Shown here: piece by piece, positions 1-34,778 of the stretch
Position numbering within the stretch: the first letter of the stretch is position 1
How the letters are laid out: each line of letters starts with the position of its first letter
IMG/VR virus record: IMGVR_UViG_3300021519_000032
Location: 1 to 34,778 of that record
From: a virus
Direction: 5' to 3' (one strand)
DNA: 34,778 nt
Program-made: the position numbers and the translations under genes
Notes under the pieces: model-generated
What the model saw: only the letters and a program-made list of their open reading frames with translations
What the model was told of the DNA's origin: nothing
Databases searched by the model: none

Positions 1-243
1 TGGTAATAGTAAATTACTTAATGGAGGACTGGCTGTTAGTGCGGCGATTTCTTCATCATCTGCATCATTATTGGGATTAATATCAAGATCAAGACCCAGG
101 TTTTTTGCTGCGTTAACAAATGCACCTACCGATATTTCTTTTTTTGCGTTAGTGTCATTAGCCCGACCTGATAGGAATTGTACCAAAGCCATTAACTTGG
201 TATGATCAAGAGGAGCAGAGTTTTCTACTTCGAAAATTAGCAT
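1..243 (-). CDS. Conserved phage hypothetical protein, partial (C-terminus outside window)
   Basis: An open frame starts with ATG at 243 and stays open to the left edge (81 codons visible), so the C-terminus is missing. The protein begins MLIFEVENSAPLDHTK and has an acidic DDEE stretch near residues 65-68. No enzymatic motif, signal peptide or membrane segment is visible. The start overlaps the stop of the upstream 352-aa gene as TAATG, which suggests translational coupling and the same transcript. It reminds me of small conserved proteins of T4-like marine phages, but no function can be given. Confidence 0.75.
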   Translation of the reverse strand, partial: MLIFEVENSAPLDHTKLMALVQFLSGRANDTNAKKEISVGAFVNAAKNLGLDLDINPNNDADDEEIAALTASPPLSNLLLP

Positions 244-1301
244 TACCGTTTAGCCCGACCTATTCCCGATGTATCTGGCTCCGGTAATTCTTCTGGCGGC
301 GATTCAGGTGGTGCTTCTCCTCCAGGTGCTCCGCCGGGCATTCCGCCTTGGTCTGGACCGGCTCCTTGGTCTTGACCTGGGAGTGGTGGCGGAGATGCTT
401 GCCCGGTTACAATACCCAGTGCTTGATCCATTTGCTGTTTAGCTGATTGAATATTTTGTACTAGTCCACCTAGGGCTGATACTGCATCTTGGTTAAATTG
501 CATTGCTTGATCAACACCTACTTGGTTTTTCATTTCATCAACCAATGCTGGTAGATCTTTAAACTGCATACTAGATACTTCTTCCAACATTTTCTGAATG
601 TCGTCAACCATTGCTCTAGCTGCCAAAACTACCTGGGCTTGCTGAATTTCTGATTCGCGCAGTACGTTATATAACTGGCGACGAACTTGTCTACTTTCTG
701 TTTGCAGGGCTCGCTTGGCAATTAACTTTTGTTCTTTTACTGTCAAAGGTAATCCACGCTTAACTTTAGCCATAGCCATGTTAATTTCTTGAACTTGTTG
801 TTGACCAGGGGCCGGGGCTTGCCCTGGATTAGTCCCTGATACGGCCGCTTGCATCTGCGCTGTCTGTGTGCCAGCTGCTTGCTGCACATTTTTTTGCTGT
901 TGTTGCGCGGCTTGAAGTTGCTGTTGTTGTGCTGCTTGTTTCACAGCATCACCAGCGGCTGCAACCGGGTTAGGTTGTGGAGCATTGGCAGCATCTTGTT
1001 GTTGATTAAAATTAGAACCAACTGTAGTCGCCATACCAACAGTAGCGCCGCCCTCTTCTTTCACTTTGGCCCGTAATACACGTTCCATCATCATTAGTTT
1101 TAAGTAAGTAGGATTTTGCTCGCTGCTATGGAAAGCGGGAGTAGCTCGGTGTTCATTTACCAGCTTGCTTACTTTTTTCAGCATTGTACGTGCTTGACGT
1201 GTTGATATTACGTCAACGTTGATGCTGTCACCGAAGTAACTTTCAAATACCTTAGCGGCTTGTTTTGATGGCGTGGTCGCGGCCAGTTCGAACAGTTTCA
1301 T
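243..1301 (-). CDS. Gln/Pro-rich coiled-coil phage protein, function unknown
   Basis: A 352-aa protein starting MKLFELAATT. The first 85 residues look folded. Residues about 95-170 are low complexity and very rich in Gln and Ala. Residues about 175-295 are predicted helical and coiled-coil by eye (many charged/Gln heptad-like segments such as VRRQLYNVLRESEIQQAQ). The tail is rich in Pro and Gly and ends in an acidic stretch. This layout fits a virion, scaffold or head-associated protein rather than an enzyme, but that is inference. The start is supported by AAGGA about 8 bases upstream, and a late-promoter-like CTAAATA lies 23 bases before the ATG. Its first 50 bases overlap the end of the upstream gene. 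The N-terminus resembles a T4 capsid-targeting peptide only weakly, because no (I/L)-x-E site follows. Confidence 0.8.
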   Translation of the reverse strand: MKLFELAATTPSKQAAKVFESYFGDSINVDVISTRQARTMLKKVSKLVNEHRATPAFHSSEQNPTYLKLMMMERVLRAKVKEEGGATVGMATTVGSNFNQQQDAANAPQPNPVAAAGDAVKQAAQQQQLQAAQQQQKNVQQAAGTQTAQMQAAVSGTNPGQAPAPGQQQVQEINMAMAKVKRGLPLTVKEQKLIAKRALQTESRQVRRQLYNVLRESEIQQAQVVLAARAMVDDIQKMLEEVSSMQFKDLPALVDEMKNQVGVDQAMQFNQDAVSALGGLVQNIQSAKQQMDQALGIVTGQASPPPLPGQDQGAGPDQGGMPGGAPGGEAPPESPPEELPEPDTSGIGRAKR

Positions 1302-1749
1302 TATTAAATCCTTTTTGTTGATAGTATTTAGCGTAATTTACGCATTTTGTTAATTGTTGCTCCACCTGCTTTTTATGGATAATCTTAGTTTCTAACTTGG
1401 TTTCAACAGTCTCACGGAATAGCGAATTTTTACTGCGTTCTGCTACATTTGCCCGTGTGTTAATATCATTAGTTAGATCCATTAGTTTTTTATCCAAATT
1501 TAGTATATCTCGAGCTAAGTTATAATTGGAAAACTTAGCGGCTATACACCAACTTAATGCTGTTTTTGTGCTGCTAAACGTACCTGCATCAGTGGCAGAA
1601 CAATAAACACGACATACATTTTTTTCTTTCTTAATAACATATCGACCAAATACCTCATATTCACCAGCCTCATTTTGAAAAATAAGGTTAGTAGTTATGT
1701 TAGGAAACTCTTTCCTAAAGGCTTTATCAATATCCATGTCATTCATCAT
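1252..1749 (-). CDS. Hypothetical protein
   Basis: A 165-aa protein starting MMNDMDIDKAFRKEFPN. I chose ATG 1749 rather than a further upstream start because it overlaps the stop of the preceding gene as ATGA, a common phage coupling arrangement; the second ATG at 1746 is equally possible. The N-terminal half contains a short beta-like region (EYEVFGRYVIKKEKNVCRVY). The C-terminal half is basic and helical (repeated Lys/Glu/Gln). No recognised domain, signal or membrane segment. The 3' end overlaps the next gene by 50 bases in another frame. Function unknown. Confidence 0.65.
   Translation of the reverse strand: MMNDMDIDKAFRKEFPNITTNLIFQNEAGEYEVFGRYVIKKEKNVCRVYCSATDAGTFSSTKTALSWCIAAKFSNYNLARDILNLDKKLMDLTNDINTRANVAERSKNSLFRETVETKLETKIIHKKQVEQQLTKCVNYAKYYQQKGFNNETVRTGRDHAIKTSR
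1325..1331 (-). promoter_or_regulatory. Late-promoter-like CTAAATA
   Basis: CTAAATA on the minus strand, 23 bases before the ATG of the 352-aa gene and inside the end of the upstream gene. It resembles the T4 late promoter core TATAAATA and matches the heptamer found before other genes here. Confidence 0.4.
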
Positions 1750-2009
1750 TTTATAACATAATGTGTTATGAAGTATCCAACAATTGCCACTAATGTAGCG
1801 ATTATTCCAACTCCCCAACCAATTAACCGATCATTATTTTTTTCAGCCATTTTTGCCAGGGAAGTTTTTACATCTACAATCTCAGAGCACAGATGGGTGA
1901 TTTTACTGTCTAATGCAATTAATTTAACATCAACTGCATTATATCGCTCGGCACATAATTCAACATGCGCTTCTAAACTTTTCTTCTCAATATCGGTGGG
2001 CTCAATCAT
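1746..2009 (-). CDS. Small coiled-coil protein with C-terminal membrane segment (XhlA-like layout)
   Basis: An 87-aa protein. ATG at 2009 (MIEPTDIEKKS) is chosen because GAGG sits 6 bases upstream; an in-frame TTG at 2021 would place that site inside the gene. Residues about 10-60 are charged and helical with heptad-like spacing. Residues about 64-83 (GWGVGIIATLVAIVGYFITH) form one hydrophobic helix. A soluble coiled coil followed by a single C-terminal membrane anchor is the layout of XhlA-type haemolysin/holin accessory proteins, so a role at the host membrane during lysis is possible. The layout is seen; the lysis role is inference. No endolysin is visible nearby. Confidence 0.7.
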   Translation of the reverse strand: MIEPTDIEKKSLEAHVELCAERYNAVDVKLIALDSKITHLCSEIVDVKTSLAKMAEKNNDRLIGWGVGIIATLVAIVGYFITHYVIK

Positions 2010-2026
2010 ATCTTTCCTCAATAATA

Positions 2027-2033
2027 TATTTAG
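2027..2033 (-). promoter_or_regulatory. Late-promoter-like CTAAATA
   Basis: CTAAATA on the minus strand 17 bases before the ATG of the coiled-coil/membrane protein, partly within the last codons of the upstream gene. Matches the recurring heptamer of this window. Confidence 0.4.
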
Positions 2034-2443
2034 CTTAATAAACTAAACCATATATTTTGATCGACACCATTAACTACTAAAAATGGGGTTATATTTTCGT
2101 TATTTCCCAGTTGTATTAACATGGGAACCCCAGCACAGTCGGATAACAGCATCTCAGTGGGGTTTTCCTCAGATCCGTATACATAGGGTGTATCTACTTC
2201 AAACCCAAAATTCCATATGCTATCAGATTTTGTCGGGTTATCTAATTTTGCTATCTGTGTGCGCAATCCAATCAATTGTGTTACAGTTTCCCAATTGCGT
2301 TGTTGATTTCTTGCATGATTCCATGAGCGTTCATCTACAATATTCTTCCCCGAAACGTCAATAAACGGAACTCTCGAGGATTTATAATGCCCGGTAACCC
2401 CGGTGGCAGTAATATCAAACAAAGTTTTACAAGAAAATCTCAT
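2030..2443 (-). CDS. Conserved phage hypothetical protein
   Basis: A 137-aa protein starting MRFSCKTLFDITATGVTGH. It contains the segment RNQQRNWETVTQLIGLRTQ, which I associate with a conserved unknown protein of T4-like marine phages (from memory). No catalytic motif, membrane segment or signal peptide. The start codon overlaps the stop of the upstream 81-aa gene as ATGA, so the two are probably translated together. Confidence 0.75.
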   Translation of the reverse strand: MRFSCKTLFDITATGVTGHYKSSRVPFIDVSGKNIVDERSWNHARNQQRNWETVTQLIGLRTQIAKLDNPTKSDSIWNFGFEVDTPYVYGSEENPTEMLLSDCAGVPMLIQLGNNENITPFLVVNGVDQNIWFSLLS

Positions 2444-2685
2444 TCAGAGTCTTTGGATAGTTCATATAGCATTTCAGCCTGCGTGCATATATCATTAAGT
2501 GATGGATTATCTCTTCTAGCATTAAATATTTTTATCCAACGCTTATATTCAGCTTTTTCTTTGTCAAGAACTTGATCGGTGGAAAGTAAATGCCGGTGTG
2601 TATCGCCAGGTTTACGGACGTACACCGTACGCCCACCATCTGGGCTTTCAAAAATTGTTATTTCAGTAATTTTGCTGACCATCAT
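2440..2685 (-). CDS. Small conserved phage hypothetical protein
   Basis: An 81-aa protein starting with two Met codons (MMVSKITEITIFESPDGGR). The N-terminal half looks like a short beta sheet (TVYVRKPGDTHRH), the C-terminal half like helices, ending acidic. No clear ribosome binding site is visible; a TTAAATA element lies 10 bases upstream (2696-2702) and could be a late promoter giving a very short leader. Function unknown. It ends by ATGA overlap with the next gene. Confidence 0.7.
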   Translation of the reverse strand: MMVSKITEITIFESPDGGRTVYVRKPGDTHRHLLSTDQVLDKEKAEYKRWIKIFNARRDNPSLNDICTQAEMLYELSKDSE

Positions 2686-2724
2686 AATATGTGTGTATTT
2701 AACTGATTAAAATATAGTGTCAAC

Positions 2725-2747
2725 AAAAAGCCCCTTTCGGGGCCTTT
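2725..2747 (-). terminator. Intrinsic terminator
   Basis: On the minus strand a 9-bp stem (arms 2739-2747 and 2726-2734, one G-U pair, GCCCC/GGGGC core) closes a GAAA loop and runs into five T residues. It directly follows the stop codon of the gene at 2750-3001, so it should end that transcript. Confidence 0.9.
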
Positions 2748-2749
2748 AA

Positions 2750-3001
2750 TTATTGCTCGCTTACAAACAGATTAAGTTTTTTAGCTTCTTCAATAATCAT
2801 ATCCGTACTGGGAAAGTCTGGCATTGTGGGAAATTGCAAGGCTAACTGTTCTTCAGTAGGACCTTCTACTCCAACAAAGACTTCTCGTTTGGACATAAAT
2901 TCGTCCATAAGATTTTGTCGTTTTTGGAATACTGGCTCATATAATGAATCCTTGGCCAGCTTTAGTAATTCGAGACGAATCTCGTAAGGTGTTTTGCTCA
3001 T
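2750..3001 (-). CDS. Small conserved phage hypothetical protein
   Basis: An 83-aa, mostly helical protein starting MSKTPYEIRLELLKLAKDSL and ending KKLNLFVSEQ. GGAG lies about 8 bases before the ATG. It stands alone between two intrinsic terminators, so it probably has its own promoter in the preceding 73 bases, although no convincing -35/-10 pair stands out there. Similar short proteins are familiar to me from T4-like marine phages, without known function. The size would fit a small transcription or replication accessory factor, but no sequence evidence supports that. Confidence 0.75.
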   Translation of the reverse strand: MSKTPYEIRLELLKLAKDSLYEPVFQKRQNLMDEFMSKREVFVGVEGPTEEQLALQFPTMPDFPSTDMIIEEAKKLNLFVSEQ

Positions 3002-3075
3002 AGTTTTCTCCTTGTGTGAATGTGTGTGTGTTAAAACACGAGCAATATTACTTAGTCATAGAAAAGACAGCCAAC

Positions 3076-3098
3076 AAAAAACCCGCCTAAGCGGGTTT
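3076..3098 (-). terminator. Intrinsic terminator
   Basis: On the minus strand an 8-bp stem AAACCCGC/GCGGGTTT with a 4-base loop (3087-3090) is followed by a run of T residues. It lies 26 bases beyond the stop of the gene at 3124-3564. The T-rich side fits minus-strand termination only. Confidence 0.9.
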
Positions 3099-3123
3099 AG
3101 TGTTTTTAAAGATAACTTTAAAA

Positions 3124-3564
3124 TTAGCTTGCTGTTGTAGCTGTTGAAGCTAAACGGAAACCAACGTCTGTTACAGTTGCGCCAGATGCATCATAGCCTG
3201 TACCAGCAACGTTAGAACCTAACGCACGGATAGCGGCTTGTAATGTAGCTGCGGTGTAAGCTGCTGTTGGATATACAGCCAATGACATGTTTGTAACGTT
3301 AGCGGTAGCAGCAACTTGATAAATTGCGACTGTCGCTGTCTGCTGAATAGTTTGCAAAATTGTCTGGATTGCTCCGTTAACACCGGCTTGGGCTGAAGGA
3401 TCAGCACCTAAGTCTACTCCGAAGAAGTCCAGTTTTGGACCCATGAAGTTAACTGGTACACCGGCTGGTGCGTATGTTGCGTTTGCTGATAACTGTGAAC
3501 CGTTAAGGGTGTCAGTTGCGAATACTGGTTGTGAACCACCTGATACTAATGGAATTGATGCCAT
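3124..3564 (-). CDS. Small virion-like hypothetical protein
   Basis: A 146-aa protein starting MASIPLVSGGSQPVFATDTL, poor in charged residues and rich in Ala, Thr, Val and Gly, with the segment GPKLDFFGVDLG near residue 43. This composition is typical of phage structural proteins. No signal peptide or enzymatic motif. GGAG stands 8 bases before the ATG, a late-promoter-like CTAAATA lies 39 bases upstream, and a strong terminator follows, so it is probably a single-gene late transcript made in large amounts. A decoration or minor structural role is inference. Confidence 0.75.
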   Translation of the reverse strand: MASIPLVSGGSQPVFATDTLNGSQLSANATYAPAGVPVNFMGPKLDFFGVDLGADPSAQAGVNGAIQTILQTIQQTATVAIYQVAATANVTNMSLAVYPTAAYTAATLQAAIRALGSNVAGTGYDASGATVTDVGFRLASTATTAS

Positions 3565-3603
3565 TTTAAATCTCCTAGTTGATGGACGCTGAGGTCCTAC
3601 TTT

Positions 3604-3610
3604 TATTTAG
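3604..3610 (-). promoter_or_regulatory. Late-promoter-like CTAAATA
   Basis: CTAAATA on the minus strand in the 79-base gap upstream of the virion-like 146-aa gene, 39 bases from its ATG. With the terminator at 3076-3098 it would define a one-gene late unit. Confidence 0.5.
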
Positions 3611-3643
3611 TCAGAAGATGAAAAATGGCTTCTATGGGTTGAA

Positions 3644-5194
3644 TTATATATAGTTTTGGCGATTGTTGCGGGTAAATTTAAGACGGTCAACCAGTTTACT
3701 GATCCCGCCGGGCGATGCCACTACCCACCCTTCGTGACCGGGCTGCTGCCTATCTAACTGCTGCAATAGGTCCATTTTAATGTCATGTAATAATACAAAT
3801 GCTGTGAAAGCCGCGCCCATTCCATCTAAATTAGAACTGGGACTCTGCAGATATTCTACAATATTTCTATATTTGCGTGGTGTTACCGCATCACGCAACC
3901 ACGTACCAAACCTCGAAATCAATGTGTCAGCAGTAAACCCTTCTTCATGTTCGCTCTGTATCACATTGTTTATGAAATCCACACATAATCTTGGGAGATC
4001 GCTTATCTGCATCTGCCTAAGTTCTGCTGGATTAAACAACGTGTCGATATCATTACCATGCATCTCTATTATACTTCGTAGTTGTTTAGTTAAATTACGG
4101 TCGCTGGGTTTAACATTATCAGTTGGTCTAACCGGATTAATAATTGATAGCCCTGGTACTGGATTAAGTTTTATATTACCAATGGGTTGTTTAGCAGCGC
4201 CATGATCTTTATAATAGGTATGTATAGCTACCCCCATATGGCTATTGGCTATGCTTTCGCCTATTTCGCTATTTGTTGGGATTTTATATTCCACAGTATT
4301 GGGCTTAAAAACTAAAGCGCCTGTGTCTTCTATGGGTTTCTCTGAGTACAGTAGATCACCATGAATAAAACCTCGAAACTTCGGAGGTACAGCTCGAGCT
4401 AACAAGGGCCATAACATTTCATATATAGGCGCCAGGTGTTCTTTACGAGTTCCCATATCATCAGCATCTCTGCCATCTAAGTGACTTACAAGATTGGCGG
4501 GATTAGAAAATAATCCATCGTATGTTTTAGCGTTATATCCACTAACATCAGTTAGTATAAATGCACCGTTTTGGTCGCGGCCAAATATAATAGCTGGTTT
4601 ACCGTCCCATTTTACCGTTGCTGAATTGGGCGCATCCTTGGACAAATGTCTAATATGAGTAAGTGCATCGGCAATCCCCGCTACACCTTTTCTAAATACT
4701 AAATCTTCAATGTGATCTATACCACGTGTTCTGCCACCGTGAATCTCGGGTAGATCAGATTCTATTAACTTCAACATGCCCCTATTAACGATACGATCAC
4801 GTAATCTAGAGAGGAAATTAATATCAGATTCGCTCTGTGGGTTGGGATTCTTTACAAAACTAAAATCAGTCTGTATAAAGCCTTTCGCAGGATTACCATT
4901 AATTGGAGTTTTAAAATAGATCTTTGACCCTGAATTTTTTACATATTCTCTTGATTTAAGCTCTTGACTATCACACCAATGGCGTAATTCGGCCATTAAC
5001 TGATCTGGGGATATTTTATTAGCGTCTATATTAAGTTCTAGTTTATGTAAACTATGCTGGTCGGCATTACTAATATTGTCCAGTAGATTTAAATCAACCA
5101 TGTGCTCAAGCCATTGCACCGTTGTCTTAATGTCCGTTTGTTCGATACGTTGGGTATCTAACTTTCCATCATTATTATTAAACACCAGATGCAT
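3644..5194 (-). CDS. Putative ATP-dependent ligase-like nucleotidyltransferase (DUF6267-like)
   Basis: A 516-aa protein. Residues 195-198 are KWDG inside TVKWDGKPAIIFGRD, matching motif I (KxDG, the lysine that carries AMP) of DNA/RNA ligases and capping enzymes. Further fitting segments are FRGFIHGDLLY (273-283, like motif III/IIIa) and VFKPNTVEYKIP (295-306, near motif IV). Ahead of the motif lies GGRTRGIDHIEDLVFRKG (153-170), which I associate with phage proteins grouped as DUF6267 that carry a KWDG(A/K)PA motif. Residues 1-150 and 310-516 are not recognised. It could join nucleic acid ends or adenylate another target. Motif I is clear; the other motifs are approximate. GGA precedes the ATG, and the gene overlaps the upstream 83-aa gene by 17 bases. 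Confidence 0.7.
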   Translation of the reverse strand: MHLVFNNNDGKLDTQRIEQTDIKTTVQWLEHMVDLNLLDNISNADQHSLHKLELNIDANKISPDQLMAELRHWCDSQELKSREYVKNSGSKIYFKTPINGNPAKGFIQTDFSFVKNPNPQSESDINFLSRLRDRIVNRGMLKLIESDLPEIHGGRTRGIDHIEDLVFRKGVAGIADALTHIRHLSKDAPNSATVKWDGKPAIIFGRDQNGAFILTDVSGYNAKTYDGLFSNPANLVSHLDGRDADDMGTRKEHLAPIYEMLWPLLARAVPPKFRGFIHGDLLYSEKPIEDTGALVFKPNTVEYKIPTNSEIGESIANSHMGVAIHTYYKDHGAAKQPIGNIKLNPVPGLSIINPVRPTDNVKPSDRNLTKQLRSIIEMHGNDIDTLFNPAELRQMQISDLPRLCVDFINNVIQSEHEEGFTADTLISRFGTWLRDAVTPRKYRNIVEYLQSPSSNLDGMGAAFTAFVLLHDIKMDLLQQLDRQQPGHEGWVVASPGGISKLVDRLKFTRNNRQNYI

Positions 5195-5429
5195 CTGTTT
5201 TCCTTACTGTACGTGTAAATTTGTCTGGATCGCGTAATTTAATTGCATTAATTAATTTGCGAGTAAGGTTATCTGCTTGCTCAGGGGTATACGTTTGATC
5301 TATTTGTTCCAATAAACGAATAGCAGACGAAATTATGTTATTGGCACGGTTTTCGATAACATGACGTTGATCATATTCGATGTATATCGAGTCCAATTCT
5401 TCCAATAAACTACGGGTTTTCTTTTGCAT
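5178..5429 (-). CDS. Small conserved phage hypothetical protein
   Basis: An 83-aa helical, charged protein starting MQKKTRSLLEELDSIYIEYDQRHVIENRANNI. AAAGG lies upstream of the ATG, and an ATAAATA element is 20 bases before it. It ends 17 bases inside the ligase-like gene, so the two are probably co-expressed. Proteins of this pattern (RHVIENRA near the middle, TRKLINAI near the end) are familiar from T4-like marine phages but have no function known to me. Confidence 0.75.
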   Translation of the reverse strand: MQKKTRSLLEELDSIYIEYDQRHVIENRANNIISSAIRLLEQIDQTYTPEQADNLTRKLINAIKLRDPDKFTRTVRKTDASGV

Positions 5430-5449
5430 TTTAACCAGAACCTTTCTAT

Positions 5450-5456
5450 TATTTAT
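5450..5456 (-). promoter_or_regulatory. Late-promoter-like ATAAATA
   Basis: AATAAATAA on the minus strand in the gap after the helicase gene, 20 bases before the ATG of the 83-aa gene. It would let that gene and the ligase-like gene be expressed late, separately from the replication genes upstream. Confidence 0.4.
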
Positions 5457-5482
5457 TACTATTCCAAATATAAGGATCCGAA

Positions 5483-6874
5483 TTAACTACTCTTAATTTG
5501 TGATAACATCTGTTTTAATTTATTACTTTGCAATTCTGCTGTAATTTTTCCTGTCCCTTCTTTATTTTCAGTATCTACTACTCTGCTTTGTGTTTTAATG
5601 TTTTCCAGTACATTGGGACGTTTAAATGAGCTTACTGCACTTGCATCTTCGGGCAAATCACTAATTCTCATAGTTTCTACGTTGTATTCCAACTCTACTT
5701 TTTGTCCCACACCAGTACTGCTACGCGATTTCATACACTGAATTTGATAACGCCCACGCTCTTTCATAGCCCTGCTGGTAAAAATACCGAATACATTATC
5801 TGCTGTGTTAATCTTACTAATACCACCAGCGATATGACTATGGTCAAATTCAATTTCTTCCACTGCACTTCGATTTAATTGCGATGCGGTTACGAATAAT
5901 ACACCCAGTTCTTGCGATAAATTACGCAGTTCTTCTGCTACATACTTGTCCTTGATAAACTGATCGTTAGGATTTACCTTGACGGATACTGGCATTACTA
6001 AATCCAAATAATCCACCATAACAAAGTCAACTTTAATACCAGTTTGCACTTGCACTTCTTTCAAATATGCACGAATATCATTTACATTGCTCTGTGCAGG
6101 TAATGCCTTGACGCGATATTGCCCAGCTTTTTTGCTAAAGACTCTAACTTTTAGTTCTGCTGAATCCAAATCTTTCCTAATATCTTTAGTAGACATACCG
6201 GATAACATAGCATCAGTTCGTAAACCAACTAGTTCTTCACTAAGTTCTAGACTAACATACACACCACTTAACCCCTGTTCCAGCCAACTAATAGCAATGT
6301 TCATCATAACCAAGGATTTACCTGATCCAGATCCGCCCGCAAAGATATTTAATTCGCCTCGGCTAAATCCACCATATAATATTTTATCTAGGCTTGGCCA
6401 TCCTGTACTTACTTGTCCACCACTGTTAAAATATTTGTCATTTCTTGCTTTGGGACTGGCAAAATAATCTGTTCCCATATCCTTTTGCAGGCTAATCTGC
6501 ACAGCATCTTTAATTAATTTTTCTACCGGTGCATATTCACCTTTTTCCAATAAGTCTGCTGATTTAAGAATAGCTCGTTCAAGTTCCTGTCGTTGAGTAA
6601 ACTTCTCAAATTCTTCCATAAACCATTCTAAACTACCATCAGGTAGATCAGGAATCGCATTTAATTTTATTCCGGTTGTAGCTGATACCTGTGCTAGAAT
6701 AGGCAAAGAACTATGGTTAGCATAGTGTTCTTTAATAAATTCTGCTGCCGGCCTAACACTTCGATCAAAGTTTTCTGGGTTATATATGTTCTGCACACGA
6801 ATAAAAGACTCAGCATCGTGTAGCATCATCTCCAAAAATAACCGTTGTGTCTCAATTCCGTAGTCGTTTAACAA
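5483..6874 (-). CDS. gp41: Replicative DNA helicase, DnaB/T4 gp41 type
   Basis: A 463-aa hexameric helicase that unwinds the replication fork, working with the primase encoded just upstream. The N-terminal domain (1-130) is helical. The RecA-like core has Walker A GGSGSGKS at 180-187, a segment typical of DnaB helicases (VYVSLELSEE, 206-214), and Walker B VDFVMVDYLDLV at 282-293. The length is close to T4 gp41 (475 aa). The start codon is TTG at 6874: AAGGA lies about 9 bases upstream, and the next ATG would remove about 14 residues. The gene overlaps the end of the primase gene by 23 bases, which should couple helicase and primase synthesis. Confidence 0.95.
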   Translation of the reverse strand: MLNDYGIETQRLFLEMMLHDAESFIRVQNIYNPENFDRSVRPAAEFIKEHYANHSSLPILAQVSATTGIKLNAIPDLPDGSLEWFMEEFEKFTQRQELERAILKSADLLEKGEYAPVEKLIKDAVQISLQKDMGTDYFASPKARNDKYFNSGGQVSTGWPSLDKILYGGFSRGELNIFAGGSGSGKSLVMMNIAISWLEQGLSGVYVSLELSEELVGLRTDAMLSGMSTKDIRKDLDSAELKVRVFSKKAGQYRVKALPAQSNVNDIRAYLKEVQVQTGIKVDFVMVDYLDLVMPVSVKVNPNDQFIKDKYVAEELRNLSQELGVLFVTASQLNRSAVEEIEFDHSHIAGGISKINTADNVFGIFTSRAMKERGRYQIQCMKSRSSTGVGQKVELEYNVETMRISDLPEDASAVSSFKRPNVLENIKTQSRVVDTENKEGTGKITAELQSNKLKQMLSQIKSS

Positions 6875-7823
6875 GTTGTCTTTTCCTTAATTCAATTTTA
6901 ATTCTGCTGGTTTCTTTAGATTGCAATATAGTTATTAATGTTGCAATCTTACCCAATTTTATCACTGCGTCATTTACATCTTTAATACCATCGGGCCAGT
7001 CGGGAATACTGACCGCCCAATTTAATTCTACCGCACGATCTACTAATTCCATACCCGCGATGTCCTGATCCGGGACCACAATTATTTCTTTACCTATATT
7101 GCGTATTAACCTAGCTTGTGCATCGCTTACTGTATTATGCATTAATGCTAATCCGTCAATGCTTAATGCATCAAATATACCTTCTGTTACGATTACATAT
7201 TGCCAATCTTGTTGTTGCAGGTCAGTACCAAATACATATCCTGGCTGAAAATAATTGATCCATACCGGTTTACGATCATCTAAAAATCGTACCGTACTAC
7301 CAACTAATGTGTTATTATAGGTAAATGGAATAATAACCCCGGTCCGTGCGCCCTTAGTTGAGCTAATCATATAAGGATAGTCAATCGGTGCTTGCCTGCG
7401 GCGTAAGTAATTCCAAATATCTGTATGCTCGGGAGTTACAAATTCTACACCTCCCATGTCTCTTTCTTCAAAATGTATGCCTAATATAGCATCAGCAGTT
7501 CGTTGTCTATCATCTATCATGCCCTCAATACTACGATGCCGCAGACTTTCTAATTGAATTCTGTCGATTTCTTCTGCAGGAACATTGAGCCAGGATAAAA
7601 ATTTACGTGCTTTGATGCTAAGATTGCGTCCTAATATAAAACTAGCTGTAAAATTACAATTAAAACAATGATAACTCCAGCCCTCGATACTGCCTTTAAA
7701 TCCGCCACGTTGACGCCGATCTACGCTTTCACCATTATGTATGCAACAAGGTCCATTAAATGACACCCAGCCTGAGTTGGATTGTTTTCTTTTTGCTGGT
7801 AAGAAGGAGATGATGTCAATCAT
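6852..7823 (-). CDS. gp61: DNA primase, T4 gp61 type
   Basis: A 323-aa DnaG-type primase that makes RNA primers at the fork with the gp41 helicase. A zinc-binding motif sits at the N-terminus: Cys27-x-His29 and Cys53-x2-Cys56 (YHCFNCNF). The Toprim catalytic domain has VTEGIFDAL with Glu214-Gly215 and VPDQD with Asp252 and Asp254. The C-terminus is basic. The length is close to T4 gp61 (342 aa). ATG at 7823 has only a weak ribosome binding site; an out-of-frame ATG lies just upstream. Gene order primase then helicase with overlap supports the call. Confidence 0.93.
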   Translation of the reverse strand: MIDIISFLPAKRKQSNSGWVSFNGPCCIHNGESVDRRQRGGFKGSIEGWSYHCFNCNFTASFILGRNLSIKARKFLSWLNVPAEEIDRIQLESLRHRSIEGMIDDRQRTADAILGIHFEERDMGGVEFVTPEHTDIWNYLRRRQAPIDYPYMISSTKGARTGVIIPFTYNNTLVGSTVRFLDDRKPVWINYFQPGYVFGTDLQQQDWQYVIVTEGIFDALSIDGLALMHNTVSDAQARLIRNIGKEIIVVPDQDIAGMELVDRAVELNWAVSIPDWPDGIKDVNDAVIKLGKIATLITILQSKETSRIKIELRKRQLVKRLRN

Positions 7824-7860
7824 GCCATAGTTTAGCAGATGTGCTTACACTAAATCAACT

Positions 7861-9009
7861 TTATCGGTACAATATATTTGTAATGTAGCCGGTTGATATA
7901 ATGGGAAATGCGCCTTGATTTGCTGGAGGTACGGTATAGGCAGCTGGATTTATGCCACCTGCTGGAATAGGCCAATAACCTGATCCACCATTCATAATAT
8001 TAAATCCTGTAACTGTACCGGTGTCACCAGTTATAGCTTCAACAACAGCACCTGATCCACTACCCAAAATATCAACTTTAGGAGGAGCCAAATATCCAGC
8101 TCCACCATTTTGCACTACCATGCCGGTCAATACACCTTCGGTACAAACAGCATATGCCGATGCCGGTATCCCCGGCGGAGTCGGAGTAGAGAAAAGACTG
8201 TTGTTAAAACATAATCGAAGTAATGGATACCATCCATATACGTTCATATGAATAGTACCGGTTTTATTTAAGTAAGTAGTAGATTCTGTGACGTTAATCC
8301 AAATACTTTCATAATTTTGTGCCCATTGTGCTTTGATAGTTCCCGTGTACCCTATTAAATCCAATTGAATAGTGGTTATAAAGTTTCTGGGTTCGATAAA
8401 ACTTGAGAAAAATTCTGTGTTCTGATAGTTATTAAAGAAAGTACTTCCATTACCACCGTAATACCAATTACCTGCCCACCCGGGATAATTTTGATATCCA
8501 GCACCGTCCAATGAAGTCTGCGCACTTAGTTTTATAGTGGGCAATGTACATGGGGTAGATGGCACAAATCTTGGAAAAACTGAGTTGACTAGATCAATAG
8601 GGGCGCGAGCACCTGCTTGCGAATTTGTAAATACTGCTTGGTTTAGATTACCACTTTGCACACTGATAGAATAACTGGCAGGTTGTGCTATTAATTCCAG
8701 TGTATCCTGGGCCGGAACATAGACTTTCACTTGCCCAGATGCAGCATTAAGAATAGTCATGGGCTCTTGTAATAACAGTACGGTGCCCATGGTATTTGTT
8801 ACCCGAAAAGTAAAGGTACACCCGTTTACATTAACCGGCTTTTCATCCTGGTTAACAAAGGAAAATAGGAGTACATTATCTACCCCTAAATTGAGAGTAA
8901 GTTTTTTAGCGTACACTGGGTCGTACCTCGCAGAAAAGTATTGCCCACTGCTGTCGAGCAATAGCACTTGAGTTCGTTGCTGATAAAGGTAAGCGGTGGT
9001 TGAATACAT
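7861..9009 (-). CDS. Virion/baseplate-like structural protein
   Basis: A 382-aa protein. Residues about 33-120 (LTLNLGVDNVLLFSF ... YSISVQ) look like an immunoglobulin-like domain similar to the N-terminal domain of baseplate upper proteins. The C-terminal part has two copies of a Gly-rich motif common in phage tail proteins: QNGGAGYLAPPKVDILG and MNGGSGYWPIP, separated by GSGAVVEAITGDTGTVTGF. Aromatic- and Asn-rich segments fill the middle. Role in host contact or tail structure is inferred. It lies between replication genes, which is unusual. No ribosome binding site is visible and a CTAAATA element ends only 6 bases from the ATG. Confidence 0.75.
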   Translation of the reverse strand: MYSTTAYLYQQRTQVLLLDSSGQYFSARYDPVYAKKLTLNLGVDNVLLFSFVNQDEKPVNVNGCTFTFRVTNTMGTVLLLQEPMTILNAASGQVKVYVPAQDTLELIAQPASYSISVQSGNLNQAVFTNSQAGARAPIDLVNSVFPRFVPSTPCTLPTIKLSAQTSLDGAGYQNYPGWAGNWYYGGNGSTFFNNYQNTEFFSSFIEPRNFITTIQLDLIGYTGTIKAQWAQNYESIWINVTESTTYLNKTGTIHMNVYGWYPLLRLCFNNSLFSTPTPPGIPASAYAVCTEGVLTGMVVQNGGAGYLAPPKVDILGSGSGAVVEAITGDTGTVTGFNIMNGGSGYWPIPAGGINPAAYTVPPANQGAFPIISTGYITNILYR

Positions 9010-9015
9010 ACATCT

Positions 9016-9022
9016 TATTTAG
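9016..9022 (-). promoter_or_regulatory. Late-promoter-like CTAAATA, minus strand
   Basis: GCTAAATAAG on the minus strand, ending 6 bases before the ATG of the 382-aa virion-like gene. If used with T4 spacing the transcript would have almost no leader. It is half of a divergent pair in the 69-base gap before the lone plus-strand gene. Confidence 0.4.
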
Positions 9023-9048
9023 CTATATTTTGAAAGATGTTTTTGAAC

Positions 9049-9055
9049 ATAAATA
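9049..9055 (+). promoter_or_regulatory. Late-promoter-like ATAAATA, plus strand
   Basis: CATAAATAT on the plus strand, 23 bases before the ATG of the only plus-strand gene; the same nonamer lies before the minus-strand gene at 28335. A TTGAAC sequence at 9043-9048 could alternatively serve as a host-type -35 box, with GATAAC (9065-9070) as a poor -10. Confidence 0.45.
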
Positions 9056-9078
9056 TTCAGAAGCGATAACTATATTAG

Positions 9079-9459
9079 ATGAACAAAGAAATCTTTGAAA
9101 AACTAACCGAAAAATATCCATTTATAACCCTATGTGTATACTCTACTCAGGAATATGTGGGAATAATACAAAACCGCGATGACGCAATTACCACTATGTA
9201 CGATTTTGGTAGCATCATTGACATGGAGGCTAAAAAGCTATTTTTAGAATTAGCCAATGTGTGGTGGTGGGAAAGTAACAGAAGTATCCCCATTAATATA
9301 TTTCTTAAAAAAGAATGGGAACCATTCAGGGTATATATTCGTACTTTTGTCAATAAGGACCTTGAAATAGTGCATGGTCCGATATGTAGTCTGGCGGAAT
9401 TAGCCCGCAACAAATCAAAACGTAGGTCTATTACACTTGTTCGACGGATGCCGGACTAG
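9079..9459 (+). CDS. Conserved phage hypothetical protein, only plus-strand gene
   Basis: A 126-aa protein starting MNKEIFEKLTEKYPFITLCVY, with EYVGIIQNRDD near residue 25, a WWWESNRSIPINIFL block near residues 62-76, and a basic C-terminus (NKSKRRSITLVRRMPD). The pattern matches, from memory, a widespread unknown protein of T4-like marine phages, so it is a real gene rather than an antisense artefact. The basic tail suggests nucleic acid contact, but this is weak inference. It runs opposite to every other gene and its last 29 bases overlap the 3' end of the convergent minus-strand gene, allowing antisense interference. Confidence 0.85.
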   Translation: MNKEIFEKLTEKYPFITLCVYSTQEYVGIIQNRDDAITTMYDFGSIIDMEAKKLFLELANVWWWESNRSIPINIFLKKEWEPFRVYIRTFVNKDLEIVHGPICSLAELARNKSKRRSITLVRRMPD

Positions 9460-10021
9460 GGTCTTCCAATAGATTCATATGCAATGCCACTAGTGCTGAG
9501 TAGCTTATACTGTGTGACTTTTTAAAAGTAAAACCTCGGCTATCATCACCGTCCCATACGCTGGCAAACACTTCTTTCCAGGGACGATTTTGTAAATGCG
9601 CTTTCCCAGGACGTATAATTGCTATAAATGCCGCCATTCTAGTGATGGAATCGGGCTGCATGTTTACCAATAAATCAATATATTTCCCTACGTGTACCAG
9701 ATTTTTAGTCCATTCGGGGTCAGTCCATAGGCGTTGCCAATTAGGCTCTTTGGCCAACAGTTGATCATACTGTTCTTGTGACTTTATCAGCTTGTACACA
9801 TTCATATTCAACAGATCTATCTTAAAATAACCACGATCTTCGGCTTCTTTATAGTCTATTGCCGCGCATTGGTGTATGGGATCGTAGGGAATTTCGGTTA
9901 CATATACTCCGGAATTATGGTTACGAACTTTTCCCTGCACCGTTTGCCGTGCGGGTATAGCCTTAATCAGCTTTAATACCTGTTCTCTATCTGCTAAGTC
10001 TAAATCAATATCTGCTGACAT
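9431..10021 (-). CDS. Miniature DNA polymerase III alpha (DnaE)-like protein
   Basis: A 196-aa protein whose landmarks follow the order of bacterial DnaE (C-family polymerase). SADIDLDLADR (2-12) matches the PDFDVDF motif holding two catalytic Asp (Asp4 and Asp6 here). NHNSGVYVTEIPYDP (34-48) matches the HAGGVVI region. EDRGYFKIDLLNM (61-73) matches GLVKFDFLGL with the third catalytic Asp (Asp69). AAFIAIIRPGK matches ALVALYRPGP. FTFKKSHSISYSALVAL matches FGFNKSHAVAYALISY. PHP, finger and C-terminal domains are absent, so independent polymerase activity is doubtful. ATG 10021 overlaps the upstream stop (TAATG) and AGG precedes it; an upstream TTG at 10027 is less likely. The relationship is judged by eye. 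Confidence 0.72.
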   Translation of the reverse strand: MSADIDLDLADREQVLKLIKAIPARQTVQGKVRNHNSGVYVTEIPYDPIHQCAAIDYKEAEDRGYFKIDLLNMNVYKLIKSQEQYDQLLAKEPNWQRLWTDPEWTKNLVHVGKYIDLLVNMQPDSITRMAAFIAIIRPGKAHLQNRPWKEVFASVWDGDDSRGFTFKKSHSISYSALVALHMNLLEDPSPASVEQV

Positions 10022-10695
10022 TACCAACCTGCCTTTTTTAATAATTCCTGCGCTGCTGTGCGATTTTCAGGATCTTCTTTTAGTTTCTTGGTCCAGATAT
10101 CTGGATCAATATATGACCATATCATCGTGCGATGTTCGCTGGTCATTTCCGACAAAAACTTCTGTCCCGAGTCGGAATTATATAATATCCACGGGCTAAC
10201 CCGACCTGCAATAATAGCCTGTACAATAGCATTGTGATTGCCATATCTTAAATAATCGTGTGATGGCGCACCTTTATCTTCACTCCAGTCTAGGGAATGT
10301 TCGATGGCTCTAGTTAGGGCGTCTTCCATACGTTCTACCTTAAGATAAAACAACAGATATTCTTCATATAGTGCGTCACTGCACCAGTAATCTAATTTTT
10401 TATTTTGTTTTAATATCCATTCAATAAATCTTGCAGGATTTACTACTCGTGTATTGACACAATAGTGGCCAAACTTCACAAAAGCCTTGTAGTACGGGCT
10501 ATCACAAAAGTTGTCATATGTTTTTGACTTTGCCGAACCCTGGGTTAATTCATAAAATTTAAGATATGCATTGAATCCTAATCGCACACCTGCTTCATCT
10601 TTTACTTGTCTGCGCCGTCTTGGCTCACACGAATGTGCGGCCAAGCTGGATTCTCTTACAAAAGATTTTTTACAATACTGGCAAGTATTATTCAT
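10021..10695 (-). CDS. C2H2 zinc-finger-like conserved phage protein
   Basis: A 224-aa protein. The N-terminus CQYCKKSFVRESSLAAHSC (5-23) has a Cys-x2-Cys pair and a His-x-Cys end, a C2H2/C2HC finger layout, followed by the basic stretch PRRRRQVK. The remainder is helical with aromatic-rich segments (SPYYKAFVKFGHYCVN, SPWILYNSDSGQKFL). The zinc finger suggests nucleic acid or protein binding. The long C-terminal domain is not recognised, though similar unknown proteins occur in T4-like marine phages from memory. It is coupled to the DnaE-like gene by TAATG and to the gene before it by ATGA, so the three may act together. Confidence 0.8.
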   Translation of the reverse strand: MNNTCQYCKKSFVRESSLAAHSCEPRRRRQVKDEAGVRLGFNAYLKFYELTQGSAKSKTYDNFCDSPYYKAFVKFGHYCVNTRVVNPARFIEWILKQNKKLDYWCSDALYEEYLLFYLKVERMEDALTRAIEHSLDWSEDKGAPSHDYLRYGNHNAIVQAIIAGRVSPWILYNSDSGQKFLSEMTSEHRTMIWSYIDPDIWTKKLKEDPENRTAAQELLKKAGW

Positions 10696-10925
10696 TCTAC
10701 TCGTTCAAAATGTCGTTCTAGTTTATGTTCTTTAATATAAGGCCATCGATCACATAACTGCATTAACGAAATAAACACTGGTAATAATAGTGCTACCTCA
10801 TTTGCTGTAATATGACGCACTGGTTTGTACCGCCAACGAGCGCCTTCACTGTCTAGGAAAATAATTTCTTTAAGTTCAGGGAGTACCGCTACTTCTTTCT
10901 TCTTCTTCCACAGTGGCCAAATCAT
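10692..10925 (-). CDS. Small conserved phage hypothetical protein
   Basis: A 77-aa protein starting MIWPLWKKKKEVAVL. It has a beta-like stretch with conserved-looking aromatic positions (IIFLDSEGARWRYKPVRHI) followed by a moderately hydrophobic segment (ANEVALLLPVFISLMQLC, about residues 41-58) that is probably a buried helix and could be a membrane segment. Overlaps its neighbours by ATGA at both ends, so it belongs to the operon running from uvsW to the DnaE-like gene. Function unknown. Confidence 0.72.
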   Translation of the reverse strand: MIWPLWKKKKEVAVLPELKEIIFLDSEGARWRYKPVRHITANEVALLLPVFISLMQLCDRWPYIKEHKLERHFERVE

Positions 10926-11362
10926 TTTTTTGTCTCCTGCCCCAATTCTTTTAGATAGGTGTCCACGTCTTTTTTAGTATTAATTTTTGCCATCAAATCA
11001 ATTTCATCATCTCTCAAATGAGGGAATAGTTCTGTTAGCTGTTTTTTAATACCGGTAGGTTCTTTTTTCTTGGGAGATATCCAGTTATGTCGAAATACGC
11101 CCATACCCGGGCTTACGCTCGTAGCGCATAGCCATTGTAATTTAGGATGTTTGGCTGTGGCAAAGAAATGTTTATTCAATCTTTCGTTAGTGGCAATCAA
11201 ATAATATTCCTGCAATTCGCTACTGCCCTGAACACTACTACCCCATCGAATCATTAGATAGTTACTGAATTTCTTACGTTCTTCATCAGTAAGGCTATCA
11301 TAAAATTCACGATCCTTGCGATCGAAACAGGACATTTCGTTTGCAATACCGAGTTTATCCAC
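10922..11362 (-). CDS. Conserved phage hypothetical protein, possible replication accessory factor
   Basis: A 146-aa helical protein containing REFYDSLTDEERKKFSNYLMIRWGSSV and EYYLIATNERLNKHFF, then HPKLQWLCATSV. The pattern of a short helical protein with a YLMIRW...EYYLIATNE block is weakly reminiscent of the small clamp-loader subunit gp62 of T4-like phages, but I would not assign it. The extreme start is GTG at 11362, overlapping the upstream gene by 8 bases; ATG at 11335 (MSCFDRKDREF) is an alternative. It lies in the replication/recombination operon. Confidence 0.7.
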   Translation of the reverse strand: MDKLGIANEMSCFDRKDREFYDSLTDEERKKFSNYLMIRWGSSVQGSSELQEYYLIATNERLNKHFFATAKHPKLQWLCATSVSPGMGVFRHNWISPKKKEPTGIKKQLTELFPHLRDDEIDLMAKINTKKDVDTYLKELGQETKK

Positions 11363-11573
11363 GTTTAATTTGTCCCGCTAATTCACTAATTTGATCTTTA
11401 AGACGTGTAATATCTCGTCGCATTTTCTCAATAATCCGTACGTTGGCTTCGTTTGATGCTTGCAAATTTTTAACCATGGTTTCCAAATCAACTACCATTT
11501 TTTCCTTGACCGCCACTCTATTGGGCAGTATAGGTTCGTCACCTGGTCCATATTGATTATTAGCAGTTGCCAT
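11355..11573 (-). CDS. Small coiled-coil protein
   Basis: A 72-aa protein starting MATANNQYGPGDEPILPNR, with a continuous helical coiled-coil region from about residue 22 to the end (VKEKMVVDLETMVKNLQ ... IEKMRRDITRLKD). ATG 11573 is chosen because AAGG lies upstream; an in-frame ATG at 11600 would overlap the preceding gene. No recognised family. Probably an oligomerising accessory protein, which is inferred from the coiled coil alone. Confidence 0.72.
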   Translation of the reverse strand: MATANNQYGPGDEPILPNRVAVKEKMVVDLETMVKNLQASNEANVRIIEKMRRDITRLKDQISELAGQIKRG

Positions 11574-11574
11574 A

Positions 11575-12075
11575 TTAAAACGCCTTATTATAATTAACAA
11601 TCTCGCATGTGCGACTTATGTCTTTAACAAAATATACACAGTCGGGCTTCTTACCTTCGCTTATAGGAACACATAATAATTGACCATTTTTAAGTTTAGG
11701 CGCATACCAAGTTACATCTTGATACACATCTAAAATTTCCACTTCCAAAAAACTTGGCCTAAAGCTGGTTAGTGGGTTGAATTGAAATGCTTTGAAACCT
11801 CGATCATTGAGTGCTGACAAGGGTATTACTTCCAGGTCACCAGCCTCGGGATCACCAATTAATAACTGCCAATCAACGGGCATACGTACTCTATATTCAC
11901 CTATACGTAAAACCAATGCAGGACTATTAAAACTTTCCAAAAAGATTAGTGGGATATAATGGTAGTCTGGATCTTGTGGATTGGAATTATCCAAAATACT
12001 AAATCGCATATCATCTATTTCTTCTGGTAGGTGATTTAAGTCATATGGTTCGTTGTCTAGGGTTAATATTTTCAT
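11575..12075 (-). CDS. Conserved phage hypothetical protein
   Basis: A 166-aa, beta-rich, acidic protein starting MKILTLDNEPYDLNHLPEEIDDMRF. It has segments YIPLIFLESFNSPALVLRIGEYRVRMPVDW (about residues 40-69) and FNPLTSFRPSFLEVEI in the middle, and LLCVPISEGKKPDCVYF near the end. From memory, similar proteins lie near replication genes in T4-like phages with no known role. No membrane segment or catalytic motif. It is separated from uvsW by 40 bases with only a weak ribosome binding site. Confidence 0.78.
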   Translation of the reverse strand: MKILTLDNEPYDLNHLPEEIDDMRFSILDNSNPQDPDYHYIPLIFLESFNSPALVLRIGEYRVRMPVDWQLLIGDPEAGDLEVIPLSALNDRGFKAFQFNPLTSFRPSFLEVEILDVYQDVTWYAPKLKNGQLLCVPISEGKKPDCVYFVKDISRTCEIVNYNKAF

Positions 12076-12115
12076 ATTGTTATTTTACTTTATATAGCCG
12101 CATATAGCAACCTTT

Positions 12116-13576
12116 TTATTTCCATTCCAATTTTTCTTGGGTATATGGATAGTTGGCGTCTTTGTAAAATACTTTGCGTTTAGTTAAATGTCGCTTGGCA
12201 AATTTACAAGTTGATGTTATGTCCCATATTTGCACATGGTCCTTGTCTTCTGCCTTTCTGATACCACGGCCTATGCTTTGGATAACCCTAACAAAAGATT
12301 TACCAGGCTCAATAAGCACCAGATTAAAGATCCTAGGAATATTGATTCCAACAGCGGCGACACCGTAAGTTGCCACGATAATTTTACCCGTGCTAATTGC
12401 GACCTCAGCATATTCTTCATCTCTTTTAGTTCCTTTAGTTGCCCCACTAACAAATACCGCGTGATCTCCCAGTAGTTCTACTAGTGCATGGCCCGCAGCA
12501 ACACGATCCACCAGCACTAATGTATTGCCTGTTTGGTTTACATTACCCACCAGTTTAGCTACAGTTTCCAGACGTTCTTTATTTTCCAACAAAAATTTCA
12601 GTTCGCTTTGATAATTTGCAAATTCTGCATGATCAACTAGTTGTACAATATTCACGTGACATTGTGCCAATACCCCACGCTCTTGCAATTCGCTAGCAGA
12701 TAACTGATTGGTAACAGGCCCAAGACTACATGTTAATGCTTGGAATTCAAAAGGTTCCTTGGGCACAGTACCAGTTAATCCCCAGCGAATGGGGATACGA
12801 CTCATTACTGTGGTCAGTAAAGTTTTAAGTGCATCTGCTTTGGCCATATGTACTTCATCTACCATTACACACACTACGCCTTCTAAAAATTCTTGTATCG
12901 TAATATCTGTATTATAGTTTTTGGTATTTTTAAGTAAATTATTTAGACTTTGCCAGGTACAAATAGTATGAGTTTTTCCAATATCTTTTCTATCACCAAA
13001 GTAAACGCCAACATCTAATTCTAAACTTAGATAATCTCGTTCTGTTTGCGTCACTAATGACTTATTTGGGACGATTACTATTGTCCTACCATGTGCTTCA
13101 CACCGTTGGCTTAGGGCTGCTGTCATAATTGTTTTACCAGCACCAGTGGCAACTTCTTGTATGGATTGTGGATTTGTCAAAAAGTTATTAATAATTTCAA
13201 CTTGGTAGTCGCGCAGTTTAATAGGTTGCCCAGCCAGTGGATGACCTTTTCCCCACATAATATGAGAAAACGTATCTTCCGTTACACGTTCAAATGTAAA
13301 GCTAGTTGAATAATCTCGTTGGTCATCAAGTTCGATATTATAGTTGAAATTATCCAATATGGGAATAATCTCGGGCAGCAGATTCAGATACGTGCTTCCG
13401 CCCAATTGGAAATATGCTACCTTGCCGTCCCACCGACCCAGTCTAACTGCTGGTTGATAACGTGCGCCTGGTACATCATATTTGAAGGTGTTGACTAGTT
13501 TTCGTCTAGCATCCAGCTCAAGTCCTTCGATTTTAATATTGACCTCATCCTTGACTATGATGGTGGCTGTTTTCAT
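12116..13576 (-). CDS. uvsW: RNA-DNA and DNA helicase UvsW
   Basis: A 486-aa superfamily 2 helicase. T4 UvsW unwinds R-loops and branched DNA and drives the switch from origin- to recombination-dependent replication. Seen here: an N-terminal substrate-binding domain (1-100), Q-motif-like LRDYQVEII (121-129), Walker A ATGAGKT (143-149), DEVH box (240-243), LTGT (267-270), and a C-terminal helicase domain ending with QSIGRGIRK. The length is close to T4 UvsW (503 aa). It overlaps the stop of the UvsY-like gene by ATGA, so the two recombination proteins are coupled. Confidence 0.95.
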   Translation of the reverse strand: MKTATIIVKDEVNIKIEGLELDARRKLVNTFKYDVPGARYQPAVRLGRWDGKVAYFQLGGSTYLNLLPEIIPILDNFNYNIELDDQRDYSTSFTFERVTEDTFSHIMWGKGHPLAGQPIKLRDYQVEIINNFLTNPQSIQEVATGAGKTIMTAALSQRCEAHGRTIVIVPNKSLVTQTERDYLSLELDVGVYFGDRKDIGKTHTICTWQSLNNLLKNTKNYNTDITIQEFLEGVVCVMVDEVHMAKADALKTLLTTVMSRIPIRWGLTGTVPKEPFEFQALTCSLGPVTNQLSASELQERGVLAQCHVNIVQLVDHAEFANYQSELKFLLENKERLETVAKLVGNVNQTGNTLVLVDRVAAGHALVELLGDHAVFVSGATKGTKRDEEYAEVAISTGKIIVATYGVAAVGINIPRIFNLVLIEPGKSFVRVIQSIGRGIRKAEDKDHVQIWDITSTCKFAKRHLTKRKVFYKDANYPYTQEKLEWK

Positions 13577-14025
13577 AACTGTACATCTTCCATTCCTGCT
13601 GCTCTAAGTCGCACAACATGTCCTAACATAAAATTTTTGGATTCAAGTGATTTCATAATGCCCAAATAACGATTGCGTAGTAACGCAACTTCATTGATAA
13701 GTGTTTCAAAATCAATAACATCGTCTTCACCATCAACATATTTTTCAGCATCTCGACTGGTCAGTGCGCGAGCATAACCTTCTAAGTATTTCTGAAAGAA
13801 TTTTCGACGTATCTTACGCAGTTGTATATTAAGAAAGTTTAATACTGCTTCTATTTCTTGTAATTGGTTAAACCTATGCTCAGTAATGCCCGGTAGGGCG
13901 GTAATATTCTTTTCAATAATACCCCCTATCTGGCAATCCTGTTTGGCTTTTACGAGTTCGGCTTCATAATGTGAGATAAAATCTGGTATCATACTTAAAT
14001 CAGCCGCAACACGACTATACCACAT
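13573..14025 (-). CDS. uvsY: Recombination mediator UvsY-like
   Basis: A 150-aa helical, basic-centred protein. The C-terminal part (EKYVDGEDDVIDFETLINE ... SLESKNFMLGHVVRLR) resembles the conserved end of UvsY proteins of T4-like phages (a W/YV..DDxV block, then a K.RNF..K/H helix). UvsY loads UvsX onto single strands covered by gp32. Length is close to T4 UvsY (137 aa). Location between uvsX and uvsW, with an ATGA overlap to uvsW and GAGGA before the ATG, supports the call. Recognition is by pattern, so moderately sure. Confidence 0.78.
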   Translation of the reverse strand: MWYSRVAADLSMIPDFISHYEAELVKAKQDCQIGGIIEKNITALPGITEHRFNQLQEIEAVLNFLNIQLRKIRRKFFQKYLEGYARALTSRDAEKYVDGEDDVIDFETLINEVALLRNRYLGIMKSLESKNFMLGHVVRLRAAGMEDVQL

Positions 14026-14027
14026 AC

Positions 14028-14282
14028 TTAGTCCTCATAACCGTCATCTTCGTCCCAGTCAAGGGTATCTTCTTCGTCTTCATCATCTGGGTGATCTTTA
14101 AGATAACTGGTAAGAGCACGTTTGATATCCGAGTCGCCTTTAAACGTATCTTTAATATCATCGGCAGAAATATCATTGTCAATTAAAACTGACACTATTG
14201 TTTCTGCTGCTTCATCACGATCGACTGTATTAACGAAACGTTTTAATTCATTATAAATTTCTCTTGCTAAATCTACTGACAT
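14028..14282 (-). CDS. Small acidic protein between uvsX and uvsY
   Basis: An 84-aa protein starting MSVDLAREIYNELKRFVNTVDRDEAAE, folded and helical to about residue 62, then an almost purely acidic tail (Asp/Glu-rich to the end). A strong GGAGG site precedes the ATG. Similar acidic proteins are familiar to me next to uvsX/uvsY in T4-like marine phages. An acidic tail could mimic DNA or contact the recombination proteins or gp32 partners, which is inference only. Confidence 0.8.
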   Translation of the reverse strand: MSVDLAREIYNELKRFVNTVDRDEAAETIVSVLIDNDISADDIKDTFKGDSDIKRALTSYLKDHPDDEDEEDTLDWDEDDGYED

Positions 14283-14284
14283 TG

Positions 14285-15343
14285 TTATTCCTCCGTAGTT
14301 ATGTCTTCAGTACTTACTGTTTCTGGATGCTTTCCAAAATTCTCCATAATTTTATCCAAGCAACCATCTTCGTTGGCTTCCCATTTTTTGCGGAATTGTT
14401 TGATAACTTCACCGTCCGGGGTAACAAACACTAGACTGTTGCCTTCTTTCTTCAACATCTCACGCTTTTCAGCTAGGTCCACCATGCCGCTGTATGGGTT
14501 CATACCAGTCTCATAAGGGATCTTGATCTGCATACCTTCAAATGGTTTTGCATATCGTGTTTTCATTACTTTACAACCTGCACGAATACCCATTACATCG
14601 GAGATTTTGTTGCCATCTTCATCTTCTTTCAACTTCATTTTCTTCATAGCAACAACAATACTAGATGCATAGATAAATCCTTGTCCGCCTGAGATTTTAT
14701 CATCAGGGTCAAACATATCTTGACTTGCATATGTGTGATTGGTACATACCATACCCACGTTGTAACTACCAAACATGTTTACACAATTACGAACAAGTGA
14801 TGTAAGTGCTTTAGGTTTACGACCCATGTCACCTTTCATATCACCATCATCAAACTGTTTAACATCGGTGGGAGTTAACAACATACCCAGAGAGTCAATA
14901 ACAAATAGAACCTTGGGACGTTCACCTTCCGTCAGTGTTTTGTAATCGCTCATAAACGTTGCGATTGTCTTGGCTACGTCATCAATCATAGCCATGTTAA
15001 GTTTAAGTAACTTGCTTTCGTCAGTATCAACGCCTAGTGCTTGTAACCAAGATTCATCTAGCGCATTTTCTGAGTCAATTAACACAACAAAGATACCTTT
15101 CTCTTGTGCGTTCTTAACAATGTTACCCGAACAAATATAACTCTTACCGGCACCTGATTCACCGGCAAATACTGTTACCTTACCCAAGGGAATACCTTTG
15201 TTAAAGTCCCCACTAATAAGATAATTTAAGGCAAAATTGCCTGTCGAAATCCAATCTGTCGGATCGTTGTATCCGATTGACATACCTTCAATTGATTTGG
15301 TAATGTCCTTTCTAAATTTGCTAAAGTCATACGGCTTAGCCAT
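14285..15343 (-). CDS. uvsX: RecA-like recombinase UvsX
   Basis: A 352-aa strand-exchange ATPase for phage recombination and repair. Walker A is GESGAGKS (61-68), after KVTVFA. A Walker B-like strand VLFVIDSLGMLL follows near residues 145-156, and GGQGFIYASSIVVAMKKM fits the DNA-binding/loop region of RecA family proteins. The length is near T4 UvsX (391 aa). AAGGA stands 8 bases before the ATG. The gene follows gp32 after a 72-base gap holding a stable hairpin, and leads into the uvsY-uvsW genes. Confidence 0.95.
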   Translation of the reverse strand: MAKPYDFSKFRKDITKSIEGMSIGYNDPTDWISTGNFALNYLISGDFNKGIPLGKVTVFAGESGAGKSYICSGNIVKNAQEKGIFVVLIDSENALDESWLQALGVDTDESKLLKLNMAMIDDVAKTIATFMSDYKTLTEGERPKVLFVIDSLGMLLTPTDVKQFDDGDMKGDMGRKPKALTSLVRNCVNMFGSYNVGMVCTNHTYASQDMFDPDDKISGGQGFIYASSIVVAMKKMKLKEDEDGNKISDVMGIRAGCKVMKTRYAKPFEGMQIKIPYETGMNPYSGMVDLAEKREMLKKEGNSLVFVTPDGEVIKQFRKKWEANEDGCLDKIMENFGKHPETVSTEDITTEE

Positions 15344-15371
15344 GGTTAATCCTTATTTTTTTCATAGATAT

Positions 15372-15401
15372 AATAACGTAAGGGTTACCCCCTACGTTAT
15401 T
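15372..15401 (-). other. RNA hairpin with GUAA tetraloop between gp32 and uvsX
   Basis: On the minus-strand transcript, arms AATAACGTA and TACGTTATT are extended by GGGG against CCCT (one G-U pair) around a GTAA loop, a GNRA tetraloop: 13 pairs without a bulge. No T run follows, so it is probably not a normal terminator; it may protect the 3' end of gp32 mRNA, guide processing, or attenuate read-through into uvsX. Confidence 0.75.
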
Positions 15402-15415
15402 GAACGGCCAACTGC

Positions 15416-16402
15416 TTATGTCTTTTGGCGTGCTTTGATTCTAGCTAAGATGTCTGCCGGATTCATTGGCGCAGATGCAGCCGCAGCTACCGGTGCTGTT
15501 GGCATGTCATCGTCATCATCAAAACTACTTGAAGTAGCGACAGGAGTTGGCTTTGTAGGCACAAATTCTTCATCATCTGCTGGTGCTGCTGCTGGTGCCG
15601 AAGATTGTGATGCTGGGGCTTGTAAGCCTGCTGGGCGGAAATACTGCCCCCAACGTTCTGCATCATAGCTTTGTCCATCAACTGACGCTTCAAACATTTC
15701 TGCGATAACTTTAAGTTCGATTTCTGTCGGACGCTTTGGTAGGAATGTTGACAGATCGAACAATCCATACTGTTCAATTGCCGCTTGTTCAGCTGCTAGT
15801 AGAGCTGATTCTTTACGTGCCCATTTAGATGAACTGTAGTCAGCGAACCCACCTTTAGAGCCCTTGGTAACACGGAAATCCAGGCCACGCAGATAGTCTG
15901 TTGGCAATTCTTCCAGTTCAGGATCCATCAATGCTGATTTGATTGACGTAAAGATTTGTGGTCCAATAATAAAACGACGGATTGGATTGTCTGGAGTCTT
16001 GTCGTCGGCGAGAGGATTCTCACGAACGAAGCCTTGGAAAATGTAATCACGCTTTTTCCAATACTTGCGACCCATCTCTTCCATTGATTTATCTTTAAAC
16101 CAATTGCGTACTTCGCTAAGAATTGGGCAAGTATCGCCCCACATTTCTACACATGGAACACGTACTTGTACTTGTTTTGATTCCACTTCGCCTTTAATGC
16201 CAGCGAATGGTAAACGAATCATCGCACGTTCTTGCCAGAAGAATGTGTTCTTTGAATTACCGTCTGGGATAAAGCGTAGTGTCGCGGCGGTGCCTTCTGC
16301 AATGTTCCAGTGTGGATAAATTGCGTTGTCGCCTTGTGATTGGTTGGAGTTTTTTGTTTCTGATTGTGCTAAACGAGCACGGATTTCTGCTAATGATGCC
16401 AT
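15416..16402 (-). CDS. gp32: Single-stranded DNA-binding protein, T4 gp32 type
   Basis: A 328-aa protein that coats single-stranded DNA and organises replication and recombination proteins. The N-terminus (MASLAEIRARLAQ) is basic as in gp32 cooperativity domains. The core holds aromatic and basic residues typical of the family (GRKYWKKRDYIFQGFV; RFIIGPQIF). The C-terminal part is a low-complexity Ala/Pro region with acidic patches (DDEEF, five consecutive Asp), then a basic end. The T4 zinc site is not complete: only Cys84 and Cys92 are present and no third Cys follows. The upstream region contains direct repeats around the start codon. Family placement is by pattern and by the neighbouring uvsX. 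Confidence 0.9.
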   Translation of the reverse strand: MASLAEIRARLAQSETKNSNQSQGDNAIYPHWNIAEGTAATLRFIPDGNSKNTFFWQERAMIRLPFAGIKGEVESKQVQVRVPCVEMWGDTCPILSEVRNWFKDKSMEEMGRKYWKKRDYIFQGFVRENPLADDKTPDNPIRRFIIGPQIFTSIKSALMDPELEELPTDYLRGLDFRVTKGSKGGFADYSSSKWARKESALLAAEQAAIEQYGLFDLSTFLPKRPTEIELKVIAEMFEASVDGQSYDAERWGQYFRPAGLQAPASQSSAPAAAPADDEEFVPTKPTPVATSSSFDDDDDMPTAPVAAAASAPMNPADILARIKARQKT

Positions 16403-16440
16403 TTTATGATGCCTTTCTAAGTTAAGTAAAATGTGATGCC
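16394..16440 (-). repeat. Triple GGCATCA repeat around the gp32 start codon
   Basis: GGCATCA occurs three times on the minus strand: 16434-16440, 16407-16413 and 16394-16400, the last starting with the G of the ATG. The first two copies extend to an imperfect 14-base repeat (TTAGA(A/T)AGGCATCA). T4 gp32 represses its own mRNA through an unstructured leader, so these repeats are a candidate operator. Confidence 0.55.
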
Positions 16441-16477
16441 TATCTAAATGATTAGATTATTAGTTGCTTGCCTATTA

Positions 16478-16483
16478 ATTATA
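16478..16483 (-). promoter_or_regulatory. Possible -10 box (TATAAT) upstream of gp32
   Basis: A perfect TATAAT on the minus strand, 75 bases before the gp32 ATG in the 162-base gap. No good -35 box stands 16-18 bases upstream, so use by host sigma-70 alone is uncertain. Phage-modified (middle-type) transcription is possible, although no clear MotA box is seen. Confidence 0.35.
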
Positions 16484-16519
16484 CACATCTAGGTCTGTGT
16501 TTACTAACAAAACGACAAA

Positions 16520-16538
16520 CAAACTAAGGTTAAGTTTG
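16520..16538 (-). terminator. Weak hairpin downstream of the 664-aa gene
   Basis: A 6-bp stem CAAACT/AGTTTG with a 7-base loop on the minus strand, followed by a T-rich but interrupted tract. It lies about 27 bases after the stop of the 664-aa gene and could be a weak terminator. Confidence 0.3.
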
Positions 16539-16558
16539 CCGTTCTATTTGTATGTCTT

Positions 16559-16565
16559 ATTTATC
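16559..16565 (-). promoter_or_regulatory. Late-promoter-like ATAAATA
   Basis: GATAAATAA on the minus strand, immediately after the stop of the 664-aa gene and 156 bases before gp32. It could give gp32 a late transcript in addition to an earlier one. Confidence 0.35.
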
Positions 16566-18559
16566 TATTTTGTAATTCCTGCTAGAAATTTAATGCGATC
16601 CATCATGTCTGCGTCTACACCCTCTACGGATTGCATTCTGCCAGAGTGACCATATGCACCAGCAAGTGCGCTGCGATCTCCTGTTGTTTCCATCATACTT
16701 TCTTCAAAGTCATCAGGACGATCTGAATGGTATCCGCGATGTTGATGGTACTCGGCTGCTTTATCCAAAGCGGCAGGATCTTCTTTTGCTGCCAATAATT
16801 TTTTAAGTTCAGCAATTCTTGCTTCACGTGCTTTGCCTTGTTTCCATTCTCTGTGATCATCACTCATAGCATAATAAGGATCATCGGCTGCGGCTATTTC
16901 TAATTTTTCTAATTCTTCTTCTGGCGATAGTTCTGCTTGTACCGGTGGTTTCCATTTTTCAACTTTAGGTTTCCCTGCATTATCCAATACCCTCCGTACG
17001 AACGATTTAAAGTTCTGTTCGTGTCCGCCTATTAATCTCCATAGTTTACCGGACTTAGTGGTAATTACAACATCATTATCAGCATCTTTTTCATAAGTTC
17101 CGTAAGGGTTGCCATCTAATTCAATTTCACCATTACTAAATTTTATTACATGACCATTTTGCGAGTATTCTTTATCATCTATATTTTCTGTTATAGTGAC
17201 GCCAGCTAGTCTGGCCATTTCACTTAGTGCATTTTGGTCTACTGGCGGCGTAGCTGGTGCTGCTGGAGCAGGCGTTGCTGGAGGAGGTGTGCCAGCATTG
17301 TCCGTTGATTTTGTCAGTTGTCCCAGTACTTGTGCTATAGCAGGATTATCTTTTAATTTTTCCAGACGATCTTTAATAACTTTTCTAGCATCTGCATCAG
17401 GATTTTCCTTGGCCATTTGTTTCAATTTTTCATTTAACTCATCATCAACAAATATATCAGCTAGTTGAGAAATAACATTAAATCCATCCGCCCCCACTGC
17501 TAATTCGGTGCCCAATAGCTTAATTAATTCGGCTTGCTGTTCCTTGGACTCGGGAAATTTTTGCTCCTTGGTATCGTCATTATCCTCAACTACAAAGTTT
17601 ACCCATTGTTCAAATACATTAGCTTCTTTCATTTTTTGTTCCTGTTGTAGTTTTGCCAGTAGTGGTAGTGCTTGTTCAACACGCGAGTCAATATTTTTTT
17701 CAACAAACATGTGACGCAGGTCTTCTATAATAACATCTTCATCTGTTATTTCAGCTGGATCCCATGATTCAAAATACCTGGAGTACCCTGTTTTTGTACA
17801 TAGACTTTTTAAATTATGCTGTAGTGCTTCGTAATATACATTAGCACTTTCCACTAAATTTGCTGTGTCGCCTTCAAATATTCTTCCCTGATTAGCTCGT
17901 TTAAATCTATTAAGTAGATTCATTTCTTGAACTATAGTAACAATGTGATTGCCACGAATATCGTAAGGTTTGCCACCTTGTCGTACATGTTCCACCATAG
18001 CACGGCCAGCGGAAAGTTTAGTAAATGGCAATTTAAATCGTTCACCGTCCGCTGTTTCCACATATAGTGATTCAATATAACGGAAGCGAGCATCATTTTC
18101 ACCAATAACACGCTTATGTTTGATCATTAATCGTGCTTCTGTTTCGACCCCGTTCCAGGATTGTGTTTTTGTCCCGGCCCAGCTTTCGCTAAGAGCAGTT
18201 TGCCCTTGCATGGTATATTTCAGTTTGCTTAAATCTTGTGCATTAAATCCGCCGGGTATATTCTCACGAACAGCAAAATTCTTCAACTGGCTTAGGAAAG
18301 AAAACCAACCGTCTTTGTCGTCGGATTCCATAGTTTTACCCAGATTATCCCCAAAGAACAGAGTTAATCCTTCATTGCTTATAGACACAACCGCAGTCCC
18401 GTAATTTTTATTTGACTGCCCTTTATACTCAAAGGAAAAAGATACCGCCTTGTTAGGGGGAACATCTTTTTTTATGCCGCCGGCGGCAAGGCCCACGGGA
18501 TTAAAATCTCTGGTTACGAGTAAATCGTGTAAATGCTGGTTAACGTTGTCGGCTTCCAT
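16565..18559 (-). CDS. Large conserved phage protein, function unknown
   Basis: A 664-aa protein. Residues 1-330 look folded, with segments KNYGTAVVSISNEGLTLFFGDN, LPFTKLSAGRAMVEHVRQGG and FESWDPAEITDEDVI; I associate this N-terminal part with a conserved unknown protein of large T4-like phages. Residues 424-440 form an Ala/Pro linker, followed by ARLAGVTITEN (449-459). The C-terminus ends DRIKFLAGITK, so the LAG(V/I)T motif appears twice. Helical, charged regions lie at 520-600. The LAG motifs recur in the 1463-aa protein. No catalytic motif. No ribosome binding site is seen, and an ATAAATA element ends 7 bases before the ATG. A virion or head role is inferred from its place after terminase. 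Confidence 0.75.
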   Translation of the reverse strand: MEADNVNQHLHDLLVTRDFNPVGLAAGGIKKDVPPNKAVSFSFEYKGQSNKNYGTAVVSISNEGLTLFFGDNLGKTMESDDKDGWFSFLSQLKNFAVRENIPGGFNAQDLSKLKYTMQGQTALSESWAGTKTQSWNGVETEARLMIKHKRVIGENDARFRYIESLYVETADGERFKLPFTKLSAGRAMVEHVRQGGKPYDIRGNHIVTIVQEMNLLNRFKRANQGRIFEGDTANLVESANVYYEALQHNLKSLCTKTGYSRYFESWDPAEITDEDVIIEDLRHMFVEKNIDSRVEQALPLLAKLQQEQKMKEANVFEQWVNFVVEDNDDTKEQKFPESKEQQAELIKLLGTELAVGADGFNVISQLADIFVDDELNEKLKQMAKENPDADARKVIKDRLEKLKDNPAIAQVLGQLTKSTDNAGTPPPATPAPAAPATPPVDQNALSEMARLAGVTITENIDDKEYSQNGHVIKFSNGEIELDGNPYGTYEKDADNDVVITTKSGKLWRLIGGHEQNFKSFVRRVLDNAGKPKVEKWKPPVQAELSPEEELEKLEIAAADDPYYAMSDDHREWKQGKAREARIAELKKLLAAKEDPAALDKAAEYHQHRGYHSDRPDDFEESMMETTGDRSALAGAYGHSGRMQSVEGVDADMMDRIKFLAGITK

Positions 18560-18566
18560 AATATAT

Positions 18567-18573
18567 TATTTAT
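18567..18573 (-). promoter_or_regulatory. Late-promoter-like ATAAATA
   Basis: GCATAAATAATA on the minus strand between the terminase stop and the 664-aa gene, ending 7 bases before its ATG. With T4-like spacing the transcript would be almost leaderless. Confidence 0.45.
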
Positions 18574-18575
18574 GC

Positions 18576-20138
18576 TTAATACATGGCGGCGATGAAAGGT
18601 AATGGAGGAGTAATATTTTCCCCATGATCTCGCATTTGCGTATCCATATCGGGGTGATATGTCTGTAATAGTATCATCATCCTAGTAACCAATATAGTGG
18701 CCATGACCAAATCATCAGCAGATCCTGTTTTTGCTGCATAGCCTACCCCGGTTGCCACAAAGGTTTTAAGTTCAGAAACTAGTGAACGACTGCGTATTGT
18801 CATTCTGTCGGATTCTATCAAAGTTTTTAATTTGGCGCAGGCTGTTAGTTTATTTTTATGGCTGGTATTGAATCCTTTACGGTATCTACCGGCCCCGCGA
18901 GTAGGATCTGACAGGAAATATCCCTTGATATTCTCTTCCCCGAACTGTTCAATAGATATGAGGGCCGCTTCACCAATAGTGTTATTCTCTACAGAGTAGT
19001 ATATTGACTCTACATCCTTGGTAAATCCATAGATATATTTCACTATATCGGCAAGTATGCGCACCTGTTCGGGAATAGGGGTTCTATTGTGTTTCCATTC
19101 ACCTATTTGGTGAGTAGTGTTAGCTTCAAAAATTTGTATAGCAGCAGTATCACCACCTGTACCCAAGGATGGATCAAGGCCCACACAATACATCTTACCG
19201 GCTTCTGGTTGTTTATACCAACGCACTTGTGCAGTCTTGTAAACGGGCTCGATTCCTTCAAGTTCTATAAGTTTAGCCGGCGCAATCAGCGTCTCATCGT
19301 TAATAATAAACTCACAGTCCATCTCCCGACGGAAGCGATCTTCACCTAATTGCGACCGTTGCTCTGCTGCCCACTTGTCATCTCTATCAGGATGCTCACG
19401 CCAGTAGCTACGGAAAGCACGAAAGCCATTTATCCCCACTTGTTGAGGATTACCATGGCTATCTTCCATTTTATTAGCACCTTTCCACAATAATGCAAAC
19501 TGATCTTCGTCACTGTTTGGCGTGGAAGTTATAATACATTTACCACCAGTTGCTAGTGTTGGGCTAATTGATGTCCAGAATTCCTGGGCGACACTGGGTC
19601 GTACGTGTGCAAACTCATCCGCATACAGTAGTGATATACTCATACCACGACCAGTGTTTTCAGTGGTGGTAACTGATATAATGCGCGATCCGTTGTCGAA
19701 ATCTATAGAGCCCAAGTTGTAGTTAGTGGCGCCGGCACGAATATGATTGGGGCAAAGTTCGTAAGCAAAACGAACACGCTTCATAATCTCTTGCGAACCA
19801 TCATACTTGTGTGCTGATATAAGAATTGTTGAATCGGGTATAAACATAGCATACCATAGCAAATATCCTGCTGCTGATGTTGACTTACCTGTTTGCCTGG
19901 GCATCATGGCAATGGCAAAACGATAGTTGTGGTACGAATCAATTAAGCGTACTTGGTATTCAAACGGATTATATAATTGGCGACCCTGAGTAGGGTGCTG
20001 AATATAGAAAAAGTTACGCATGAAGTACTCGGGGCCGGTTACCGGATCAGCACATAGCGAAAATTCTTGCAGTTGTTTTTCTGTATATACTTCTTTTTTG
20101 TAGGGCGTTTTTGCCAACGCTTGTGAATCATAACCCAT
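18576..20138 (-). CDS. gp17: Terminase large subunit (DNA packaging ATPase/nuclease)
   Basis: A 520-aa motor protein that cuts concatemeric DNA and pumps it into the prohead. The ATPase domain has Walker A PRQTGKST (80-87), Walker B LLYADE (170-175) and coupling motif TSTPN (204-208). The RNase H-like nuclease domain starts at CVGLDPSLGTGGD with Asp322 and Asp330. The length is somewhat shorter than T4 gp17 (610 aa). ATG 20138 (MGYDSQALAK) is chosen because GGAGAAG precedes it and it follows the upstream stop at once (TAACATG); an in-frame start at 20213 would overlap the upstream gene by 74 bases and lacks support. The small subunit gene is about 8 kb upstream. Confidence 0.96.
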   Translation of the reverse strand: MGYDSQALAKTPYKKEVYTEKQLQEFSLCADPVTGPEYFMRNFFYIQHPTQGRQLYNPFEYQVRLIDSYHNYRFAIAMMPRQTGKSTSAAGYLLWYAMFIPDSTILISAHKYDGSQEIMKRVRFAYELCPNHIRAGATNYNLGSIDFDNGSRIISVTTTENTGRGMSISLLYADEFAHVRPSVAQEFWTSISPTLATGGKCIITSTPNSDEDQFALLWKGANKMEDSHGNPQQVGINGFRAFRSYWREHPDRDDKWAAEQRSQLGEDRFRREMDCEFIINDETLIAPAKLIELEGIEPVYKTAQVRWYKQPEAGKMYCVGLDPSLGTGGDTAAIQIFEANTTHQIGEWKHNRTPIPEQVRILADIVKYIYGFTKDVESIYYSVENNTIGEAALISIEQFGEENIKGYFLSDPTRGAGRYRKGFNTSHKNKLTACAKLKTLIESDRMTIRSRSLVSELKTFVATGVGYAAKTGSADDLVMATILVTRMMILLQTYHPDMDTQMRDHGENITPPLPFIAAMY

Positions 20139-20139
20139 G

Positions 20140-20406
20140 TTATCTTCTCCGTGGAAAAAGAGCGTACCACGCAGGTGTCCCGGGACGTATGCCCGTAGAT
20201 TTAGCATATTCAAGTTCTGGGGAAATTTTAGCCTTTTGTCTCTCGGCTGTGATACGATTGTATTCGGCTAATCGTGCTTGGCTACCTAATCCACCTAATT
20301 GCCCAGCAATCAATAATTCATGTATAGGGTCATCTGGTTCAAGGTAGCAATCATTGTCACTACTTTGCACCAAATTTTCTGTTGTAATCCTATATTGTTT
20401 AGTCAT
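20140..20406 (-). CDS. Small conserved protein upstream of terminase
   Basis: An 88-aa protein starting MTKQYRITTENLVQSSDNDCYLEPDDP and ending GIRPGTPAWYALFPRRR. From memory, small proteins with an (I/P)xPGTxxW ending lie just before the large terminase gene in T4-like marine phages. The place suggests a packaging accessory role, but no function is known to me. ATG 20406 overlaps the end of the upstream nuclease gene by 8 bases; an extra in-frame start at 20424 is possible but lies further inside that gene. Confidence 0.72.
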   Translation of the reverse strand: MTKQYRITTENLVQSSDNDCYLEPDDPIHELLIAGQLGGLGSQARLAEYNRITAERQKAKISPELEYAKSTGIRPGTPAWYALFPRRR

Positions 20407-21214
20407 TGGAACCACACTTAGCACGTTTTGCCTGTGTTAATTTACCATAATCTACGGGCCATTCTTTGCCCGGGGCTAATTCGGTAGCGGTTGTTGGGAA
20501 CGCATACTTAACCCCGGCGGTCTGCATACTCTGTACCACGGAAACACGGAATTTAGTTAGGTCATTGCCTAGATTAGGATAAGGCGCAACATGCGGAAAC
20601 TCCCATGCAGCAACTTCATTTGTTTGATTATTGATAACAATTTTGTAAAAGCCATGTGGGACAACAACCCCATTGCCAATAATCTTATTACCGGGTCCGT
20701 ACAGTCCGCCAGTTATAACAGTATATGATTGGTTAAGTTGTACTGTCCATCCACGTATAGATGCTTCCAGTAATTTCCAAATTCCACGATTCAATGACCC
20801 TGCTTGAGGGCTCATGTTGGTCATTAGAAACGATTCAAATTCAACTTGCGTATCCCAGCTTAAATCACCATCAGGTGCCATGTGTCCCTTATCATATCCA
20901 GTTGCTATGTAATCGTCGGGACGAGGCCCGTTTGGTATAGATTGGTCAGTAACAAAAGCATTAGTGCGTGCTACGCAACCCAGTGCGTTAGGTGGGGTAA
21001 GTTCGTACATTACAAACTCTGGTATTTTAGCTGCTGCGTCATATCCCACTAGGTACGCTTGTCTGCAAATTGGTTGCAGTTGTCTAGAACTTTGTGGAAA
21101 TCCGTATGGGGCATGTACTTGGCACGCCGACACTGGGTTAGGCTCACGTTGGTTCCAGGCAAATACAGTAGATGACAATACTGCTAGAAATAATACAACG
21201 ACTATTTTTTTCAT
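20399..21214 (-). CDS. Exported DNA/RNA non-specific endonuclease (NucA/NUC1 family)
   Basis: A 271-aa protein. MKKIVVVLFLAVLSSTVFA (1-19) is a classic signal peptide with an A-x-A-like end, so export to the periplasm is predicted. The nuclease motif is TGYDKGHMAP with DKGH at 108-111, a conservative variant of the usual DRGH whose His is catalytic. NMSPQAGSLNRGIWKLLE (133-150) carries the metal-binding Asn (142) and the family's Asn-x2-x-Trp pattern. The protein should cut DNA and RNA without sequence preference. ATG 21214 is chosen because it begins the signal peptide, 7 bases after the previous stop. Several Cys pairs (31, 50, 80) fit a disulphide-forming exported enzyme. Confidence 0.88.
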   Translation of the reverse strand: MKKIVVVLFLAVLSSTVFAWNQREPNPVSACQVHAPYGFPQSSRQLQPICRQAYLVGYDAAAKIPEFVMYELTPPNALGCVARTNAFVTDQSIPNGPRPDDYIATGYDKGHMAPDGDLSWDTQVEFESFLMTNMSPQAGSLNRGIWKLLEASIRGWTVQLNQSYTVITGGLYGPGNKIIGNGVVVPHGFYKIVINNQTNEVAAWEFPHVAPYPNLGNDLTKFRVSVVQSMQTAGVKYAFPTTATELAPGKEWPVDYGKLTQAKRAKCGSND

Positions 21215-21221
21215 ATTTTCT

Positions 21222-22064
21222 TTACGATCTTGGTGGTTTAAAGCGTTGTCCATTTTTTTCCCATTCAGCTTCTGCTTGTCGTCGTATTGCATCTCGTTCT
21301 GCTTCGGCCTTGGCGTCAGCTGCTCGTTTCTTGGGCAGTTCATTTTGATACCAATCAATATAACTAAGCGCAGTATTATTTAAGTACCACGCAACATCTT
21401 TATATGTTTTTAATTTTTCAAACGCCTTGGGATCTATTTTTCTAAATGGTCCATCTTTTTTAGCTATCAGTGTTTTGTTCTCTTTACCAGCAAATTTAGT
21501 GAAAAATTGTTCCAGGTCCAGCTGATAATATGTATTGCAATCGAATATTAGTTCATTTTTAATAAACTCCGTGGGCCAAGCATGTACATATGTTGCCGCC
21601 CATTTTTCTGCGTCGTCCACCATTGAGCCTGTATTATTCTGCATACGAATTCTTTCTTCTTCGGAGGGATCTAATAAAGATTGGCCACCTAGATCTACAA
21701 TCTTAGGACTCCAATAGGGTGTAACGTCATCAACAGGAATAAAGATACCTGCACGACCATGAAATTGAAATATATCGGTATGCGGGGTCATCTGCGTGAA
21801 TACCGGATATTTTATATCCAATAGGCCTAGTATTGCATCCTGCCCTCTTTTACCCATACCGCCTTTTACTCCGGCAAACTTAGTGTCACTATTATCTACT
21901 TTAAGTAGTAATACTTCTGCAACTCTATGTTTGAATGCGCGGAATAACAGCGGGTGGTTGCCTATTCGTTCGCATAGTTGTGCTGCTACCTTGATACGAT
22001 TTTTAAAATGTTCAATATCATCCGCACGATTAATTAATTCTGGTAGAAATTCTCTTGATCTCAT
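21222..22064 (-). CDS. Putative packaged head protein with capsid-targeting-like N-terminus
   Basis: A 280-aa protein starting MRSREFLPEL. The first nine residues match the layout of T4 capsid-targeting peptides (basic start, E-F, then L/I-x-E, the prohead protease cleavage site), with LPE at 7-9. The middle has GGMGKRGQDAILGLLDIKYPVF and FQFHGRAGIFIPV segments; the C-terminus (240-280) is a charged helix. No enzymatic motif is recognised. It overlaps the upstream gene by ATGA and sits directly before the exported nuclease. Packaging into the head is inferred from the N-terminus. Confidence 0.72.
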   Translation of the reverse strand: MRSREFLPELINRADDIEHFKNRIKVAAQLCERIGNHPLLFRAFKHRVAEVLLLKVDNSDTKFAGVKGGMGKRGQDAILGLLDIKYPVFTQMTPHTDIFQFHGRAGIFIPVDDVTPYWSPKIVDLGGQSLLDPSEEERIRMQNNTGSMVDDAEKWAATYVHAWPTEFIKNELIFDCNTYYQLDLEQFFTKFAGKENKTLIAKKDGPFRKIDPKAFEKLKTYKDVAWYLNNTALSYIDWYQNELPKKRAADAKAEAERDAIRRQAEAEWEKNGQRFKPPRS

Positions 22065-22462
22065 CTTCTTTTGTAACCTGTAAATGCCACCACCGGGCTA
22101 ATTTTTGCCACATCCGGCATTTCTTCACTAGTTTGGGTAGCAATACGAACGCAATCACTTGAACTCATGCCCATTGTGCGTAACGCATCGTCAATCCATT
22201 CTTCAACGTTCGGATCATAACTAACTATAATCTCATTCTCACCAAAAACACTATCTTTTTCGTAATCGGGGACGCCATCTTTTTTACGCTGTGCGCGGCC
22301 CTTGGCTCCCGCAATGGCTACTCCGAAACGATATTGTTTATAAGGATCATTATTTTGTAACTTGGGGATTTTAAATGCGCCGGGTAGTGCTAATGCTACA
22401 TCCTGTGTAATACTACCAGTTCGACCTTGTAGGTCTTCCGAAATGAATTCTTTTGCTCTCAT
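22061..22462 (-). CDS. Putative packaged head protein, paralogue A
   Basis: A 133-aa protein starting MRAKEFISED, a T4 capsid-targeting-like peptide with I-S-E at residues 7-9, and ending ISPVVAFTGYKRR. The C-terminal end is shared with the next protein upstream. Between these lie beta-like segments (YKQYRFGVAIAGAKGRAQR, EIIVSYDPNVEEWIDDAL). Function unknown. Overlaps its neighbours by ATGA on both sides. Confidence 0.75.
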   Translation of the reverse strand: MRAKEFISEDLQGRTGSITQDVALALPGAFKIPKLQNNDPYKQYRFGVAIAGAKGRAQRKKDGVPDYEKDSVFGENEIIVSYDPNVEEWIDDALRTMGMSSSDCVRIATQTSEEMPDVAKISPVVAFTGYKRR

Positions 22463-22836
22463 CGTCTTTTGTACCCTTTAAATGCTACTACTGGGCTAAT
22501 TATATACGTTGAATCCAATTCTTCACTGTCTAAATCACCATGATTTATATCTACCATGTCACTACCCACTGCCTTAAATGCTTGTTTAAGCATTTTATTT
22601 TCTTCTTTAGTGTATGGGCTAGCCGTATTATATTTGCCCACCCAACTAGCAGAATCTACTTCAAGAGGAGCATCAGTTCCGTCGGCACATGCTACCGCCA
22701 TCATTACCCGATTAAGTTCGTAAACACGATCGTATCCGCCGAAATCACGAAATTTATATAAGCCGCGTGAAGCTTTTTGGTGACGTTTGCTAATTTTGCC
22801 GGGGGCATTCTCAGCAATAAACTCACAGGCTCGCAT
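22459..22836 (-). CDS. Putative packaged head protein, paralogue B
   Basis: A 125-aa protein starting MRACEFIAEN, the closest match here to the T4 internal-protein targeting peptide (EFIAE), and ending ISPVVAFKGYKRR. The middle contains the segments GGYDRVYELNRVMMAVACADG and WVGKYNTASPYTKEE, which I associate with a widespread unknown family in marine and large phages. The weak ribosome binding site contrasts with the strong one of the upstream gene. A head-packaged role is inferred from the N-terminus. Confidence 0.76.
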   Translation of the reverse strand: MRACEFIAENAPGKISKRHQKASRGLYKFRDFGGYDRVYELNRVMMAVACADGTDAPLEVDSASWVGKYNTASPYTKEENKMLKQAFKAVGSDMVDINHGDLDSEELDSTYIISPVVAFKGYKRR

Positions 22837-22838
22837 AA

Positions 22839-23327
22839 TTAGCTTTGCCCGTTTACGCCTGCGGTAGCAGATGAAGCAGTTCCTAATTCACGAGCAGTAA
22901 AGTTAGCACCAGTGATAGTCAAATAATTACCGGCACCAACAAAAATCTGTTGACGGCCATTAGCTGACACTTGTGGTGCAGCAGAATATAAATTACCGTT
23001 AGGCGGAGTTGTTACAGTAAAGACATTAGTAGCATTTGCTGTAGCATTAGCACTGATTGTTACACTGGTAAATGGAATCTGTGAAGCTATAGTTGCCCCG
23101 CCTGGAATTCCTGTGCCAGAAATTGCGCTACCAGCAGGCAATGCCATTGCTGCGCTGGTGGTAATAACTTTACTAAGATTGGCAGTAGTGCCACTAAATG
23201 TAATTTGTGGTGGCAACGCAACCTGATAAATGTTGTATGTAACAGCGGTATTGCCTGTTACAATTTCACATTTATCAGTGTACCAAATTACATTTGATGC
23301 TGATGTTAGTACGTTTGCCTGTGACAT
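22839..23327 (-). CDS. Small virion-like protein with GTGIP repeat motif
   Basis: A 162-aa protein starting MSQANVLTSASNVIWYTDKC. It is Thr/Ala/Gly-rich and poor in charge, with the motif GSAISGTGIPGGATIASQ followed by VTISANATANATNVFTV; this GTGIP/ATA motif recurs in many phage tail and adhesion proteins. The C-terminus is GQS. The ATG overlaps the stop of the 1463-aa gene as TAATG, with GGAAGGG just before it, so translation is coupled. Structural role inferred from composition and place. Confidence 0.75.
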   Translation of the reverse strand: MSQANVLTSASNVIWYTDKCEIVTGNTAVTYNIYQVALPPQITFSGTTANLSKVITTSAAMALPAGSAISGTGIPGGATIASQIPFTSVTISANATANATNVFTVTTPPNGNLYSAAPQVSANGRQQIFVGAGNYLTITGANFTARELGTASSATAGVNGQS

Positions 23328-26300
23328 TACCCTTCCTTATTTTCTATCGCAGAAATAGTTTTATACAAATCTACCATACGCTGCCCTTCGGATACATGAC
23401 TATGTAAACGTTTGACTTGACTTGCCACAACGGGAGTCGTTGTCTGCCCAGATGATTTAGCACCGTTCAATCCACCTGACAGATTTTGTGTCATCATCCG
23501 TGTATCAGCTTTAACCTGATTAGTTGGATAATCTGGAGCGTTTTTTGTAACCGGAGCAACAGCTTCTGCAATACCAGCTAACTCACGTAAACGTTGGTTT
23601 TCTGAGTTACGTTGTATTGATTCCGACGTTGGTGCATTAGCTTGCGAGCCTGTATACTGTTGATCAGCCAATTTTTTCGCAACATTTTTACTGTCAGTAC
23701 TGGCAAACATACCTATCTCTTCCGGTTGCCACATTGGGGTAGTATTGCTCACAGTTCTTTTATATGTATAACGTTTACCTTTGATCCAGTATGGAACCTT
23801 TTTGTCAGCTTGCATTGGGATTTCTTCTGGTGAAGTTACCTCGGTAGCGTTACCGAATTCATTCTGCATACTTTGTGCAATTTGATCATTAGTTCCCGCA
23901 GTAGGCATACCAGGTCCCCCTGTGCTTGGGCCGTCGGAGGAATCGGCTGTTGCAGCCGCCATGTTGGCTGCATCAACATCAGCACCGGTACCACCACCGG
24001 CGCCGCTCGTAGTCGGACCGTCAGCGGCGTTGGCAACAGCAGCAGCTTGTGCAGAATTGTTAGCCCTGTTAAGGGCTGCTTGCATAGCGCGGCCGTCGTC
24101 GGCATCAGCAGCATCGGCACTTGCGCCAGCTTGATCTGCACCACTACTAGCTGTGCTACCTGTTGGGAATAACCCATTATACTGGTTAAGTAAAGAACTG
24201 AGTTCTGGATCGGGTTGTTCTGTACTACCTAACTCCTTGTACAGAGCCTCTATTTCTTTCTTTTCATCAGGAGTCAAATCTTCCAGCAATCTCATTTTGT
24301 TAAGGAAATAACTTATGCTTTCAGGCACACCAGTAACAGGGGCGGTGTCGGGATTAACCGGTCCGCCTTGGGTTTCTGGGCTACGTCCATTGCCAGCGTC
24401 GGTAGGATTAGGTGCAGCACGTTCGCGTGCTTTAGCCAATAGTGCTTTGAATTTTGCTATCTTATCAGCTTGAGACGTAGCGGCAGGTGGAGTAGGTGCT
24501 GGTCTACCTTGTTGTTCTGGGCTTACATTTTGTCCATTAACCCTACCAGCTTGTGCTGACATTGCTGCTTTAGACTCCGGTCCCCACACGCCATCAACTG
24601 CAACTTTTAATTCTCCTTGTTTCTTCATAACTGCGGCTTTAGTTTGTGGGCCAAAGTCACCATCCGCCGGTTTAATTCCTAGCAGATTCTGTAAGGCAGT
24701 AACTTCTGGACCTTTGCTACCTACAGCTAACAAACCACCAGCTGCTGCTGGTGCTGCTGGTTTTGCTGCCGCTGCTGGTGCCGCTGCGGCTGGTGCCGCT
24801 GCTGGTGCTGCGCCTGCTCCGGTAGCTGCGCCTACCCCCGGTGCTTTTGCTGCCACAGGCTTACCACCGTTTGGCGCACGACTAAGAATTAAAGGATCCA
24901 ACGGATTAGCATGTCCCAAGAATTTTTGATCTGCTGGGCTCATTTTAGAATAAGCCTGTGCCTGTGGGCTACCTGCTGGCCAAGGACCGTTTGGGCCAGG
25001 AGGTACAGGTGCCGATGGTGGAAATGTTTCAGCCTCGCCGACAGCCTCATCTATTTCTATGAAATCGGAAGGCATACCTTGCGATCCGTGCATGTGTTCT
25101 GCACCATCATCGCCGCCAACACCCATGCCGTGCAGTAATTCTTTAATACGAGCAACGTCATCACCACTTACATCGATAGTAATGGTTTCATCTTCTTCAC
25201 CATCGTCACCTTTGACTGAATTAGTTGTGATATTAATACTTTCAGATAACATGTTGTTATACTTGCGATTCCAGGAATCGTAAATACCTTTGCCCACGGT
25301 AGAACCACCTGCAGATTTACCACCTGCTGCTGGCGCCACTGAACCGGAAGTTGTAGTTTCTTCAACTTTCTTTTCTTTTTTATCTTTCTTTTTACCGCCT
25401 TCTTCATCCTTACCCAAACGACCAGCAACCACATCACCTCGTGTTACTTTGTCATAGGGTTTAGCATTATTGGCTAAGTTACCATCGCCTTTGCCCTCTT
25501 CTGTCTTCTTGGCTGGCTTATCACCTTCCTTGGCTTTTTTAGCTGTTTTATCACTGCCCTTGGCCGGTGCAGCAGGTTTGTCTGGTGACTTAGACTTGTT
25601 GGCTTTGATAGCTTTGTCTACTGACCCAGCATGTTCTGCTTTGCCTGATTCTTTTTTGCCATCATCATCGTAATCTACCTTAGACTTAGCACCGCCAACT
25701 ACTTTGGCTATACCGGCTGCTTTTCTAGCAGCAGGCGCTACGTTATTTACAAAATGACCCATGCCCTGCTTTACAGCTTCTAGGTCAATCTCACGACCCC
25801 GGCCATGCCCTGGCATTGATTGACCACAATGTGGGCATTCGTCAAGATCTTCATCCATTTCTTTTGAACGAGCGTGCTTAGGAACGTGTGTGCCGGCTAA
25901 ACGGGCACCGCCACCGCCTTTACTACCAGCAGGACGTCCACGCTTACGTGGGCCATCTGAACTTGCTACTGGTTTTTCAACTTCATCGCTGTCAAATGGA
26001 ACTTCTTTGCGCTTACGTGTGTACACCGTTCCACCAGCTGGGCTGCTACCACGACTAAATGCAGAGTCTAAATCAGCAGTTGGCTTTCCAAATTTTGAAT
26101 CATATTCATCTGATCCTGGGAACATGCTTCCTTCAAATTCCATGCCATTGTGTGCATCAGCAGCACCCGAACGGCCATTGTATGGGCGGCTGGTTGCACG
26201 CGATTTTGGATTAGCTGGCGCAATTTTATTTTTTAAATAAGACAAAATATCATCTTCTGACTCATCTAGTGGCTTAGGTTTACTACCGGATGCCACGACT

Positions 26301-27718
26301 TCGTAATCATCAGGATCAGTATCGAAATGTTTTCCACATAGTCTGTCTATCGCATGGCCTACCGATTGCCCAAGAACATTTCTTGCTACTAATTTCCAGG
26401 ACGGCATTCCATGGCGTTCGGTCCACATATAAATGTCTTTCAACTCATTATAGTCATGTGTTTCGTCTAGGTCAGTCATAACTGGCGGTTTGCCAGAATC
26501 CATTCCAGAGATTCTACGTGAATTTTGTATGTCTCTTTTTTCTTTACCTAATCGACGGCTGTGTCCGGATATCCAGGCATCGGTAAATTTGTCGTTTTTC
26601 GGATTCATATCTTTTGGTTGTTCACCGTGCATATCACATTCTCCCATGGCACATTCTGCACATCCTTCATATCCTTCATATTCAGCTTTGCGAATATCTT
26701 TTGTCGGATAATCAAGTTCATCGTTACGTGACTGATGATCTTCGGGATCATAGCCATAACCTCTGCCATGAATACCTCTTTCACCTCGACGCATAGAAAA
26801 ATCAGTGTAGTCGCCGGAATTACTAGATTTTCTTCTAGGTGTATGCTTATGTGTTGGCTCACCTTGTTGAATTTTTCCACCCTTGGCAAGAAAAGCAGCT
26901 ACTGGATCATCTGCCTCGTCTTTATTTTCGTATAATTTATCATGGGCCAACTGATTTATTTCATCGTATTGTTCGTCATTTAATTGATCTATTTCATCGT
27001 CAGTTAATGGAGTTCCATCCGCAAATTCTGCATATTCTATATATGCATCAGCAAAATCAGGATAATCTCTGGTATCAACGCCACCCATTTCTATGCTACT
27101 ACGATCAATTGGATGCCCATTAAGAGTCATGCCCGATGCTTGGTGCGAGTGATGGTGAGATTCTCCCATACCTTGTTGGCCAGCTTTTGCTCGGGCTTCT
27201 TCTCTAGTAGGGCTGAATCCTTCTGCTCGTGCTTGTGCGTGTTGTCTAGGATAAACTGATGCTTTCATTAACTTACCATCTATAACGATATACCAGTCTG
27301 ATGGATCTAGATCATGCCGCTCATCATCTTCACGATCTCTAGCGCCGCCTACCCCACGGAAACCACGGCCTGCTTCATCAACTTTTTTCTTACCTTTGCC
27401 TTGTATGTTAAGGGCAAAGTTAGCACGTTTCTTTTCTAGAGGAGTACCCGATTTCTTAAGACTGTTTAATTTTTTGTCGCCAATTTTCTTGTCTTGTGGA
27501 ATACCTTCTTGCTTATGTAAGGCACCTTTCTTAACTGTCTTGGCAGCTTTGCTCAAGGATTTATCTTCCATAAGACTACGTAGGTCAGTACGTAATGCTT
27601 CTTCAAATGTCTGTTTAGCAGGTGACTTAGCAGCAACAGTTCGTGTTTCAACTAATGGTGCCTTGGGTTCAGCACCGATGCCGGTTAGTCTTTTGTTTAG
27701 GTCATAAAATGGGTTCAT
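23327..27718 (-). CDS. Giant multi-module phage protein with peptidoglycan-binding domain
   Basis: A 1463-aa protein. N-terminal region with KKGALHKQEGIPQDKKIG (64-80). His-rich ESHHHSHQ (186-193). Cys cluster CAECAMGEC (353-361). AT-hook-like KRGRPAGSK (592-600). Zinc-knuckle-like CPHCGQ (628-633). EF-hand-like DYDDDGKKES (682-691). Lys-rich spacer (700-785). Ala/Pro linker (952-993). A peptidoglycan-binding type 1 domain (about 995-1057) with GSKGPEVTALQNLLG, DGDFGPQTKAAV and a second VDGVWGPESKAAM half. LRELAGIAEAV at 1377-1387. No lytic catalytic domain is seen, so it is not an endolysin. It could be a head-internal or ejected protein that touches DNA and cell wall (inference). AAAGGA precedes the ATG. 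Confidence 0.8.
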   Translation of the reverse strand: MNPFYDLNKRLTGIGAEPKAPLVETRTVAAKSPAKQTFEEALRTDLRSLMEDKSLSKAAKTVKKGALHKQEGIPQDKKIGDKKLNSLKKSGTPLEKKRANFALNIQGKGKKKVDEAGRGFRGVGGARDREDDERHDLDPSDWYIVIDGKLMKASVYPRQHAQARAEGFSPTREEARAKAGQQGMGESHHHSHQASGMTLNGHPIDRSSIEMGGVDTRDYPDFADAYIEYAEFADGTPLTDDEIDQLNDEQYDEINQLAHDKLYENKDEADDPVAAFLAKGGKIQQGEPTHKHTPRRKSSNSGDYTDFSMRRGERGIHGRGYGYDPEDHQSRNDELDYPTKDIRKAEYEGYEGCAECAMGECDMHGEQPKDMNPKNDKFTDAWISGHSRRLGKEKRDIQNSRRISGMDSGKPPVMTDLDETHDYNELKDIYMWTERHGMPSWKLVARNVLGQSVGHAIDRLCGKHFDTDPDDYEVVASGSKPKPLDESEDDILSYLKNKIAPANPKSRATSRPYNGRSGAADAHNGMEFEGSMFPGSDEYDSKFGKPTADLDSAFSRGSSPAGGTVYTRKRKEVPFDSDEVEKPVASSDGPRKRGRPAGSKGGGGARLAGTHVPKHARSKEMDEDLDECPHCGQSMPGHGRGREIDLEAVKQGMGHFVNNVAPAARKAAGIAKVVGGAKSKVDYDDDGKKESGKAEHAGSVDKAIKANKSKSPDKPAAPAKGSDKTAKKAKEGDKPAKKTEEGKGDGNLANNAKPYDKVTRGDVVAGRLGKDEEGGKKKDKKEKKVEETTTSGSVAPAAGGKSAGGSTVGKGIYDSWNRKYNNMLSESINITTNSVKGDDGEEDETITIDVSGDDVARIKELLHGMGVGGDDGAEHMHGSQGMPSDFIEIDEAVGEAETFPPSAPVPPGPNGPWPAGSPQAQAYSKMSPADQKFLGHANPLDPLILSRAPNGGKPVAAKAPGVGAATGAGAAPAAAPAAAAPAAAAKPAAPAAAGGLLAVGSKGPEVTALQNLLGIKPADGDFGPQTKAAVMKKQGELKVAVDGVWGPESKAAMSAQAGRVNGQNVSPEQQGRPAPTPPAATSQADKIAKFKALLAKARERAAPNPTDAGNGRSPETQGGPVNPDTAPVTGVPESISYFLNKMRLLEDLTPDEKKEIEALYKELGSTEQPDPELSSLLNQYNGLFPTGSTASSGADQAGASADAADADDGRAMQAALNRANNSAQAAAVANAADGPTTSGAGGGTGADVDAANMAAATADSSDGPSTGGPGMPTAGTNDQIAQSMQNEFGNATEVTSPEEIPMQADKKVPYWIKGKRYTYKRTVSNTTPMWQPEEIGMFASTDSKNVAKKLADQQYTGSQANAPTSESIQRNSENQRLRELAGIAEAVAPVTKNAPDYPTNQVKADTRMMTQNLSGGLNGAKSSGQTTTPVVASQVKRLHSHVSEGQRMVDLYKTISAIENKEG

Positions 27719-27723
27719 TACTA

Positions 27724-28335
27724 TTATCCTTTAGTTTTTGCGCCGGTTGCTGGGCGTTTGGGTCTTTTTTCTGCATGAGTTAGTGGACTAGTATTGCCCA
27801 TTTTCAAGTCATTCGTTGTTTCCGCTGCCTTAGGGCTACCACCGGCAATAGTAAAGTTTGAACGATATGCATTTTTTAATACAGCATGATCATACGGGTC
27901 AGCCGAATAATCTTTCTTCTGTTCTTTCTGTGCTTTATCATCTGCTGGATAATCAGTATCATCTAATAATGATGGCGGTTGATCTGCCAGTTTTTTCTGA
28001 TAGTCATCGTTATTGTCGTCATATACAGATGTCTGCATAACGATTTTATTTTCATCTAACCCAAGCAAGCGAGCAATCTGTTTGATCTGTGGCTCAATTG
28101 CTGGGTAACGAAACATAACATCTATACTGGTGACTTTATCGTTTTCAAACGCTGGAAAATCAGCAGGCTTCGCTTGTATGGGAGTGGATTTTTCAGTACC
28201 AATTTTAAGTGGATCAAATTGTTCCAGCCGTCCCTTCAGCGCATCGTAGAAACCCGAGGGCAATTCACCTACTATCTTAATGCGATAGTTATAGGTTCTT
28301 TCGCTTTCTGCCAAATACTCTTTAAAATTTTTCAT
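27724..28335 (-). CDS. Putative packaged head protein with capsid-targeting-like N-terminus
   Basis: A 203-aa protein starting MKNFKEYLAESER, very close to the T4 internal-protein start MKTYQEFIAEA, with L-A-E at 8-10 as the predicted prohead protease site. Next comes a folded domain with YRIKIVGELPSGF and KSTPIQAKPADFPAF, reminiscent of an unknown family in marine phages. The C-terminal third is Lys/Asp/Pro-rich and probably disordered. AGGA lies before the ATG and a CATAAATAT element 17 bases upstream, so late expression is likely. It directly precedes the giant 1463-aa gene. Confidence 0.78.
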   Translation of the reverse strand: MKNFKEYLAESERTYNYRIKIVGELPSGFYDALKGRLEQFDPLKIGTEKSTPIQAKPADFPAFENDKVTSIDVMFRYPAIEPQIKQIARLLGLDENKIVMQTSVYDDNNDDYQKKLADQPPSLLDDTDYPADDKAQKEQKKDYSADPYDHAVLKNAYRSNFTIAGGSPKAAETTNDLKMGNTSPLTHAEKRPKRPATGAKTKG

Positions 28336-28352
28336 GATTAATTCCTATAGTA

Positions 28353-28359
28353 TATTTAT
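28353..28359 (-). promoter_or_regulatory. Late-promoter-like ATAAATA
   Basis: CATAAATAT on the minus strand, 17 bases before the ATG of the 203-aa gene, in the 25-base gap after gp16. It is identical over nine bases to the element before the plus-strand gene at 9079. Confidence 0.5.
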
Positions 28360-28360
28360 G

Positions 28361-28861
28361 TCATTTGTCTTTTTGTGCTCGATCACCAATTAGGCGATCC
28401 AGTAGGTCATTGCGTGTTAATACTTGCCCCTGAGCTGTTGGTAAGTTATCCAAGTTGCCGGTTCGTTTGGCTGCGTCTTGATCCAGCTTCAGTTTCCTAA
28501 GCTGTAGGTCAATCATCTTCAATTTTTTGTTTAATTTGGTTGTTTTTGCTGTTAGTGCGTGCCCCAGCATAGTTCCAGCTACTGCAAATAGCTCTGCAGA
28601 GTAGCGACTATCCACATTCATACCCAAATCACTTAAATCTTGATAACTTTGTTTAGCCAGATCCGCTATATCGTCTAATTCTCTATCAGACGCCATTAAG
28701 TCCCGTATTGCGGGTAATGCTTCGTCAATCTTATCTATAGTATCATCAATGTTAACTATAGCGGTACGTGTTTCTTCCATGGTCATGTTTTCCACCACAG
28801 GAATATCTTCTGAATCTTCCAGTTGATCGAAACCAAAAAGCCGCTCTAATTTTTTTGTCAT
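28361..28861 (-). CDS. gp16: Terminase small subunit, gp16-like
   Basis: A 166-aa, almost wholly helical protein. The central part (DSRYSAELFAVAGTMLGHALTAKTTKLNKKLKMIDLQLRKLKL, about 84-125) matches the pattern of T4-type small terminases, in which a helix-turn and long coiled-coil oligomerise in a ring; the region VLTRNDLLDRLIGD near the end also fits. The length equals that of T4 gp16 (164 aa). It recognises and regulates DNA for the large subunit gp17. The neighbouring gp4 gene supports a head/packaging role. The start codon lies in a small hairpin with no ribosome binding site. The call is by pattern memory. Confidence 0.8.
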   Translation of the reverse strand: MTKKLERLFGFDQLEDSEDIPVVENMTMEETRTAIVNIDDTIDKIDEALPAIRDLMASDRELDDIADLAKQSYQDLSDLGMNVDSRYSAELFAVAGTMLGHALTAKTTKLNKKLKMIDLQLRKLKLDQDAAKRTGNLDNLPTAQGQVLTRNDLLDRLIGDRAQKDK

Positions 28862-28877
28862 ACTGTTATTTACAGTA
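28861..28877 (-). promoter_or_regulatory. Hairpin over gp16 start, with late-like GTAAATA
   Basis: TACTGT and ACAGTA arms (6 bp) around a 5-base loop lie immediately before and touching the gp16 ATG. The minus-strand heptamer GTAAATA (28867-28873) sits in the loop and arm and ends 5 bases before the ATG. It is a weak late-promoter match. Confidence 0.35.
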
Positions 28878-28893
28878 TTTTACGGGAGACCAT

Positions 28894-29328
28894 TTACTTT
28901 TTACGTCCAGAATGAAAGATATCATTTTCTGTGATGACTCGAAAACCTAGTCCATTTTGTTTGGCCCAACTTTGTGCTGCGGCCCATTTTGAATAGTTAA
29001 TGGCTATTATGGCTCGTTGACTATCTTTCATATTTTCCACAAGTACACTTTGATTACGTGGTTTTATTTCTATTAATTCAGCTTTAGTAGTGTTTTGTGG
29101 CCCACGATATACCACAATAAAATCAGGTACATACATGGTCATTTTGCCATGTAAGGGGTGTCGGTAGGGAATTCTAACAGGTTCACTCGCCCAGTTTACC
29201 ACATTTTCATTATGATCACAAAAATGCATAAATGTCTGTTCCCAACCTGAACGATAACGAGGTTTCCCCTTTCCCACATACTTGTGAGCGTTGGCTACTT
29301 CGTATAATCCTTGACGAAAACTGGGCAT
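28894..29328 (-). CDS. gp4: Head completion protein, T4 gp4 (50/65) type
   Basis: A 144-aa protein with the gp4 pattern: YRSGWEQTFMHFCDHNENVVNWASEPVRIPY (about 25-55), then MYVPDFIVVYRG and ELIEIKPRNQ. The PDF...IEIKP arrangement is that of a PD-(D/E)xK-like nuclease fold. In T4, gp4 works at the portal after packaging to finish the head before tail joining. The length is near that of T4 gp4 (150 aa). It lies between tail and terminase genes, as expected of a head/neck gene. No clear ribosome binding site precedes ATG 29328. Confidence 0.93.
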   Translation of the reverse strand: MPSFRQGLYEVANAHKYVGKGKPRYRSGWEQTFMHFCDHNENVVNWASEPVRIPYRHPLHGKMTMYVPDFIVVYRGPQNTTKAELIEIKPRNQSVLVENMKDSQRAIIAINYSKWAAAQSWAKQNGLGFRVITENDIFHSGRKK

Positions 29329-29330
29329 AA

Positions 29331-29690
29331 TTATTGTTTAACGTTATGGGCAGCGTAATAATTTGGTATTACCGTTGCTTGCATTCCTATCATAGTTGCA
29401 CGACTTTGAAATGTGTTTAGGTAATAGGCAAATACCAGGGTTACCTGAGGTCCTGATAAACCTTGAATAGATTGTAATAATTGCATAACAGGTATTCCTG
29501 ATGCAGCAGCGATACGGAACATTGTTGTAGTGAAGTTGTTTGCTTGTGCCGTAGTACCGAATACTGACAATAGATAGCTGCGTACTGCATCATATTCTTG
29601 TGCAGGTACGGCCTGTTGATATTCGTTAAACCTATCAAATATATGTACGGTTAAATCGATCGCAGTATTAATAGCATTAATAGTGGCCAT
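29331..29690 (-). CDS. Small conserved virion-associated protein
   Basis: A 119-aa helical protein starting MATINAINTAIDLTVHIFDRF, with YDAVRSYLLSVF, NNFTTTMFRIAAASGIPVMQLL and LVFAYYLNTFQSRATMIGMQ. The whole pattern matches, from memory, a conserved unknown protein next to gp4 in T4-like marine phages. AAGGAT precedes the ATG. Function unknown; head or tail assembly is the likely setting because of its neighbours. Confidence 0.8.
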   Translation of the reverse strand: MATINAINTAIDLTVHIFDRFNEYQQAVPAQEYDAVRSYLLSVFGTTAQANNFTTTMFRIAAASGIPVMQLLQSIQGLSGPQVTLVFAYYLNTFQSRATMIGMQATVIPNYYAAHNVKQ

Positions 29691-29699
29691 GTTTAATCC

Positions 29700-30968
29700 T
29701 TACAGTCCGGCTGCACCAGTGGCGACATTATTTTCTGCTTCCGTGGTAAATGTCTTTAATTCTGTATTAGTAATAGGAGCCACATTTGCCGATGCGACAG
29801 GAATAACAAAACCGGTTGATGAATTTACCGCAGCTCTGGTTGCATCGGGTAAACTTTGAAGTGCTTGCGAGACAGCGTCATACTGTAGGGCTGGTTGTAT
29901 AATGCTTAACGGATCGATATTACTAAAGGTATTGTATACCGCAGATGCAGCTTGCACAGCACCAATAACGTTTTGTAATCCGTTTTGCCCTGTATTAAGT
30001 GCCTGCAGATCTTGAATAGATCCATTTCTAGACTTAATTAAGCCTCCCTGACCAAATACACTTTCGTTACCGCCCGGGCGAGTAATGCCAGAAGGTATAG
30101 TGTCGTAGTGTGAGGGATCAGCAAATCCAGTCACGTTAGGTGATGATTGTCTTGAACCAATAGCACCACTCATATATTTCACAGTTTCATATTCTATTGA
30201 TACATCATTTTTCATGGTGCCGGCAGCTTCGCCGTAATCAAATGTGTCGCTGCTCCAGCTGGTGATAACGGGGTTAATCAGTATCCACGCCGCAAATCTC
30301 TTTTGACTCAGGCCATAAATTGTAATGTCACGGAAGAATGGAGGTTTACCATTTGGCGCAAATAAATTATTTGTGCCGCTAGAATAAGTTTCACCTGCAT
30401 ACCCCCAGTCTGCGGTTTGTAGTACATCATTATATATGGAATCTTGGTAATTAAATCCGTAGCTCTGCCCCATGATCTGACCCAGTGTGCCATGTTGATT
30501 TGGAACTCGCCCAGTTGGTACGTTTTGATATTGTTGGGTTGCGTCTTTATAGTAATATGTGAAGTAGTTGTACCACATATTGCGTATTAAATCCGATTGA
30601 TCGTCATGAAAAGATATTCTACTGGCTTCATATCGAATTTTACTTTGTACTATTCTTTTACGATTATACTGATTCATCACCGCAGTATCAATCTTAAATT
30701 TGGGAAGGTCTATACTTTTAACCATCATGCCAATAGTTTCTACTGTACCTGATCCGTATGCAGCCTGTAATTGTGGAATTTGCCCGGTGTTTATATTAAA
30801 ATAAACATGGTATAAAAATTTAAGGCGTGGGATTAATTGATACCCGTTGGGTATAAAAGTTCTTGCTGCGTGGGTATAGTCTTTTAGACCAGGTACACTC
30901 TCTACACCCTGCCCGAATCCCTGTAATAAACTGCTACCCTGGCCAAAATATCCTGTGCCTGCGCTCAT
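29700..30968 (-). CDS. Tail-tube-related protein (gp19/gp54-like), second copy
   Basis: A 422-aa protein. The first 100 residues contain FLYHVYFNINTGQ, MMVKSIDLPKFKIDTAVMNQYNRKR and SISFHDD-like RISFHDDQSDLIRNMWYNYFTYYYKD, the fold signature of T4-type tail tube and tube-initiator proteins. A short region near 220-275 (ITIYGLSQKRFAAWILINPVITSW) completes the pattern. The C-terminal 150 residues are Ala/Ser/Asn-rich and probably mostly disordered or an extra domain. It follows gp19 with a 5-base gap. It may be the tube initiator (gp54), a tail terminator-like part or a second tube protein; the family is clear, the exact role is not. Confidence 0.78.
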   Translation of the reverse strand: MSAGTGYFGQGSSLLQGFGQGVESVPGLKDYTHAARTFIPNGYQLIPRLKFLYHVYFNINTGQIPQLQAAYGSGTVETIGMMVKSIDLPKFKIDTAVMNQYNRKRIVQSKIRYEASRISFHDDQSDLIRNMWYNYFTYYYKDATQQYQNVPTGRVPNQHGTLGQIMGQSYGFNYQDSIYNDVLQTADWGYAGETYSSGTNNLFAPNGKPPFFRDITIYGLSQKRFAAWILINPVITSWSSDTFDYGEAAGTMKNDVSIEYETVKYMSGAIGSRQSSPNVTGFADPSHYDTIPSGITRPGGNESVFGQGGLIKSRNGSIQDLQALNTGQNGLQNVIGAVQAASAVYNTFSNIDPLSIIQPALQYDAVSQALQSLPDATRAAVNSSTGFVIPVASANVAPITNTELKTFTTEAENNVATGAAGL

Positions 30969-30973
30969 ATAGA

Positions 30974-31630
30974 TTAGAAGGCGTTAGTATTTACAGCAGC
31001 CGCTCCAGTAGCAAGAGTTCCACGTGTTTGTGGGATTGTCTGGCCAACACCGTTGGGAACACCAGCACTACTAACTTGAATAGCATTGTCATAGGTTATG
31101 CTCAATGCAATTTTGACTGCTTCAGAAGTTTCATATGCCATTTTACCATAGTCAGCAGATTTTAAATAACAGCCAAGTATGTCCCATTCTTCCAATACAA
31201 CTGGCTCATTTGCGCCATTACCACCATCGAGAACTTGTAGCTGAATTGTAAATTTATAATCGATTGCAGATGCGGCTGAACTCTGTTCCATGAAATCTAA
31301 TTGCTTCTGTAGCTGTTCACCAACTAATCGACTTACATTACCCTGCGCATCATCACGTAATGTACAGGTCATATCACTCCATGAATGTTTTCCAGCCAGT
31401 TTAATTGTGCTGTTGTAAATTGGTAATTTAATTTCAGCGAAATCAACTTTTGGTCGGGAAATATCTATGACTTGTTTAGATAATTCTGTAGTAGGTGTAC
31501 TAACTCCAAAATTATTGAAGAACACACGGAAGCGGTACGACAACTTGGGCATTAACATACCCTGTGTTGAAGGACTCTGACCGTCTGCTCCCAGTGGAGC
31601 AGTCATGTTAGTTAGTGAGGATGTTGCCAT
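30974..31630 (-). CDS. gp19: Tail tube protein gp19
   Basis: A 218-aa protein forming the rigid inner tube through which DNA passes. Typical features: YRFRVFFNNFGVS near 32-44, RPKVDFAEIKLPIYNSTIKLAGKHSW (about 79-104), TCTLRDD, and the C-terminal ILGCYLKSADYGKMAYETSEAVKIALSITYDNAIQ. The length is larger than T4 gp19 (163 aa) owing to short N- and C-terminal low-complexity extensions. GGAG lies before the ATG, and a late promoter-like CTAAATA sits 21 bases upstream, right after the sheath terminator-like hairpin, fitting high independent expression. Confidence 0.93.
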   Translation of the reverse strand: MATSSLTNMTAPLGADGQSPSTQGMLMPKLSYRFRVFFNNFGVSTPTTELSKQVIDISRPKVDFAEIKLPIYNSTIKLAGKHSWSDMTCTLRDDAQGNVSRLVGEQLQKQLDFMEQSSAASAIDYKFTIQLQVLDGGNGANEPVVLEEWDILGCYLKSADYGKMAYETSEAVKIALSITYDNAIQVSSAGVPNGVGQTIPQTRGTLATGAAAVNTNAF

Positions 31631-31651
31631 TTCTTAATCTCCGATATACTT

Positions 31652-31658
31652 TATTTAG
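31652..31658 (-). promoter_or_regulatory. Late-promoter-like CTAAATA for gp19
   Basis: CTAAATAAAG on the minus strand, 21 bases before the gp19 ATG and just downstream of the hairpin after the sheath gene. This is the best-placed late promoter candidate of the window. Confidence 0.55.
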
Positions 31659-31664
31659 TTAATA

Positions 31665-31687
31665 AAGTTGGGCATTTCGCCCAACTT
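31665..31687 (-). terminator. Hairpin downstream of tail sheath
   Basis: On the minus strand a 9-bp stem AAGTTGGGC/GCCCAACTT with loop GAAAT starts 3 bases after the sheath stop codon. The following tract TATTAACT is a poor T run, so termination may be partial. Confidence 0.6.
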
Positions 31688-31690
31688 CAT

Positions 31691-34600
31691 TTAAGCAGCA
31701 GCCTGCGCCGCAATTGCCCCAGTGTTTTGAATACGTAATGGAATATAAATAAATTCCACTGCTTTAACTGGCTCAATTGCAATATCAACCCATAACTGAT
31801 TCTGATCAATTGTTGTTGGTGTGTTATTAGTATTATCACATACCACCAGATAATCATAAAGACCACGTTTAGCCACCAGGTCAATCATCAAACTTACAAT
31901 TGTATTGCTGATTTCAGTACGTGTAATTTGATCATTAGGTTCAAACAGATATTGTTTACCAATTTGGCTAAGTCGAGTACGTAAGTAACATACTAAACGA
32001 GCTACGTTGATACGATCCAATGCAGTAGCAGTTCCCTGTAATGTTTTGTTACCAAAGTTAGTAATACCCACACCTGGAATAAAGGTAATTGGGTTAATAT
32101 TGTTTGGATACAATACATCACGCAGAGCTTGACCCACGCTCAAGGTTTCAAACGCCCCAGTAGTAGGACTTACATAGCCTAATTGGAATGCATTGTCGAC
32201 TAATCCACGGCGTGTACCTGCAGGTGCTAACCAGGGGTAAGCAACTTCATCACTGCGGATAATCGTACGGATCATCATATGACTTGGGTACGTAACTGCA
32301 TCATTGCCAGTTAAATCAGTAGTCATACAACTTGGATAGAACGTTGCACCGTAACTATCACCTGTTGCCAAGTTACCGTCACCGTTTGGTAATCCTAATC
32401 CATTATTATTAGTTGCCCAGTTAGCGATGGTATTGGGTGTTAAGCGTAATGGTGTATCAATAATGCTAAATGCCACATTATTAATTTCATTGCTCAGTGC
32501 AACCATATTTAACGCACACTCTGGATAACCAGTAACTGCAATCAGGTTATATGAGTTTTGCTCTTCACGGATCTGTGTATTTGTTTCCAGTGCCGTATTC
32601 ATAGCAGCAACAATAATTGCTCGCTGTGAGTGACGTCCCATATAGGGTGCGCCATCAGGGCGGTTACCAGTAGCCGAAACCCATGTATTAGTTACCGTTT
32701 GGATAGACCAATACGTAGGACTTGTATCAGGAGTATCGTTAGTGCTATTTTCAATACACGCATACACAATATTATTATATTGAACATATTGACCAATAGT
32801 GTATGTAGTAGTTGACGACCAGTCGTAAGTTGGATATGCTTGATTATTCCAAGCATTTAATTCAAAGGTTTTAACATTGAATCCTGAACGACGAGTATTC
32901 CATAATAGAATACCGGTTGGTGACAGGTCTGCATTAGGTGCATCTGGATCCAGGTAATTGCTGGTTAACAAACTTGTGATTGATGGCAATGCATCACTTA
33001 CTGGATCTGTTGTGCCATTAGGTGCCCACCGTGCATCAGCGAATATAATTCCGCTTGATTCTGTTGCATCTGCATTGTTAAGTTGTACCCATTGTGGCAC
33101 ACCGCTAACATTTTCCCAACGATATAATGCTGGATAGTTTTCCAAATCGTTTGAATCAACCCATAAGTCCCCATATACTAACGGACTTTGTGATTGGTCT
33201 GTTTGTGTCGTTGGCGCATTAGTACTGATAATAGGACCGGCAGCATTACATAGTGTTAAGTTATACCCACGAGCATCAGAAGTCACTGTTTGGTAACCGA
33301 CCCATTCACCGTTGTTCTGGATCATAATGTCAACCTGTGTGGGATCGCTGTAATACCAGTATGTACCGGTAGCAGGATTCTCATTTGGAGTCGAATTAGA
33401 TGCAACGTAAGTAAACGTTGGATCGCTTACCCAGTTACTTAATCTGATACCAGAGGTAATTCCATTAATGTAGTTTTGGCTACATAGGAATGTACTGGTT
33501 GTAAAGCCCGCTGTGGTAATAGGGGTGCCGGTAACATTGGTAAGAACAATATCGCCGCCTGCGCTATGTGTGAACACAATAGCACCTGTACTGGCGATAG
33601 TAGCACTAACGTAAGGAATAGCCGCAGAACTCACCGCTGATATAAAATCACTTGGTGTGGTCCCTGATATTGTGCAGGTTATTGCGTTAGTATTATTAGC
33701 TGTTCCTGGTTGTGTTGCTATAATAGTAAATTGATTTCCCGACACAAATGTTTGGGTAGTTTCATCACCAGTAACAATAGTTGGTCCTGCTACGTAGCGT
33801 TCATAAATTGTAAATCCAGCAGTACCATTATCGAATGGGTCGTATCGACCGTATAACGTGCCAGCAGCGATATTTTCACCACCACCCGATGGGTCCAATC
33901 CGTAAATTGCCAGTCCATTATTAGCATAATTGGTCACTGGTTGGACAACAAATATACCCAGTGTTGCATTGAATTTTTTTACCACTAGGTTTGCACCTTT
34001 ATTCACTGCATTGGTTTTCTGCCATACAGATCCCGTTACTCCAATAGCAGATGCCCCACCCTGACTCCATGTAGGAACTTGGTAGCTGGGCGATGCTTGG
34101 TAGAATGGAATATAATGTGTACCTGCTGTGATACCCAATGTAGTAAGAACTGTTCCCGACCCAGCGGCTATAACAACTGTTCCGGTAGGAGCACCAACAC
34201 TACCGCCACTGGTATAAGATGTAGTGATGGTAGCAGCATAGCTTACAGATGTTGTTGTACATGCGGTAACTGTATAGTATCCATTGTATCCTGACGGAGT
34301 AATATTGCTTACAGAAACTTTGCTACCAATTGCATACGGAGCACTGGCCTGAGTGGCAAATGTTACGGTTGCAGTAGTGCCGTCGCCCGATGCGCCAGTT
34401 ATTGCAAGGGTTGATCCAGCTGCGGTGTCATCAGCATAAATGCTTAGTTGGCCACCTACATTACCTGCATATACGCCAACTAAAGCAGCAGAAGTAATCG
34501 CATTAGCGATACCAGTAACTGTATTATTTGTACTTGCCGGAACCGTAATAACTGTGCCGTTAACTAGGAATGTTTCTGCGGCAGTTATACTTGAAGGTGT

Positions 34601-34778
34601 GTTAACACCCTGTACTGTTGTCCAGGCAGATTGCCATTCAGTACTACCCAATAATACCCATGTATTGTATAGAGTATTAATTCTAGAATCGTTTGATTGA
34701 GTAGATGTTGGGCCGCCACGTTTAAAATAAACGGGATTAGAAGTATATGTTGCTGTTACGGCATAATTTCCAATACTA
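31691..34778 (-). CDS. gp18: Tail sheath protein gp18, very large, 5' end outside window
   Basis: The frame is open to the right edge (1028 codons visible), so the N-terminus is missing; a TTG at 34651 is internal, because the frame continues upstream. The C-terminal 330 residues are a clear sheath domain (SIIDTPLRLTPNTIANW; NKTLQGTATALDRINVARL; AIEPVKAVEFIYIPLRI). Sheath contracts to drive the tube through the envelope. Much longer than T4 gp18 (659 aa): counting from 34651, extra modules are an Ig-like repeat (86-152), a second beta region (297-385) and a CBM-like module (609-650, about 32702-32827). These probably form surface domains on the tail. Confidence 0.95.
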   Translation of the reverse strand, partial: SIGNYAVTATYTSNPVYFKRGGPTSTQSNDSRINTLYNTWVLLGSTEWQSAWTTVQGVNTPSSITAAETFLVNGTVITVPASTNNTVTGIANAITSAALVGVYAGNVGGQLSIYADDTAAGSTLAITGASGDGTTATVTFATQASAPYAIGSKVSVSNITPSGYNGYYTVTACTTTSVSYAATITTSYTSGGSVGAPTGTVVIAAGSGTVLTTLGITAGTHYIPFYQASPSYQVPTWSQGGASAIGVTGSVWQKTNAVNKGANLVVKKFNATLGIFVVQPVTNYANNGLAIYGLDPSGGGENIAAGTLYGRYDPFDNGTAGFTIYERYVAGPTIVTGDETTQTFVSGNQFTIIATQPGTANNTNAITCTISGTTPSDFISAVSSAAIPYVSATIASTGAIVFTHSAGGDIVLTNVTGTPITTAGFTTSTFLCSQNYINGITSGIRLSNWVSDPTFTYVASNSTPNENPATGTYWYYSDPTQVDIMIQNNGEWVGYQTVTSDARGYNLTLCNAAGPIISTNAPTTQTDQSQSPLVYGDLWVDSNDLENYPALYRWENVSGVPQWVQLNNADATESSGIIFADARWAPNGTTDPVSDALPSITSLLTSNYLDPDAPNADLSPTGILLWNTRRSGFNVKTFELNAWNNQAYPTYDWSSTTTYTIGQYVQYNNIVYACIENSTNDTPDTSPTYWSIQTVTNTWVSATGNRPDGAPYMGRHSQRAIIVAAMNTALETNTQIREEQNSYNLIAVTGYPECALNMVALSNEINNVAFSIIDTPLRLTPNTIANWATNNNGLGLPNGDGNLATGDSYGATFYPSCMTTDLTGNDAVTYPSHMMIRTIIRSDEVAYPWLAPAGTRRGLVDNAFQLGYVSPTTGAFETLSVGQALRDVLYPNNINPITFIPGVGITNFGNKTLQGTATALDRINVARLVCYLRTRLSQIGKQYLFEPNDQITRTEISNTIVSLMIDLVAKRGLYDYLVVCDNTNNTPTTIDQNQLWVDIAIEPVKAVEFIYIPLRIQNTGAIAAQAAA

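Follow-up and report, generated by a model that had tools for sequence, protein, structure and literature searches.

The C-terminal half of a predicted two-subunit minimal C-family DNA polymerase in T4-like large phages

A DNA fragment of 34,778 nucleotides from an uncultured virus (IMG/VR record IMGVR_UViG_3300021519_000032, here called the window) carries a short gene that is confirmed, by its motifs, their order, and its predicted fold, as the palm/fingers core of a C-family DNA polymerase. We consider it probable that T4-like large phages have a minimal C-family accessory polymerase made of two subunits and that this gene encodes its C-terminal half. The split, the motifs, the fold, the co-occurrence of the two halves, and their gene neighborhood were computed; from these we infer that the subunits associate, that the enzyme is active, and what its role would be. 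An earlier note on the same DNA had described a 196-amino-acid (aa) protein with the DnaE motifs in collinear order; all five motifs are present in that order, and four of them were placed by coordinate checks (Table 1). The note had also called a miniature C-family relative surprising in a T4-like phage. The relative does belong to a replication module of the T4 type, and its presence there is a genuine surprise, though one already in print: a split minimal PolIIIα in group 2.2 jumbo phages was described by Iyer et al. in 2021 (PMC7824862, in the parts of the article accessible to us).

Table 1. Features of the window in and around the polymerase half
Feature	Position	Strand	Basis
DnaB-like replicative helicase (T4 gp41-like position)	5483..6874	-	Annotation match
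DNA primase (T4 gp61-like position), same replication cluster	6852..7823	-	PHROG
Small gene (PHROG 11637), convergent with the polymerase half and running into its 3' end	9079..9459	+	PHROG, locus comparison
Polymerase half (C-terminal; catalytic Asp/reduced fingers) of split minimal PolIII alpha	9431..10021	-	196 aa, PHROG 11778
FKKSH, counterpart of FNKSH, with His170 in the place of the steric gate His760 of E. coli	9512..9526	-	Coordinate check, alignments
RPGK, counterpart of RPGP in DnaE fingers; Lys140 invariant in mini family	9602..9613	-	Coordinate check, alignments
KID, made up of the invariant Lys67, an Ile, and the third catalytic Asp (Asp69; D555 in E. coli)	9815..9823	-	Coordinate check, 118-row alignment
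DIDLD, counterpart of the PDFDVDF catalytic motif (E. coli D401, D403)	9998..10012	-	Coordinate check, alignments
Upstream neighbor (PHROG 11058) with a C2H2-like zinc finger at its N terminus; distinct from the missing half	10021..10695	-	Pfam, PHROG
DNA helicase (UvsW position)	12116..13576	-	PHROG
UvsY-like recombination mediator	13573..14025	-	Annotation match
UvsX-like recombinase	14285..15343	-	Annotation match
Single-strand DNA-binding protein	15416..16402	-	Annotation match

In the list of open reading frames (ORFs), the gene runs on the minus strand from an ATG at 10021 to a stop codon ending at 9431, and its first residues, MSADIDLD, are encoded at 9998 to 10021; an alternative TTG start at 10027 would give a protein of 198 aa. 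Searches with the single sequence returned little. In Pfam, the window protein gave only one finger match, below threshold (12.8 bits against a cutoff of 22), and phmmer against PDB sequences found no polymerase. In the PHROG library, the protein matched PHROG 11778, labeled "DNA polymerase," over nearly its full length (E value of 3.6e-57), and the full-length PolIIIα family phrog_405 (E value of 3.3e-4). Profile-profile comparison with hhalign found DnaE as well: a 58-row alignment of the C half scored 60.1 (prob 97.4) against 80 full-length DnaE sequences. In a second run with other settings, the C half scored 55.3 (prob 89.2) versus at most 23.2 for 30 column-shuffled copies, and the N half, the second palm gene described below, scored 68.3 versus at most 22.4 for its shuffled copies. 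Against PDB sequences, the family profile of the C half gave weak matches, with PolIII alpha at E values of 0.035 to 0.13 and an unrelated hydroxylase at 0.11 among the 8 rows. The C- and N-half profiles found DnaE chains there and no PolC chain.

The predicted structure points the same way. AlphaFold modeled the window protein with a mean pLDDT of 89.1 and a pTM of 0.80, and the top PDB rows in Foldseek were PolIIIα (E value of 1.5e-4). In VIA structure alignment, the model superposed on the C-family palm: the 14 best PDB rows were all C-family (PolIIIα/PolC), with Z scores of 6.7 to 10.2, 183 to 195 aligned residues, and rmsd values of 3.4 to 4.6 Å, and the next row had a Z score of 3.7. Three of the rows (9qrn, 9qpc, and 9qrl) are titled only "DNA polymerase," and their identity as PolC was deduced from their numbering. 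Fold rows outside the C family were weak (Z score of 3.7 or less), and the absence of other families among them excludes nothing. The first approximately 20 residues of the C half are not put on the DxD motif by hhalign; they are placed there by structure alignment and by one weak HMMER stretch (5lew). The PHROG library, the profiles, and the structures succeed where the single-sequence searches stay below threshold. The resemblance of the C half to C-family polymerases exceeds what chance would give.

The catalytic residues are retained throughout the family. Asp4, Asp6, and Asp69, which make up the DxD and third-Asp metal site of C-family polymerases and which the earlier note had already read as kept, are identical in 118/118 C-half rows (75 distinct sequences), as are Asp8, His35, Gly38, Lys67, Arg137, Pro138, Lys140, and His170; Lys167 is near-invariant (117/118). 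If the enzyme is active, Lys67, Arg137, Lys140, and Lys167 are candidates for contact with the incoming nucleotide. The counterpart of His170, E. coli His760, is the presumed steric gate and is thought to select deoxynucleoside triphosphates (dNTPs) (PMC8485763, in its accessible parts). The palm with its GS motif is divided between two genes: the window gene has the palm by fold and no GS motif, and the GS part is found on a separate N half in its relatives.

The finger domain, which had been thought gone, is instead reduced. The RPG motif and the FKKSH helix are kept, and a relative in phage CM1 passes the cutoff for the Pfam finger domain PF17657 (23.8 versus 22). The window protein does not hold the complete domain, as the YQEQ...RRAMGKK part is missing. 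By hhalign, about 90 finger residues of DnaE, including YQEQ and RRAMGKK, are absent between RPG and FNKSH, and, by comparison of positions, about 100 more are absent between DxD and the fingers. In DnaE, the YQEQ and RRAMGKK segments contact the incoming dNTP. Because they are missing, catalysis could be weak or altered. Neither half (about 170 and 196 aa) has a Pfam match to a PHP domain, an OB fold, or a C-terminal domain; with these and the clamp-binding parts absent, processivity is doubtful.

Such losses, together with the family-B polymerase that these phages already have, would fit a catalytically silent module, in which the assembled mini palm binds primer-template DNA or the host or phage replisome and works as a scaffold or regulator or as a host-polymerase decoy. 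We consider this unlikely. The metal-binding Asp residues and the steric-gate His are all retained in the 75 distinct C sequences, and the GS motif is retained as GRGS in 125/126 N ORFs, the remaining one of which ends at the edge of its contig. In 6 of 8 C-half pairs, dN/dS computed from codon alignments was 0.07 to 0.13 (of the other two pairs, one had no replacement changes and one was saturated), and in 3/3 N-half pairs it was 0.04 to 0.10. Both halves are thus under strong purifying selection, and a decoy would not need metal ligands.

The second half of the enzyme was found in related records. A search of ten of them with Pfam DNA_pol3_alpha revealed, in seven, a second small ORF (169 to 184 aa between stops) with GRGSS. 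The five N-half proteins scanned were all above the DNA_pol3_alpha cutoff. This N half is PHROG 11127, a protein of about 170 aa with the palm GRGSS motif. In most rows its tail reads ...EFLR/K-stop; after the EFLR/K-like position, E. coli DnaE continues toward PDFDVDF, and the counterpart of this motif lies within the first residues of the window protein, MSADIDLD. N ORFs stop at the end of the profile in 107/126 cases and run 1 to 9 residues further in 18, a count that leaves out the tail length of one ORF (L223), whose profile match was mis-split. Structure alignment places residues 73 to 174 of the N model on, at most, residues 277 to 393 of E. coli α, with the 12 best rows C-family and the next row at a Z score of 2.4. 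The window model covers E. coli alpha 399 to 785 (residues 1 to 193) and PolC 970 to 1308 (residues 1 to 196). The junction between N and C falls at 393/399 in E. coli and at 455/460, 413/418, and 965/970 in Thermus, Mycobacterium, and PolC, respectively. This similar gap of 4 to 5 residues in the templates indicates that the two proteins divide the palm between them and share no part of it. At the GS loop (residues 141 to 146), the N model has low confidence (pLDDT of <50), which fits a loop that may need its partner to be ordered; a shallow alignment could have the same effect.

The N gene is a distant one. In the five cultured phages measured, it lies about 11 kb from the C gene in Slickus01, 14 kb in CM1, 33 kb in RaK2, 43 kb in PA5oct, and 224 kb in Phosso. 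No fused or single-gene version was seen: in 256 sequences, many of them fragments or near-duplicates, 249 ORFs were hit, and each held no more than one of the halves. The earlier note had suggested a split enzyme whose other part is the zinc-finger neighbor. The split stands, and the partner does not, since the missing half is a distant gene of about 170 aa with the GS motif. The neighbor does lie directly upstream of the C half in 94/114 loci with enough upstream DNA (near-duplicates included), but it is not adjacent to the C half in RaK2, Phosso, and CM1, Pfam gives it weak C2H2 fingers only, and the true palm half lies elsewhere and co-occurs with the C half. As the palm half, the zinc-finger protein is ruled out, and we judge it extremely improbable that it is the other half of the enzyme. 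A DNA-binding accessory role for it is possible. In the window, the last base of its gene overlaps the start codon of the polymerase half, which suggests that the two may be translationally coupled.

We investigated the distribution of both halves. By tblastn against 50,697 phage records, the C half was found in 63, each match covering 80% or more of the query; relatives of phages RaK2, GAP32, 121Q, PA5oct, Atu_ph07, CBB, Munch, and XacN1 are among them. In IMG/VR, 281 stretches encode a C-half relative, of which the best 80 were used. Among the matches listed (60 of 63 records per half), both halves are present in 59/61 phage accessions; there, PP728206 (109,507 bp) has the C half only and OP752703 the N half only. 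Among 20 IMG/VR records picked for holding one half, C was found in 15, N in 16, and both in 11, with each half single-copy where found. All eight of these records above 300 kb have both halves, and the nine with one half measure 120 to 262 kb. A family-B polymerase was found in 6/10 related records, the four misses being contigs of 120 to 175 kb, and in 10/10 of a second set (RaK2 is counted in both sets). Neither the N half nor a family-B polymerase was found in the 34.8 kb of the window, as expected of such a piece. The 141,644-bp circular genome of Alishewanella phage Slickus01 holds the C half, the N half (E value of 2.5e-16), and family-B polymerase frames; the split is therefore not confined to genomes above 200 kb. 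In the same phage (L259/L271), which is below jumbo size, the family-B polymerase match is also spread over two open frames.

The gene neighborhood places both halves in replication gene clusters: primase, helicase, and UvsW genes are close to the C half, and the clamp loader gene is close to the N half. In the window, the C half lies in the cluster listed in Table 1, and the tail sheath, tail tube, and terminase genes are on its strand. A homologue of the small PHROG 11637 gene is convergent with the C half within 200 bases in 95/116 loci with enough downstream DNA (near-duplicates and repeated records included). RaK2, PA5oct, and Phosso share the order of C half, small convergent gene, structural gene, and primase, although Phosso has an extra gene ahead of the primase; after the primase comes a gene annotated as a helicase in RaK2 and Phosso but as hypothetical in PA5oct. 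Two to seven genes separate the N half from clamp loader gp44 in RaK2, Atu_ph07, and Paride and from an AAA-ATPase at the equivalent position in Phosso; PhoH then follows in Phosso, Atu_ph07, and Paride. Elsewhere in the window, between the terminase and tail-tube genes, a 1,463-aa protein (23327 to 27718, minus strand) is endolysin-like at residues of about 976 to 1096 and is possibly a structural lysin.

We propose that the N subunit, with its ...EFLR/K end, would supply the GRGSS phosphate-binding part of the pol-β-like palm and that the C subunit, starting with M-x-x-DxDxD, would supply the three metal-binding Asp residues and, on a shortened finger, the His steric gate. The halves would associate noncovalently and build a single active site where they join (393/399 of E. 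coli alpha), and the assembled accessory polymerase would act at the phage replisome beside the family-B replicase gp43. Its most likely role would be primer extension on the gp61/gp41 side followed by hand-over to gp43, or else gap filling. We prefer primer extension by analogy with DnaE and PolC of Bacillus subtilis, where a second polymerase, DnaE, beside PolC, briefly extends RNA primers and then hands off (PMC5627055, in its accessible parts).

The main rival role is repair synthesis. An active polymerase could serve repair, recombination-coupled synthesis, or lesion bypass, like ImuC/DnaE2, and not primer extension at the fork. The C half lies within the UvsX-UvsY-UvsW cluster, reduced fingers might leave a loose active site, and repair is named as possible by Iyer et al. 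in the accessible parts of their paper (PMC7824862). Primase and helicase are, however, equally close to the C half, the N half accompanies the clamp loader in 4/4 phages examined, and the polymerase is present in nearly all phages of the group among the matches listed, as expected of a core function. We regard a repair role as rather unlikely. The pol-β superfamily is versatile, and the pol-β-like palm might belong to a nucleotidyltransferase with another product, acting in template-free tailing, primer synthesis, or the making of a signaling nucleotide; the finger deletion and the invariance of Lys140, where DnaE has Pro, would be in keeping with this. We judge it very unlikely, because the RPG and FKKSH elements of DnaE are kept, and with them the steric gate at His170 (E. 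coli His760; PMC8485763, accessible parts). Primer extension next to gp43 remains our preferred reading.

In phylogenetic analysis, a 27-row and a 32-row tree, each of which used one PolC row, both recovered the mini family as a single clade (100/100). In the 27-row tree, the mini family joins two actinophage DnaE sequences (90/92); this grouping dissolved in the 32-row tree, which has wider phage sampling. The 32-row tree took 11 of 49 viral loci related to the DnaE of Lysinibacillus phage LC76P1 and left out ph_rhph (whose motif was missed by the pattern), dac19, Slickus01, and six bacterial rows of the 27-row tree. With these 32 rows, a topology that keeps full-length DnaE together, apart from the mini family and PolC, was not rejected (p-AU of 0.355).

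The same 49 viral loci bear on how the split could have arisen. At DxD, 47 of 48 readable loci are uninterrupted (near-duplicates included; L420 is incomplete), and one, L404 (IMGVR_UViG_3300031555_003379), is broken. Its full-length DnaE is interrupted at the codon of the first catalytic Asp: reading ends at ...EIGD and resumes at IDIDA, and the splice sites were deduced from the point where reading resumes. The insert, at 6165 to 7344, carries a LAGLIDADG ORF and is a group I intron by its match to Rfam RF00028 (87.1 bits, core at 7036 to 7315). LC76P1 itself (L371) has an insert with a LAGLIDADG ORF in its DnaE at the same codon (3741 to 4915), in which Rfam found no intron match. The DxD site of DnaE is thus used by mobile elements, and the split of the mini family (E. 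coli 393/399) is within about eight codons of the L404 intron site (401/402). An Rfam scan of the window gave nothing at the gathering threshold, and our literature search for an intron in phage PolIIIα returned the phrase only within a reference list. An origin of the mini family from a broken gene is plausible given the intron site near the split. More speculatively, and with little confidence, we suggest that large T4-like phages have a two-polymerase replisome whose accessory polymerase would gain activity only once its separately encoded subunits, one from the clamp-loader side and one from the primase/helicase side, come together, so that their assembly may license primer extension. The two halves may descend from a DnaE broken at DxD by a mobile group I intron or homing endonuclease and then miniaturized and scattered. 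Other split DnaE genes were seen in Microbacterium phage Krampus (L257, 2974 to 6325), where the adjacent genes gp56 and gp57 carry a PHP|palm split with the palm on gp57, and in Thomasclavelia phage TR-TP2, beside an annotated HNH endonuclease. Their breaks are at other positions in DnaE.

Among known systems, the split polymerase of Iyer et al. is the closest. In the accessible parts of that paper (PMC7824862), it likewise consists of two standalone halves in distant genes with an accompanying family-B polymerase and shows the same division into an N part that binds nucleoside triphosphates and a C part that binds metal and template. The C half of the window likewise stands alone, as a 196-aa ORF of PHROG 11778, and the window gene is a further member of that system, from an uncultured virus fragment. 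What may be added here is the invariance of the residues, the junction coordinates, the lost part of the finger, the 142-kb phage, and the intron near the split site, although parts of this may already be contained in PMC7824862. The PHROG labels of 11778 and 11127 say DNA polymerase without saying that the two are halves of one enzyme. Judging by size and number, the truncated or predicted α subunit in the accessible parts of the papers on phages CBB and Atu_ph07 is the N half. Our literature search, which did not reach many subscription papers, found no experimental test of the split mini-polymerase.

The mini family shares with bacterial DnaE (E. coli PolIII alpha, DnaE1 to DnaE3, and ImuC) the DxD and third Asp, HxxG, KxDxL, RPG, FxKSH, and GRGS in order, as well as the palm fold, but it comprises two chains of about 370 aa in total, in contrast to about 1,160 aa, with no PHP, OB, or C-terminal domain found. 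The PolC of Geobacillus kaustophilus (3f2b) matches the window model in fold with a Z score of 10.2 over 193 residues; the single PolC row used reads DIDLN, whereas the mini family has DxDxD with an invariant third Asp. In B. subtilis, both enzymes are full-length C-family polymerases, whereas the mini-polymerase phages combine a family-B main replicase with a helper that is split. If the halves form an active enzyme, its active site would be built from two independently encoded proteins, and nature would have provided, in about 370 aa, a minimal C-family polymerase that shows which parts of PolIIIα are needed for catalysis. It would also provide a small system for DNA enzymology and an example of a T4-type replisome using a second polymerase. 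The family is also relevant to the question of whether minimal forms of this kind are remnants of early replicases, as suggested in the accessible parts of Iyer et al. (PMC7824862), or broken and shrunken descendants of full-length enzymes.

Follow-up and report, generated by a model that had tools for sequence, protein, structure and literature searches.

A predicted CBM5/12-fold module inserted in the contractile tail sheath of an uncultivated virus

Chitin-binding folds and accessory sheath domains

In CBM5 modules the ligand is bound by two adjacent, exposed aromatic residues that hardly vary, with a third nearby; two other aromatics, Y265 and W299 in CjCBM5, form the hydrophobic core (PMC8449059). 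A fold of this kind is also found in virions: in T4, molecules of a capsomer are bridged by a chitin-binding-like insertion of the capsid protein (PMC3185693). Tail sheaths have accessory domains of their own. Mostly Ig-like and common in large phages, they are inserted outside the conserved sheath core, and the survey describing them mentions no chitin-binding domain (PMC9230969). In AlgoCIS, CBMs are present in the baseplate protein Alg11 and not in the sheath. A literature search found no report of a CBM5/12-fold domain, or of a carbohydrate-binding module, in a phage sheath.

The window considered here, i.e. the whole 34,778-nucleotide stretch of viral DNA that was analysed, is probably a fragment of an uncultivated viral genome. 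No relative turned up when contigs of bacterial and archaeal genomes were scanned. A sequence-only reading of the window had proposed that its tail sheath carries a chitin-binding-like module and that such modules could form a glycan-binding coat along the tail. As described below, the module is well supported and the coat is not.

The sheath gene and its CBM5/12 module

The sheath gene occupies positions 31,691 to 34,777 (minus strand). Its 5' end is lost at the window edge, where the reading frame is still open, and 1028 of about 1212 residues are present. In profile searches the protein matches phrog_10581 (E 6.6e-142) and Phage_sheath_1C (E 7.8e-13), which bears out the assignment of the module to a tail sheath. 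The conserved sheath C-terminal domain (PF17482; 31,730 to 32,023, minus strand), detected by profile match, is the only such domain found in the record, and tail-tube-like genes are located downstream of the sheath gene. The phrog_10581 and PF17482 matches, along with the core fold in the model of a full-length relative (L051, see below), identify the module-bearing protein as a contractile-tail sheath. The sheaths of relatives start some 185 residues further upstream, e.g. with MSSTLVSPGV in L002. The initial numbering of the module as residues 609-650, counted from the TTG at 34,651, therefore does not reflect the true gene start; by comparison with these relatives, the module would lie near residues 836-877 of a sheath of about 1212 amino acids.

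As first delimited, the module spans 32,702 to 32,827 (minus strand), an interval that encodes the peptide originally quoted letter for letter (YDWSSTTTYTIGQYVQYNNIVYACIENSTNDTPDTSPTYWSI; YDWSS...YWSI). Alignment of relatives with and without the module, together with their tree, places its limits at 32,699 to 32,833 (minus strand; PTYDW...YWSIQ), i.e. residues 649-693 of the 1028 present. A 57-residue segment scores 32.1 bits against Pfam CBM_5_12 (PF02839), above the curated cut-off of 26.2 bits, and the whole protein 25.2 bits, slightly below it. When the 34.8-kb record was searched with CBM_5_12, the module scored 31.9 bits (E 6.1e-9) and no second site was found. Across an alignment of 29 sheath modules, seven positions (W5, Y11, G14, Y16, V17, Y24 and W45) do not vary, and a profile of the sheath modules, compared with solved structures, has the chitin-binding domain of ChiA1 (1ED7) as its top match (E 9.5e-6).

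Folded alone as a 52-residue model, the module reaches a mean pLDDT of 86.7. The structures most similar to it in Foldseek are chitinase C 1wvv (TMq 0.81), 4tx8 (0.76), 2d49 (0.76) and 1ed7 (0.64); the top of the list consists mostly of CBM5/12 domains of chitinases and deacetylases, and a small number of fibre and baseplate proteins of phages also appear there. The corresponding E-values are no better than about 0.006-0.01, owing to the very small size of the domain. Structure comparison with VIA also places CBM5/12 domains best, with Z up to 8.1. The Pfam score of the segment and the closeness of the module-only model to the chitin-binding domains of chitinases thus agree with what had been read from the letters, and the CBM5/12 label is right for both fold and sequence family, the fold being established at the level of prediction.

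Some other genes of the window deserve mention. A DNA/RNA non-specific endonuclease with a putative signal peptide (Endonuclease_NS, E 5.3e-38) is encoded at 20,399 to 21,358, and a 1463-residue protein at 23,327 to 27,718, among virion genes, has a PG_binding_1 peptidoglycan-binding domain at residues 1004-1053 (both minus strand). Four ORFs on the same strand (21,222 to 22,064, 22,061 to 22,462, 22,459 to 22,836 and 27,724 to 28,335) begin with a similar N-terminal tag, MR-x-x-EF-[IL]-x-E or MKNFKEYLAE, which presumably recalls the T4 capsid-targeting sequence.

Insertion, distribution and position of the module

A scan of IMG/VR for relatives yielded 79 related viral loci, in whose alignment the module appears as a clean insertion of about 38 residues at the tip of one β-hairpin. 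The region measures 57-58 residues in many sister sheaths without the module and 96 in those with it. The flanks, NVKTFE...YP and TNTWV.A.G.R.DG.PYMGR.AQR, are identical in both forms, and are either joined by a short loop or parted by the module. In the window the upstream strand and linker of the acceptor hairpin are encoded at 32,834 to 32,878 (NVKTFELNAWNNQAY) and the downstream linker and strand at 32,651 to 32,698 (TVTNTWVSATGNRPDG), both on the minus strand. Across sheaths (L081-L084, L071 and L073) this hairpin differs in length; it is a tight turn in RaK2 and a long loop in others, with up to nearly 60 extra residues, so that it looks like a permissive insertion site, judging from the alignment.

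A quick tree of the sheath core, computed without the columns of the module, groups 28 module-bearing sheaths in one clade (support 99), none of whose members has lost the module; one further sheath, L045, lies apart and has a diverged module. This tree requires two changes to account for the distribution, but the AU test does not reject a single clade (p 0.218). Sister sheaths have no such module, and it is also lacking in Atu_ph07, Paride, SCTP-2 and RaK2, the four relatives among isolates that were examined. In Atu_ph07 (MF403008.1; L085-L087), CBM_5_12 matches below the cut-off are found in frames of 4450 and 1199 residues. For the sheath core the pN/pS ratio is 0.18-0.22, for the module it is 0.36, and the accessory part at the N terminus has 0.39-0.44; these ratios are rough since pS, at about 0.6, is near saturation. 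Purifying selection acts on the module, and a ratio above that of the core and below that of the N-terminal accessory part suggests a module that is kept, yet evolves like an exposed part.

The place of the module on the sheath was approached with L051, a full-length relative of 1136 residues whose aligned part shares 78% identity with the sheath protein of the window. In its model, built from an alignment of 51 sequences (mean pLDDT 80.4, pTM 0.61), the module takes up residues 757-801 or thereabouts, at a pLDDT of about 81-90. It lies at the tip of the hairpin whose two arms in the window are given above, with strand 742-747 before it and strand 806-809 after it. Over about 300 core residues the model matches solved sheaths, with Z of 25.3 to 9f4a and 22.5 to T4 gp18 (3j2m). 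From the order of secondary structures and a weak MAFFT alignment, the acceptor hairpin corresponds to about residues 322-344 of gp18; hhalign of the hairpin stretch onto gp18 gave no mapping. The gp18 fragment 83-365 is solvent exposed (PMC3004832) and accessory sheath domains generally lie away from the tube (PMC9230969). It is therefore likely that the module is displayed on the sheath surface, in its outer half, and the outer location assumed at the outset is probably right, as far as a single-chain model and these parallels allow. Each of the 10 records searched has one sheath C-terminal domain, so the module is probably carried by every sheath subunit.

Outside sheaths, the nearest modules in IMG/VR are found in fibre-type proteins (phrog_5073, phrog_9851; L135-L141), several of which have collagen-like or β-helix parts. 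Most of them share the signature Y-[AV]-C-I-x-N-[NS]-T-N...YW, at 40-48% identity to the window module. One tail-fibre protein, at 3059 to 4510 (plus strand) of L141, contains six CBM_5_12 stretches totalling 113 bits. In fibres the module lies near the protein start or proximally, and not at the distal tip, namely from residue 12-28 onward in L137-L140, at 71-120 in 9rkv and at 137-187 in 8kec; its place is thus often the virion-proximal end. Among the matches listed from GenBank phages (the 60 best of 144 at E<=1, and 60 spread over 254 at E<=10), named features are usually a tail fibre or a carbohydrate-binding protein, and none is annotated as a sheath. Because the nearest non-sheath modules reside in fibre proteins, recruitment from a fibre gene would be the simplest origin, the direction of transfer being a supposition.

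A virion protein encoded near the sheath, of phrog_11591, has a CBM5/12-like insertion of its own (L016, 160 to 1518, minus strand; also L030, L008, L007, L014, L036 and L096). It shows the spacing W...Y..G..V..G..YY.A...P...YW, is missing in distant relatives and scores 14.5-17.7 bits, which is below the Pfam cut-off and unreported by hmmscan at E 0.01. This second cassette-like insertion tentatively suggests that the lineage of the window may have accepted such cassettes more than once.

Role of the module and comparison with known systems

The residues of the module speak against the most obvious function. Aromatics are found at the positions of the CBM5 pair in none of the 31 sheath modules and none of the six fibre modules aligned, and Y11 and W45, which are invariant in the sheath module, are by spacing the equivalents of the core residues Y265 and W299 of CjCBM5. 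The pattern W...Y..G..V.Y....Y.A...N....P..W, from which a chitin-binding-like module had been read, is indeed of CBM5/12 type, but it consists mainly of equivalents of hydrophobic-core rather than sugar-contact residues. Trp687, which we take to be the key binding residue of the ChiA1 CBM12, falls in a three-residue stretch that the sheath module lacks. With neither the exposed aromatic pair nor Trp687, the marks of a functional chitin-binding CBM5 or CBM12, the module is unlikely to bind chitin. All 31 sheath modules have Tyr at position 16 (Y19 in the 52-residue model), which is not the case for the fibre modules. Such a sheath-specific residue would fit docking, and it would equally fit a new ligand site.

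This led to the proposal that the module probably serves as a surface or connector element, borrowed from elsewhere, and not as a chitin binder. The sheath would have acquired, at the tip of a β-hairpin, a CBM5/12-fold cassette such as phage tail fibres commonly contain, and each subunit would then show one copy on the outer half of the sheath. There the module might touch neighbouring subunits, the accessory domains or fibres lying folded alongside the tail. To this reading, in which the module makes protein contacts or braces the tail as a non-chitin-binding accessory piece, we give about an even chance. It is favoured by the loss of the contact residues and by the virion-proximal place of the module in fibres, and the bridging of subunits by the chitin-binding-like insertion of the T4 capsid makes a structural role the better guess.

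The proposed coat, whose modules would weakly bind host capsule, lipopolysaccharide or environmental polysaccharide and gain avidity from their many copies, an idea already put forward for Hoc and Ig-like sheath domains, is the main alternative, possible but doubtful. It draws on the CBM5/12 fold itself, on the tail-fibre proteins that hold the closest non-sheath modules, one with six copies (L141), and on the many copies expected from a single sheath gene per searched record; carbohydrate binding has been suggested for the Ig-like accessory domains of sheaths (PMC9230969). However, no sheath module, and none of the six fibre modules in the alignment, has the chitin-contact aromatics, so that this claim, as originally made, goes unsupported, and the carbohydrate-binding module of the A-1(L) neck fibre did not bind its host (PMC10966104). 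The comparison with Hoc is an analogy only. In a narrower form, the many copies would make the sheath a lectin-like coat with a redesigned site, e.g. around the invariant Tyr, for a glycan other than chitin, and this coat would aid attachment to, or lingering on, polysaccharide before the fibres engage; this we regard as unlikely.

It is quite improbable that the module is a tolerated passenger, gained by recombination at a permissive hairpin tip and persisting without strong function. The range of lengths at this site, from the tight turn of RaK2 to nearly 60 extra residues, the close sheath relatives that do without the module and its faster evolution relative to the sheath core would all suit a passenger, but seven invariant positions have been kept, purifying selection is evident (pN/pS 0.36) and loss has not occurred within the clade of 28. 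That the segment is an integral piece of the buried sheath core, near which it lies in sequence, is scarcely credible given that related sheaths are wholly without it and have intact flanks, that the model matches some 300 core residues of solved sheaths having no such module, and that its likely T4 equivalent lies within the exposed 83-365 fragment (PMC3004832).

A surface or connector role, if correct, has a wider bearing: a phage protein annotated with a CBM does not necessarily bind sugar. Close relatives with and without the module provide a clean test case for glycan binding versus tail bracing.

Compared with known systems, the sheath module resembles CBM5 and CBM12 (PF02839; ChiA1 1ED7, ChiC 2D49, CjLPMO10A 6Z40) in length, predicted fold, core aromatics and profile match; unlike these modules of enzymes, it has neither the exposed aromatic pair nor the Trp687 loop and is housed in a phage sheath. 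The fibre modules are likewise without the aromatic pair, but they are N-terminal in L137-L140 instead of being set in a hairpin, and they lack the Tyr at position 16. The chitin-binding-like insertion of T4 gp24 (1YUE) is a similar fold within a repeating virion protein; that protein, however, belongs to the capsid and not the sheath, the structural match is weak (VIA Z 5.0) and no sequence match was seen. Hoc is a separate decoration protein on the virion surface, whereas the module forms part of the sheath polypeptide, into which it is inserted as a loop, and the likeness to Hoc drawn in the sequence-only reading does not hold in this respect. A parallel in placement is offered by the accessory sheath domains (PMC9230969), which are also inserted outside the conserved core; they are mostly Ig-like, and the module is a CBM5/12 fold of about 45 residues. 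Accessory domains were thus already known in phage sheaths; the CBM5/12 fold, of which we found no earlier report there, joins them, and a module type common in phage fibres is now seen in a new place, the tail sheath.
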